From the NCBI GenBank assembly GCA_011390465.1, contig JAABSH010000037.1:1-38112 (forward strand): a stretch of 38,112 nucleotides of DNA. Reading direction: 5' to 3'. Positions 1-38,112 of this stretch are shown piece by piece (positions within the stretch are counted from its first letter, which is position 1; each line of letters starts with the position of its first letter). This stretch comes from Desulfobacteraceae bacterium (GTDB lineage: Bacteria > Desulfobacterota > Desulfobacteria > Desulfobacterales > Desulfosalsimonadaceae). The translations under genes and the position numbers were made by a program. Below the pieces are notes generated by a model. The model saw nothing but the letters and a program-made list of their open reading frames with translations, did no database searches and was not told the DNA's origin.

Positions 1-32
1 TTGTCAAAAAAAAACCCGGAAAGGAGGTTGAA

Positions 33-497
33 ATGACCCATCATAAACTAAAGGCAGGAAACCCCGCCCCACAGTTCACGCTGATCAATCAGAATGAAAA
101 AGAGGTGACGCCTATGGCGATAGGCGGCAAAAAAATTTTGCTTTCTTTTCATCCCCTGGCATGGACATCGGTCTGTGAAATTCAAATGCGGACCCTGGAA
201 CTGAAAAAATCCATATTCGATGACCTGGGCGTGATTGCATACGGTATCAGCGTGGACAGTGTCCCGTCCAAGAAGGCATGGGCAGCGGCCATGGGGATGA
301 CCGAGACCAATCTGCTTGCTGATTTCTGGCCCCATGGCGAAGTGGCAGAAAAGTATGGATTGTTTATTGCGGATAAAGGCATTTCAGGACGGGCCAATGT
401 ACTGATCAATGCTGACCAGACCATCGAATGGATTCGGGAGTATGAAATTCTTCAGGTACCGGATATTGAGGAAGTCATCAAAATCGCCTCAGGCTGA
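33..497 (+). CDS. Peroxiredoxin-like (AhpC/TSA redoxin) protein
   Basis: A 154-residue protein of the thioredoxin-fold AhpC/TSA superfamily, expected to reduce peroxides or act as a thiol redox protein in the cytoplasm. The N-terminal half has the usual strand followed by the peroxidatic loop, with motif WTSVCEIQMRTL: the Thr three residues before Cys48 is the Prx active-site pattern. No second CxxC cysteine is seen, so it would be 1-Cys-like or use an external partner. The start is set by a strong Shine-Dalgarno (aaggagg, from about position 20) 8 bases before the ATG. Its TGA stop overlaps the ATG of the following P-type ATPase by one base (TGATG), so the two were probably translationally coupled. 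The family is clear; the reductant and substrate are not visible. Confidence 0.88.
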   Translation: MTHHKLKAGNPAPQFTLINQNEKEVTPMAIGGKKILLSFHPLAWTSVCEIQMRTLELKKSIFDDLGVIAYGISVDSVPSKKAWAAAMGMTETNLLADFWPHGEVAEKYGLFIADKGISGRANVLINADQTIEWIREYEILQVPDIEEVIKIASG

Positions 498-2458
498 TGG
501 CCAAAAAACCATCAGACACAGAGAATCAGGGGAACCACGAAGATCACAACGATCACATGACTCATGAAAAACACGACAACCACGATGATCATGAGGGGCA
601 CGACGATCACCAGAACCACCATGCCCACATGGTGGCTGATTTCCGGCGGCGGTTCTGGGTGTCAGTGGTCTTCAGCATTCCGGTGGTGGTGCTGGCACCG
701 CTGATTCAGGGATTTTTAGGCGTAAAAGAGGCTTGGAATTTTGCCGGTGACGCCTATGTGCAGTTCGGTTTTGCCACCGTGGTTTTTATCTACGGCGGAA
801 AACCTTTTTTTAAAAGGACTTTTTGATGAACTGAAAGATAAAAATCCGGGCATGATGACCTTGATCGGTGTGGCGGTTCTGGTTGCCTACACTTACAGCA
901 GTGCCGTGGTTTTCGGGCTTTCGGGAAAGGTTTTTTTCTGGGAGCTGGCCACCCTGATCGATATCATGCTGCTGGGCCACTGGATTGAAATGCGCTCTGT
1001 TATGGGGGCGTCCGGTGCGCTGGAGGAACTGGTCAAGCTGATCCCGTCAAAAGCCCACCGCATCACCAAAGACGGCCACACTGAGGAAGTGGCAGTATCC
1101 GACCTGAAGCCCAAAGACCGGGTGGCGGTCAAACCGGGGGAAAAAGTGCCCACGGACGGGATTATCGTGGACGGCCGCACCCGTATTGACGAATCCATGA
1201 TTACCGGTGAAAGCAAGCAGGTTGAAAAAAGCAAAGGGGATGAGGTCATCGGCGGCAGCATCAACGGGGATTCCGCCATAGAAGTGGAGATTGAAAAAAC
1301 CGGCGATGAAACCTATCTCTCCCAGGTCGTCGATATGGTGAAAAAGGCAAGGGAATCCGAATCCAAAGCGCAGAACACTGCGGACCGGGCCGCTTTCTGG
1401 CTGACGATCATCGCCTTATCCGCCGGTACGGTCACGCTGTTTGCCTGGCTGTTTGCCGGAAGAGACTTTGTGTTTTCCCTATCCGGGACCGCACGTCATT
1501 TGAAAAAGCCAAAGATCTTGATGTGATTGTATTCGATAAAACCGGAACCCTGACGGAAGGGCGTTTCGGGGTGTCTGATATTGTCAGCCTGAACAACCGC
1601 TCTGAACAGGATATCCTGAAGCTGGCGGCGGGCCTGGAAAGCCGGTCCGAGCATTCTATTGCCAAAGGGATTGTGAATGCAGCAAAAGAAAGAGAGATTG
1701 AATTTTCAGATCCGGAAAACTTTAATGCCATTCCGGGTAAAGGCGGAGAAGCAACCGTTGACGGGCAGAATGTGAAAGTGGTCAGTCCCGGGTATCTGGA
1801 AAAAAATAATATCAATGTGGACAACCAGGCCATCAGCCAATTGGCGGAAGAAGGCAAAACCGTGGTCTATCTTCTGGTGGATGACCGCCCCGAAGGTGCC
1901 CTGGCCTTAGAAGATATCGTGCGTGATGTTTCGGAAAAAGCAGTATCCCGATTAAAAGAAATGGGACTTCAGGTTATGATGCTGACCGGCGATTCAAAAG
2001 CAGTGGCCAAAACGGTGGCAAAACAGCTGAACCTGGATGATTTTTTCGCCGAAATCCTGCCGGATGAAAAATCCACACAGATAAAAAAGCTCAAAGAAAA
2101 AGGGCTTAAAATCGCCATGGTCGGTGACGGGGTAAACGATGCCCCGGCCCTGGCCGAAGCCGACATCGGTATTGCTATTGGCGCCGGAACTGATGTGGCC
2201 ATGGAGGCTGCTGATATTGTGCTGGTACGTTCCGATCCCGGAGATGTGGTTGCCATAATTGAGTTGTCCGGTGCGACCTATTCAAAGATGGTGCAGAACC
2301 TGTGGTGGGCAACCGGTTACAATGCCATTGCCATTCCGTTGGCCGCCGGTATTTTATATCCGTTCTACCAGTTTCTCCTCCCGCCCGCAGCCGGCGCGGT
2401 GGTCATGTCCCTTTCCACCGTGATTGTGGCCATTAATGCGAAAATGTTAAAATTATGA
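497..2458 (+). pseudogene. CopB-type heavy-metal P-type ATPase, broken by a frameshift and an internal deletion
   Basis: Recognisable P1B-type ATPase in three pieces. The N-terminus is a His/Asp-rich metal-binding stretch followed by two membrane helices. The reading frame is lost at the T7A4 run at 805-815: removing one base there restores the reading KPFFKGLFDELKDKN. The second piece carries helices 3-5 and the actuator motif TGES. At about 1475-1481 the sequence jumps from GRDFVFSL straight to IRDRTSFEKAKDLDV in another frame. Intact CopB proteins have roughly 35-37 residues here, including the helix with the metal-binding CPH motif. The third piece has the phosphorylation motif DKTGTLT, GDGVNDAP and the last two helices. 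The family exports copper or similar metals across the inner membrane. Without the CPH helix this copy should not transport, even if the frameshift is a sequencing error. It starts one base into the stop of the upstream peroxiredoxin gene. Confidence 0.85.
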
Positions 2459-3405
2459 TTTCCGGTTATCTTCAAACCGATCAAAGCCAATGTTATGATG
2501 ATGCCGGAAACATTATTGCCTGCGCCGGCACCGGGCAGGATGCCGCGTATCGGGCCGCAAGGGTCTGGCCGAATCCCCGGTTTATTGAAAACAGTGACAC
2601 GGTCACCGATACCCTGACCGGCCTGATGTGGCCCAAAAATGGCGGTTTGTTTGAATTTCCCCTCTCATTTGACGAAGCCCGGGATGCGGTGGCAGAAATG
2701 AACCGGGCGCAGATGTTCGGGATCACTGACTGGCGTCTGCCCGAAAGACGCGAACTGTTCAGTCTGGTCAGCCATGCGAACATTAATCCCGCCCTGCCGT
2801 CAGACAATCCTTTTTTGAATGTATTTCCGGGTTATTACTGGACGGCTACCCATTGTGCCCGGCTGGTCCGGCAGGCGTGGTACGTCCATTTCGGCGGGGG
2901 GCGCGTATTTAAAGGAATGAAGACTGGTTCCTACATGGTCTGGCCGGTAAAACAGGTTTCCGGACGGTTCTCTTCCGATACACATGCCCGAACAATGAAA
3001 AATCCGCAGGACCGTTTTACGGTGGGACCTCACAGTGTCACGGATCAACGAACCGGACTGATGTGGGCCAAAAATGCGGACCTCGCAAACGGTCCTGTCA
3101 AATGGAGCCGAGCACTTGAAACTGTCCAAAAGATCAATGAAAAGAGTGTCAGCGGTCATACGGACTGGCGACTGCCCAATATCCGGGAACTGGAAAGCAT
3201 TACCGATATGGACCGTCACTCACCGGCCATTGCGGGCCATGACGTTTTTGAAGATATTAAACGCTTTTACTGGTCATCTACCACCAGCGTCTATGATGCC
3301 CGGTATGCCTGGACCCTGTATACTGAAGACGGCAATCTGGGGGTGGGATACAAATCAAATCCTGAATTTTTTGTCTGGTGTGTGCGGGACGGCATATTGG
3401 GTTAA
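2455..3405 (+). CDS. DUF1566 (Lcl C-terminal domain) protein, two tandem domains
   Basis: A 316-residue protein with two copies of the DUF1566/Lcl_C domain. Copy one spans roughly residues 45-165 (TDTLTGLMWPKNG ... DWRLPERRELFSL ... YYWTATH). Copy two spans roughly residues 195-312 (TDQRTGLMWAKNAD ... TDWRLPNIRELESI ... FYWSSTTSV ... VWCVRDG). This C-type-lectin-like fold is common in Desulfobacterota surface or periplasmic proteins; no enzymatic role is established. The N-terminus (CYDDAGNIIACAGTGQD) matches the usual pre-domain segment, but no signal peptide is seen upstream. Either export depends on something else or the 5' end was lost. The ATG overlaps the stop of the ATPase remnant (ATGA), suggesting an old operon. 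Function not assigned. Confidence 0.8.
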   Translation: MISGYLQTDQSQCYDDAGNIIACAGTGQDAAYRAARVWPNPRFIENSDTVTDTLTGLMWPKNGGLFEFPLSFDEARDAVAEMNRAQMFGITDWRLPERRELFSLVSHANINPALPSDNPFLNVFPGYYWTATHCARLVRQAWYVHFGGGRVFKGMKTGSYMVWPVKQVSGRFSSDTHARTMKNPQDRFTVGPHSVTDQRTGLMWAKNADLANGPVKWSRALETVQKINEKSVSGHTDWRLPNIRELESITDMDRHSPAIAGHDVFEDIKRFYWSSTTSVYDARYAWTLYTEDGNLGVGYKSNPEFFVWCVRDGILG

Positions 3406-3441
3406 ATGATATTTTTTAAAACCGGAGAAAATAATTATCAA

Positions 3442-4362
3442 ATGATTCGCCGTGTATTTTTTGTCATAACCCTTGCTTTTTGGATTTTGTTGACTCCAAA
3501 TGCCGCAGTCTCAGCCAATAATTCAACGCAGAATTCATTCGATGCCGATGACCCTCTGACATTTCCGGCCGGCCGCCAATGGAATCTGGACTTACTTCCC
3601 GCAGGAGATATCTATCCGCCGTATAGTGCCGATCTCCATCGCCCGGGATTTGGCGTGATGAATATGGATATAATGGATTCGGAAATTCCGGATGCCGGTG
3701 ACCGTCGCTATGGGTTCATGCTGGGCGGGCAATACGGGCTGCTGCGCCTGCAATCGGCATCAGAACCCGGGGCTGCTTTTCAGGTGGATGTCTACGGCGC
3801 TTTTTACGGTGTGTTTGACGCTGACAATAGCACCGACAATATTGGCTGGGACGGACTTTACGGGCTTGCCTTTTACTGGACAAACAACAAAGGGCTTGCG
3901 GCAAAACTGGCCATGCAGCATGATTCCAGCCATGTGGGCGATGAATATATTGAACGGACCGGCCGAAAACGGATCAATTATACCCGTGAAGAATGGGCGC
4001 TGGGTCTCAGTTACCGGTTTATGAAAAACTGGCGGATTTACGGAGAAGGCGCTTACGGATTTGATCTCCGCAATACCGACGTCCAGGAACCCTGGCGTAT
4101 TCAGGGAGGGATGGAATGGGAAGCAGACGATTTGTTTTTAAGCGGCCGTGGGGGATATTATGCCGCCGTTAATATTGGTGCTGCCGAAGAGCTGGACTGG
4201 GAGGAGGATATCACACTCCAGGCCGGTATTGTGATATCGGCCAGACGATTTTATCGTCAATTCCGGATCGGTTTGATTTACCGGGATGGCCGGAGCCTTA
4301 TCGGAGAATTTTTTCAAGACCGGGAAGAGTGGTGGGGGATCGGGCTGTGGCTCGATTTGTAA
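3442..4362 (+). CDS. DUF1207 family outer-membrane protein
   Basis: A protein of about 306 residues with an N-terminal signal peptide (MIRRVFFVITLAFWILL, cleavage expected near AVSA). It then has the DUF1207 hallmark LLPAGDIYPPYSAD close to the mature N-terminus. The rest alternates short aromatic-rich strands and turns (GGYYAAVNIG, EEWWGIGLWLDL), as expected of an outer-membrane beta-barrel. I chose the ATG at 3442, preceded by ggag about 13 bases upstream, rather than the in-frame ATG at 3406. The shorter form begins directly with the positively charged signal sequence. The 3406 start would overlap the upstream stop region without a good ribosome site. No function is established for DUF1207. 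The neighbouring genes (DUF1566, LpxR-like) make this a small envelope block. Confidence 0.75.
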   Translation: MIRRVFFVITLAFWILLTPNAAVSANNSTQNSFDADDPLTFPAGRQWNLDLLPAGDIYPPYSADLHRPGFGVMNMDIMDSEIPDAGDRRYGFMLGGQYGLLRLQSASEPGAAFQVDVYGAFYGVFDADNSTDNIGWDGLYGLAFYWTNNKGLAAKLAMQHDSSHVGDEYIERTGRKRINYTREEWALGLSYRFMKNWRIYGEGAYGFDLRNTDVQEPWRIQGGMEWEADDLFLSGRGGYYAAVNIGAAEELDWEEDITLQAGIVISARRFYRQFRIGLIYRDGRSLIGEFFQDREEWWGIGLWLDL

Positions 4363-4390
4363 AAATAATGATTCCGCAAAAGGCCAAAAC

Positions 4391-5422
4391 ATGAAAATCT
4401 GGGTCGGGTTAATAATGCTCATAATCGGATTGCCGGCAGTTAAAGCGTTCTGCCAGTCAATGCCGGTTGATGAGATGGAAAGTTTTTCATTCTATTATGA
4501 AAATGATATTGTTGCCGGTACGGATAAAAATTACAGCAATGCCATTAAATTCAACTGGATATCGGCGGATCTGGATGCACATGATGCACTGGGCAATTTG
4601 ATTCCCGATCAATCGACTTTTTCAGGAAAATTTCTAAGCCGGGAAGGGTTTCAGCGCAACATCGGCATTTCTTTCGGTCAAAACATGTATACCCCGGAAG
4701 ATATTGATACCAAAGAGCTTATCAAAGATGATCGGCCATACGCCGGTCTGACATATCTCGGTTTCGCACTGCACCGAAAAAATGAAATCATCCTGGACAC
4801 GATTGAGTTAAATATAGGAATTGTCGGTCCCGCGTCCCTTGCCGAAGACGGGCAGAAGCTTGTCCACGAAATCAACGGGTCATCGATTCCTAAGGGGTGG
4901 GATAATCAGCTCAAAAACGAACCCGGATTCGCCCTGACGGTGCAGCGCAGCTTGCGGCTTGTTTCCGGTGATGTGGCAATCGGATGGGGATGGGACCTGA
5001 TCCCTCATGCGGGAATCACTGCGGGTACGTTTGCTGTTTATGCCAATACCGGAGCGGAATTGCGATTTGGTTATCACATACCGTCTGATTTCGGAAATTC
5101 CCTGGTGCGGCCGGGGAGCAATGTCAGCGTTCCGGTTGATCTTCCCGACACACGCACCAGCCGGTGGCATAGATTCAGCATCTCGGCCTTTTTAAGCATC
5201 GAAGGCCGGGTTGTCGCGCATAATATCTTTTTGGACGGCAATACATTTACAGACAGCCATAGTGTGGACAAAAAGCCGTTTGTGGGTGATTTTTCCGCCG
5301 GCCTGTCCGTCAATTATAAGACATTTAAACTGACCTATGCCCATGTTTACCGTTCTCCGGAGTTTGAAGAACAGGATAAAGGGCATGTATTTGGTTCGCT
5401 CACTTTGTCTTATATTTTTTGA
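4391..5422 (+). CDS. LpxR-like lipid A 3'-O-deacylase family protein (DUF2219)
   Basis: A 343-residue outer-membrane beta-barrel of the LpxR/DUF2219 family. It has a signal peptide (MKIWVGLIMLIIGLPAVKA) and then the family's catalytic Asn-Asp region near the start of the mature protein (FYYENDIVAGTDKNYSNA). The conserved DRPYAGLTYLG follows, then the KLVHEINGS ... PKGWDNQLKNEPGF block carrying the His thought to be catalytic in Salmonella LpxR. The chain ends in Phe (LTLSYIF), typical of barrels inserted by BamA. LpxR removes the 3'-acyloxyacyl chain of lipid A in the outer leaflet. Whether this homologue does so, or acts on another lipid, cannot be told from sequence. The start at 4391 begins a clean signal peptide, unlike the in-frame upstream ATG at 4286 inside the previous gene. 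Confidence 0.8.
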   Translation: MKIWVGLIMLIIGLPAVKAFCQSMPVDEMESFSFYYENDIVAGTDKNYSNAIKFNWISADLDAHDALGNLIPDQSTFSGKFLSREGFQRNIGISFGQNMYTPEDIDTKELIKDDRPYAGLTYLGFALHRKNEIILDTIELNIGIVGPASLAEDGQKLVHEINGSSIPKGWDNQLKNEPGFALTVQRSLRLVSGDVAIGWGWDLIPHAGITAGTFAVYANTGAELRFGYHIPSDFGNSLVRPGSNVSVPVDLPDTRTSRWHRFSISAFLSIEGRVVAHNIFLDGNTFTDSHSVDKKPFVGDFSAGLSVNYKTFKLTYAHVYRSPEFEEQDKGHVFGSLTLSYIF

Positions 5423-5433
5423 TTTTTAAATCT

Positions 5434-5452
5434 GACTTTTTAGGGTTGCATC
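5434..5452 (+). repeat. Solo end of the MITE-like repeat family found at 14616-14766
   Basis: These 19 bases (GACTTTTTAGGGTTGCATC) differ by one base from the right end of the 151-bp element in the ATPase operon. No left end is seen nearby. The copy abuts the hdeD remnant and supplies the last base pairs around its stop codon, so it may mark an old insertion or deletion point. Confidence 0.6.
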
Positions 5453-5687
5453 AAAGCTGACCGGATAATTTTTTCAAATTATTGCCGATCATAATCAGGG
5501 TGAAACCCGAGAAGATGAGATCAATTCCAAGTATCAGGCCGATGCACCACAATGCTGTTCCGGGCAGGCCCATGATAACAATAATGCCAAGCAGCACAGA
5601 CAGCCCCCCGCCGGTGAGCAGCCATCCCCAGCCGGGCCCCTGCCGCCAGGCCAAATGTGACCATCCGCCTGTCAGAGCATAGACCTG
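5451..5687 (-). pseudogene. C-terminal remnant of an HdeD/DUF308 membrane protein
   Basis: About 78 codons on the minus strand, reading from just after an in-frame TGA at 5688-5690. They give two hydrophobic segments (GWLLTGGGLSVLLGIIVIMG and ALWCIGLILGIDLIFSGFTL) in the arrangement of the last two helices of HdeD/DUF308 proteins, which are usually about 180-200 residues with six helices. The N-terminal four helices are missing; their place is taken by the receiver gene. The only start codon is a TTG at 5654 with no obvious ribosome site. The stop lies in the end of a repeat element. I read it as a decayed fragment, though a 67-residue product cannot be excluded. Confidence 0.6.
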
Positions 5688-6047
5688 TCAATGCATAGAC
5701 TGGATCGAGGATACCAGGTCTCCTGGATTTTTGTCTTTTTTCGAGAAAAATTCATCAGCGCCATACTCAATGGCGGCATCCCGGTATTCTGGCAGGTTGT
5801 GATTGGTATAAATTATTATTTTAATGTCTGGATACTGTGCCCGGATTTTTCGGGTGAGCTTCAATCCGTTTTCCCCCGGCAGGCTGATATCAATGATGGC
5901 GATGTCGAAATAGTGTTTTTGAATTTCAGGCAGGGCCTCTTCACTGTTTCCGAAAGAGACGATTTTCGAAGACGGAAAATGTGAAGCCAGGGTGTCATAT
6001 ATGAGTTCCCTGAAAAATTGATGATCTTCGACAATAATAATCTTCAT
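5688..6047 (-). CDS. Stand-alone response-regulator receiver domain
   Basis: A 119-residue protein consisting only of a REC domain. It has the acidic pair Glu7-Asp8 (VEDHQFFRE), phosphoacceptor Asp53 (IAIIDISLPGENG), Thr81 (IIIYTN) and Lys103 (FFSKKD), all the residues needed for phosphorylation-dependent switching. No output domain follows. The reading frame stops at TGA (5688-5690), and the same frame continues into the hdeD remnant. The beginning resembles NarL-type receivers such as the one at 7522-8187, so this may be a truncated NarL protein rather than a genuine CheY-like one. The ATG at 6047 starts the first beta strand (MKIIIVEDH); the longer in-frame extension upstream is not domain-like. 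It lies 34 bases downstream of the SDR gene and may be cotranscribed with it. Confidence 0.72.
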   Translation of the reverse strand: MKIIIVEDHQFFRELIYDTLASHFPSSKIVSFGNSEEALPEIQKHYFDIAIIDISLPGENGLKLTRKIRAQYPDIKIIIYTNHNLPEYRDAAIEYGADEFFSKKDKNPGDLVSSIQSMH

Positions 6048-6081
6048 TCCAGATGCTTTCCTTCTCCTGACGCGGTACTTT

Positions 6082-6852
6082 TTACTGGGCCGTATATCCA
6101 CCGTCTACGACGATTTCACTTCCCGTGACAAAACCGGATTCCTCCGATGCCAGATATAGGGCAGCGTATGCGATGTCATCCGGCTTTCCCACGTGTCCGA
6201 TGGGATGTTTGGCATCCAAGCCCCGACGAAAATCCTCGATACTTTCTTCCGATGATCTGGCCAGGTCTTCCACCAGCGGCGTCCAGATAAAACCGGGATG
6301 AATGGAATTCACCCGGATATTATTTTTGGCATAGAACAGGGCATCAGTTTTGGTCATCAGGCGCACCGCACCCTTGGAAGCATGATAAGGGGGCAGATCT
6401 GCCGAACTGATAATGCCGTAGATGGAGGAAAGGTTGATAATGCTGCTTGCTGAATTTTTCAGCATATACGGCACTGCATGTTTGGTGCAGAAAAAAACAC
6501 CGTTGATGTTGATCTGCATTACCCTGTTCCATTCTCCGGAATCAATTTCATGGGTCGGGGCATTAGGGCCGGATATGCCAGCATTGTTGACCAAAACATG
6601 AATACCGCCCATTGTTTTATTGATCTCGGCAAAGACCTGTTTGACATTTTTCTCGTCAGCGGTGTCCAGATGCCAGAACTGTGCCTTACCCCCGGCATCC
6701 GTTATCTCCGTTACCAGTTGCTGTCCTTCGTCGTCCAGGATGTCGGTTACGGCAACCGCTGCACCTTCTTCTGCGAATTTTTTGCAGATGGCCCGGCCAA
6801 TACCCCGGGCGCCGCCGGTAACCACAGTCACTTTAGCGTCAATACGTCCCAT
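6082..6852 (-). CDS. SDR family NAD(P)-dependent oxidoreductase
   Basis: A 256-residue classical short-chain dehydrogenase/reductase. The cofactor motif TGGARGIG is at residues 12-19, NNAG at 89-92 and Ser143 in NLSSIYG. Tyr156 and Lys160 form the YxxxK catalytic pair (YHASK), and the C-terminus VTGSEIVVDGGYTAQ is that of 3-oxoacyl-ACP reductase-like or glucose-dehydrogenase-like members. Asp37 at the end of the second strand (AVTDILD) suggests a preference for NAD over NADP. The start at 6852 has a good Shine-Dalgarno (aggag, 7 bases before the ATG on the minus strand); the in-frame extension upstream has no SDR similarity. The substrate cannot be named. Confidence 0.88.
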   Translation of the reverse strand: MGRIDAKVTVVTGGARGIGRAICKKFAEEGAAVAVTDILDDEGQQLVTEITDAGGKAQFWHLDTADEKNVKQVFAEINKTMGGIHVLVNNAGISGPNAPTHEIDSGEWNRVMQININGVFFCTKHAVPYMLKNSASSIINLSSIYGIISSADLPPYHASKGAVRLMTKTDALFYAKNNIRVNSIHPGFIWTPLVEDLARSSEESIEDFRRGLDAKHPIGHVGKPDDIAYAALYLASEESGFVTGSEIVVDGGYTAQ

Positions 6853-7151
6853 GTAATTTCTCCTTTTCAGGTTTCTCATTGCGTCGTTGAGGTTAACTGT
6901 TAATATATAAGGTGATGAGCCGGGATGTAAATCAGGTGTTTCATGTAATGGGCCGGCAAAAATCCCTACCTGAAGTTTTGGGAAAACAGTGAAACCGGAA
7001 GAGGGAGACATGTCCTTTGTATTTTGGATATGGGAGATGGATCTCCTTTTCTTTTTTTTTATTCGTTGATATAGTAATTTTATCAGTTAAACCCGACGCA
7101 TTTATGCAGCGGTAAACACCCTGGCGATTTATAGCGAAAGGAGGACATCCA

Positions 7152-7439
7152 ATGAATACAGCTACATCAGATTTTGAAAAAATGAAGCAGGCATCCCAGG
7201 AACTGAAAGATAAAATAGATCACCTCCAGTCAAAAGTGGCAGATATTGAAGATACGAAAAAAACCGATGCACTGAAAATAATAGAATATCTCAAAACCCA
7301 GGACAAGGTGATTGACCAGCTTCTGAAGCAGATGGAATCAGAGAATAAGGCCACCGCAGGGGACCAAAAAGCAAAACTTCGGCGCATGCTCAATGATGTG
7401 GATAATGCATACCGGAACGCGCTTTCCGGCTATCATTAG
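7152..7439 (+). CDS. Small coiled-coil protein of unknown function
   Basis: A 95-residue, highly charged, almost entirely helical protein with heptad-like spacing of hydrophobics (LKDKIDHLQSKVADIEDT, then IEYLKTQDKVIDQLLKQME). No cysteines, no signal peptide and no membrane segment are present. A very strong Shine-Dalgarno (aaaggagg) sits 8 bases before the ATG, and an AT-rich leader precedes it, so it looks like a genuine and possibly abundant protein with its own promoter. It is convergent with the NarL-type regulator gene at 7522. I do not recognise the family. The about 300 bases before it (6853-7151) hold the SDR leader and no further gene that I can see. Confidence 0.7.
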   Translation: MNTATSDFEKMKQASQELKDKIDHLQSKVADIEDTKKTDALKIIEYLKTQDKVIDQLLKQMESENKATAGDQKAKLRRMLNDVDNAYRNALSGYH

Positions 7440-7521
7440 CCGCAATTCCGACAGAGCGTATCGCCGAAAGCCTTAAGGTCGATCGTTCAACACGGCCCCC
7501 GCCTGAAAGGAGCCGTCCGGT

Positions 7522-8187
7522 TTATGATATTTTTTGCTCCACGAGCCCTTTTTTAATGGCATAGGCGGTGAGGGCGGAAACATTGTGCATATCCAGCTTG
7601 GCCATGATATTGGCACGATGTTTTTCAACCGTTTTGACGCTGATATTCAGCAGATCCGAGATTTCTTTGTTCATGTATCCTTCAGCCAGCAGTTTCAAAA
7701 TTTCTTTTTCCCGCTGGGTGATGGTTTCCCATACAGTGATGGTTTTGTACTGTCTTCGGCATTCCAGGTACCCTTTCATGACATTATCGGCAATACCCGG
7801 GCTGATATATTTTTTACCCTCAAGCACGCTCTGGATGGCAACAAAGAGTTCCTCCAGGCCGGCGTTTTTAATGCAGTAGCCATCCACCCCCGAATCAAAT
7901 GCTTCAAGAATATACTCGTCAGATTCGTGAATGGTGAGCACCAGTATTTTCACATCCGGATTTTGCGATTTGATGTCTTTAATGGCGGAAAATCCATTTA
8001 AGCGGGGCATGGAAAGATCCAGCATCAGCAGATCAGGTTTTTTCTTCAGGGTCACCCGGATGGCGCCCAGGCCGTCTTCCGCCTCACCAATAATTTCAAA
8101 CCCATCTCTGTTTGTCAGCATGGATTTGAGCAATTCGCGAAACAACTTGTTGTCTTCGGCAATGATGATTTTTTTTAATTTATCCAT
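7522..8187 (-). CDS. NarL/FixJ-type two-component response regulator
   Basis: A 221-residue regulator. The receiver domain (about 1-125) has the acidic pocket Glu11-Asp12 and phosphoacceptor Asp57 (LLMLDLSMP), with Thr at the end of strand 4 (ILVLTIHES). A LuxR-type helix-turn-helix (about 155-215) follows: TQREKEILKLLAEGYMNKEI ... VKTVEKHRANIMAKL. It should bind DNA as a phosphorylated dimer. No histidine kinase gene is present in the window, so its partner is elsewhere. The upstream 170 bases are very AT-rich and probably carry its promoter. The gene points away from the acyl-CoA synthetase remnant. Confidence 0.9.
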   Translation of the reverse strand: MDKLKKIIIAEDNKLFRELLKSMLTNRDGFEIIGEAEDGLGAIRVTLKKKPDLLMLDLSMPRLNGFSAIKDIKSQNPDVKILVLTIHESDEYILEAFDSGVDGYCIKNAGLEELFVAIQSVLEGKKYISPGIADNVMKGYLECRRQYKTITVWETITQREKEILKLLAEGYMNKEISDLLNISVKTVEKHRANIMAKLDMHNVSALTAYAIKKGLVEQKIS

Positions 8188-8360
8188 ATAAATCTGAATT
8201 GGTTTTATCGGTAATAAAAATTTTACTGATAAAAAAATATTTTGCGGGCAACGTTTGTATGCGCATCGCTTTTTGTTTTTATATCAATTCTGAAATATAT
8301 TCAACACCCTGTTTCTCTATAAGTTAATTTTTGAAAATTAAAAGACAAGGAACAGGCAAA

Positions 8361-8497
8361 ATGGGATTATATAATCTGGATAAACTGTTTGAACCGGAAC
8401 CGGTGGCGGTCATAGGGGCCAGTGAAAAAAAGAGGAAGCATCGGCAGTGTCCTGGTTGAAAATCTGGTGAACGCCGGATATGCGGGCGATATTTATC
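8361..8497 (+). pseudogene. 5' fragment of an ADP-forming acyl-CoA synthetase (CoA-binding domain)
   Basis: The first about 45 codons of an ADP-forming acetate/acyl-CoA ligase alpha region. The ATG at 8361, with aagga about 10 bases upstream, begins MGLYNLDKLFEPEPVAVIGA, the start of the family's CoA-binding Rossmann domain. At the A7 run (about 8425-8431) the frame is lost. Dropping one base restores GSIGSVLVENLVNAGYAGDIYP, the expected continuation. The similarity then stops at about 8497, where the 3' end of the DUF72 gene on the other strand begins. The rest of the about 700-residue protein is gone. It is a clear remnant: even without the frameshift it is only about 7 percent of the gene. 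Confidence 0.75.
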
Positions 8498-9224
8498 CGT
8501 CAACAAGCCGGCGCAGCTCCAAAGCGTTTTTTACTGCATAACCGTGGGCGTCATTGTTGAAATAGGCGTAGACATCCGTGCCTTCGGACAACTGCTCTTT
8601 AATCCATTGCGCCCATTCGGATAAATCCTGATGATTGTATGATTTGGCGTACCCGTTGCCGTGAAAACGAACGTAGGACCAGTCCGTGGTCAGGTGTCGG
8701 GGATGGTCATCGATCATGTCATGGATACACAGGGCTGCCTGATGACGCTGCAGTATTTCATAAATCTCATCAGTTAACCAGCGCGGATCACGAAATTCGA
8801 TGGCCCAGCGATGGCGGCGCGGAGCTTCGGCCAGAAAGGCGTCGAGCCTGTCAGGATTGGGACTCCAACGGGGCGGCAGCTGGACCAGGATCGGGCCGAG
8901 GTAGGATTTGAGCCGTTCGGCCCGGTCCAAAAATTTTTCAATGGTGTCTTCCGGATCTTTGAGCTTTTTCATGTGGGTTCCGTATCGGCTGTATTTCAGG
9001 GCATACCGGAATCCGTTGGGGGTCTGGTCCCGCCACCGGTCAAAGGTTTTTGCTGTGGGCAGCTGATAAAAGGTGTTGTTGATTTCCACCGTGTTGAAAG
9101 CATCCGCGTAATGCCCGAACCACTCTTGCTTGGGCATCTGTTCCGGATAAAATACCGGCTGCCAGTGATCGTACTGATATCCGGAGGTTCCGATGCGGCA
9201 TGTTGGTGCGGCGTTTCGGGTCAT
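8493..9224 (-). CDS. DUF72 (YecE-like) family protein
   Basis: A 243-residue DUF72 protein with a TIM-barrel-like fold. Motifs in order: IGTSGYQYDHW near the N-terminus, FNTVEINNTFYQLP, a FRYALKYSRYGTH stretch, LVQLPPRW, the RHRWAIEFRDPRW core, YVRFHGNG, and the C-terminal VYAYFNNDAHGYAVKNA. This is the complete family length and order. The ATG at 9222-9224 has an aagg Shine-Dalgarno 10 bases upstream on the minus strand. The biochemical function of DUF72 is not established. Its last codons overlap the broken acyl-CoA synthetase remnant, which suggests a rearrangement point at about 8493-8500. Confidence 0.88.
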   Translation of the reverse strand: MTRNAAPTCRIGTSGYQYDHWQPVFYPEQMPKQEWFGHYADAFNTVEINNTFYQLPTAKTFDRWRDQTPNGFRYALKYSRYGTHMKKLKDPEDTIEKFLDRAERLKSYLGPILVQLPPRWSPNPDRLDAFLAEAPRRHRWAIEFRDPRWLTDEIYEILQRHQAALCIHDMIDDHPRHLTTDWSYVRFHGNGYAKSYNHQDLSEWAQWIKEQLSEGTDVYAYFNNDAHGYAVKNALELRRLVDG

Positions 9225-9282
9225 AGAAGTTTCCTTTGCCGGCCTTGATTGTCATTTCGGCCATTGATGATTTTTCCCGTAC

Positions 9283-9362
9283 GGGCGAATGGCATTCGCC
9301 CATAAATGGCATTCGCCTATCCTGATTCAACCGCAAAAGGGCGTATGCCATGCGCCCCTGCG
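9283..9362. repeat. REP-like palindromes (GGGCGAATGGCATTCGCCC family), upstream of ppsA
   Basis: A near-perfect palindrome GGGCGAATGGCATTCGCCC lies at 9283-9301. A shorter copy follows (aatggcattcgcc, to about 9316), then a related palindrome GGGCGTATGCCATGCGCCCC at 9339-9358. The same family recurs on the other side of ppsA at 12366-12431. They look like an intergenic REP/BIME-type repeat family able to form cruciforms or RNA hairpins. Confidence 0.7.
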
Positions 9363-9484
9363 ATAGCGGTGACCGAAACCATGATCAATGCCTCTTGCCG
9401 TTGTTTTAACCTGCCAGATACAAAAAATTTTATCTGGTTATCCACTTCACAAGAGTTGATGTCATAACCCTCAACGCAGTGGCT

Positions 9485-9524
9485 GTCATTACGAGGAGTG
9501 AGGAACGAACGACGAAGTAATCCC
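9485..9524. repeat. GTCATTRCGAGGA...GACGAAGTAATCCC-type intergenic repeat
   Basis: This 40-base stretch matches a dispersed intergenic repeat type that I recognise from many bacterial genomes (GTCATTGCGAGGAG...CGAAGCAATCCC), here with several changes. ATTAC and GTAAT near its ends can pair. Apart from this and the palindromes at 9283-9362, the 580 bases from 9225 to 9804 are AT-rich leader sequence before ppsA, and I can support nothing more in them. Confidence 0.55.
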
Positions 9525-9804
9525 CTGTCGTGGTCTTCTGTTCTGATAACTCTGCGAGTAAATTGATTTTTTTTCAATGGGGTGAAAGCCGTATATTGGT
9601 CTTCGATTGAATCAGGCGAATCCATTAAACATAATACCGGGAATCTCTCACAATACAGTATAAATTACACTTTAATACGGGTTTGAGAGTATATATTCCG
9701 TCTTTTTTTGCTGGTATTATTTTTTACAGTTTATATTGATGCTTTCACGGATCGGTTTAACCACCGATGTTGAGATCAGGAACAGAACAAAAACGGAGAA
9801 AAGA

Positions 9805-12192
9805 ATGACGGATCAGGAAAAATATGTGGCATGGTTTGAAAATCTTGGAATGGAAGATGTCGAAAGGGTGGGGGGTAAAAATGCCTCTTTGGGAGAAATG
9901 ATCCAAACTCTTAAGGAACAGGGCATTGTGGTTCCGGATGGTTTTGCCACAACCGCAGCGGCATACTGGGATTTTGTTGAAGCCAATAATTTAAATGACA
10001 AAGTCAGATCGTTGATAAACGATTTGCATAAGAAAAACAAATCCCTTGCCACTGTTGGAAAATCCATCCGCAGACTTTTTCAAAAAGAAGAATTTCCCCC
10101 CTCCGTTGCCAAGGAAATAAAGGCACGGTATCGCGAATTGTCCGGCCGTTACAACGCTGATGAGGTCGATGTCGCGGTCCGGAGCAGTGCCACGGCCGAA
10201 GATCTGCCGGATGCCAGCTTTGCCGGACAGCAGGAAACGTTTCTTAATATATCCGGAGAAGACGAACTGATGGCGGCCTGCAGAAAATGCTATGCCTCGC
10301 TTTTTACGGACCGGGCCATCAGTTATCGGGAAGAACACGGATTCGATCATATGAAAGTGGCCCTTTCCGTGGGGGTGCAAAAAATGGTGCGCTCGGACAA
10401 GGCAGGCTCCGGTGTGATGTTTTCCATTGATACCGAAACCGGATTTCCGGATGTGGTGGTGATCAATGCCGCCTGGGGGTTGGGTGAAAATGTGGTGCAG
10501 GGCACGGTGACCCCGGATGAATACCGGGTCTTTAAACAACCGCTCAAAAACGATAAATACCGGCCGATTATTGAAAAAATCGTGGGTGACAAAGAAAAAA
10601 AGATGATCTACACCACCGGCCGCAGCGCGACCATTAAAAATGTGAACACCAACAAAAGCGAGCGCCGTTCATTTGTCTTAAATGACGATGAAATCCTGAC
10701 CCTGGCCCGCTGGGCGTGTACCATTGAAAGTCATTACGCCAAGCCCATGGATATCGAATGGGCCAAAGACGGACAGACCGAAGAGCTGTTTATTGTTCAG
10801 GCCCGACCGGAAACCGTGCAGTCACAAAAACAGGCCGGAACATTAAAGACCTACAGCCTCAAAGAAAGCGGCAAAAAGCTGGTCACCGGCTTGAGCATCG
10901 GACAGGCGATTGCCGCAGGCAAGGCCCTTATCATTAAAAGTGCGGATGAAATGGAAAAATTTAAACCAGGCATGATTCTGGTAACGGAAATGACGGATCC
11001 GGACTGGGTTCCCATTATGAAACAGGCAGCGGGTATTGTAACGGATTACGGCGGGCGTACCAGCCATGCCGCCATCGTCAGCCGGGAATTGGGCGTTCCC
11101 GCCATCGTGGGAACCGGCAATGGCACCGAGGCCTTAAAAGCGGAACAGGAAATTACAATTTCATGCGCCGAGGGGGATGAAGGATTTGTGTATGAGGGTA
11201 TCCTGGAGTTTGACGAACAGGAAGTTGACCTGGAAAATGTCCCTGAAACCGATACGCATATTATGATGAACATCGGAAGTCCGGCCGCCGGGTTTCGCTG
11301 GTGGCGGCTGCCGTGCAAAGGAATCGGCCTGGCCCGTATGGAATATATTATCAATAATATTATTAAAATCCATCCCATGGCCCTGGCAAAATTCGATGAA
11401 CTGGAAGACAAGGAGGCCAAAAAAGAAATACAGGTCCTGACTGCCGGATATAAAGACAAAAAACAGTATTTTGTGGATCATCTGGCCTGGGGCATTGCAA
11501 AGATTGCCGCATCTCAATATCCGGAAGCCGTTATTGTGCGTATGAGTGATTTTAAAACCAATGAATACGCGGACCTTATCGGGGGCCGCGGTTTTGAACC
11601 CGAAGAAAGCAACCCCATGATCGGATTCCGGGGGGCGTCGCGCTATTACAGCAAAAATTATCGTCCGGGATTTGCTATAGAGTGCCGGGCCATCAAAAAA
11701 GTGCGGGAAGAAATCGGACTGACCAATGTGATTATCATGATTCCCTTCTGCCGGACCCCGGAAGAGGCGGATAAAGTATTTGAGGCCCTGGCGGAAAACG
11801 ACCTGATCCGGGGAAAAGACGGCTTAAAAGTCTATGTCATGGCCGAAATCCCGTCCAATATCATTCTGGCAGAAGAATTTGCCCGGCGCTTTGACGGATT
11901 TTCCATCGGATCCAATGACCTCACCCAGCTCACCCTGGGGGTGGACCGGGACTCGGGTGAATTGGCCCATATTTTTGATGAAAGAAATGAAGCGGTGAAA
12001 GAACAGATCAGGGCCCTGATACAGGCGGCCCACAAAACGGATCGTAAAGTGGGGATCTGCGGTCAGGCACCCAGCGATCATCCGGAATTTTCTGAATTTT
12101 TAGTCAAAGAGGGGATTGATTCCATCTCCTTAAATCCGGACAGCGTGATCCGCGCAACCCGGATCATCGCGGATGCTGAAAAAATGTCTTAG
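9805..12192 (+). CDS. ppsA: Phosphoenolpyruvate synthase
   Basis: A 795-residue PEP synthase (ATP + pyruvate + water to PEP + AMP + phosphate), the gluconeogenic step from pyruvate. The N-terminal ATP-grasp domain (about 1-340) starts with GGKNASLGEMI and has RSSATAEDLPDASFAGQQET. The central phosphohistidine domain contains GGRTSHAAIVSRELG. By counting codons its His is residue 421, the same number as the catalytic His of E. coli PpsA. The C-terminal PEP/pyruvate barrel has GSNDLTQLTLGVDRDS and the acid/base Cys at 752 (CGQAPSDHPEF). The length is normal. The start at 9805 has ggag 7 bases upstream and begins at the family's usual N-terminus; an in-frame ATG at 9736 would add an unlike tail. 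Flanked on both sides by palindromic repeats, so probably monocistronic. Confidence 0.95.
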   Translation: MTDQEKYVAWFENLGMEDVERVGGKNASLGEMIQTLKEQGIVVPDGFATTAAAYWDFVEANNLNDKVRSLINDLHKKNKSLATVGKSIRRLFQKEEFPPSVAKEIKARYRELSGRYNADEVDVAVRSSATAEDLPDASFAGQQETFLNISGEDELMAACRKCYASLFTDRAISYREEHGFDHMKVALSVGVQKMVRSDKAGSGVMFSIDTETGFPDVVVINAAWGLGENVVQGTVTPDEYRVFKQPLKNDKYRPIIEKIVGDKEKKMIYTTGRSATIKNVNTNKSERRSFVLNDDEILTLARWACTIESHYAKPMDIEWAKDGQTEELFIVQARPETVQSQKQAGTLKTYSLKESGKKLVTGLSIGQAIAAGKALIIKSADEMEKFKPGMILVTEMTDPDWVPIMKQAAGIVTDYGGRTSHAAIVSRELGVPAIVGTGNGTEALKAEQEITISCAEGDEGFVYEGILEFDEQEVDLENVPETDTHIMMNIGSPAAGFRWWRLPCKGIGLARMEYIINNIIKIHPMALAKFDELEDKEAKKEIQVLTAGYKDKKQYFVDHLAWGIAKIAASQYPEAVIVRMSDFKTNEYADLIGGRGFEPEESNPMIGFRGASRYYSKNYRPGFAIECRAIKKVREEIGLTNVIIMIPFCRTPEEADKVFEALAENDLIRGKDGLKVYVMAEIPSNIILAEEFARRFDGFSIGSNDLTQLTLGVDRDSGELAHIFDERNEAVKEQIRALIQAAHKTDRKVGICGQAPSDHPEFSEFLVKEGIDSISLNPDSVIRATRIIADAEKMS

Positions 12193-12237
12193 CGGACAAG
12201 GAGCCCATAATCGAAAAATTAAGGGAAAAATAATCTA

Positions 12238-12315
12238 ATCACAGAGAACACAGAGGATTAGGAGGAAAAACTCATGATGATACTTTTCTCCGTGATCTCT
12301 GTGACCTCTGTGGTG
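12238..12315. repeat. CACAGAG inverted repeat downstream of ppsA
   Basis: The left arm ATCACAGAGAACACAGAGG and the right arm GATCTCTGTGACCTCTGTGG can fold back across about 35 bases. CACAGAG-type dyads are a widespread dispersed intergenic repeat. It could end ppsA transcription, but there is no U-tract. The bases from 12193 to 12494 hold only this and the next repeat. Confidence 0.5.
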
Positions 12316-12365
12316 AATATAGGAAATTGAAGGCTTTGATCATTTTCGGCCAACTGCCATCGTAT

Positions 12366-12431
12366 GGGCGTATGGAATACGCCCTGTCATAGAATTGCGC
12401 TTCAACCGGAATGGGCGAATGCCATTCGCCC
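12366..12431. repeat. REP-like palindromes between ppsA and the ATPase operon
   Basis: Two palindromes: GGGCGTATGGAATACGCCC at 12366-12384 and GGGCGAATGCCATTCGCCC at 12413-12431. The second is followed by CCTGCGG, as in the copy before ppsA. They belong to the same family as 9283-9362. Confidence 0.7.
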
Positions 12432-12464
12432 CTGCGGGTTTGATCATCATTGGCCCAAACATGA

Positions 12465-13892
<1,428 letters not shown>

Positions 13893-13928
13893 ATTTCAGT
13901 GCGTTATCGGCCGGAGATATAAAAAGAA

Positions 13929-14318
13929 ATGAAACTCAAAGTATTGCTTCCCACGGAAGTGCTGATTGAACAAACGGTTGAAAAAGTGACCGCAGAAGCA
14001 GTCAATGGTTCTTTCTGCCTGCTGCCCCGGCATATAGATTTTGTCACGGCCCTGGCGCCGGGGCTGGTCTCCTATGCAACCGAAGAGGGGGAAGAGGTGT
14101 TTCTTGCAGTAGACGAAGGGGTGCTGGTCAAATGCGCGGATGACGTCACCATATCGACCCGCAATGCCGTGAAAGGCCTGTCCCTGGGCGAGCTTAAGGA
14201 AACACTGAAAGAACAGTTCGAAAAAACAGATGAACACGAGAAAGTCGTTCGTTCGGCCATGGCCCGGATTGAAGCCGGTTTCGTTCGAGGTTTTCTGGAA
14301 CTGCAGAGGCGGATATGA
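13929..14318 (+). CDS. atpC: N-ATPase subunit epsilon
   Basis: A 129-residue epsilon subunit. The N-terminal beta-sandwich reads LLPTEVLIEQTVEKVTAEAV, then GSFCLLPRHIDFVTALAPGL. A short C-terminal helical part follows (LKETLKEQFEKTDEHEKVVR). It connects the gamma shaft to the c ring at the F1/Fo interface. The gene follows atpD after 36 bases with ggag upstream, and its stop overlaps the ATG of atpQ (ATGA). Confidence 0.9.
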   Translation: MKLKVLLPTEVLIEQTVEKVTAEAVNGSFCLLPRHIDFVTALAPGLVSYATEEGEEVFLAVDEGVLVKCADDVTISTRNAVKGLSLGELKETLKEQFEKTDEHEKVVRSAMARIEAGFVRGFLELQRRI

Positions 14319-14617
14319 CAAAAGATCCTCAGCAACAAAAAAAGTCGCAATTATCCGACATCATAGAAAAAAAAGAAATCCGCAAAATAAAGGCGCGGAA
14401 AGAAAAAGACCGGGGGGTATGGTTCGGCTTCGGCATGTTCGGCCTGGTGGGATGGTCGGTGGCAGTCCCGACCCTGCTCGGCATTGCCCTGGGGGTCTGG
14501 ATCGACTCAACCTATGCCTCCCGGTATTCGTGGACCTTGATGTTTTTGTTTGTCGGTGTGGTTCTGGGATGCATGAATGCATGGTACTGGGTCAAAAAGG
14601 AGAGCCGCCATGACTGA
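14315..14617 (+). CDS. atpQ: N-ATPase AtpQ (AtpI-like membrane protein)
   Basis: A 100-residue protein with a strongly basic N-terminus and two membrane helices (GLVGWSVAVPTLLGIALGVW and WTLMFLFVGVVLGCMNAWYW). It is in the position and form of AtpQ of N-ATPase operons, related to the AtpI/gene-1 proteins that help c-ring assembly or Mg2+ handling. Its stop codon is now the junction of host and inserted element: the T of the direct repeat ATGACT plus GA from the element. Without the element the frame would stop at TAG at the same codon, so the protein is unchanged. A Shine-Dalgarno for the next gene (aaggag, 14597-14602) lies inside its last codons. Confidence 0.85.
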   Translation: MTKDPQQQKKSQLSDIIEKKEIRKIKARKEKDRGVWFGFGMFGLVGWSVAVPTLLGIALGVWIDSTYASRYSWTLMFLFVGVVLGCMNAWYWVKKESRHD

Positions 14618-14766
14618 CGGCTTCGTAAAAAGTCCAAATTCTTTGTTGCGCTGCATCCCCAGCTACTTCAACGTACGCCAAGTACGCCTCATTGCTGGGG
14701 ATTTGCGCGCCTCGAATTTGAACTTTTATACCTTGCCGTCTATACTTGACTTTTTACGGTTGCATC
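14616..14766. mobile_element. 151-bp MITE-like element with 6-bp target duplication
   Basis: The element begins GACGGCTTCGTAAAAAGTC and ends GACTTTTTACGGTTGCATC, which is an imperfect terminal inverted repeat (13 of 19 positions pair, including an 11-base run CGTAAAAAGTC). It is flanked by the direct repeat ATGACT at 14610-14615 and 14767-14772, the expected target-site duplication. The interior forms a long hairpin (GCATCCCCAGC ... GCTGGGGATTTGC). It has no coding capacity, so it would need a transposase in trans. A one-mismatch copy of its right end is at 5434-5452. The insertion hit the start codon of the antiporter gene precisely. Confidence 0.82.
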
Positions 14767-15996
14767 ATGACTAGGCTGCATCCGGATTATACCATGGTCA
14801 TCATGATCATCGGGGCGATAATGGTTTTAACCATTGCCGTCAAAGCGTGGATACAAAAAACCGGGATTCCCGCCTTGGTGATTTTTCTCCTGCTTGGATT
14901 CTGCCTCCGGCTTGCGAATACAAGGTACGGCGAATTGTTTGAAGGCGGTGAAGCCATTCTCGATCTTTTTGCCAAAATCGGCCTGATTACCCTGCTGTTC
15001 AAGGTGGGCCTGGAGAGCAATATTGCCGGACTGCTCAAACAGCTGCGAAGCGCAAGCGTGGTGTGGGCGGGAAATATTCTGATCAGCGGGCTGCTGGGGT
15101 ATATAACCGCCTATTACATCCTGGGGATACAATTAATAACCAGTATTATTATTGCCACGGCTTTTACCGCCACCAGCGTGGGCGTATCCGTGGCCGTATG
15201 GGAGTCCCGGCAGGCCCTTAAATCGGATAACGGGGAACTGCTCATCGATGTTGCCGCCTTGGATGATATTACCGCCATTGTGCTGATGGCGCTGCTTTTT
15301 GCACTGCTTCCGCATTTTAGAGAAGGATTCGATGCCAATTTATGGCCGGTGGTCATGGAATCTGCCGGCGGATTTCTGATAAAATTGTTTGGATTCGGCC
15401 TGTTTTGTGCCCTGTTTTCCGTGTTCATGGAAAAACGGATCACATCCTATTTTAAAAAACTCGAGTCCGCTCCGGAATTGATTCTGGTGGTGGTGGGGAT
15501 TAGCTTTATTATCGCGGCATTATCCGAATGGATCGGATTTTCTTTTGCCATCGGCGCTTTTTTTGCCGGGCTGGTCTTCAGCCGGGATGAGTCCGCGGTA
15601 AAAAATGAAGGGTCGTTTATGCCGCTGTATGAACTATTTTCTCCCTTTTTTTTTATCGGCATCGGCATGCAGGTCTCTCCGGAGATACTTGGCACCGGTT
15701 TTACGGTGTGCACGGTTTTGATAGTCGCCGCCGTTGTTTCAAAGATTATTGCCAATGGCATGCCGCTCTGGATGATGGGCAATTTTCAAAGTGCCGCACT
15801 GATCGGCATCAGCATGGTGCCCCGGGCGGAAATAACCATGGTGATCATGCAGCACGGACTTGATAAAGGGGCCTGGGCCGTGCCGCCGAAAATTTTTAAT
15901 TCCATGGTGTTTGTCTGCATTGCCACCTGTGCTGCCGCGCCGGTAGTGGTCCAGAAACTGCTCACCCGATGGCCCCAGACGGAGAGTAATCAATGA
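14767..15996 (+). CDS. CPA2-type cation:proton antiporter inside the N-ATPase operon
   Basis: A protein of about 409 residues of the Na_H_Exchanger/CPA2 superfamily with about 12 hydrophobic segments. The helix-4 motif TATSVGVS is at about 135-141. The ion-binding pair Asp166-Asp167 (AALDDITAIV) is the DD motif of electrogenic NapA/GerN-type Na+/H+ antiporters; K+-efflux Kef proteins have QD there instead. No C-terminal TrkA/RCK domain is present. Its stop overlaps the ATG of atpR (ATGA), so it is a true operon member. The start ATG at 14767 lies in the right-hand target duplication of the inserted element. Its original Shine-Dalgarno (14597-14602) is now 165 bases upstream and no replacement is visible, so translation is probably weakened. 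A TTG at 14746 in the element is in frame but also lacks a ribosome site. Confidence 0.85.
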   Translation: MTRLHPDYTMVIMIIGAIMVLTIAVKAWIQKTGIPALVIFLLLGFCLRLANTRYGELFEGGEAILDLFAKIGLITLLFKVGLESNIAGLLKQLRSASVVWAGNILISGLLGYITAYYILGIQLITSIIIATAFTATSVGVSVAVWESRQALKSDNGELLIDVAALDDITAIVLMALLFALLPHFREGFDANLWPVVMESAGGFLIKLFGFGLFCALFSVFMEKRITSYFKKLESAPELILVVVGISFIIAALSEWIGFSFAIGAFFAGLVFSRDESAVKNEGSFMPLYELFSPFFFIGIGMQVSPEILGTGFTVCTVLIVAAVVSKIIANGMPLWMMGNFQSAALIGISMVPRAEITMVIMQHGLDKGAWAVPPKIFNSMVFVCIATCAAAPVVVQKLLTRWPQTESNQ

Positions 15997-16277
15997 ATAT
16001 AAATCTTATCCATATGACATGGTGTTTTATCGCGGGGATGGGAATCGGCATGTTTTATTTTGCCGGCCTCTGGTGGTCGCTGAAGCGGTTGTCTTCTTTT
16101 CAGGAACCGGCGCTCTGGCTGTTTACCAGTTTTCTGGTTCGTTCCGGAGTCAGTCTGGCGGGATTTTATCTTGTTTCCCGGGGCGGATGGAAGGGCATGT
16201 TGTTTTGTCTGTTTGGATTTTTTCTGATGCGCATGCTCTGGGTATCAAAGAATAAACGTAAAATTTTATCATATTAG
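15993..16277 (+). CDS. atpR: N-ATPase AtpR membrane protein
   Basis: A 94-residue, three-helix membrane protein (MTWCFIAGMGIGMFYFAGLW; LWLFTSFLVRSGVSLAGFYL; GMLFCLFGFFLMRMLWV). It fits AtpR, a subunit found only in N-ATPase operons, in position between atpQ and atpB and in its conserved buried Arg residues (FLVRSG, FFLMRMLW). AtpR is thought to help assemble or stabilise the c ring or a/c interface; this is not demonstrated here. The ATG overlaps the antiporter stop, so its translation may depend on ribosomes finishing the antiporter gene. Confidence 0.85.
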   Translation: MNINLIHMTWCFIAGMGIGMFYFAGLWWSLKRLSSFQEPALWLFTSFLVRSGVSLAGFYLVSRGGWKGMLFCLFGFFLMRMLWVSKNKRKILSY

Positions 16278-16296
16278 GACTATAAGAGGAAATCCC

Positions 16297-17031
16297 ATGG
16301 ATTTAAAAGATATCAGTCCGGATCAGATCGTCTACTGGCAGTGGGGACCGGTTAACCTCAATGCCACCATTGTGTTCACATGGGGGGTTATGCTGCTGAT
16401 GGTCATAGGGGCGTGGTTTATCACCCGGAGGCTTTCCACGGACATCCATTTTTCAAGGTGGCAGAATCTTCTCGAAATCATTGTCAAGGGCATGCAAAAT
16501 GAGATCCGGGAGGTCAGCAATCAGGCCGCGGCCCAGTATCTTCCGCTTGTGGGAACGCTTTTTCTGTTTATTGCCGTATCCAACCTGCTGAGTATCGTTC
16601 CCTTTTATGTGGCGCCCACCGCGTCCTTGTCCACCACCGCCGGGCTGGCCATCTGCGTTTTTGTGGCGGTGCCGGTCTACGGCATCATCAAAAGAGGCAT
16701 CGGCGGGTATTTCAAGCAATATATTCAGCCCACCTTATTCATGCTTCCGTTTAATATTATGGGGGAGCTTTCACGCACCCTGGCCCTTGCCGTGCGGCTA
16801 TTCGGCAATGTGATGAGCACCATGAAAATAGGGGCCATACTGCTTGCCATTGCCCCGTTCTTTTTCCCGGTGCTCATGAATGCCCTGGGGCTGCTGACCG
16901 GCATGATTCAGGCCTACATATTTGCCATTCTGGCAATGGTGTATATTGCATCGGCAACACAGGCCCAAAAGGAGCACGAAACAAAAACCGAGAAGAAAGG
17001 AACCGAGAAGAAAGGAGTTAATAATGGATAG
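16297..17031 (+). CDS. atpB: N-ATPase subunit a
   Basis: A 244-residue a subunit of the membrane Fo sector with five to six helices. The essential Arg is in the usual helix (LSRTLALAVRLFGNVMS). The ion half-channel is formed here against the c ring. The N-terminal stretch (SPDQIVYWQWGPVNLNATIV) is the periplasm-facing segment typical of the family. The C-terminus is a charged tail (KEHETKTEKKG repeated). It is preceded by agagga at a good distance, and its last codons overlap the atpE start by 8 bases. Confidence 0.92.
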   Translation: MDLKDISPDQIVYWQWGPVNLNATIVFTWGVMLLMVIGAWFITRRLSTDIHFSRWQNLLEIIVKGMQNEIREVSNQAAAQYLPLVGTLFLFIAVSNLLSIVPFYVAPTASLSTTAGLAICVFVAVPVYGIIKRGIGGYFKQYIQPTLFMLPFNIMGELSRTLALAVRLFGNVMSTMKIGAILLAIAPFFFPVLMNALGLLTGMIQAYIFAILAMVYIASATQAQKEHETKTEKKGTEKKGVNNG

Positions 17032-17302
17032 TGTATCATTAATTGGTATGGCATCGGCTATTTCAGCGGGATTGACCATCGGTATCGGGGCCATCGGGCC
17101 GGCCATCGGCGAAGGCCGGGCCGTGGCCCAGGCCCTGAGTTCCATGGCCCAGCAGCCGGATGAAATAAACACCATCACACGGACGTTGTTTGTGGGTCTG
17201 GCAATGATTGAATCCACCGCCATCTATTGTTTTGTGGTGTCCATGATTCTTTTGTTTGCCAATCCTTTCTGGGACTATGTCATCGCAGCAAATGGAGGAT
17301 AA
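17024..17302 (+). CDS. atpE: N-ATPase subunit c with Na+-binding signature
   Basis: A 92-residue, two-helix proteolipid that forms the rotor ring. Helix 1 has GAIGPAIGEGRAVAQAL with Glu30 at the position of Ilyobacter Gln32. Helix 2 has AMIESTAIY with Glu63, Ser64, Thr65 and Tyr68, equivalent to the Glu65-Ser66-Thr67-Tyr70 Na+ site. A Glu in both helices plus the EST..Y motif is the signature described for Na+-coupled N-ATPase rings. The loop is the normal QQPDE. A strong Shine-Dalgarno (aaaggag) precedes the ATG at 17024, inside the end of atpB. Confidence 0.93.
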   Translation: MDSVSLIGMASAISAGLTIGIGAIGPAIGEGRAVAQALSSMAQQPDEINTITRTLFVGLAMIESTAIYCFVVSMILLFANPFWDYVIAANGG

Positions 17303-17305
17303 GTC

Positions 17306-18121
17306 GTGCTAATTGACTGGTTTACGGTAGCAGCACAAATCATCAATTTTCTGATTCTGGTGGGACTGCTGAAATATTTTTTCTATGACCGCATTATCAA
17401 TGCCATGGACGAGCGTGAGGAAAGTATCCGCCTCCGGTTTGAAAAAGCGGATCAGAAAAAATCCGAAGCGGAAAATGAAGCAAACACCTTTCGCGATAAG
17501 CAAACCAAAATCGAAAAAGAACAGGATGAGATTCTGGAGGGCGCCAAAAAAGACGCTGAAGAAGAAAAGAACAGGCTGGTAAAAAAGGCGCGCGAAGAGG
17601 TGGATGAACTGGAAAAAAAATGGCAGTCCCAGCTGAAAAAAGAAAAAGATAATTTTGTGCGTGATTTCAAAATGCTGGCGTCAAAAGAGGTGATTGATAT
17701 TGCCCGGAAAGCATTGCGGGATTTGTCCGATGTCGAAGTAGAAGAACGGACAGTATCGGTTTTTCTGGATCAATTAAAGGAAATGAAAAAAAAGGACCTC
17801 AACGATATTGTAAAATCGGTCAAAGAAGAGGATCCGGAAAAAGACAAGGACAAAGACCGGAACCAGCCGGTGATTATCCGCAGCGGATTTGAGATGCCTT
17901 CTCAAATGCGGCAGAAAATCACCCGGGCAGTGCATCAGCATATTACGGAAAAGGTCGATGTCGACTATCACACATCACCGGAATTGCTTTTGGGAATGGA
18001 ATTGAGAATCAAAGGACAAAAAATGTCCTGGAACCTGGCCGCCTATCTTGACGGTCTGGAGGAATCTGCCGCGGAACTCTTTGCGTCTTACAGCGGTGCT
18101 GAAGAGGACGCAAACTCATAA
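17306..18121 (+). CDS. atpF: N-ATPase subunit b with C-terminal delta-like domain
   Basis: A 271-residue peripheral stalk protein. It has one N-terminal membrane helix (FTVAAQIINFLILVGLLKYF), a long charged coiled coil (about 30-170) and a C-terminal domain (about 195-255). That last domain resembles the end of the delta/OSCP subunit (residues PELLLGMELRIKGQKMSWN in the place of the delta motif for membrane-distal binding to F1). No separate atpH exists in this operon, so the fused domain probably replaces delta. The start is a GTG at 17306, 8 bases after ggagg; the same GTG aligns with the normal b N-terminus. Confidence 0.9.
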   Translation: MLIDWFTVAAQIINFLILVGLLKYFFYDRIINAMDEREESIRLRFEKADQKKSEAENEANTFRDKQTKIEKEQDEILEGAKKDAEEEKNRLVKKAREEVDELEKKWQSQLKKEKDNFVRDFKMLASKEVIDIARKALRDLSDVEVEERTVSVFLDQLKEMKKKDLNDIVKSVKEEDPEKDKDKDRNQPVIIRSGFEMPSQMRQKITRAVHQHITEKVDVDYHTSPELLLGMELRIKGQKMSWNLAAYLDGLEESAAELFASYSGAEEDANS

Positions 18122-18136
18122 TAAAGATAAAAGCCT

Positions 18137-19693
18137 ATGAATTTACAGACCCAATCAGAAGATCTGAAAAATATTTTATCCAAAACATTTGATACATTTG
18201 ACAATGCCGTGAACAAATACAAAGGCCGCCTGGCGGTGGAAGACGTCGGCAGGGTCACGTATCTCAGCTCCGGCATTGCCCGGGTCGCCGGGTTAAGGGG
18301 GGTGCGTGTCAACGAACTGATCCGGTTTGCGGGAAATCTCATGGGCATCGCATTTAACGTGGACCCCCACGAGGTCGGGGTGGTGCTTTTAGATGAATAT
18401 GAAAATATTTCAGCCGGCAGTGAAGTCCGGCGGACCGATCAGGTGCTGGATGTTCCGGTAGGCGAAGGGCTGCTCGGCCGGATGGTCGATGGCCTGGGAA
18501 GACCCCTTGACGGTCAGGGCAAATATAAATCTTCACAAAGATTCCCCATAGAACGGGATGCCGCAGGTATTATGGACCGGCTGCCGGTGACCCAGCCGCT
18601 TCAGACCGGCCTTAAAGTGGTGGATGCCCTGATTCCCATCGGAAGAGGGCAACGGGAACTGATTGTGGGGGACCGGCAGACCGGAAAGAGCGCGATTGCC
18701 ATTGACACCATCATCAACCAGGGCGGCAAAGACGTGCTCTGTATTTACTGTGCCGTTGGCAAACGGTCATCGTCCATTGCCAAAGTGGTGTCTGACCTCA
18801 GGCAATACAATGCCATGGATCACAGTATCATTGTCGTGGCCACGGAAGAAGATCCGCCGGGGCTTCAATTCATTACCCCCTATGCGGCCACGGCCATGGC
18901 GGAATATTTTGTGGAGCAGGGCAAAGATGTCCTGGTGGTGTTCGACGATCTGACCCGCCATGCCAGGGCATATCGCGAATTATCGCTGCTCCTGCGCCGG
19001 CCGCCGGGCCGGGAAGCATTTCCCGGAGATATCTTTTATATTCATTCCCGGCTTCTGGAACGGTTTACCCACCTGAAAGAAGAGCTGGGGGGCGGGTCTT
19101 TGACCGCATTGCCCATTATTGAAACCGAGGCCCAGAATATATCGGCCTATATTCCCACCAATCTGATCTCGATCACCGACGGCCAGATTTATCTCTCTCC
19201 GGACCTTTTTCAAAAAGGCATTCTGCCGGCCGTGGATGTGGGCAAATCCGTTTCCCGGGTGGGGGGCAAAACCCAGCTCGGGGCTTATCGGTCGGTGGCC
19301 GGAGACCTGCGGCTGTCTTATTCCCAGTTTGAAGAACTGGAGAGTTTCTCCCGTTTCGGTACCCAGCTGGACGAAGATACGAAAAAAAGACTCAACCGGG
19401 GCCGCCGGGTGCGTGAAATTCTCAAGCAGCCGCAATACCAGCCCATTCCGGTATCGGAACAGATTGCGTCGTTGGTGGCGGCAAATGAAGGCATATTCGA
19501 CCGGTTTGAACTCGACAAGGTATCGGAGGCGGAAAAAAAGATTCAGGCGTCTGTTTGTGACCGGATACCGGAAATTTGCGAACGGATCGTTCAGGGAGAA
19601 AAATTGTCCGACAAGGATATTGATACCATTGAACAGACCATCAGGGAAATCCTGAATCTCAAAGAGAGCGAAAATACGGATGGAAACGCTTGA
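18137..19693 (+). CDS. atpA: N-ATPase subunit alpha
   Basis: A 518-residue alpha subunit, the non-catalytic nucleotide-binding partner of beta in F1. It carries P-loop [15 protein letters not shown] and [18 protein letters not shown]. The conserved [20 protein letters not shown] and the [16 protein letters not shown] segment before the C-terminal helical bundle follow. The N-terminal beta crown (residues about 30-100) is complete. The last 14 bases overlap atpG. Confidence 0.95.
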
Positions 19694-20570
19694 AGGATTA
19701 AAACGCAGAATCGCCAGCACTGAGGATCTTCAGTCTGTTGTCAAGACCATGAAATCCCTGGCCGCGGTCAAGATCCGTCAGTATCAAAACGCCGTTGAAG
19801 CTGTTGAAGCCTACAACAAAACCGTGGAGATGGGTTTGCAGGCTGTTTTGTACGGCTGGCCGGATACCGGCAGGGGCGGCACTGCCGCGGAATCCGACAA
19901 ACGTCTCGGGGCGGTCGTTTTCGGATCAGATCAGGGCATGTGCGGTCAGCTCAATGACCAGGTGGCTTCCTATGCCGCAGAAGCCATGGAAAAACGGAAT
20001 GTGCGGCCGGATCACCGCAATATTTTGTCCGTGGGCCAGCGGATGACGGCAAGGCTTGAAAGCCAGGGGCAGCTTCTGGAAGAAAGTTTTTCACTGCCCA
20101 ATTCCGTGCACGGCATTACCGACAAGGTCGGAGAACTGCTTTTACGGATTGAGTCATGGACGGATGTGCGGGGCCTGGACCGGATTTTTCTGTTCTACAG
20201 CCGCCCCACGTCCGGTGCCTCATTTAAACCCCATTCCGTGCGGCTGCTGCCCGTGGACCAGCACTGGCTGGCGGAGATAAAAAAAAATCAGTGGCCCACA
20301 GCCATGCTGCCCCTGTATACCATGGAAAGAGGACAGTTGTTTTCAAAACTGATCCGGCAGTATCTGTTTGTCTCCCTGTTTCGTGCGTTTGCGGACTCCG
20401 CGGCCAGTGAGAATGCCAGCCGGCTGGCGTCCATGCAAAGAGCCGAGGGTAATATCAAAGAACAGCTGGAAGAACTCAACAAGCGATACCACATGCAGCG
20501 TCAGATGAGCATCACCGAAGAACTGCTGGACATCGTTTCCGGATTTGAAGCCCTTACGAATGTCTCCTGA
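19680..20570 (+). CDS. atpG: N-ATPase subunit gamma
   Basis: A 296-residue gamma subunit, the central shaft of F1. The N-terminal helix ([20 protein letters not shown]) and the C-terminal helix ([20 protein letters not shown] region, then [13 protein letters not shown]) would form the antiparallel coiled coil inside the alpha/beta hexamer. The Rossmann-like middle begins at [20 protein letters not shown]. It is the last gene of the operon and is followed by two large foldable repeats. Confidence 0.93.
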
Positions 20571-20595
20571 ATAGGGCTGGCCCGGAATTTCAATT

Positions 20596-20682
20596 GTCAG
20601 GGAACGCTTCGCGCACCCTGACCTACGAGAAAGAGATCTCTTCCGTAGGTCAGGGTGTCCCGTCTGTTTGGGACTCCCTGAC
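20596..20682. repeat. 87-bp foldable repeat, copy 1
   Basis: Closed by the outer pair GTCAGGGA/TCCCTGAC, with three inner hairpins: CGCttcGCG, a 13-bp perfect stem ACCCTGACCTACG/CGTAGGTCAGGGT, and GTCCC/GGGAC. It lies 25 bases after atpG and could act as its terminator or 3' stabiliser, or be one copy of a dispersed palindromic element. Confidence 0.75.
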
Positions 20683-20816
20683 TATCCAGCTCCCTCACTT
20701 TTGATCCTGGCCCGCTTACAGTCGGATACAAAAATATATTCCATGTTTTTTTTCTCTGCGTCCCTGCGTCTCAGCGGGAGGAAAAATTTATTTCGCACAC
20801 CGGCAGAACCTCAAAA

Positions 20817-20903
20817 GTCAGGGAACGCTTCGCGCACCGGGACCTGCGGAGAAAACCGCTTTGCCGCAGGTCAAGGTGTCCCGTTTGTTTGGGACTCCCT
20901 GAC
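20817..20903. repeat. 87-bp foldable repeat, copy 2
   Basis: Same length, order and outer/inner stems as the copy at 20596-20682, with about 15 base differences. In the long stem one A-T pair has become G-C on both sides (CCTGCGG/CCGCAGG), preserving pairing, while two positions near its base no longer pair. The 134 bases between the copies contain a degraded ctctgcgtccctgcgtctc repeat. The 200 bases after copy 2 are the leader of cfa with no further gene. Confidence 0.75.
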
Positions 20904-21105
20904 TCTCACCAACTCCCTGACGATTGTTCCCTTTTTGCGGTGAAAACATTCCCATACTGCTTTTATTCCCTCCAAATACATAATTCACCGTATTCTCTTT
21001 GTTTAACATTTCCGGTATTATACAGGGTACAGTTCCCAAATGGTCCGGAAAACCCTCTCTATGGCGGGTTTATTTCATGAATTAAATTCCTGAAGGAGGT
21101 AACCC

Positions 21106-22224
21106 ATGTTTCTTAATGCAAAAACAATCATCAAGGATTTTCTGGATAAAGCCGGCATTACGATCAACGGTTCAAAACCCTATGATATTCAGGTGAAAAA
21201 TGACGATCTTTACAATCGTATTCTTTACGGCGGACAAATGGCGGTGGGCGAATCGTATATGGATGGATGGTGGGATTGTGAAGCACTGGACCAGTTTTTT
21301 GATAAAATTTACCGCACGGATTTTTCCGGATACTTTAAAAACAGTGCCGGTCGAGTTTTAAACCGTCTTCAGGGAAAGCTGTTTAATCTTCAGAAAAAAA
21401 GACGCGCCTATGAGGTGGGTATCCGGCACTATGATGTGGGAAACGATTTTTATCAGGCCATGCTGGATAAACGGTTGCTCTATTCCTGCGCTTACTGGGA
21501 AAACGCCGCAGACCTTGAAAGCGCCCAGGAAGCAAAACTGGACCTGATATGTCAAAAAATCAATCTGCAACCCGGCATGACGGTGCTTGACATGGGATGC
21601 GGCTTTGGATCATTTGCCAGGTTTGCGGCCGAAAAATACGGCGCCGAAGTGACCGGCGTAACGGTTTCAAAAAATCAGGTGAAACTGGCAAATGAGCGAT
21701 GCAAGGGACTGCCCGTGGACATCCGGCTCGAGGATTACAGAAATGTTTCCGGTCAGTTTGACCGGGTCATCTCCATCGGATTTCTCGAGCATGTGGGACA
21801 TAAAAATTATGCCACTTATATGAAAAATTCCTGGGACAATCTGAAGGAGGGCGGAATATCGTTTGTTCAGACCATCGGCGGCAATGTCAGTGTCAGCAAC
21901 GGGCATCCCTGGATTATCAAATATATTTTCCCAAACGGCATGCTCCCTTCCATTGCCCAGATCGGCAAAGCCATGGAAGGTTTGTTTGTGATGGAAGACT
22001 GGCAGAACTACGGCCCGCATTACGATAGAACCTTGATGGCATGGTACGACCGGTTTGAGAAAAGCTGGGCAAAATTCAGAAAAAAATACAGTGAACAATT
22101 CTATCGCATGTGGAAATTTTATCTGCTCTCCTGTGCCGGCACCTTCAGATCCCGAAAAACCCAGCTCTGGCAGATTGTCATGACCAAAATCGGTGCTTCC
22201 CGCCCGGAATGCCGCATTCCCTGA
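21106..22224 (+). CDS. cfa: Cyclopropane-fatty-acyl-phospholipid synthase
   Basis: A 372-residue CFA synthase that transfers the methylene of S-adenosylmethionine to cis double bonds of membrane phospholipid acyl chains. The N-terminal lipid-binding part reads GSKPYDIQVKNDDLYNRILY, then GESYMDGWWDCEALDQFF. The SAM motif is VLDMGCGFGSFARFA, followed by VTVSKNQ and the family motif FLEHVGHKNY. IFPNGMLPS and the C-terminal AGTFRSRKTQLWQIV complete it. The length is close to the 382 residues of E. coli Cfa. A strong Shine-Dalgarno (gaaggagg) sits at the right distance. Confidence 0.95.
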   Translation: MFLNAKTIIKDFLDKAGITINGSKPYDIQVKNDDLYNRILYGGQMAVGESYMDGWWDCEALDQFFDKIYRTDFSGYFKNSAGRVLNRLQGKLFNLQKKRRAYEVGIRHYDVGNDFYQAMLDKRLLYSCAYWENAADLESAQEAKLDLICQKINLQPGMTVLDMGCGFGSFARFAAEKYGAEVTGVTVSKNQVKLANERCKGLPVDIRLEDYRNVSGQFDRVISIGFLEHVGHKNYATYMKNSWDNLKEGGISFVQTIGGNVSVSNGHPWIIKYIFPNGMLPSIAQIGKAMEGLFVMEDWQNYGPHYDRTLMAWYDRFEKSWAKFRKKYSEQFYRMWKFYLLSCAGTFRSRKTQLWQIVMTKIGASRPECRIP

Positions 22225-22319
22225 TATTGGGGGCAGTTCAGTGCAACGCTGACTGGAACACGAAACCGCCCCGACAACCGTTGAGCTTTGCCGGAAAAAC
22301 GACTACTCTATAACTTTTT

Positions 22320-22426
22320 TGGAAGCGTTTACAGGGCACCGTATCTGCTTTGTTCCCGGGCATTTAAAGTACAATACGGCTTCGCATCCGGTGCTTCGCA
22401 ACTCCAGCCCCCTGCAAACGCTTCCA
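22320..22426. repeat. 107-bp inverted-repeat (MITE-like) element after cfa
   Basis: TGGAAGCGTTTACAGGG at 22320-22336 is matched by CCCTGCAAACGCTTCCA at 22410-22426, giving 17-bp arms with one mismatch. An inner pair CACCGTAT/ATACGG extends the fold. No coding potential and no clear target duplication are seen. It could be a non-autonomous element or a large 3' hairpin of the cfa transcript. The 90 bases between it and the intron contain the direct repeat GGGACAAA. Confidence 0.6.
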
Positions 22427-22519
22427 AGGCAATGGTTTAAGAAAATCTGAAAATTTTGACCCTGTGAACAGGTCCAATTACAATATTGGGACGGGACAAA
22501 AAAAAGCGGGACAAACTGA

Positions 22520-23160
22520 GTGCGGCCGGGCAAGGTCGTACATTCAAGCGGGTGGGAATCCCGTCCCGGAAGGTTGGCCAACCACCGGGTAGCGAGTCCT
22601 TGGATCGAAGGGGGTAACCCCGGAGATTAAGCGTAGGACAGCGAGCAGGCAGGCCGTAAGCCGTTAGGTTGAAGGGATTGAGCCCCGAAAGGAGCTATAA
22701 CGGGAGGGACGACGTATTTCAGTTTGCGGAAGTCAATACGGTTCGCGGCGAAAATGGCAAGCTGCGGATCGCCTCCCCGGGGTCTGAGACCATGGCATGT
22801 CTGACACAGTGAATGTGCGGCAACCCGGGAGGCCCTCTGTTTTCTTGCGGAAATGCGAGTATGCCGGACAACTGATAACAAAGGAAGGAAGGCAAATGAG
22901 ACAGAGGGAGTCGGATGGCATCATAGTACCTGAGAAGGCGGGTAATGCTGCTGGAGGAAAGGATGCCACATAAGTAACAGTGTTGTGGGGAGACATCGGT
23001 TATGCCCAGAAATAGCGAAACGGTGGGAACAAAACTGCAACGCATAGCGGAAAATCGTGAAGTGTACTTATGAGGAGCCGTGTGCGTTAATAGCGCAAGC
23101 ACGGTTCTGGGAGGGGCCGGTGCCAACGGTGAAGGCAGGGCGGAAACAGCAGGCACGTAG
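22520..23160 (+). mobile_element. Group II intron that has lost its reverse-transcriptase gene
   Basis: The 5' end GTGCGGCC pairs with GGTCGTAC 14 bases later, like the start of domain I of bacterial group II introns (consensus 5' GUGCG). A G-rich, highly foldable RNA follows. A typical domain V is at 23075-23107, and a short domain VI-like hairpin (GTGCC/GGCAC) ends at about 23155-23160. Two tiny frames (22896-22973 and 23002-23073) look like what precedes and begins an intron-encoded protein: the second reads MPRNSETVGTKLQRIAEN before stopping. No reverse transcriptase or maturase motifs remain, so about 1.2 kb or more has been deleted from domain IV. The exact 3' end is uncertain by about 10-25 bases. 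Confidence 0.7.
23075..23107 (+). ncRNA. Group II intron domain V
   Basis: The lower helix GAGCCGTG/CACGGTTC contains the catalytic AGC triad. It is followed by an upper helix TGCG/CGCA with a two-base AG bulge on the 3' side and an A/U-rich loop. This is the domain V layout; the loop is not the usual GNRA tetraloop, which may reflect decay. Confidence 0.75.
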
Positions 23161-23238
23161 TAGCCGCGTGCGGCAAGGCGTCAATAAAAGAATGCAGGTT
23201 TACGCTATGTTTTCATTGAAGAAGCCGGTCTACTCGAC

Positions 23239-23270
23239 AGGCTGAAGGCTGAAGACTGGAGGCTGAAGAC
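23239..23270 (+). repeat. GCTGAAG/GCTGAAGAC short tandem repeat before rubrerythrin
   Basis: AGGCTGAAGGCTGAAGACTG and AGGCTGAAGAC lie in direct tandem, 13 bases before the rubrerythrin ATG and adjacent to its Shine-Dalgarno (aaagga). Slippage here would change the length of the leader. Confidence 0.6.
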
Positions 23271-23283
23271 GAAAGGATAAAAA

Positions 23284-23802
23284 ATGAAAGAAAAAACGCA
23301 AAAAAATGTTCGAACCGCATTTGTCGGGGAGGCCAAGGCTTATTTCCGGCTGCTGGCTTATGCTGACAGGGCAGCGGAAGAGGGAAATCAGCAGATCGCA
23401 CTTTTGTTTCGGGCCATTGCCGAGGCGGAACGGGTGCATGCCACGCGCAATCTTAATTTAATGAAAGATGTGGTTGTCAAAGATACGGACACCAACCTGG
23501 AAGCCTCTTTTGAACGGGAAAAATCCATCAGCACAAATGAATATCCGGATTTTCTGAAAGACGCGGAAGATGAGGATGAAAAAGCCGCGGCAATCGTATT
23601 TTCCCAGGCCCGGGATGCGGAAGAATACCACGCCAAGTTGTATGAGCGCGCCATTTTTCAGTCCATGAAGGAAGATGTGAAGGCCTATCAGGTCTGTCAG
23701 ATCTGCGGCTATGTAACAGATAAAAAAGCACCCAAAAAATGCCCGGTATGCGGCGCGCCCCAGGAGAAATTCAAAGCTGTTGCGCCGGAATCTGATTGTT
23801 AG
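23284..23802 (+). CDS. Rubrerythrin
   Basis: A 172-residue rubrerythrin. The N-terminal ferritin-like four-helix domain (about 1-135) carries the diiron ligands: Glu in FVGEAKAYFRLLAYA, the EAERVHATRN helix and ARDAEEYHAKLYERA. A C-terminal rubredoxin-type domain with two CxxC knuckles follows (CQICGYV and CPVCGAPQEKF). The family reduces hydrogen peroxide with electrons from rubredoxin or NADH in anaerobes, protecting the cytoplasm from oxygen exposure. It is slightly shorter than the classical about 191 residues but complete. The start has aaagga 6-7 bases upstream. Confidence 0.92.
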   Translation: MKEKTQKNVRTAFVGEAKAYFRLLAYADRAAEEGNQQIALLFRAIAEAERVHATRNLNLMKDVVVKDTDTNLEASFEREKSISTNEYPDFLKDAEDEDEKAAAIVFSQARDAEEYHAKLYERAIFQSMKEDVKAYQVCQICGYVTDKKAPKKCPVCGAPQEKFKAVAPESDC

Positions 23803-23860
23803 CCGGCAGTTCAGCCGGAAGCGAAAATGGTTTTAAATAACGGGCGCAAAGAGAAACCGG

Positions 23861-25252
23861 ATGGCTAAGAACAAGAATCCTTTGAAGACCCTGAACGAAA
23901 ATGCCACGGAAATCATTCTGGAAAGTATTTCCGACGGGGTATTTACGGTGGATCACAACTGGAAGATCATGTCATTCAACCGGGCCGCGGAAGAAATTAC
24001 CGGGATTTCCCGTGAAGAAGCCATTGGCCGGCATTGCTGGGATGTGTTCCGCTCCAATATGTGCGAAAGCAACTGTGCCCTTAAAAAAACCATGCAGGAA
24101 GGCAAATCTTTTATCAACAGCGCCACCTACATTATCAACAGCGAAAAAAAAAGAATTCCCATCACGGTTTCCACCTCGCTTCTGAAGGATTCCGAAGGCA
24201 ATGTGATCGGCGGCGTTGAAACTTTCCGGGATCACACTCTGGAGGAAACCCTTCGCAAAGAGCTTTGCGCAAGTTACCGGATGGGCGATATTGTCAGCGC
24301 CAGCCCGGAAATGAAAAAGATTTTCAGCATTCTGCCCCAGGTGGCGGAAAGCGACAGCACGGTGTTGGTTGAAGGGGAAACCGGCACCGGCAAAGAACTG
24401 ATGGCGCGGGCCATTCACAATCTGAGCTTTCGGAAAGACCATCCGTTTGTGGCGATTAATTGCGGCGCTCTGCCGGACAGCCTTCTGGAGTCTGAACTCT
24501 TTGGATACAAGGCCGGGGCTTTTACCAACGCGGTCAAGGATAAACCCGGCCTTTTTTCCGTTGCCCGCGGCGGCACCCTGATGCTGGATGAGATCGGCGA
24601 TACCAGCGCCGCGTTTCAGATCCGGCTCCTGCGGGTGCTGGAAGAGCAGGAGTTTCAGCCGCTGGGGGCCGTGGCAAAAGAAAAAGCCGATGTGCGGGTG
24701 ATTGCCGCCACCAACAAAGGCCTTTCCCAGATGGTGGCGGACGGTGAGTTCCGCCAGGACCTGTTTTACCGGATCAATGTGGTGCGCATCCCGCTTCCGC
24801 CCCTGCGGCGGCGGATGGAGGATATCCCCCTGCTGGTGGATCATTTTATCGCCCGGCTTAACCGCATCAGGGGCAAGACGGTATCCGGCATCAGCCTGAA
24901 GGCCCTTGAAATTCTCATGTCCCATGATTTTCCCGGCAATATCCGGGAGCTTGAAAATATCATAGAGCATGCCTTTATCCTGTGCGCTGAAGGGGATATT
25001 CAGCCGGAACATCTGCCCTCGCTGATGGCTGACGCCGACCGTTGCGCGACGGCAGCCGCAGCCCCGGACAGCCCGCAGGATCCGGTTCAGGCCGCGGAAA
25101 CCCGGATGATTATGGAAGCATTAGAGCGCAACCAGTATAACCGCACGGCTGCTGCCGCCGATCTGGGCATGCACAAAAGCACCCTGTTCCGTAAAATCGC
25201 CCGCCTGGGCATTTCCCTGCCCCGCACCGACGGCCGCAGCCGCAATGCCTGA
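23861..25252 (+). CDS. PAS-AAA-Fis sigma-54-dependent transcriptional activator
   Basis: A 463-residue enhancer-binding protein. The PAS domain (about 15-130) has three cysteines in HCWDVFRSNMCESNCALKKT (Cys59, 68, 72), suggesting a redox or metal signal. The AAA+ domain has Walker A GETGTGKE at 172-179, Walker B GGTLMLDEIGD at 237-247, and the sigma-54 contact loop reading GAFTNA at 219-224 instead of GAFTGA. The C-terminal Fis-type HTH is at about 418-450 (NRTAAAADLGMHKSTLFRKI). The family melts sigma-54 promoters by ATP hydrolysis from upstream sites. A -24/-12 promoter and paired dyads lie just downstream, so the NifX/DUF5320 operon is its likely target. It follows rubrerythrin by 58 bases and may be expressed with it. 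Confidence 0.93.
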   Translation: MAKNKNPLKTLNENATEIILESISDGVFTVDHNWKIMSFNRAAEEITGISREEAIGRHCWDVFRSNMCESNCALKKTMQEGKSFINSATYIINSEKKRIPITVSTSLLKDSEGNVIGGVETFRDHTLEETLRKELCASYRMGDIVSASPEMKKIFSILPQVAESDSTVLVEGETGTGKELMARAIHNLSFRKDHPFVAINCGALPDSLLESELFGYKAGAFTNAVKDKPGLFSVARGGTLMLDEIGDTSAAFQIRLLRVLEEQEFQPLGAVAKEKADVRVIAATNKGLSQMVADGEFRQDLFYRINVVRIPLPPLRRRMEDIPLLVDHFIARLNRIRGKTVSGISLKALEILMSHDFPGNIRELENIIEHAFILCAEGDIQPEHLPSLMADADRCATAAAAPDSPQDPVQAAETRMIMEALERNQYNRTAAAADLGMHKSTLFRKIARLGISLPRTDGRSRNA

Positions 25253-25319
25253 TTTACAGGCTTGCCGGCTGCATTCAACTTTCTGAAGCATTACGGTAAA
25301 AGCCATTATCATTGCATAG

Positions 25320-25359
25320 AGTCGCAAAAATGCGATTCTTTGATTGCATTTTTGCGACT
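25320..25359. promoter_or_regulatory. Paired 14-bp dyads, probable activator binding sites
   Basis: TCGCAAAAATGCGA at 25322-25335 is a perfect dyad, and TTGCATTTTTGCGA at 25344-25357 is the same dyad with one change. Their centres are 22 bp apart, two helical turns. Together they also form one 40-bp palindrome with 14-bp arms and a T-rich tail, so a terminator for the activator gene is the alternative. They sit about 140 bp before the predicted sigma-54 start. Confidence 0.65.
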
Positions 25360-25455
25360 ATCCTTTCTTTTTTGGTTTGCTTCGTTTGACGCTTTAAATT
25401 TTTAACCAATTGTAATGATGTAGAAATTTAATTTTGATGAGTTGTTTTTTAAATT

Positions 25456-25471
25456 TGGCATAAGCCATGCA
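25456..25471 (+). promoter_or_regulatory. Sigma-54 (-24/-12) promoter of the NifX/DUF5320 operon
   Basis: TGGCATAAGCCATGCA has the GG and GC doublets at the exact 10-base interval of the consensus TGGCACG-N4-TTGCW (TGGCA at -24, ATGC at -12). Transcription should start at about 25482, some 67 bases before the first ATG of the operon. Confidence 0.75.
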
Positions 25472-25548
25472 TATCAAATGGGTGTCTGCCGCTGAAAAAT
25501 CGGCGGATGTAAATTGGATCATTTACGTAACCAACGGTAAACAATTTT

Positions 25549-26142
25549 ATGAAAATCGCATTAACGGCCTGGGAAGACAGAATTTCACCGGTGTTTGACG
25601 CCGCGCGCACACTGCTGATTGCGGAAGTTGAAAACGGAGAAATCGTTGACAGACAGCATGCATCGTTTTTTCCGGAAATGTCCTGGCGACTGGCCGGACT
25701 GCTGAACAACATGGAAATCGATGTGCTTATTTGCGGGGCGATTTCACAGTTTCCCGCCGGTGTAATTGAAAACAGCGGAATTCAGCTGATACCATTTGTC
25801 ACCGGCAATATTGAAAAAGTGCTGAGCGCGTATGTATCCGGCGCGGAGATTGTGCCGGCGTTTTCCATGCCCGGATGTGGATGGCGGCATGGACGGCGAA
25901 AAGGCCGCAATGTGACGTTTAATGCGCATAAGGAGGTGATAAGTATGCCACGAGGAGATAAAACAGGTCCCCGCGGAACCGGTCCTGGTACCGGGAAAAA
26001 CCGCGGCGGATGTAATAATGGTCAAAACAGCCCGCAGCCGGGCCAGGGACAAGGTCAAGGCCAGGGACAAGGCCAGGGACAAGGCCAGGGTCGCGGTCCG
26101 GGAAAGGGCCGGGGCCAGGGACAAGGCCGTGGAAACCGATAA
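25549..26142 (+). CDS. NifX-type (dinitrogenase FeMo-cofactor-like) protein fused in frame to a DUF5320-like tail
   Basis: Residues 1-115 form a NifX/NafY-type domain (MKIALTAWEDRISPVFDAAR ... GEIVDRQHASF ... VLICGAISQF ... GNIEKVLSAYVSG). These small folds bind Fe-S or FeMo-co-like clusters. A basic GCGWRHGRRKGRN region follows. Without any stop the frame then runs through an intact Shine-Dalgarno (aaggaggtgat, 25930-25940) and the ATG at 25945 into a DUF5320-like segment with a Gly-Gln repeat. Two readings are possible: a 197-residue fusion, or an ancestral gene pair whose intergenic stop was lost, so both fused and free tail proteins are made. It is the first gene after the sigma-54 promoter; the upstream ATG has only weak ribosome-site complementarity. 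Confidence 0.75.
   Translation: MKIALTAWEDRISPVFDAARTLLIAEVENGEIVDRQHASFFPEMSWRLAGLLNNMEIDVLICGAISQFPAGVIENSGIQLIPFVTGNIEKVLSAYVSGAEIVPAFSMPGCGWRHGRRKGRNVTFNAHKEVISMPRGDKTGPRGTGPGTGKNRGGCNNGQNSPQPGQGQGQGQGQGQGQGQGRGPGKGRGQGQGRGNR
25945..26142 (+). CDS. DUF5320-like Gly/Gln-rich protein from an internal start
   Basis: The ATG at 25945 has an excellent Shine-Dalgarno 5 bases upstream, better than that of the host frame. It begins MPRGDKTGPRGTGPGTGKNR, the classic N-terminus of DUF5320 proteins (MPxGDxTGPxGxGPxTG). The rest is a (GQ)n/(GR)n low-complexity tail with one Cys. The product would be 65 residues. I list it separately because initiation here is at least as likely as read-through from the NifX domain. 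No function is established for the family; the members sit beside NifX, Mrp and CGGC genes in anaerobes. Confidence 0.6.
   Translation: MPRGDKTGPRGTGPGTGKNRGGCNNGQNSPQPGQGQGQGQGQGQGQGQGRGPGKGRGQGQGRGNR
26041..26094 (+). repeat. 12-bp tandem repeat GGCCAGGGACAA inside the DUF5320-like gene
   Basis: Three near-exact units with a GGTCAA half-unit between the first two, and a partial fourth, encode the Gly-Gln run. A further related unit is at 26113-26126. The unit is a multiple of three, so slippage alters tail length without frameshift. Confidence 0.8.
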
Positions 26143-26163
26143 TTAATTAATTCATTGCTCATC

Positions 26164-26192
26164 CCCGGTTCGGACGTAAGCGCCGAACCGGG
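26164..26192 (+). terminator. Intercistronic hairpin between the two DUF5320-type genes
   Basis: A perfect 10-bp stem CCCGGTTCGG/CCGAACCGGG with a 9-base loop, followed by AAAATGAG rather than a U-tract. It is better read as an mRNA-processing or stabilising hairpin that sets unequal expression than as a strong terminator. Confidence 0.5.
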
Positions 26193-26221
26193 AAAATGAG
26201 CCAAGCCAAGGAGGTGTAAAA

Positions 26222-26539
26222 ATGCCTGGATTTGATGGAAGTGGACCTATGGGAGCCGGTCCCATGACCGGCGGTGCCCGGGGATATTGTAATCCTGGTT
26301 ATGCAGGATATAACCGGCCGGTGGGATATGGCAGAGGCATGGCCCGGGGCCGTGGCGCCGGAGCCGGTTATGGTATGGGCCGCGGTTTTCGCCGGGGATA
26401 TGGCGGAATGTATCCCCCTTATGCGCCGGCGTACGCACCGGCTGACGAACTGAGCGATTTGCGTCAGCAGGCCGATGCGGTTAAAAATACCCTGGATGCC
26501 ATTAACCGTCGCATTTCTGAAATTGACGGCGCGGAATAA
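26222..26539 (+). CDS. DUF5320 domain protein
   Basis: A 105-residue DUF5320 protein. The N-terminal signature is MPGFDGSGPMGAGPMTGGAR, then GYCNPGY. A Gly/Arg/Tyr/Met-rich middle follows (GRGMARGRGAGAGYGMGRGF, then PPYAPAYAP). The C-terminal amphipathic helix (DELSDLRQQADAVKNTLDAI, then NRRISEI) probably forms a coiled coil. It has a single Cys. The strong Shine-Dalgarno (aaggaggtg) 6 bases before the ATG suggests high expression. The role is unknown; this gene context (NifX, NifU-like, CGGC) suggests metal or cluster binding. It is complete for the family. Confidence 0.8.
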   Translation: MPGFDGSGPMGAGPMTGGARGYCNPGYAGYNRPVGYGRGMARGRGAGAGYGMGRGFRRGYGGMYPPYAPAYAPADELSDLRQQADAVKNTLDAINRRISEIDGAE

Positions 26540-26635
26540 CCTGCCGCAAGACTTGCCCGCGGCATGCGATTGAATGGGTAAACCAGCGGTGATTGGGTTA
26601 AATGGTTTTCAGTTTAACGTTCGGTAATGCGCAAA

Positions 26636-26679
26636 AAAATCCGTTTCCGGCAGAAAGCATGCCGCCGGAAGCGGATTTT
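26636..26679. terminator. Bidirectional rho-independent-type terminator
   Basis: AAAATCCGTTTCCGGC at 26636-26651 pairs with GCCGGAAGCGGATTTT at 26664-26679, a 16-bp stem with one G-U pair. It is preceded by a run of A and ends in T4, so it could work in either direction. It splits the cluster: downstream genes would need read-through or another promoter in 26680-26860. Confidence 0.7.
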
Positions 26680-26711
26680 CCATGGCAAGGACCCGGCCCG
26701 ATCAGGGTCCA

Positions 26712-26796
26712 GGTAACGGGTTTTTAAAAAAACAGATTGAATTTATAGACGAAATCACGTTAAACAGACAATCTGGTTTTTTAAAAGAGCGTTACC
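26712..26796. repeat. 85-bp inverted repeat with 28-bp arms before the second nifX-type gene
   Basis: The left arm 26712-26739 starts GGTAACG, then TTTTTAAAAAAACAGATTG. It is mirrored by the right arm 26769-26796 (CAATCTGGTTTTTTAAAA ... CGTTACC) with few mismatches. It lies in the 330-base gap between DUF5320 and the next gene. It may be a non-autonomous insertion or a large leader hairpin; no target duplication is obvious. Confidence 0.65.
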
Positions 26797-26867
26797 CTTC
26801 ATTTTTTTATTTTAACCTGCGCAGTATCACTGCGGATCAGGAAATACAATATCAGGAGGAAGTATCA

Positions 26868-27512
26868 ATGAAAATAGCAATCAGTGCAAAAGGCACGGAT
26901 CTGGATGCGGAAATTGATGAACGGTTTGGCCGGGCAGCGTATATATTGATTGTTGATCCGGACACAATGGCACTTGAAGTGCTTGATAACTCGGATAATA
27001 TCAATACAGCCCAGGGCGCGGGAATTCAGGCGGCATCCATGGTCAGCAACAAGGGGGCCAGGGCTTTGCTGACGGGTTCCTGCGGACCAAAAGCCATGAC
27101 GGCTTTTGGCGGTGCGGGTGTGACGGTTTATGCCGGACAGACCGGAACTGTGCGCCAGGCGGTTGAGCGGTTCAAGCAGGGAAATCTGCAGCAGACAACC
27201 CAGGCCAATGTTGGCGAGAAATTCGGCGTAAACGGCACGGGCGGGGCATCCGGCGGCATGCCCATGACCGGTGGCGGTCGCGGCATGGGTGGCGGCGGTC
27301 GTGCCATGGGAGGCCGTGGTATGGGCGGTGGCCGTCGCTGCATGGGCGGATCGGGTCGCGGCATGGGTGGCACTGGCATGGGAATGGCCAATGCCGGCGG
27401 CGCTGTCTCAACTTCAGCCGGCGGCAAAGAGAGCATTGCGGATCTGAAACGCCAGGCAGCGGAACTGCAGCGCCAGCTTGAAGCAATACAGAATAAAATT
27501 AAAGACATATAA
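26868..27512 (+). CDS. NifX-type protein with Gly/Met-rich linker and DUF5320-like C-terminal helix
   Basis: A 214-residue protein. The NifX/NafY-type domain (about 1-115) shows MKIAISAKGTDLDAEIDERF, GRAAYILIVD, NTAQGAGIQAASMVSNKGA, TGSCGPKAMTAF and GTVRQAVERFKQG. The linker (about 128-180) is almost only Gly, Met and Arg with one Cys; it opens GGMPMTGGGRGMGGGG, close to the PMTGGARG start of the DUF5320 protein at 26222. The C-terminus (SIADLKRQAAELQRQLEAIQ, then NKIKDI) is a helix matching the DUF5320 C-terminal helix in spacing. It therefore looks like a NifX-DUF5320 fusion. The start has aggagga 8 bases upstream; the longer in-frame extension to 26682 runs through the inverted repeat and is not protein-like. 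Confidence 0.82.
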   Translation: MKIAISAKGTDLDAEIDERFGRAAYILIVDPDTMALEVLDNSDNINTAQGAGIQAASMVSNKGARALLTGSCGPKAMTAFGGAGVTVYAGQTGTVRQAVERFKQGNLQQTTQANVGEKFGVNGTGGASGGMPMTGGGRGMGGGGRAMGGRGMGGGRRCMGGSGRGMGGTGMGMANAGGAVSTSAGGKESIADLKRQAAELQRQLEAIQNKIKDI

Positions 27513-27565
27513 AAAGAATAAGGCAATAAAGATTACGGATATATTTGAAAAGGGCAACAGCGGCC

Positions 27566-28024
27566 ATGAACGATTTTGATAATTTTGTAGATCAGCTTCA
27601 GGAACAGATATTTGATGAAGCCCGGGAAGCGTACGGCGAAAAAGGGTTTCACCGGTGGCGCAATCCCCGGTTTAACGGCGCAATGGATGGGCCGGACGGA
27701 TACGCGCGGCTGACCGGCGAATGCGGCGATACCATTGAGATTTTTTTGAAATTTGAAAATAACCGGGTGCAGGCGGCTTCTTATACGACGGACGGGTGTG
27801 CCTCCAGCGCCATTTGCGGGTCTTTTGCCGCGGAACTGGCCATTGGGCGGGATCCGGATGCGCTGACCGATATTAACGGCGATGCGGTACTGGCGGAAAT
27901 CGGCCGTCTGCCGGAATCAGACGTGCATTGCGCGGGCCTGGCCGCCGCTACGCTGCAGGAGGCCTTGAGCAATTATATGATCCGCATGAAAAGCCCGGAT
28001 AATCAAAAAAGTAAAGACCAATAA
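27566..28024 (+). CDS. NifU/IscU-like iron-sulfur cluster scaffold protein
   Basis: A 152-residue protein with the NifU N-terminal (IscU-like) fold. The three scaffold cysteines are recognisable: GECGDTIEIFLKFENN, then TTDGCASSAICGSFAAEL, then DVHCAGLAAATLQEAL. The Asp two residues before the second Cys (TDGC) is the assembly Asp. No C-terminal Nfu domain and no central 2Fe-2S domain are present, so it is the short type. It probably builds or holds clusters for the NifX-type partners encoded just upstream. The start could be the TTG at 27545 or the ATG at 27566; I chose the ATG because the protein similarity begins there. Confidence 0.85.
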   Translation: MNDFDNFVDQLQEQIFDEAREAYGEKGFHRWRNPRFNGAMDGPDGYARLTGECGDTIEIFLKFENNRVQAASYTTDGCASSAICGSFAAELAIGRDPDALTDINGDAVLAEIGRLPESDVHCAGLAAATLQEALSNYMIRMKSPDNQKSKDQ

Positions 28025-28037
28025 AAGGAGCAGTAAA

Positions 28038-28418
28038 ATGACAAAAGTGGCGATTATCCGTTGTGAGAAAAATGAGAACCGGTGCCCCCTGACCAATTGT
28101 TTAAAATGCCTGACAGACAGCAAGGAAGGATTTGCGGAATACGACAATGCCATGCCGGCCGGCGTTTTTACCTGCCGTTGTCCCGGAGACAATGTGGCGG
28201 ATCTGGCAAAAATACTCAAATCCAAAGGCGCGGAAGCCATTCATTTCTGTACCTGCACCTTTGCCAATAAGACGGATAAGGGGTGGGTCACGGGTCAGGG
28301 CGGATTCTGCGACCATGTGGATCAGCTCATAGAAACAGCTCACGCGGCAACGGGACTTCCCTGTGTCAAGGGAACGGCCCACCTGCCCAAAGATTATGCA
28401 GTGGAAATCCGGAAATAA
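28038..28418 (+). CDS. CGGC domain-containing protein
   Basis: A 126-residue cysteine-rich protein of the CGGC family (putative metal-binding). It starts MTKVAIIRCEKNENRCPLTN with CLKC following. Then come GVFTCRCPGDNVADLAKILK, an IHFCTCTFAN segment, a GGFCDHVDQLI segment and a TGLPCVKGTAHLP ending. It contains ten cysteines in 126 residues. The family is predicted to bind metals and is often encoded next to NifX/DUF5320-type genes in anaerobes. It follows the scaffold gene by 13 bases with aaaggag, so it is in the same operon. No experimentally defined function. Confidence 0.85.
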   Translation: MTKVAIIRCEKNENRCPLTNCLKCLTDSKEGFAEYDNAMPAGVFTCRCPGDNVADLAKILKSKGAEAIHFCTCTFANKTDKGWVTGQGGFCDHVDQLIETAHAATGLPCVKGTAHLPKDYAVEIRK

Positions 28419-28430
28419 ACATCAAAGCCA

Positions 28431-28964
28431 ATGACCCAGACAATTTCAAAGAAAAAATACGTTCAGTTATATACAGGCGACGGCAAAGGCAAAACCACTG
28501 CCGCCATTGGCATGGCCGTGCGTGCGGCCGGTCACGGCATGAAAACCTATGTGGGCCAGTTCATGAAAGGCTGGCCCTATGGGGAACTGGCGGCATTGAA
28601 AAATAATCCGTTGGTCACCATTGAGCAGTACGGGAATGAAGACTGCATCCGCAAACAGGATGTCACCCAGCCCCATATCGACCGGGCCTGCCAGGGCCTT
28701 GAAAAAATCAAGAGCGCCATGCATTCCGGAGAATATGATATTCTGATCCTGGATGAAATCAATGTGGCGGTCTGGTTTGGACTGCTCACAATACAACAGG
28801 TGACGGATCTTCTTGACACACGGCCGGAAAGTGTGGAATTGGTGTTGACCGGCCGGAACGCCCCCCAGGAATTAATCAACCGGGCGGATCTGGTGACGGA
28901 AATGAAAGAAGTAAAACATTATTACACCCATGGCATTCTGGCCCGGGACGGCATTGAACGCTGA
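28431..28964 (+). CDS. cobO: Cob(I)yrinic acid a,c-diamide adenosyltransferase
   Basis: A 177-residue CobO/BtuR/CobA-type ATP:corrinoid adenosyltransferase. The modified P-loop GDGKGKTTAAIGMAVRAAG binds ATP. QFMKGWPYGE, DILILDEINVAVWFGL and VELVLTGRNAPQELINRADL are family signatures, and the protein ends GILARDGIE as usual. It attaches the adenosyl group in B12 coenzyme synthesis or salvage. Its place 12 bases after the CGGC gene, away from other cob genes, is unusual and suggests that this operon's products serve or need a corrinoid, or that this P-loop protein has another role here. Confidence 0.9.
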   Translation: MTQTISKKKYVQLYTGDGKGKTTAAIGMAVRAAGHGMKTYVGQFMKGWPYGELAALKNNPLVTIEQYGNEDCIRKQDVTQPHIDRACQGLEKIKSAMHSGEYDILILDEINVAVWFGLLTIQQVTDLLDTRPESVELVLTGRNAPQELINRADLVTEMKEVKHYYTHGILARDGIER

Positions 28965-28997
28965 GGTTTTGCGCAGGCAGTCAATCAAGGAAAATTT

Positions 28998-29219
28998 ATG
29001 TTTCAAAGGCTGGACCGAATCCCTTTTTTCGTGTTAATTCTGCTGTCCCTGTTTCTGGGGCTGGCACCGTTTAAGCCGGAGCCCCATCTGGTGGAAAAAA
29101 CGCGGATGCTGCTCCAGTGGCAGCTGGTGCGGCCGCTGGATATGGCGGATCTGGTGTTCCACGGTGTTGCCCCGATTCTGCTGATGGTTAAAATTATCCG
29201 GCTCTATGTAAAACAATAG
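28998..29219 (+). CDS. Small two-helix membrane protein
   Basis: A 73-residue protein with two hydrophobic helices (IPFFVLILLSLFLGLAPF and MADLVFHGVAPILLMVKII) separated by a charged loop containing KPEPHLVEKTRMLLQ. Similar short proteins occur in Desulfobacterota and are often labelled RND transporter without real support. I assign no function. aagga precedes the ATG by 6-7 bases. Its 3' end overlaps the end of an antisense hsp20 remnant by about 15 bases. Confidence 0.65.
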   Translation: MFQRLDRIPFFVLILLSLFLGLAPFKPEPHLVEKTRMLLQWQLVRPLDMADLVFHGVAPILLMVKIIRLYVKQ

Positions 29220-29441
29220 CAAGATTTGGTATCTGATTTTTCTTTTTCCTGTTTTTTCTCCCCGGATATTTTCAACGTGTCGTTGATAAGTTCCAGATGC
29301 ACCTTTTTTCTCGTTGTGCAGCCGGGAAAGAGGGTGGGAATAGGCCGCCGGAGCCGCGGATCGTCGCACCGGCAAGGTTTTCCCCTCCTGTTCCTGTTCT
29401 TTTTTAAACCAGTTCCAGGGCGCGATTTTTTTGATATCCAG
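29204..29441 (-). pseudogene. Degraded hsp20 (small heat-shock protein) remnant
   Basis: On the minus strand, from 29441 the frame reads LDIKKIAPWNWFKKEQEQEG, then KTLPVRR and HPLSRLHNE. This is the distinctive N-terminus of delta-proteobacterial Hsp20 proteins (the first Met replaced by a CTG codon). After 29310 the frame shifts by one base and continues KKVHLELINDTLKISGEKKQ, then EKEKSDTK, which is part of the alpha-crystallin core. The segment between (dimer-core start, normally about 30-40 residues) and the C-terminal half of the core with the IxI motif are missing. It therefore carries a lost start, an internal deletion with frameshift and a 3' truncation. It fills the 300-base gap between the two flanking plus-strand genes. 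Confidence 0.75.
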
Positions 29442-29520
29442 TTTTTGGTGTTTAAATTTCAGCTGAATCAGGGTAGATCAGGATAGGCATTTTTATAAAT
29501 CTTGGAAAAGGAGAGCAGTG

Positions 29521-30081
29521 ATGGCGGATACGACAGAAAACACCCAGGTGCCGGAGGTCAGCGGGCTTACCGTGCTGACCCTGGAAAATGAAGTGATGGC
29601 CCTTGCGTCGCTGTGGCAGCATCAGCGGATTGTGCTCACGTTTTTACGGCATTTCGGATGACTGTTTGCCCGGCAGCAGGCTGCTGCCCTAATGGAAATC
29701 AAAGACCAGCTGGATGCCGCAGGGGTGGGACTTGCGGCCATTGGCAGTGGAAAACCGGCCCAGGCCCGGGAGTTTATGGAATCCTTTTCTTTTACCGCTG
29801 AAATGTATGTGGACCCTTCTCTTAAAACCTACAAGGCCTTTAATCTCGTGCGGGGAGTGGGGCGTACCCTCGGGCCGTCGTCTGTTTTGCGGGGATTTTT
29901 TGCCATGAAAAAAGGCTTTCGCCAGGGAAAAAGCGCGGGCGACCTGTGGCAGCAGGGCGGCATGTTTGTATTGGATGCCGGCAGTCAGCCGGGGGATCAG
30001 ATGCTGTTTGCCCACCGCAACCAGAGCGCCGGGGATCATGCGGATTTAACTTTGGTGCTGGCGGCGGTCCGCGGGCAGTAA
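29521..30081 (+). CDS. Peroxiredoxin-like (AhpC/TSA_2, SelU-like) protein with in-frame UGA, candidate selenoprotein
   Basis: From the ATG at 29521, with a strong Shine-Dalgarno (aaaggag, 29507-29513), the frame reads VLTFLRHFG. It then meets TGA (29659-29661, codon 47) exactly where the family has its catalytic Cys (FLRHFGC...). It continues in the same frame with LFARQQAAALMEIKDQLDAA, GVGLAAIGSG, MYVDPSLKTYKAFNL, GGMFVLDAG, LFAHRN and DHADLTLVLAAV. This is the complete remainder of a PRX-like2/AhpC-TSA_2 protein of 186 residues. A hairpin fitting the bacterial SECIS model directly follows the UGA. I infer a selenocysteine protein with U-L-F-A in place of CxxC; the second Cys is Ala. The alternative is a Cys-to-stop mutation, which would leave a non-functional remnant. 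Role: thiol or peroxide redox chemistry in the cytoplasm. Confidence 0.75.
29662..29690 (+). promoter_or_regulatory. bSECIS-like hairpin after the UGA codon
   Basis: GGCAGCA (29672-29678) pairs perfectly with TGCTGCC (29682-29688) around the apical loop GGC. The loop begins with G and lies 17 bases after the UGA. This fits the bacterial SECIS rules (UGA-to-loop distance about 16-37 bases, small apical loop with G in its first two positions) for SelB-directed selenocysteine insertion. Confidence 0.65.
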
Positions 30082-30149
30082 AATATTGGCTGTTTTTTTA
30101 CATTTAACGGATAATTTGTGCTCACATAATTGATTTAGGAGATCTTAAA

Positions 30150-31160
30150 ATGCTGAAACCAGCTCCTGCGATGTTTATTCGAATTCTTTTTCTGTGCGTG
30201 ATGCTTTTTTTACTGTCCGGTTGTGATGATTCCGATGATTCGTCGAAATCCACCGCTGAAAATCCAACCGCTGGAATCCCGACGCCGGATTATTCGGAAA
30301 AAGCATCCTGGCTTGCCTTTCCTGATAATCCCGACGAACACACGGCCGATATCCTGTGGTTTTATCCCACGGTGCTGGAAGAAGGCGACATGCTGATGGA
30401 CTATACCGACAAGGATTTGCAGCAGGCAGCCATGGGCACCATTGATCACCAGGCCAGCGTCTTTACGGACAGCGCCAATCTCTACGCTCCCTTTTACCGC
30501 CAGCTCAACAAAAACGGTTTCAGCCTTGAATTGTCGAAAGTGAATGAATTGCTGGCTTATGGCCAGAGCGACATGTGGCGCGCAATTGCTTACTACCTGG
30601 AGCATTACAACAACGGCAGGCCGTTTATTATCGCCGGGCACAGCCAGGGATCGAGCAATTTGCTGGAAATTCTGAAAGAGAATTGGGGGACCACCGGCAA
30701 AGAAGACTTACTCGTGGCTGCCTATCTTATTGGCTGGTCCATCACCCCCGCGGATATAGCTGAAAATCCTCTGATTCGTATGTGTGAGAGTGCAACGGAC
30801 ATAAATTGTTTTATCGCATATAACTCTTTAAAAGATGGCTTGCAGGACCAATCAATTCAAATCACGGCAGGGACCTGGGTCACCAATCCCCTTTCATGGG
30901 AAAGCAGTACCGAAGACGGCGAACTTGTACCGGCCTATGATAACCTTGGCGCGGTGTTTTTTCCGGAAGGGGAGGAACCCGTTTACTACCCCGGTTTTAC
31001 ATCCGCACAAATCAAAGATTCCGGACTCGTGTGTGACGTTGCCGATCCTGATTTAATCAGTCCGTCTGCCATGCCGGTGGGGATTTATCACCGTGATGAT
31101 TACTCGCTTTTTTATATGAATCTGAAGGAAAATGCGAGACAGAGAATTCTCGCTTTCTAA
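30150..31160 (+). CDS. DUF3089 lipoprotein, alpha/beta-hydrolase-like (copy 1)
   Basis: A 336-residue predicted lipoprotein. The signal sequence (MFIRILFLCVMLFLLSGC) ends in a lipobox with Cys at about 25, followed by an acidic linker (DDSDDSS). The DUF3089 domain has WLAFPDNPDEHTADILWFYP near its start, YAPFYRQLN, and the nucleophile elbow GHSQGS. DPDLISPSAMPVGIYHRDDY lies near the end. DUF3089 proteins resemble alpha/beta hydrolases; the substrate is unknown. The start has aggag 7-8 bases upstream. It is followed after 35 bases by a paralogue of the same architecture. Confidence 0.85.
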   Translation: MLKPAPAMFIRILFLCVMLFLLSGCDDSDDSSKSTAENPTAGIPTPDYSEKASWLAFPDNPDEHTADILWFYPTVLEEGDMLMDYTDKDLQQAAMGTIDHQASVFTDSANLYAPFYRQLNKNGFSLELSKVNELLAYGQSDMWRAIAYYLEHYNNGRPFIIAGHSQGSSNLLEILKENWGTTGKEDLLVAAYLIGWSITPADIAENPLIRMCESATDINCFIAYNSLKDGLQDQSIQITAGTWVTNPLSWESSTEDGELVPAYDNLGAVFFPEGEEPVYYPGFTSAQIKDSGLVCDVADPDLISPSAMPVGIYHRDDYSLFYMNLKENARQRILAF

Positions 31161-31195
31161 ACCGGACATTTTTCACAAGAAAAGGAACATAATCG

Positions 31196-32251
31196 ATGCA
31201 CCTAAAATCCATATCAGTCCTGCTTGCCTGTTCTCTCGCCCTTTTCATAATGGGGGGTTGCAGCAGTATCAAAAATACAACAGCTACCGGAACAACGCCA
31301 CACCAGCCTGACTATTCTGAAGCTTTTTCCTGGGTTGCCCGGTCAGAAACCATTAATCATCCGGTTGATGTATTTTATGTTCATCCGACGATTTACCTTG
31401 GCACCAACCCTGAAAATATGGATATTTCAGATGAAGCGCTCAGAGAAAATGCCAGAGGCCTGATAACCGCCCAGGCAGGGGTATATTCCCCTTTTGCAAA
31501 TTTGTTTGCCCCATTTTATCGCCAGCAATCGGCGGCATTACAGAGTATGGCGGCCGGCAATAACGGGGTGGATGCCTTTCAGGACCCCTTTTTTCAGGTT
31601 GGTTACGGGGATGTCGAAAGAGCATTCGACTATTATATTGATCATCTTAATCCTGACAGGCCATTTATTCTTGCCGGGCACAGTCAGGGGTCAATGGCGC
31701 TTATTCACCTTATGCGCAACCGGTTTAATAATCCTGTTCTGCAAAAGCGATTGGTAGCGGCTTATCTGATGGGTTACTCTGTAACGAAAACTGATTTGGA
31801 AAAATATCCTTGGATGAAGCTTGCCCGGGGGGAAACCGATATCGGAGGGATCATCACTTTTAACACCCAAGGCACAGAGGCCGGTGCGTCTCCGGTGTTG
31901 CTCCCGGGTGCGGTTGCGATTAATCCCCTGAACTGGAAAACAGACAATACCCCTGCGGGCTGCAGCGCAAACTTGGGGGCAAAATTTTTTAATGACGCAA
32001 CCGGTGAGCTTATCGAAGAAATCCCGAATTTTGCCGGTGCCTATGTGAATACGCACAAAGGCGTTTTAGTGGTTACGGATATGAAAACACCGGAGTCTGA
32101 GAAAATCGATTTGGTTCACATGGGAAGATGGCCCGCAGGTGTTTTTCATCGGTTTGACTATTCCTTTTGGTTTAACAATCTGAAAGTCAATGTAAAAAAA
32201 AGAATCGCCGCTTATCAGGAATACGGAGGCGCCCCCTCCCTTTGCAATTGA
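31196..32251 (+). CDS. DUF3089 lipoprotein, alpha/beta-hydrolase-like (copy 2)
   Basis: A 351-residue paralogue of the preceding gene. The signal peptide ends in a somewhat atypical lipobox (FIMGGC, Cys at about 22). The DUF3089 domain shows VDVFYVHPTIYLG, FANLFAPFYRQQS, FDYYIDHLNPDRPFILAGHS then QGS with the nucleophile Ser, VAAYLMGYSV, LVHMGRWPAGVFHRFDYSFW. The same motifs appear in the same order as in copy 1, but the sequences have diverged widely, so the duplication is old. Likely anchored to a membrane facing the periplasm. The Shine-Dalgarno is aaagga. Substrate unknown. Confidence 0.85.
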   Translation: MHLKSISVLLACSLALFIMGGCSSIKNTTATGTTPHQPDYSEAFSWVARSETINHPVDVFYVHPTIYLGTNPENMDISDEALRENARGLITAQAGVYSPFANLFAPFYRQQSAALQSMAAGNNGVDAFQDPFFQVGYGDVERAFDYYIDHLNPDRPFILAGHSQGSMALIHLMRNRFNNPVLQKRLVAAYLMGYSVTKTDLEKYPWMKLARGETDIGGIITFNTQGTEAGASPVLLPGAVAINPLNWKTDNTPAGCSANLGAKFFNDATGELIEEIPNFAGAYVNTHKGVLVVTDMKTPESEKIDLVHMGRWPAGVFHRFDYSFWFNNLKVNVKKRIAAYQEYGGAPSLCN

Positions 32252-32331
32252 CTTTTGGGGCCGGTTTTGTCATGGTTTTTCAACAATAAAAACATTGAAG
32301 CAACTTTTATTTTTTTTTCAGGAGAATGACC

Positions 32332-33000
32332 ATGGCCCGTTTTTTTGCGCATAAAATATTTCAAACCGGCATTCTGGTGGCCGCAGCCCTGGTACTTTTC
32401 GGATGCCAGAGTGTTTATTACAATACCATGGAAAAATTCGGGGTTCAGAAGCATGAAATTCTGGCGGACCGGGTGGAAGACGCCCGGGATGAGCAGGAAA
32501 AAACCAAAGAGCAGTTCCAGACCGCTCTAGAGCGGTTTACAGAGGTGGTGAATTTCGACGGCGGCGTGCTGGAGGAAAAGTATGAAATTTTGAACGCGGA
32601 GTTCCAGCGCTGTGAAAAACAGGCCAAAGCCGTAAACAAGCGCATTGGGGCAGTAGAAGATGTGGGAGAAGCCCTTTTCAAGGAATGGGAAGCCGAACTC
32701 AGCCAATACAGCAATGTCCAGCTGCGGCGCTCAAGCCAGCAGAAACTTGCGGAAACCCGCCTGGAATATGACCAGCTTGTCCGCTCCATGCGCCGGGCTG
32801 AAGATAAAATCGATCCGGTGCTGTCCGCGTTTCAGGATCAGGTGTTGTTTTTAAAACACAACTTAAATGCCAGTGCCATTGCGTCGCTTCAAAGTGAACT
32901 GGCAGTGGTGGAAACCGACGTGGCCACCCTTATCCGGGAAATGGAAGCCGCCATTGCTGAAGCAGACGGGTTTATCAAGACCATTGCGGCGGCCAAATAG
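32332..33000 (+). CDS. DUF2959 family lipoprotein
   Basis: A protein of about 222 residues with a signal peptide and a lipobox (LVLFGC, Cys at about 25), followed by the DUF2959 start QSVYYNTMEKFGVQKHEILA. The remainder is a long, charged, almost wholly helical coiled-coil protein (VEDARDEQEKTKEQFQTALE ... LRRSSQQKLAETRLEYDQLV). The family has no known function; it may be a periplasmic spacer or stress lipoprotein. I take the second ATG (32332) because aggag is 7 bases from it and too close to the first (32326). Confidence 0.82.
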   Translation: MARFFAHKIFQTGILVAAALVLFGCQSVYYNTMEKFGVQKHEILADRVEDARDEQEKTKEQFQTALERFTEVVNFDGGVLEEKYEILNAEFQRCEKQAKAVNKRIGAVEDVGEALFKEWEAELSQYSNVQLRRSSQQKLAETRLEYDQLVRSMRRAEDKIDPVLSAFQDQVLFLKHNLNASAIASLQSELAVVETDVATLIREMEAAIAEADGFIKTIAAAK

Positions 33001-33014
33001 TTTTCGCGTTGGTT

Positions 33015-35300
33015 ATGACCCAGTGGAATGACAATGCCGCGGCCGTGGCATCACGGTTTGTGAACAGCACCGGCCGCCATGTATTTCTTACGGGCAAGGC
33101 AGGCACCGGAAAAACCACATTTCTGCACGCCATCAGCCGCAGCACCCACAAGAACACCATTGTCGCGGCGCCCACCGGCATTGCCGCCATCAATGCCCAC
33201 GGCGTTACCCTGCATTCGCTGTTTCAGCTGCCCTTTGGCGCCTTTATTCCCTCGGACCGTTTCCCCGGTGAAGAAGCCCCGGCGTTTGCCCTCCATACCC
33301 CGGCCACACTGACCCGTAATATGCGGATGCACGGGACCAAGCGCGATCTTTTGAAAAAACTCGAACTGCTCATTATTGACGAGGTGAGCATGCTGCGGGC
33401 GGACTTGCTGGATGCCATTGACAGTGTGCTGCGGCGCGTCCGGCGCAGCAATGCGCCGTTTGGCGGCGTTCAGATGCTGTTCATCGGCGATCTTCAGCAG
33501 CTTCCGCCCGTGGTGAAAGACGCGGAATGGCAGGTGCTGCAGGAATTTTATCCCACCTGTTTTTTCTTTTCCGCCCGGGTCCTTGCACACGACCCGCCCG
33601 TGTATATCGAACTGGAAAAAATCTACCGCCAGGCCGATGAAACCTTTATTTCCGTGCTGAACCATTTGCGCGACAACCAGTTGACCCCCCATGACATTGA
33701 AATCCTGAATCAGTATTACCGGCCTGGATTTTCGCCGGCCGCAGGGGACGGATATGTTTACCTGACCACTCACAATTACAAGGCAGACTGTATGAACCGC
33801 GAAGCGCTGGAAGGGCTTCCCGGAAAGACATACACCTACCCGGCCATTGTGGAAGGCACGTTTGATGAAAATATTTATCCGGTGGATCCGGTGCTGGCAC
33901 TTAAAAAAAATGCCCAGGTCATGTTTGTGAAAAATGATCCATCCGGCGAAGGGCGGTTTTTTAACGGTAAAATCGGCACAGTGGCTGCCCTCACGGACAA
34001 AGAGATAACCGTGGCGTTTTCCGACGGCACTTCCCCTGTGACAGTGGAAAGATATTCATGGGAAAATAAGCGCTTTGCCCTGAACAAGGAAACCGGTGAG
34101 ATCGAGGAAAAAGTGATCGGTGTCTTTGTCCACTATCCGTTAAAACTGGCCTGGGCCATTACCGTGCACAAAAGCCAGGGCCTGACATTTGAAAAAGCCG
34201 TGATTGATGTGTCCCGGGCCTTTGCCGCCGGACAGGTGTATGTGGCATTGTCCCGGCTTACGTCCCTGGACGGTCTGGTGCTCACGGCGCCGTTTACCCA
34301 TCAGAACATGATGCAGGAGGCCGCGCTTGAAAAATTTGCTGAACTGAAAACAGATGTCAAGACCCTGGAACAGGGCCTGAATGCGGACTCCATCGCCTAT
34401 TTGCGCCAGGCCGTGACAGATGCCTTTGATTTTAAGGCATTGCGCACGGAGCTGGATTTTCATGTGCGCACTTATACCAAAGACGCGGTACGTTCGGAAA
34501 AGCAGAAACATCTGGAATGGGCCCGGGGGCTTTGCGCGGACCTGAAGCCGGTCAAAGCGGTGGGCGATAAATTTTTAAACCAGCTGGGCCGGATTTTTGA
34601 CAGCCTTGAACAGCCGGACACGGGCCAGGATTTTTCTTTTTTAATAGAGCGCATTCACGCAGCCAGAAATTATTTTGAGCCTGTGTTTAATGATTTTTCA
34701 AAAAAAATCGCAGCCCAGATTACGGAATTGCAGGCCCATAAAAAAAAGGTAAAACAATACGTCAATGAGTTAAAAGATTTGGATCTGCTGTTTTACGGGC
34801 AGGTTCAGAAAATATACAAAGCCGCTGACCTGGCGGCGGCGGCTGTGGATGAAAAAGAGCTCACAAAAGCAGACCTTCAGCTTCCCAGTCGCAGCGATGC
34901 CGTGGCCTTAGCCTGTGCGGAAAGTGAGAAGACCGCAGCCGTTCGAAAAGGGAATACGGGCGCCGGCGGTAAAAAAAACGGCAGCTACCAGCAATCCGAT
35001 ACCTGGGAAAAAACCCTGGAAATGTACAATAGTGGAAAGCCGGTTCATGAAATTGCAGCTGTTCGGTCTTTAAAACTTTCAACCATTTACACCCATCTGG
35101 CCCGCTGGGTTGAAGAAGGCGAGATTGATGCCTGCCGGCTGGTTTCAAAAGAAACCCTGGATGAAATCGCAGCGGCGTTCAAGAAGGCGGAATTATCCAG
35201 CCTGAGCGCCATGAAAACCCAATTTGAAGACAAATATGATTACAACACCCTGCGCCTGGGGCTGGCATTTTTGCGATACCAGGAGCTGGCCAAAGATTAG
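33015..35300 (+). CDS. PIF1-like SF1 helicase with C-terminal RQC-type helix-turn-helix
   Basis: A protein of about 761 residues. The N-terminal SF1B helicase core has Walker A TGKAGTGKTTFL at about 27-38, AAPTGIAAINAHGVTLHSLF (motif Ia), LLIIDEVSMLRADLLDAID (motif II), MLFIGDLQQLPPVV (motif III), and late motifs ITVHKSQGLTFEKAVID and VYVALSRLTSLDGL. This is the PIF1/RecD2-like pattern. A coiled-coil middle (about 530-640) follows, then a C-terminal HTH_40-type domain as in RecQ-like proteins (KTLEMYNSGKPVHEIAAVRS). It is probably a DNA helicase for replication or recombination intermediates. The start is the ATG at 33015 (an in-frame TTG lies at 33009); no good Shine-Dalgarno is present. It follows the DUF2959 gene by 14 bases. 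Confidence 0.88.
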   Translation: MTQWNDNAAAVASRFVNSTGRHVFLTGKAGTGKTTFLHAISRSTHKNTIVAAPTGIAAINAHGVTLHSLFQLPFGAFIPSDRFPGEEAPAFALHTPATLTRNMRMHGTKRDLLKKLELLIIDEVSMLRADLLDAIDSVLRRVRRSNAPFGGVQMLFIGDLQQLPPVVKDAEWQVLQEFYPTCFFFSARVLAHDPPVYIELEKIYRQADETFISVLNHLRDNQLTPHDIEILNQYYRPGFSPAAGDGYVYLTTHNYKADCMNREALEGLPGKTYTYPAIVEGTFDENIYPVDPVLALKKNAQVMFVKNDPSGEGRFFNGKIGTVAALTDKEITVAFSDGTSPVTVERYSWENKRFALNKETGEIEEKVIGVFVHYPLKLAWAITVHKSQGLTFEKAVIDVSRAFAAGQVYVALSRLTSLDGLVLTAPFTHQNMMQEAALEKFAELKTDVKTLEQGLNADSIAYLRQAVTDAFDFKALRTELDFHVRTYTKDAVRSEKQKHLEWARGLCADLKPVKAVGDKFLNQLGRIFDSLEQPDTGQDFSFLIERIHAARNYFEPVFNDFSKKIAAQITELQAHKKKVKQYVNELKDLDLLFYGQVQKIYKAADLAAAAVDEKELTKADLQLPSRSDAVALACAESEKTAAVRKGNTGAGGKKNGSYQQSDTWEKTLEMYNSGKPVHEIAAVRSLKLSTIYTHLARWVEEGEIDACRLVSKETLDEIAAAFKKAELSSLSAMKTQFEDKYDYNTLRLGLAFLRYQELAKD

Positions 35301-35370
35301 GGAAAAATACAAAAGCACGCCTCCACGGAAAATGCACAATCAGGGGTAACAAAATGAAAGGAAAAGAAGA

Positions 35371-36072
35371 ATGATGAACTGTTTTTTAAAGGAAAAAAAA
35401 GAAATCGCCGAGGGGACGGTCTTATTTACCTTTGACGTGCCGGATGCGGGGCTCTCCTATGTGCCGGGGCAATATGTCTGCCTGAAGCTGGATCTCAGAT
35501 TTCCGGATGAAAAAGGCCCGAAGCGGTATTTTTCCATTGTAAATTCTCCTGAAAAACACGGGCGCATAGAGATCGCCACCCGGGTCTCGGACACGGGTTT
35601 CAAACAGACCCTGGACGCCTTGCAGCCGGGGGACGCAGGGGAAATCACGGAAATCGGGGGAAAGTTTGTGCTGCCTGAAGATGCGGCACTGGAGATGGTC
35701 ATGGTGGCCGGCGGCGTGGGGGTCACGCCGTTTAAATGCATGCTTGATCATCTGATCCGTGCCGGGGAAAACCGCCGGGTGACCCTGCTTTATTCCAATA
35801 AAAACAAGGCAACCACTGCGTTTTATGAAGACTTTTTGCGGCTGGAAGCCAGCGGCTGCCCGGAAAAAGTGTTTTTTGTGATGACCCGGGATGACGCTTG
35901 GCCCGGGCCCAAAGGCCGCTTGAACGCGGATTTTATTCGGGAAAATATCCCCGGGTTTCAGTCAAAACAGTTTATGGTGGCCGGGCCCCCGAATTTTGTG
36001 GGCGGCATCACAAAGGCCCTGGAAGAATTGGAGATTTCCAATGTCAGGCTTGAAAAGTTTTTCGGATATTAA
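35371..36072 (+). CDS. FAD-dependent ferredoxin-NAD(P)+ reductase-like protein
   Basis: A 233-residue FNR-superfamily flavoprotein. The FAD-binding beta barrel (about 1-100) has YVPGQYVCLKL and the flavin motif KRYFSIVNSP (RxxS). The NAD(P) domain has MVAGGVGVTPFKCMLDHL, VTLLYSNKN and VAGPPNFVGGI, ending EKFFGY with a C-terminal aromatic over the flavin. No 2Fe-2S domain is fused, so an external electron partner is needed. It is stand-alone. Its TAA stop shares bases with the ftsH stop on the opposite strand (palindrome TTAA). Confidence 0.88.
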   Translation: MMNCFLKEKKEIAEGTVLFTFDVPDAGLSYVPGQYVCLKLDLRFPDEKGPKRYFSIVNSPEKHGRIEIATRVSDTGFKQTLDALQPGDAGEITEIGGKFVLPEDAALEMVMVAGGVGVTPFKCMLDHLIRAGENRRVTLLYSNKNKATTAFYEDFLRLEASGCPEKVFFVMTRDDAWPGPKGRLNADFIRENIPGFQSKQFMVAGPPNFVGGITKALEELEISNVRLEKFFGY

Positions 36073-37868
36073 GATGCTTCGATAATTTTTCTCAGCTCTT
36101 GCCCGTCAAGGGTTTCTTTTTCAAGCAGAATGCCGGCGCATTTTTCCAAAAGCGATTTTTTTGAAGACAAAATGTCAAAAGCGGTTTTGTACTGGGCCGC
36201 CAGGATTTCCCGGATTTCCGCGTCAATGATTTCCGCCGTGGATTCACTGTATTCTGTGGCGCCTCCCATGCCGGGCATGTTTAAAAACGGGGACGGGTTT
36301 TTAGGGGAAAAATAGACCTGCCCCACTTTTTCGCTCATGCCGTATTCCCGCACCATGCTCCGGGCAATGTCTGTTGCCTTGGACAGATCATTGTGCGCGC
36401 CGGTGGAAATGTCTTCAAATACAATGGCTTCTGCAGCCCGGCCCCCCAGCAGAGTGGCGATCCGGTTTAAAAGCTCGGTTTTTTTCATAAGAAATCGGTC
36501 TTCCGTGGGCACCTGCATGGTGTAGCCCAAAGCCGCAATTCCTCTGGGGATGATGGTGATTTTCTGCACCGGGTCTGTGCCGGGCAGGAAAAAGGATACC
36601 AGGGCATGGCCCATCTCGTGGTGCGCCACAATTTTTTTTTCCCTGGGATTGATCAGGCGGTTTTTTTTCTCAAGGCCTGCCACCAGACGTTCCACTGCTT
36701 CTTCAAATTCCGCCATGGTCGCTTTTTCCTTGTCCCGCCGAACGGCCAGAAGCGCGGCCTCATTGACCAGGTTGGCCAGGTCCGCGCCCACCATTCCCGG
36801 GGTCATGGCGGCGACTTTTTCCACATCCACGCTCCCATCGTACTGGATTTTTTTGAGGTGCACTTTTAAAATGGCTTCCCGGCCTTTTTTGTCCGGCCGG
36901 TCCACCAGAATCTGCCGGTCAAACCGGCCCGGCCGGAGCAGGGCCGGATCTAAAATTTCCGGCCGGTTGGTGGCGGCCATGAGAATGACGCCGATCTGGG
37001 GGTCAAATCCGTCCATTTCCACCAGCAGCTGGTTCAAGGTCTGCTCCCGCTCGTCATGGCCCCCCATGTTGCCGAATCCCCGGGCTTTTCCCAGGGCGTC
37101 CAGTTCGTCGATAAAAATAATGCACGGCGCTTTCTGCTTGGCCTGATTAAAGAGATCCCGCACCCGGGCAGCACCCAGGCCCACGAACATTTCCACAAAT
37201 TCCGAACCGGAAAGGGAAAAAAACGGCACTCCGCTTTCCCCGGCCGCTGCTTTGGCCAGCATGGTTTTGCCGGTGCCGGGCGGCCCCACCAGCAGAATCC
37301 CCCGGGGAATCATGCCGCCAATGCGCGTGAATTTCTGCGGATTTTTCAGAAATTCAATGACCTCCATCATTTCATGTTTGGATTCATCCACACCGGCCAC
37401 GTCGTCAAAAGTGACATCCAGATCTTCCTGCACATAAATTTTGGCCTTGTTTTTTCCCAAACTCATAAAGCCCGGCTGCTGCCCCATCATCCGGCGCATG
37501 ATGAAAAACCAGAGCCCCACAAACAGAAAAATCGGCACCACCCAGGACAGAAGATCCCGGAAAAACGTGGATTCGATTTCGCCTTTAAAGGTGATGTTGT
37601 TTTTGGCCAGAAGCTCTGAAATCTCCGGGTCCACCCGCACCGTGCGAAAAAGGGTTCCTTCGCTGTCCTGGGCGCTGGCGGTTTTTCCCTGGATCTGGTT
37701 CTGGGTAATGGCCACTTCCGCTATTTTTCCTTTCCGGACCAGATCCAGAAATTCACTGTAGGCAATGGTCTCGATGGCAAACATCGAAAAGAGCAGGTTG
37801 TGGAGGATCAGTACAGCCCATACGCCGAGCAGGACGTACCATACAGAGAATTTGTGGTGCTTTTCCAT
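36069..37868 (-). CDS. ftsH: ATP-dependent zinc metalloprotease FtsH
   Basis: A 599-residue FtsH. Two N-terminal membrane helices (about 8-30 and 105-125) flank a small periplasmic domain. The AAA+ domain has Walker A GPPGTGKT at 195-202, pore motif [17 protein letters not shown], Walker [13 protein letters not shown] and the second region of homology [20 protein letters not shown]. The M41 protease domain has the zinc site HEMGH (417-421) and the third ligand region [11 protein letters not shown]. It degrades misfolded membrane proteins and regulatory cytosolic proteins. The length is slightly short because the C-terminal tail after the protease is brief. It is alone on the minus strand at the window's right end. 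Confidence 0.95.
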
Positions 37869-37996
37869 GGGGCTTTTCCTTAATGTTGGCTTGCTTCAAA
37901 CTTCAGCTCTACGATAACAATACCGCCATGCGGCGTCACTGCGAACCTGGGTACCCGGGATTGGGGGAATTGGATAATCCTGTGATGGGGTATAAT

Positions 37997-38032
37997 GCTG
38001 TTATCCGGCTGGTCTCTCATGCTGATAACAGC
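37997..38032. terminator. Hairpin upstream of ftsH, possible terminator of the preceding minus-strand gene
   Basis: GCTGTTATC (37997-38005) and GATAACAGC (38024-38032) form a perfect 9-bp stem with an 18-base loop. It lies between a likely gene end at 38048 and the ftsH leader. The flanks are not U-rich, so the function is uncertain. Confidence 0.35.
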
Positions 38033-38047
38033 GGGCATCAGAACAAA

Positions 38048-38112
38048 TCAGGCCGGTTTCAGATGTGCAACGTCATCAATCCAGATATCGGCCTCATTGC
38101 CGCAGCGGCTGC
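38048..38112 (-). CDS. Possible 3' end of an unidentified minus-strand gene (partial)
   Basis: A minus-strand frame open from the window edge ends at TGA (38048-38050), with C-terminal residues WIDDVAHLKPA. Only about 20 codons are visible. The composition is protein-like and the position upstream of ftsH is plausible, but the family cannot be named. Confidence 0.3.
   Translation of the reverse strand, partial: SRCGNEADIWIDDVAHLKPA

Follow-up and report, generated by a model that had tools for sequence, protein, structure and literature searches.

A probable selenoprotein of the AhpC-TSA_2 class with a U-x-x-A active site in Desulfobacterales

We asked whether a UGA triplet inside a peroxiredoxin-like reading frame of a Desulfobacteraceae bacterium is a stop signal or the codon of a catalytic selenocysteine (Sec). 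The window, that is, the whole stretch of 38,112 nucleotides analysed, is contig C50 of a genome (G000) of 3.93 Mb in 119 contigs that is given as 100% complete. The original prediction had placed the start of the gene behind a strong ribosome site and had read the frame through the UGA into an AhpC/TSA_2 domain. Indeed, an AAGGAG motif precedes the start codon (Table 1), and from ATG 29521 to the TAA at 30079-30081 the frame is open, with the TGA at 29659-29661 as its single interruption. A scan for promoters and terminators was given no weight: it returned four weak promoter-like sites where 0.8 would be expected, and the strand of the gene showed no terminator.

Table 1. Positions in the window of the predicted selenoprotein gene and its signals
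Feature	Position	Strand	Basis or remark
Ribosome-binding site AAGGAG	29508..29513	+	sequence read; 7 bases 5' of ATG 29521
Peroxiredoxin-like (AhpC-TSA_2) gene, 186 residues, U47	29521..30081	+	kept in relatives
In-frame UGA, codon 47, catalytic-Cys position	29659..29661	+	sequence and relatives
Codon 50, Ala at U+3; second Cys there in CxxC and UxxC relatives	29668..29670	+	
bSECIS hairpin	29672..29688	+	six pairs conserved in relatives (29672-29677/29683-29688); loop AGGCT 29678-29682 from +17
Standard-code ORF, 129 aa	29692..30081	+	start-to-stop ORF list

The predicted 186-residue protein contains no Cys, and Sec47 is its sole Cys-type residue. Its active-site motif is U-L-F-A, which agrees with the U-x-x-A site that had been proposed. 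The domain assignment held in part: PF13911 (AhpC-TSA_2) matches in frame with 77.7 bits against a gathering cut-off of 27, but it spans residues 57-168 only, and the active-site strand is covered by a weaker match to PF00578 (AhpC-TSA; 28.2 bits, cut-off 26, residues 18-111). Truncation of the gene by a standard caller had also been foreseen, and the standard-code list does give only the part that begins at ATG 29692, residue 58 of the full frame. If the UGA were a true stop, a fragment of this kind would be the only product, or the gene would be a pseudogene; the ATG that opens an ORF 3' of the UGA speaks for this reading. A fragment from residue 58, however, would lack the active site as well as strands 17-19, 25-27 and 37-44 of the structural model, and no ribosome site was spotted by eye 5' of ATG 29692.

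Relatives share the TGA. Thirty of 98 related genomes had a match (the window's own genome counted), and in 29 of them the best match has TGA at the same place; the odd one out, L051, is a remote homologue that has Cys and lacks the TGA. Two further weak matches in this set comprised one with TGA and one without. An order-wide search (E<=1e-15) gave 89 matches in 86 of 389 genomes, all with TGA, which stood at the active site in 88, the remaining copy being degenerate. Phylum-wide, nine matches were obtained in 395 genomes, eight with TGA and one with Cys (L147). The profile model used in both searches carried Cys in the active-site column, and thus the searches were not biased toward TGA. Removal of duplicates left 95 distinct sequences, of which 92 have U at the active-site motif, two have Cys (L051 and L147) and one, L128, is degenerate and has a TAA in addition. 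The Cys of L051 (HGCPIC) and that of L147 (VGCPIC), the only two bacterial Cys forms available for comparison, align to U47, as does, by span, C44 of human prostamide/prostaglandin F synthase, which bears out the claim that the UGA occupies the position of the catalytic Cys. Within the clade of the window gene the codon is TGA in 34 of 34 members; no Cys form of this UxxA clade was found among the genomes searched, and a plasmid search for Cys relatives gave no match. Alternation of TGA with TGC or TGT at codon 47, which had been suggested as a check, is therefore not seen in the clade.

Because the relatives, named ones being of Desulfobacterales type (Desulfatibacillum alkenivorans, a cultured carrier with the gene in L053, and MAGs of a Desulfobacteraceae member and of a Desulfococcus), have TGA at the same place, the triplet is not a misread TGC or TGT, and the shared TGA likewise led us to reject a pseudogene. 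In comparisons with L023 and L024, third codon positions were the most variable on both sides of the UGA. Differences numbered 25 and 29 in the 46 codons before it and 73 and 73 in the 138 codons after it, and non-synonymous codons 20 and 19 of 46 versus 33 and 33 of 138; the N-terminal part is less constrained than the part after the UGA. Of the 389 genomes of the order, 303 gave no match, many of these being incomplete, so that the gene appears dispensable in the order, as termination at the UGA would allow. Yet the segment FLRHFG, or one close to it, precedes the same TGA in clade members, and we regard a true stop as extremely improbable.

If the UGA is decoded as Sec, a bSECIS hairpin should follow it, and one had been predicted as a 7-bp stem with loop GGC, 17 bases downstream. 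The hairpin exists and the window copy can form these seven pairs (GGCAGCA 29672-29678, loop GGC 29679-29681, TGCTGCC 29682-29688), but in this form the loop begins at +18, and what relatives keep is the six-pair form of Table 1. The geometry limits that we applied are general knowledge. Significance from the window sequence by itself was dropped as an argument: a stem of at least seven pairs in the same geometry accompanies 87 of the 1385 TGA triplets of the window (both strands), and the single-sequence folding energy was ordinary relative to shuffles (z 0.32).

Compared across the 34 relatives, in contrast, the evidence for a conserved signal is strong. All 34 clade members have at least five pairs together with a G at loop base 1 or 2, whereas 500 synonymous redraws gave 12.8 such members on average and never more than 21, a contrast that is inflated to some degree because the synonymous null breaks the kinship among the sequences. 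All five inner pairs are intact at the common place in 33 of 34 (the exception is L123), AGG opens the loop in 33, and the longest stem lies off the common place in L038, L079 and L123. In a covariation test of the 34 members, 96.6% of cells were paired versus 91.3% in shuffles, and three pairs had changed on both sides, which 2 of 500 shuffles equalled; the number of further pair types was not unusual, 126 of 500 shuffles being as high. Sliding the structure by -3 (one codon) left 87.7% of cells paired, with a covariation score of 0.174 versus 0.162 at the true place. Pair 5, formed by the third position of codon 51 (a silent base) and the middle position of codon 56, shows a compensatory change, being G-C in 29 members and U-A in five and thus paired every time; Asp at residue 56 (otherwise Ala) goes with a T-ending codon 51, a covariation in which RNA signal and protein sequence constrain each other. 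The copy in L123 (G107:C18), with the only broken inner pair among the 34, is shortened although it lies within a long contig, and it is perhaps a decaying gene. In rows of the UPFC branch (for example L046, L049, L126 and L131) the best-scoring position of the hairpin is mostly between +24 and +26, not +17, as if the position of a SECIS-like signal had shifted within the gene family.

Selenocysteine insertion depends on its decoding genes, and all four that had been named for a check are present in the genome. These are one selA (613 bits), selB with two homologues above the cut-off (367 bits), one selD above the cut-off (374 bits) and tRNA-Sec (76.5 bits), and the genome has two tRNA genes with a UCA anticodon. 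The selD gene has its own in-frame TGA, with active site G-U-A-S-K, and therefore serves as an internal control for UGA as a sense codon in this host. Both selB and tRNA-Sec were looked for in 60 genomes, 19 of which carry the clade gene. In 18 of these 19, tRNA-Sec or selB was found at the thresholds used; the exception, G027, is 71% complete. In G021 (99% complete, 8 contigs) the clade gene occurs with one tRNA-Sec and one selB, so that what looks like a Sec-only decoding route is seen in a carrier. The decoding genes and the TGA of the relatives thus support the core of the original prediction, a selenoprotein in which UGA takes the place of the catalytic Cys codon and a bSECIS element follows. 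UGA 29659 is in all likelihood decoded as Sec, and judging from sequence comparison, the window gene probably encodes a genuine selenoprotein of the broad peroxiredoxin-like class.

A second cassette for UGA decoding lies on contig C108 of the same genome (L206, 8966-10977). Its tRNA has 92 bases (CCA included), a UCA anticodon, an 8/4 fold and, by eye, U73 and a bulged A in the T stem; the acceptor is formed by GAGGGCAA with TTGCCCTC, followed by T and CCA. A SelB homologue of 635 residues starts 12 bases downstream of this tRNA. Pairs of tRNA and selB were fetched from ten of the 60 genomes, and by eye U73 is present in all ten, A1:U72 in seven and G1:C72 in three, those of the window's genus; further tRNA matches lie in G040, G050 and G056. 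In PMC7609411, selC*-type tRNAs are described as carrying tRNA-Cys identity and as preceding a second selB in Desulfobacterales, with A1:U72 and with cysS* downstream of selB*. The cassette in the window's genome resembles that system, as given there, in the UCA anticodon, U73, the 8/4 fold, the bulged A of the T stem and the adjoining selB*, but differs from it in having G1:C72 and no adjoining cysS*; a search of contig C108 for cysS gave no match at E<=1e-30. A second CysRS homologue was seen elsewhere in the genome (G000:C86:40564-41934), in an open frame of 763 residues that extends well past the 458 matched positions, and of 13 genomes searched, 11 have a long second frame of this type (763-801 residues), whether or not they carry the second cassette.

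Given this cassette, Cys at the UGA is possible: a selC*-like tRNA and SelB* could read the codon as Cys, wholly or under selenium shortage, and the UCA anticodon and U73 of the tRNA beside the second SelB, together with the tRNA-Cys identity of such tRNAs reported in PMC7609411, point that way. However, a second selB was found in only 6 of the 19 carriers; the other 13, which include the well-assembled G021, G013 and G003, showed none at E<=1e-60, although this absence counts less in several carriers because their genomes are incomplete. Nothing evident sets the hairpins of cassette carriers (L022, L026, L028, L034, L035 and L040) apart from the others, and a Cys codon would serve at less cost, yet every clade member keeps TGA. 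We therefore consider decoding as Cys unlikely, and the simplest view is ordinary decoding as Sec, since 13 carriers, some of them well assembled, have no second selB. It is similarly doubtful that two decoders, Sec-tRNA-Sec with SelB and a selC*-type Cys-tRNA with SelB*, share one SECIS-marked UGA in the window's genome and five other carriers. If they did, one gene would give the enzyme with either selenium or sulfur, set by selenium supply. The presence of the selC*/SelB*-like cassette in the genome provides a natural setting in which to ask how codons are divided between two UGA decoders.

We further placed the predicted selenoprotein among known families. A link to SelU had been suggested, and two family scans gave no SelU; the closest curated family is NF040769 (SelL-related redox protein), of which the window protein is the sole match in its genome at E<=0.001. 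The likeness is near full-length (residues 18-182 to model 8-172), but the score of 107.2 bits is below the curated cut-off of 120, and the active site is U-x-x-A. One of five UxxA-clade proteins scanned passes this cut-off (L035, 121.9), and among four UxxC relatives L046 (166.7) and L048 (153.2), both with UPFC, pass and L042 (106.2) and L044 (97.3) do not. Few clade proteins pass while the wider family is named, and thus the window branch lies at the edge of NF040769. SelL proper has the motif UxxU, which the U-L-F-A of the window protein does not share. The 2-Cys peroxiredoxins require a resolving Cys, and the Cys-free window protein does not belong with them.

In a tree of 91 rows, the window gene fell into a clade of 32 with support of 100/98 (the bootstrap not being fully settled), of which 30 are UxxA, one UxxS and one UxxC. 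Tree-wide, 51 UxxC, 34 UxxA, 4 UxxS and 2 CxxC motifs were counted, with at least ten changes among the four states. When the shortened L041 (at a contig end) and L123 are included, U+3 is Ala in 32 of 34 members, and 23 of the 34 domain regions, both shortened members included, contain no Cys. A Cys near the C-terminus occurs at U+132 in eight of the 34 and at U+136 in L024. One genome, G116, has both a UxxC (L076) and a UxxA (L084) member of the same clade.

An AhpC/TSA selenoprotein of an Olavius algarvensis symbiont was reportedly first described by Zhang and Gladyshev in 2007. It is tabulated, in PMC9312934 and PMC13188914, under pfam13911/cd02970 with the motif UxxS. As listed there, it resembles the window protein in belonging to the PF13911 family with Sec at the first active-site position, and UxxS versus UxxA sets the two apart by tabulated motif, not by alignment. 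The accessible part of the family table in PMC13188914 has no UxxA entry for the AhpC-TSA_2 domain. In open-licence literature we found no report of a UxxA selenoprotein and nothing on topic for SelL/Fam213.

What such a protein might do was approached through its fold. An AlphaFold model built from a four-sequence alignment (pLDDT 62, pTM 0.66; residues 102-142 below pLDDT 50) places residue 47 after beta-strand 37-44 and just before helix 48-59. Among the best 1000 Foldseek chains, the top rows are peroxiredoxins, Vibrio vulnificus Prx3 (Z 14.6, 15% identity) and Xanthomonas PrxQ (PrxQ/BCP; Z 14.2); further matches are human prostamide/prostaglandin F synthase (Z 13.8, 28% identity) and the 1-Cys AhpE (Z 12.8). 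The human synthase (9us9, E 9.7e-16) is also the closest solved sequence and the only good sequence match; a match to 4wsl (E 1.3e-6), beside two entries of the human synthase, was set aside as weak, with no stretch passing alone. Query residues 22-177 match chain residues 19-174, which are equal lengths, and if the match is ungapped U47 corresponds to human residue 44 and A50 to 47; the title of 9usa names C44 and C47. The human enzyme thus has two Cys where the window protein would have one Sec, and the modelled fold that it shares with peroxiredoxins does not fix its function.

The lack of any Cys in the window protein leads us to expect a peroxidase with a single selenocysteine, which a thiol from outside the protein would resolve. 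In the proposed sequence of events, SelB loaded with Sec-tRNA-Sec would bind the hairpin and selenocysteine would be inserted at the UGA to give the 186-residue protein of thioredoxin fold. Hydroperoxide would then oxidise Sec47, at the start of the helix that follows strand 37-44, to selenenic acid, which would be reduced by a low-molecular thiol from outside or by a partner protein. The 1-Cys peroxiredoxins and the selenium glutathione peroxidases use a comparable route of reduction by outside thiol. In them, too, a single catalytic residue has no resolving Cys close by, and AhpE matches in fold, but as far as tested they belong to a different sequence family, and the likeness in mechanism is inferred. 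On this model-based view the product may well be a one-Sec peroxidase. The main alternative to peroxidase chemistry is thiol exchange or another electrophile substrate: the protein could be a thiol/selenol transferase or a reductase of another substrate, similar to prostamide/prostaglandin F synthase. The decoding part of our reading is compatible with this alternative. The sequence match to the human synthase is in favour, and a membrane substrate is conceivable because some relatives look, by eye, like lipoproteins. Against it, the second human Cys, C47, falls at Ala in the window protein, and the top structural matches are peroxiredoxins. We hold this alternative to be possible, and a one-Sec peroxidase is the reading that we prefer.

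Neighbouring genes gave no further clue to function. By blastp of 341 neighbouring open frames, in flanks to about 1.5 kb, no family recurred in more than three clade loci, and an operon partner was dropped as a functional clue, as no recurrent neighbour pointed to a substrate or reductant. Just upstream in the window (25549-28964) lie two Nitro_FeMo-Co proteins with DUF5320-like tails and NifU_N, CGGC and CobO-type genes; downstream (30150-35300) are two successive DUF3089 proteins, followed by DUF2959 and by a PIF1-like helicase that carries HTH_40. The window gene has a cytosolic start only. By eye, 11 of the 34 clade members (L025, L026, L029, L032, L040, L060, L069, L070, L073, L078 and L084) begin with a lipoprotein-type signal, and L144 has a signal-like start. 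In nine of the 11, L078 and L084 being without it, an in-frame ATG follows the lipobox near the starts of the cytosolic forms, mostly behind a purine-rich ribosome-like site. A lipoprotein signal combined with an internal ATG means that in these relatives one selenoprotein gene may yield both an exported and a cytosolic enzyme.

AhpC-TSA_2 selenoproteins were already known, and by its sequences the UxxA branch, in which the partner Cys is nearly always Ala, is the added variant. Sec looks obligatory in this branch because no Cys form was found in 34 members and the window copy has no resolving Cys. The finding amends a gene model that standard gene calling would presumably break off at the active site. 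Moreover, a branch that uses only Sec would make the question of why selenium and not sulfur is employed testable by a single U-to-C swap.
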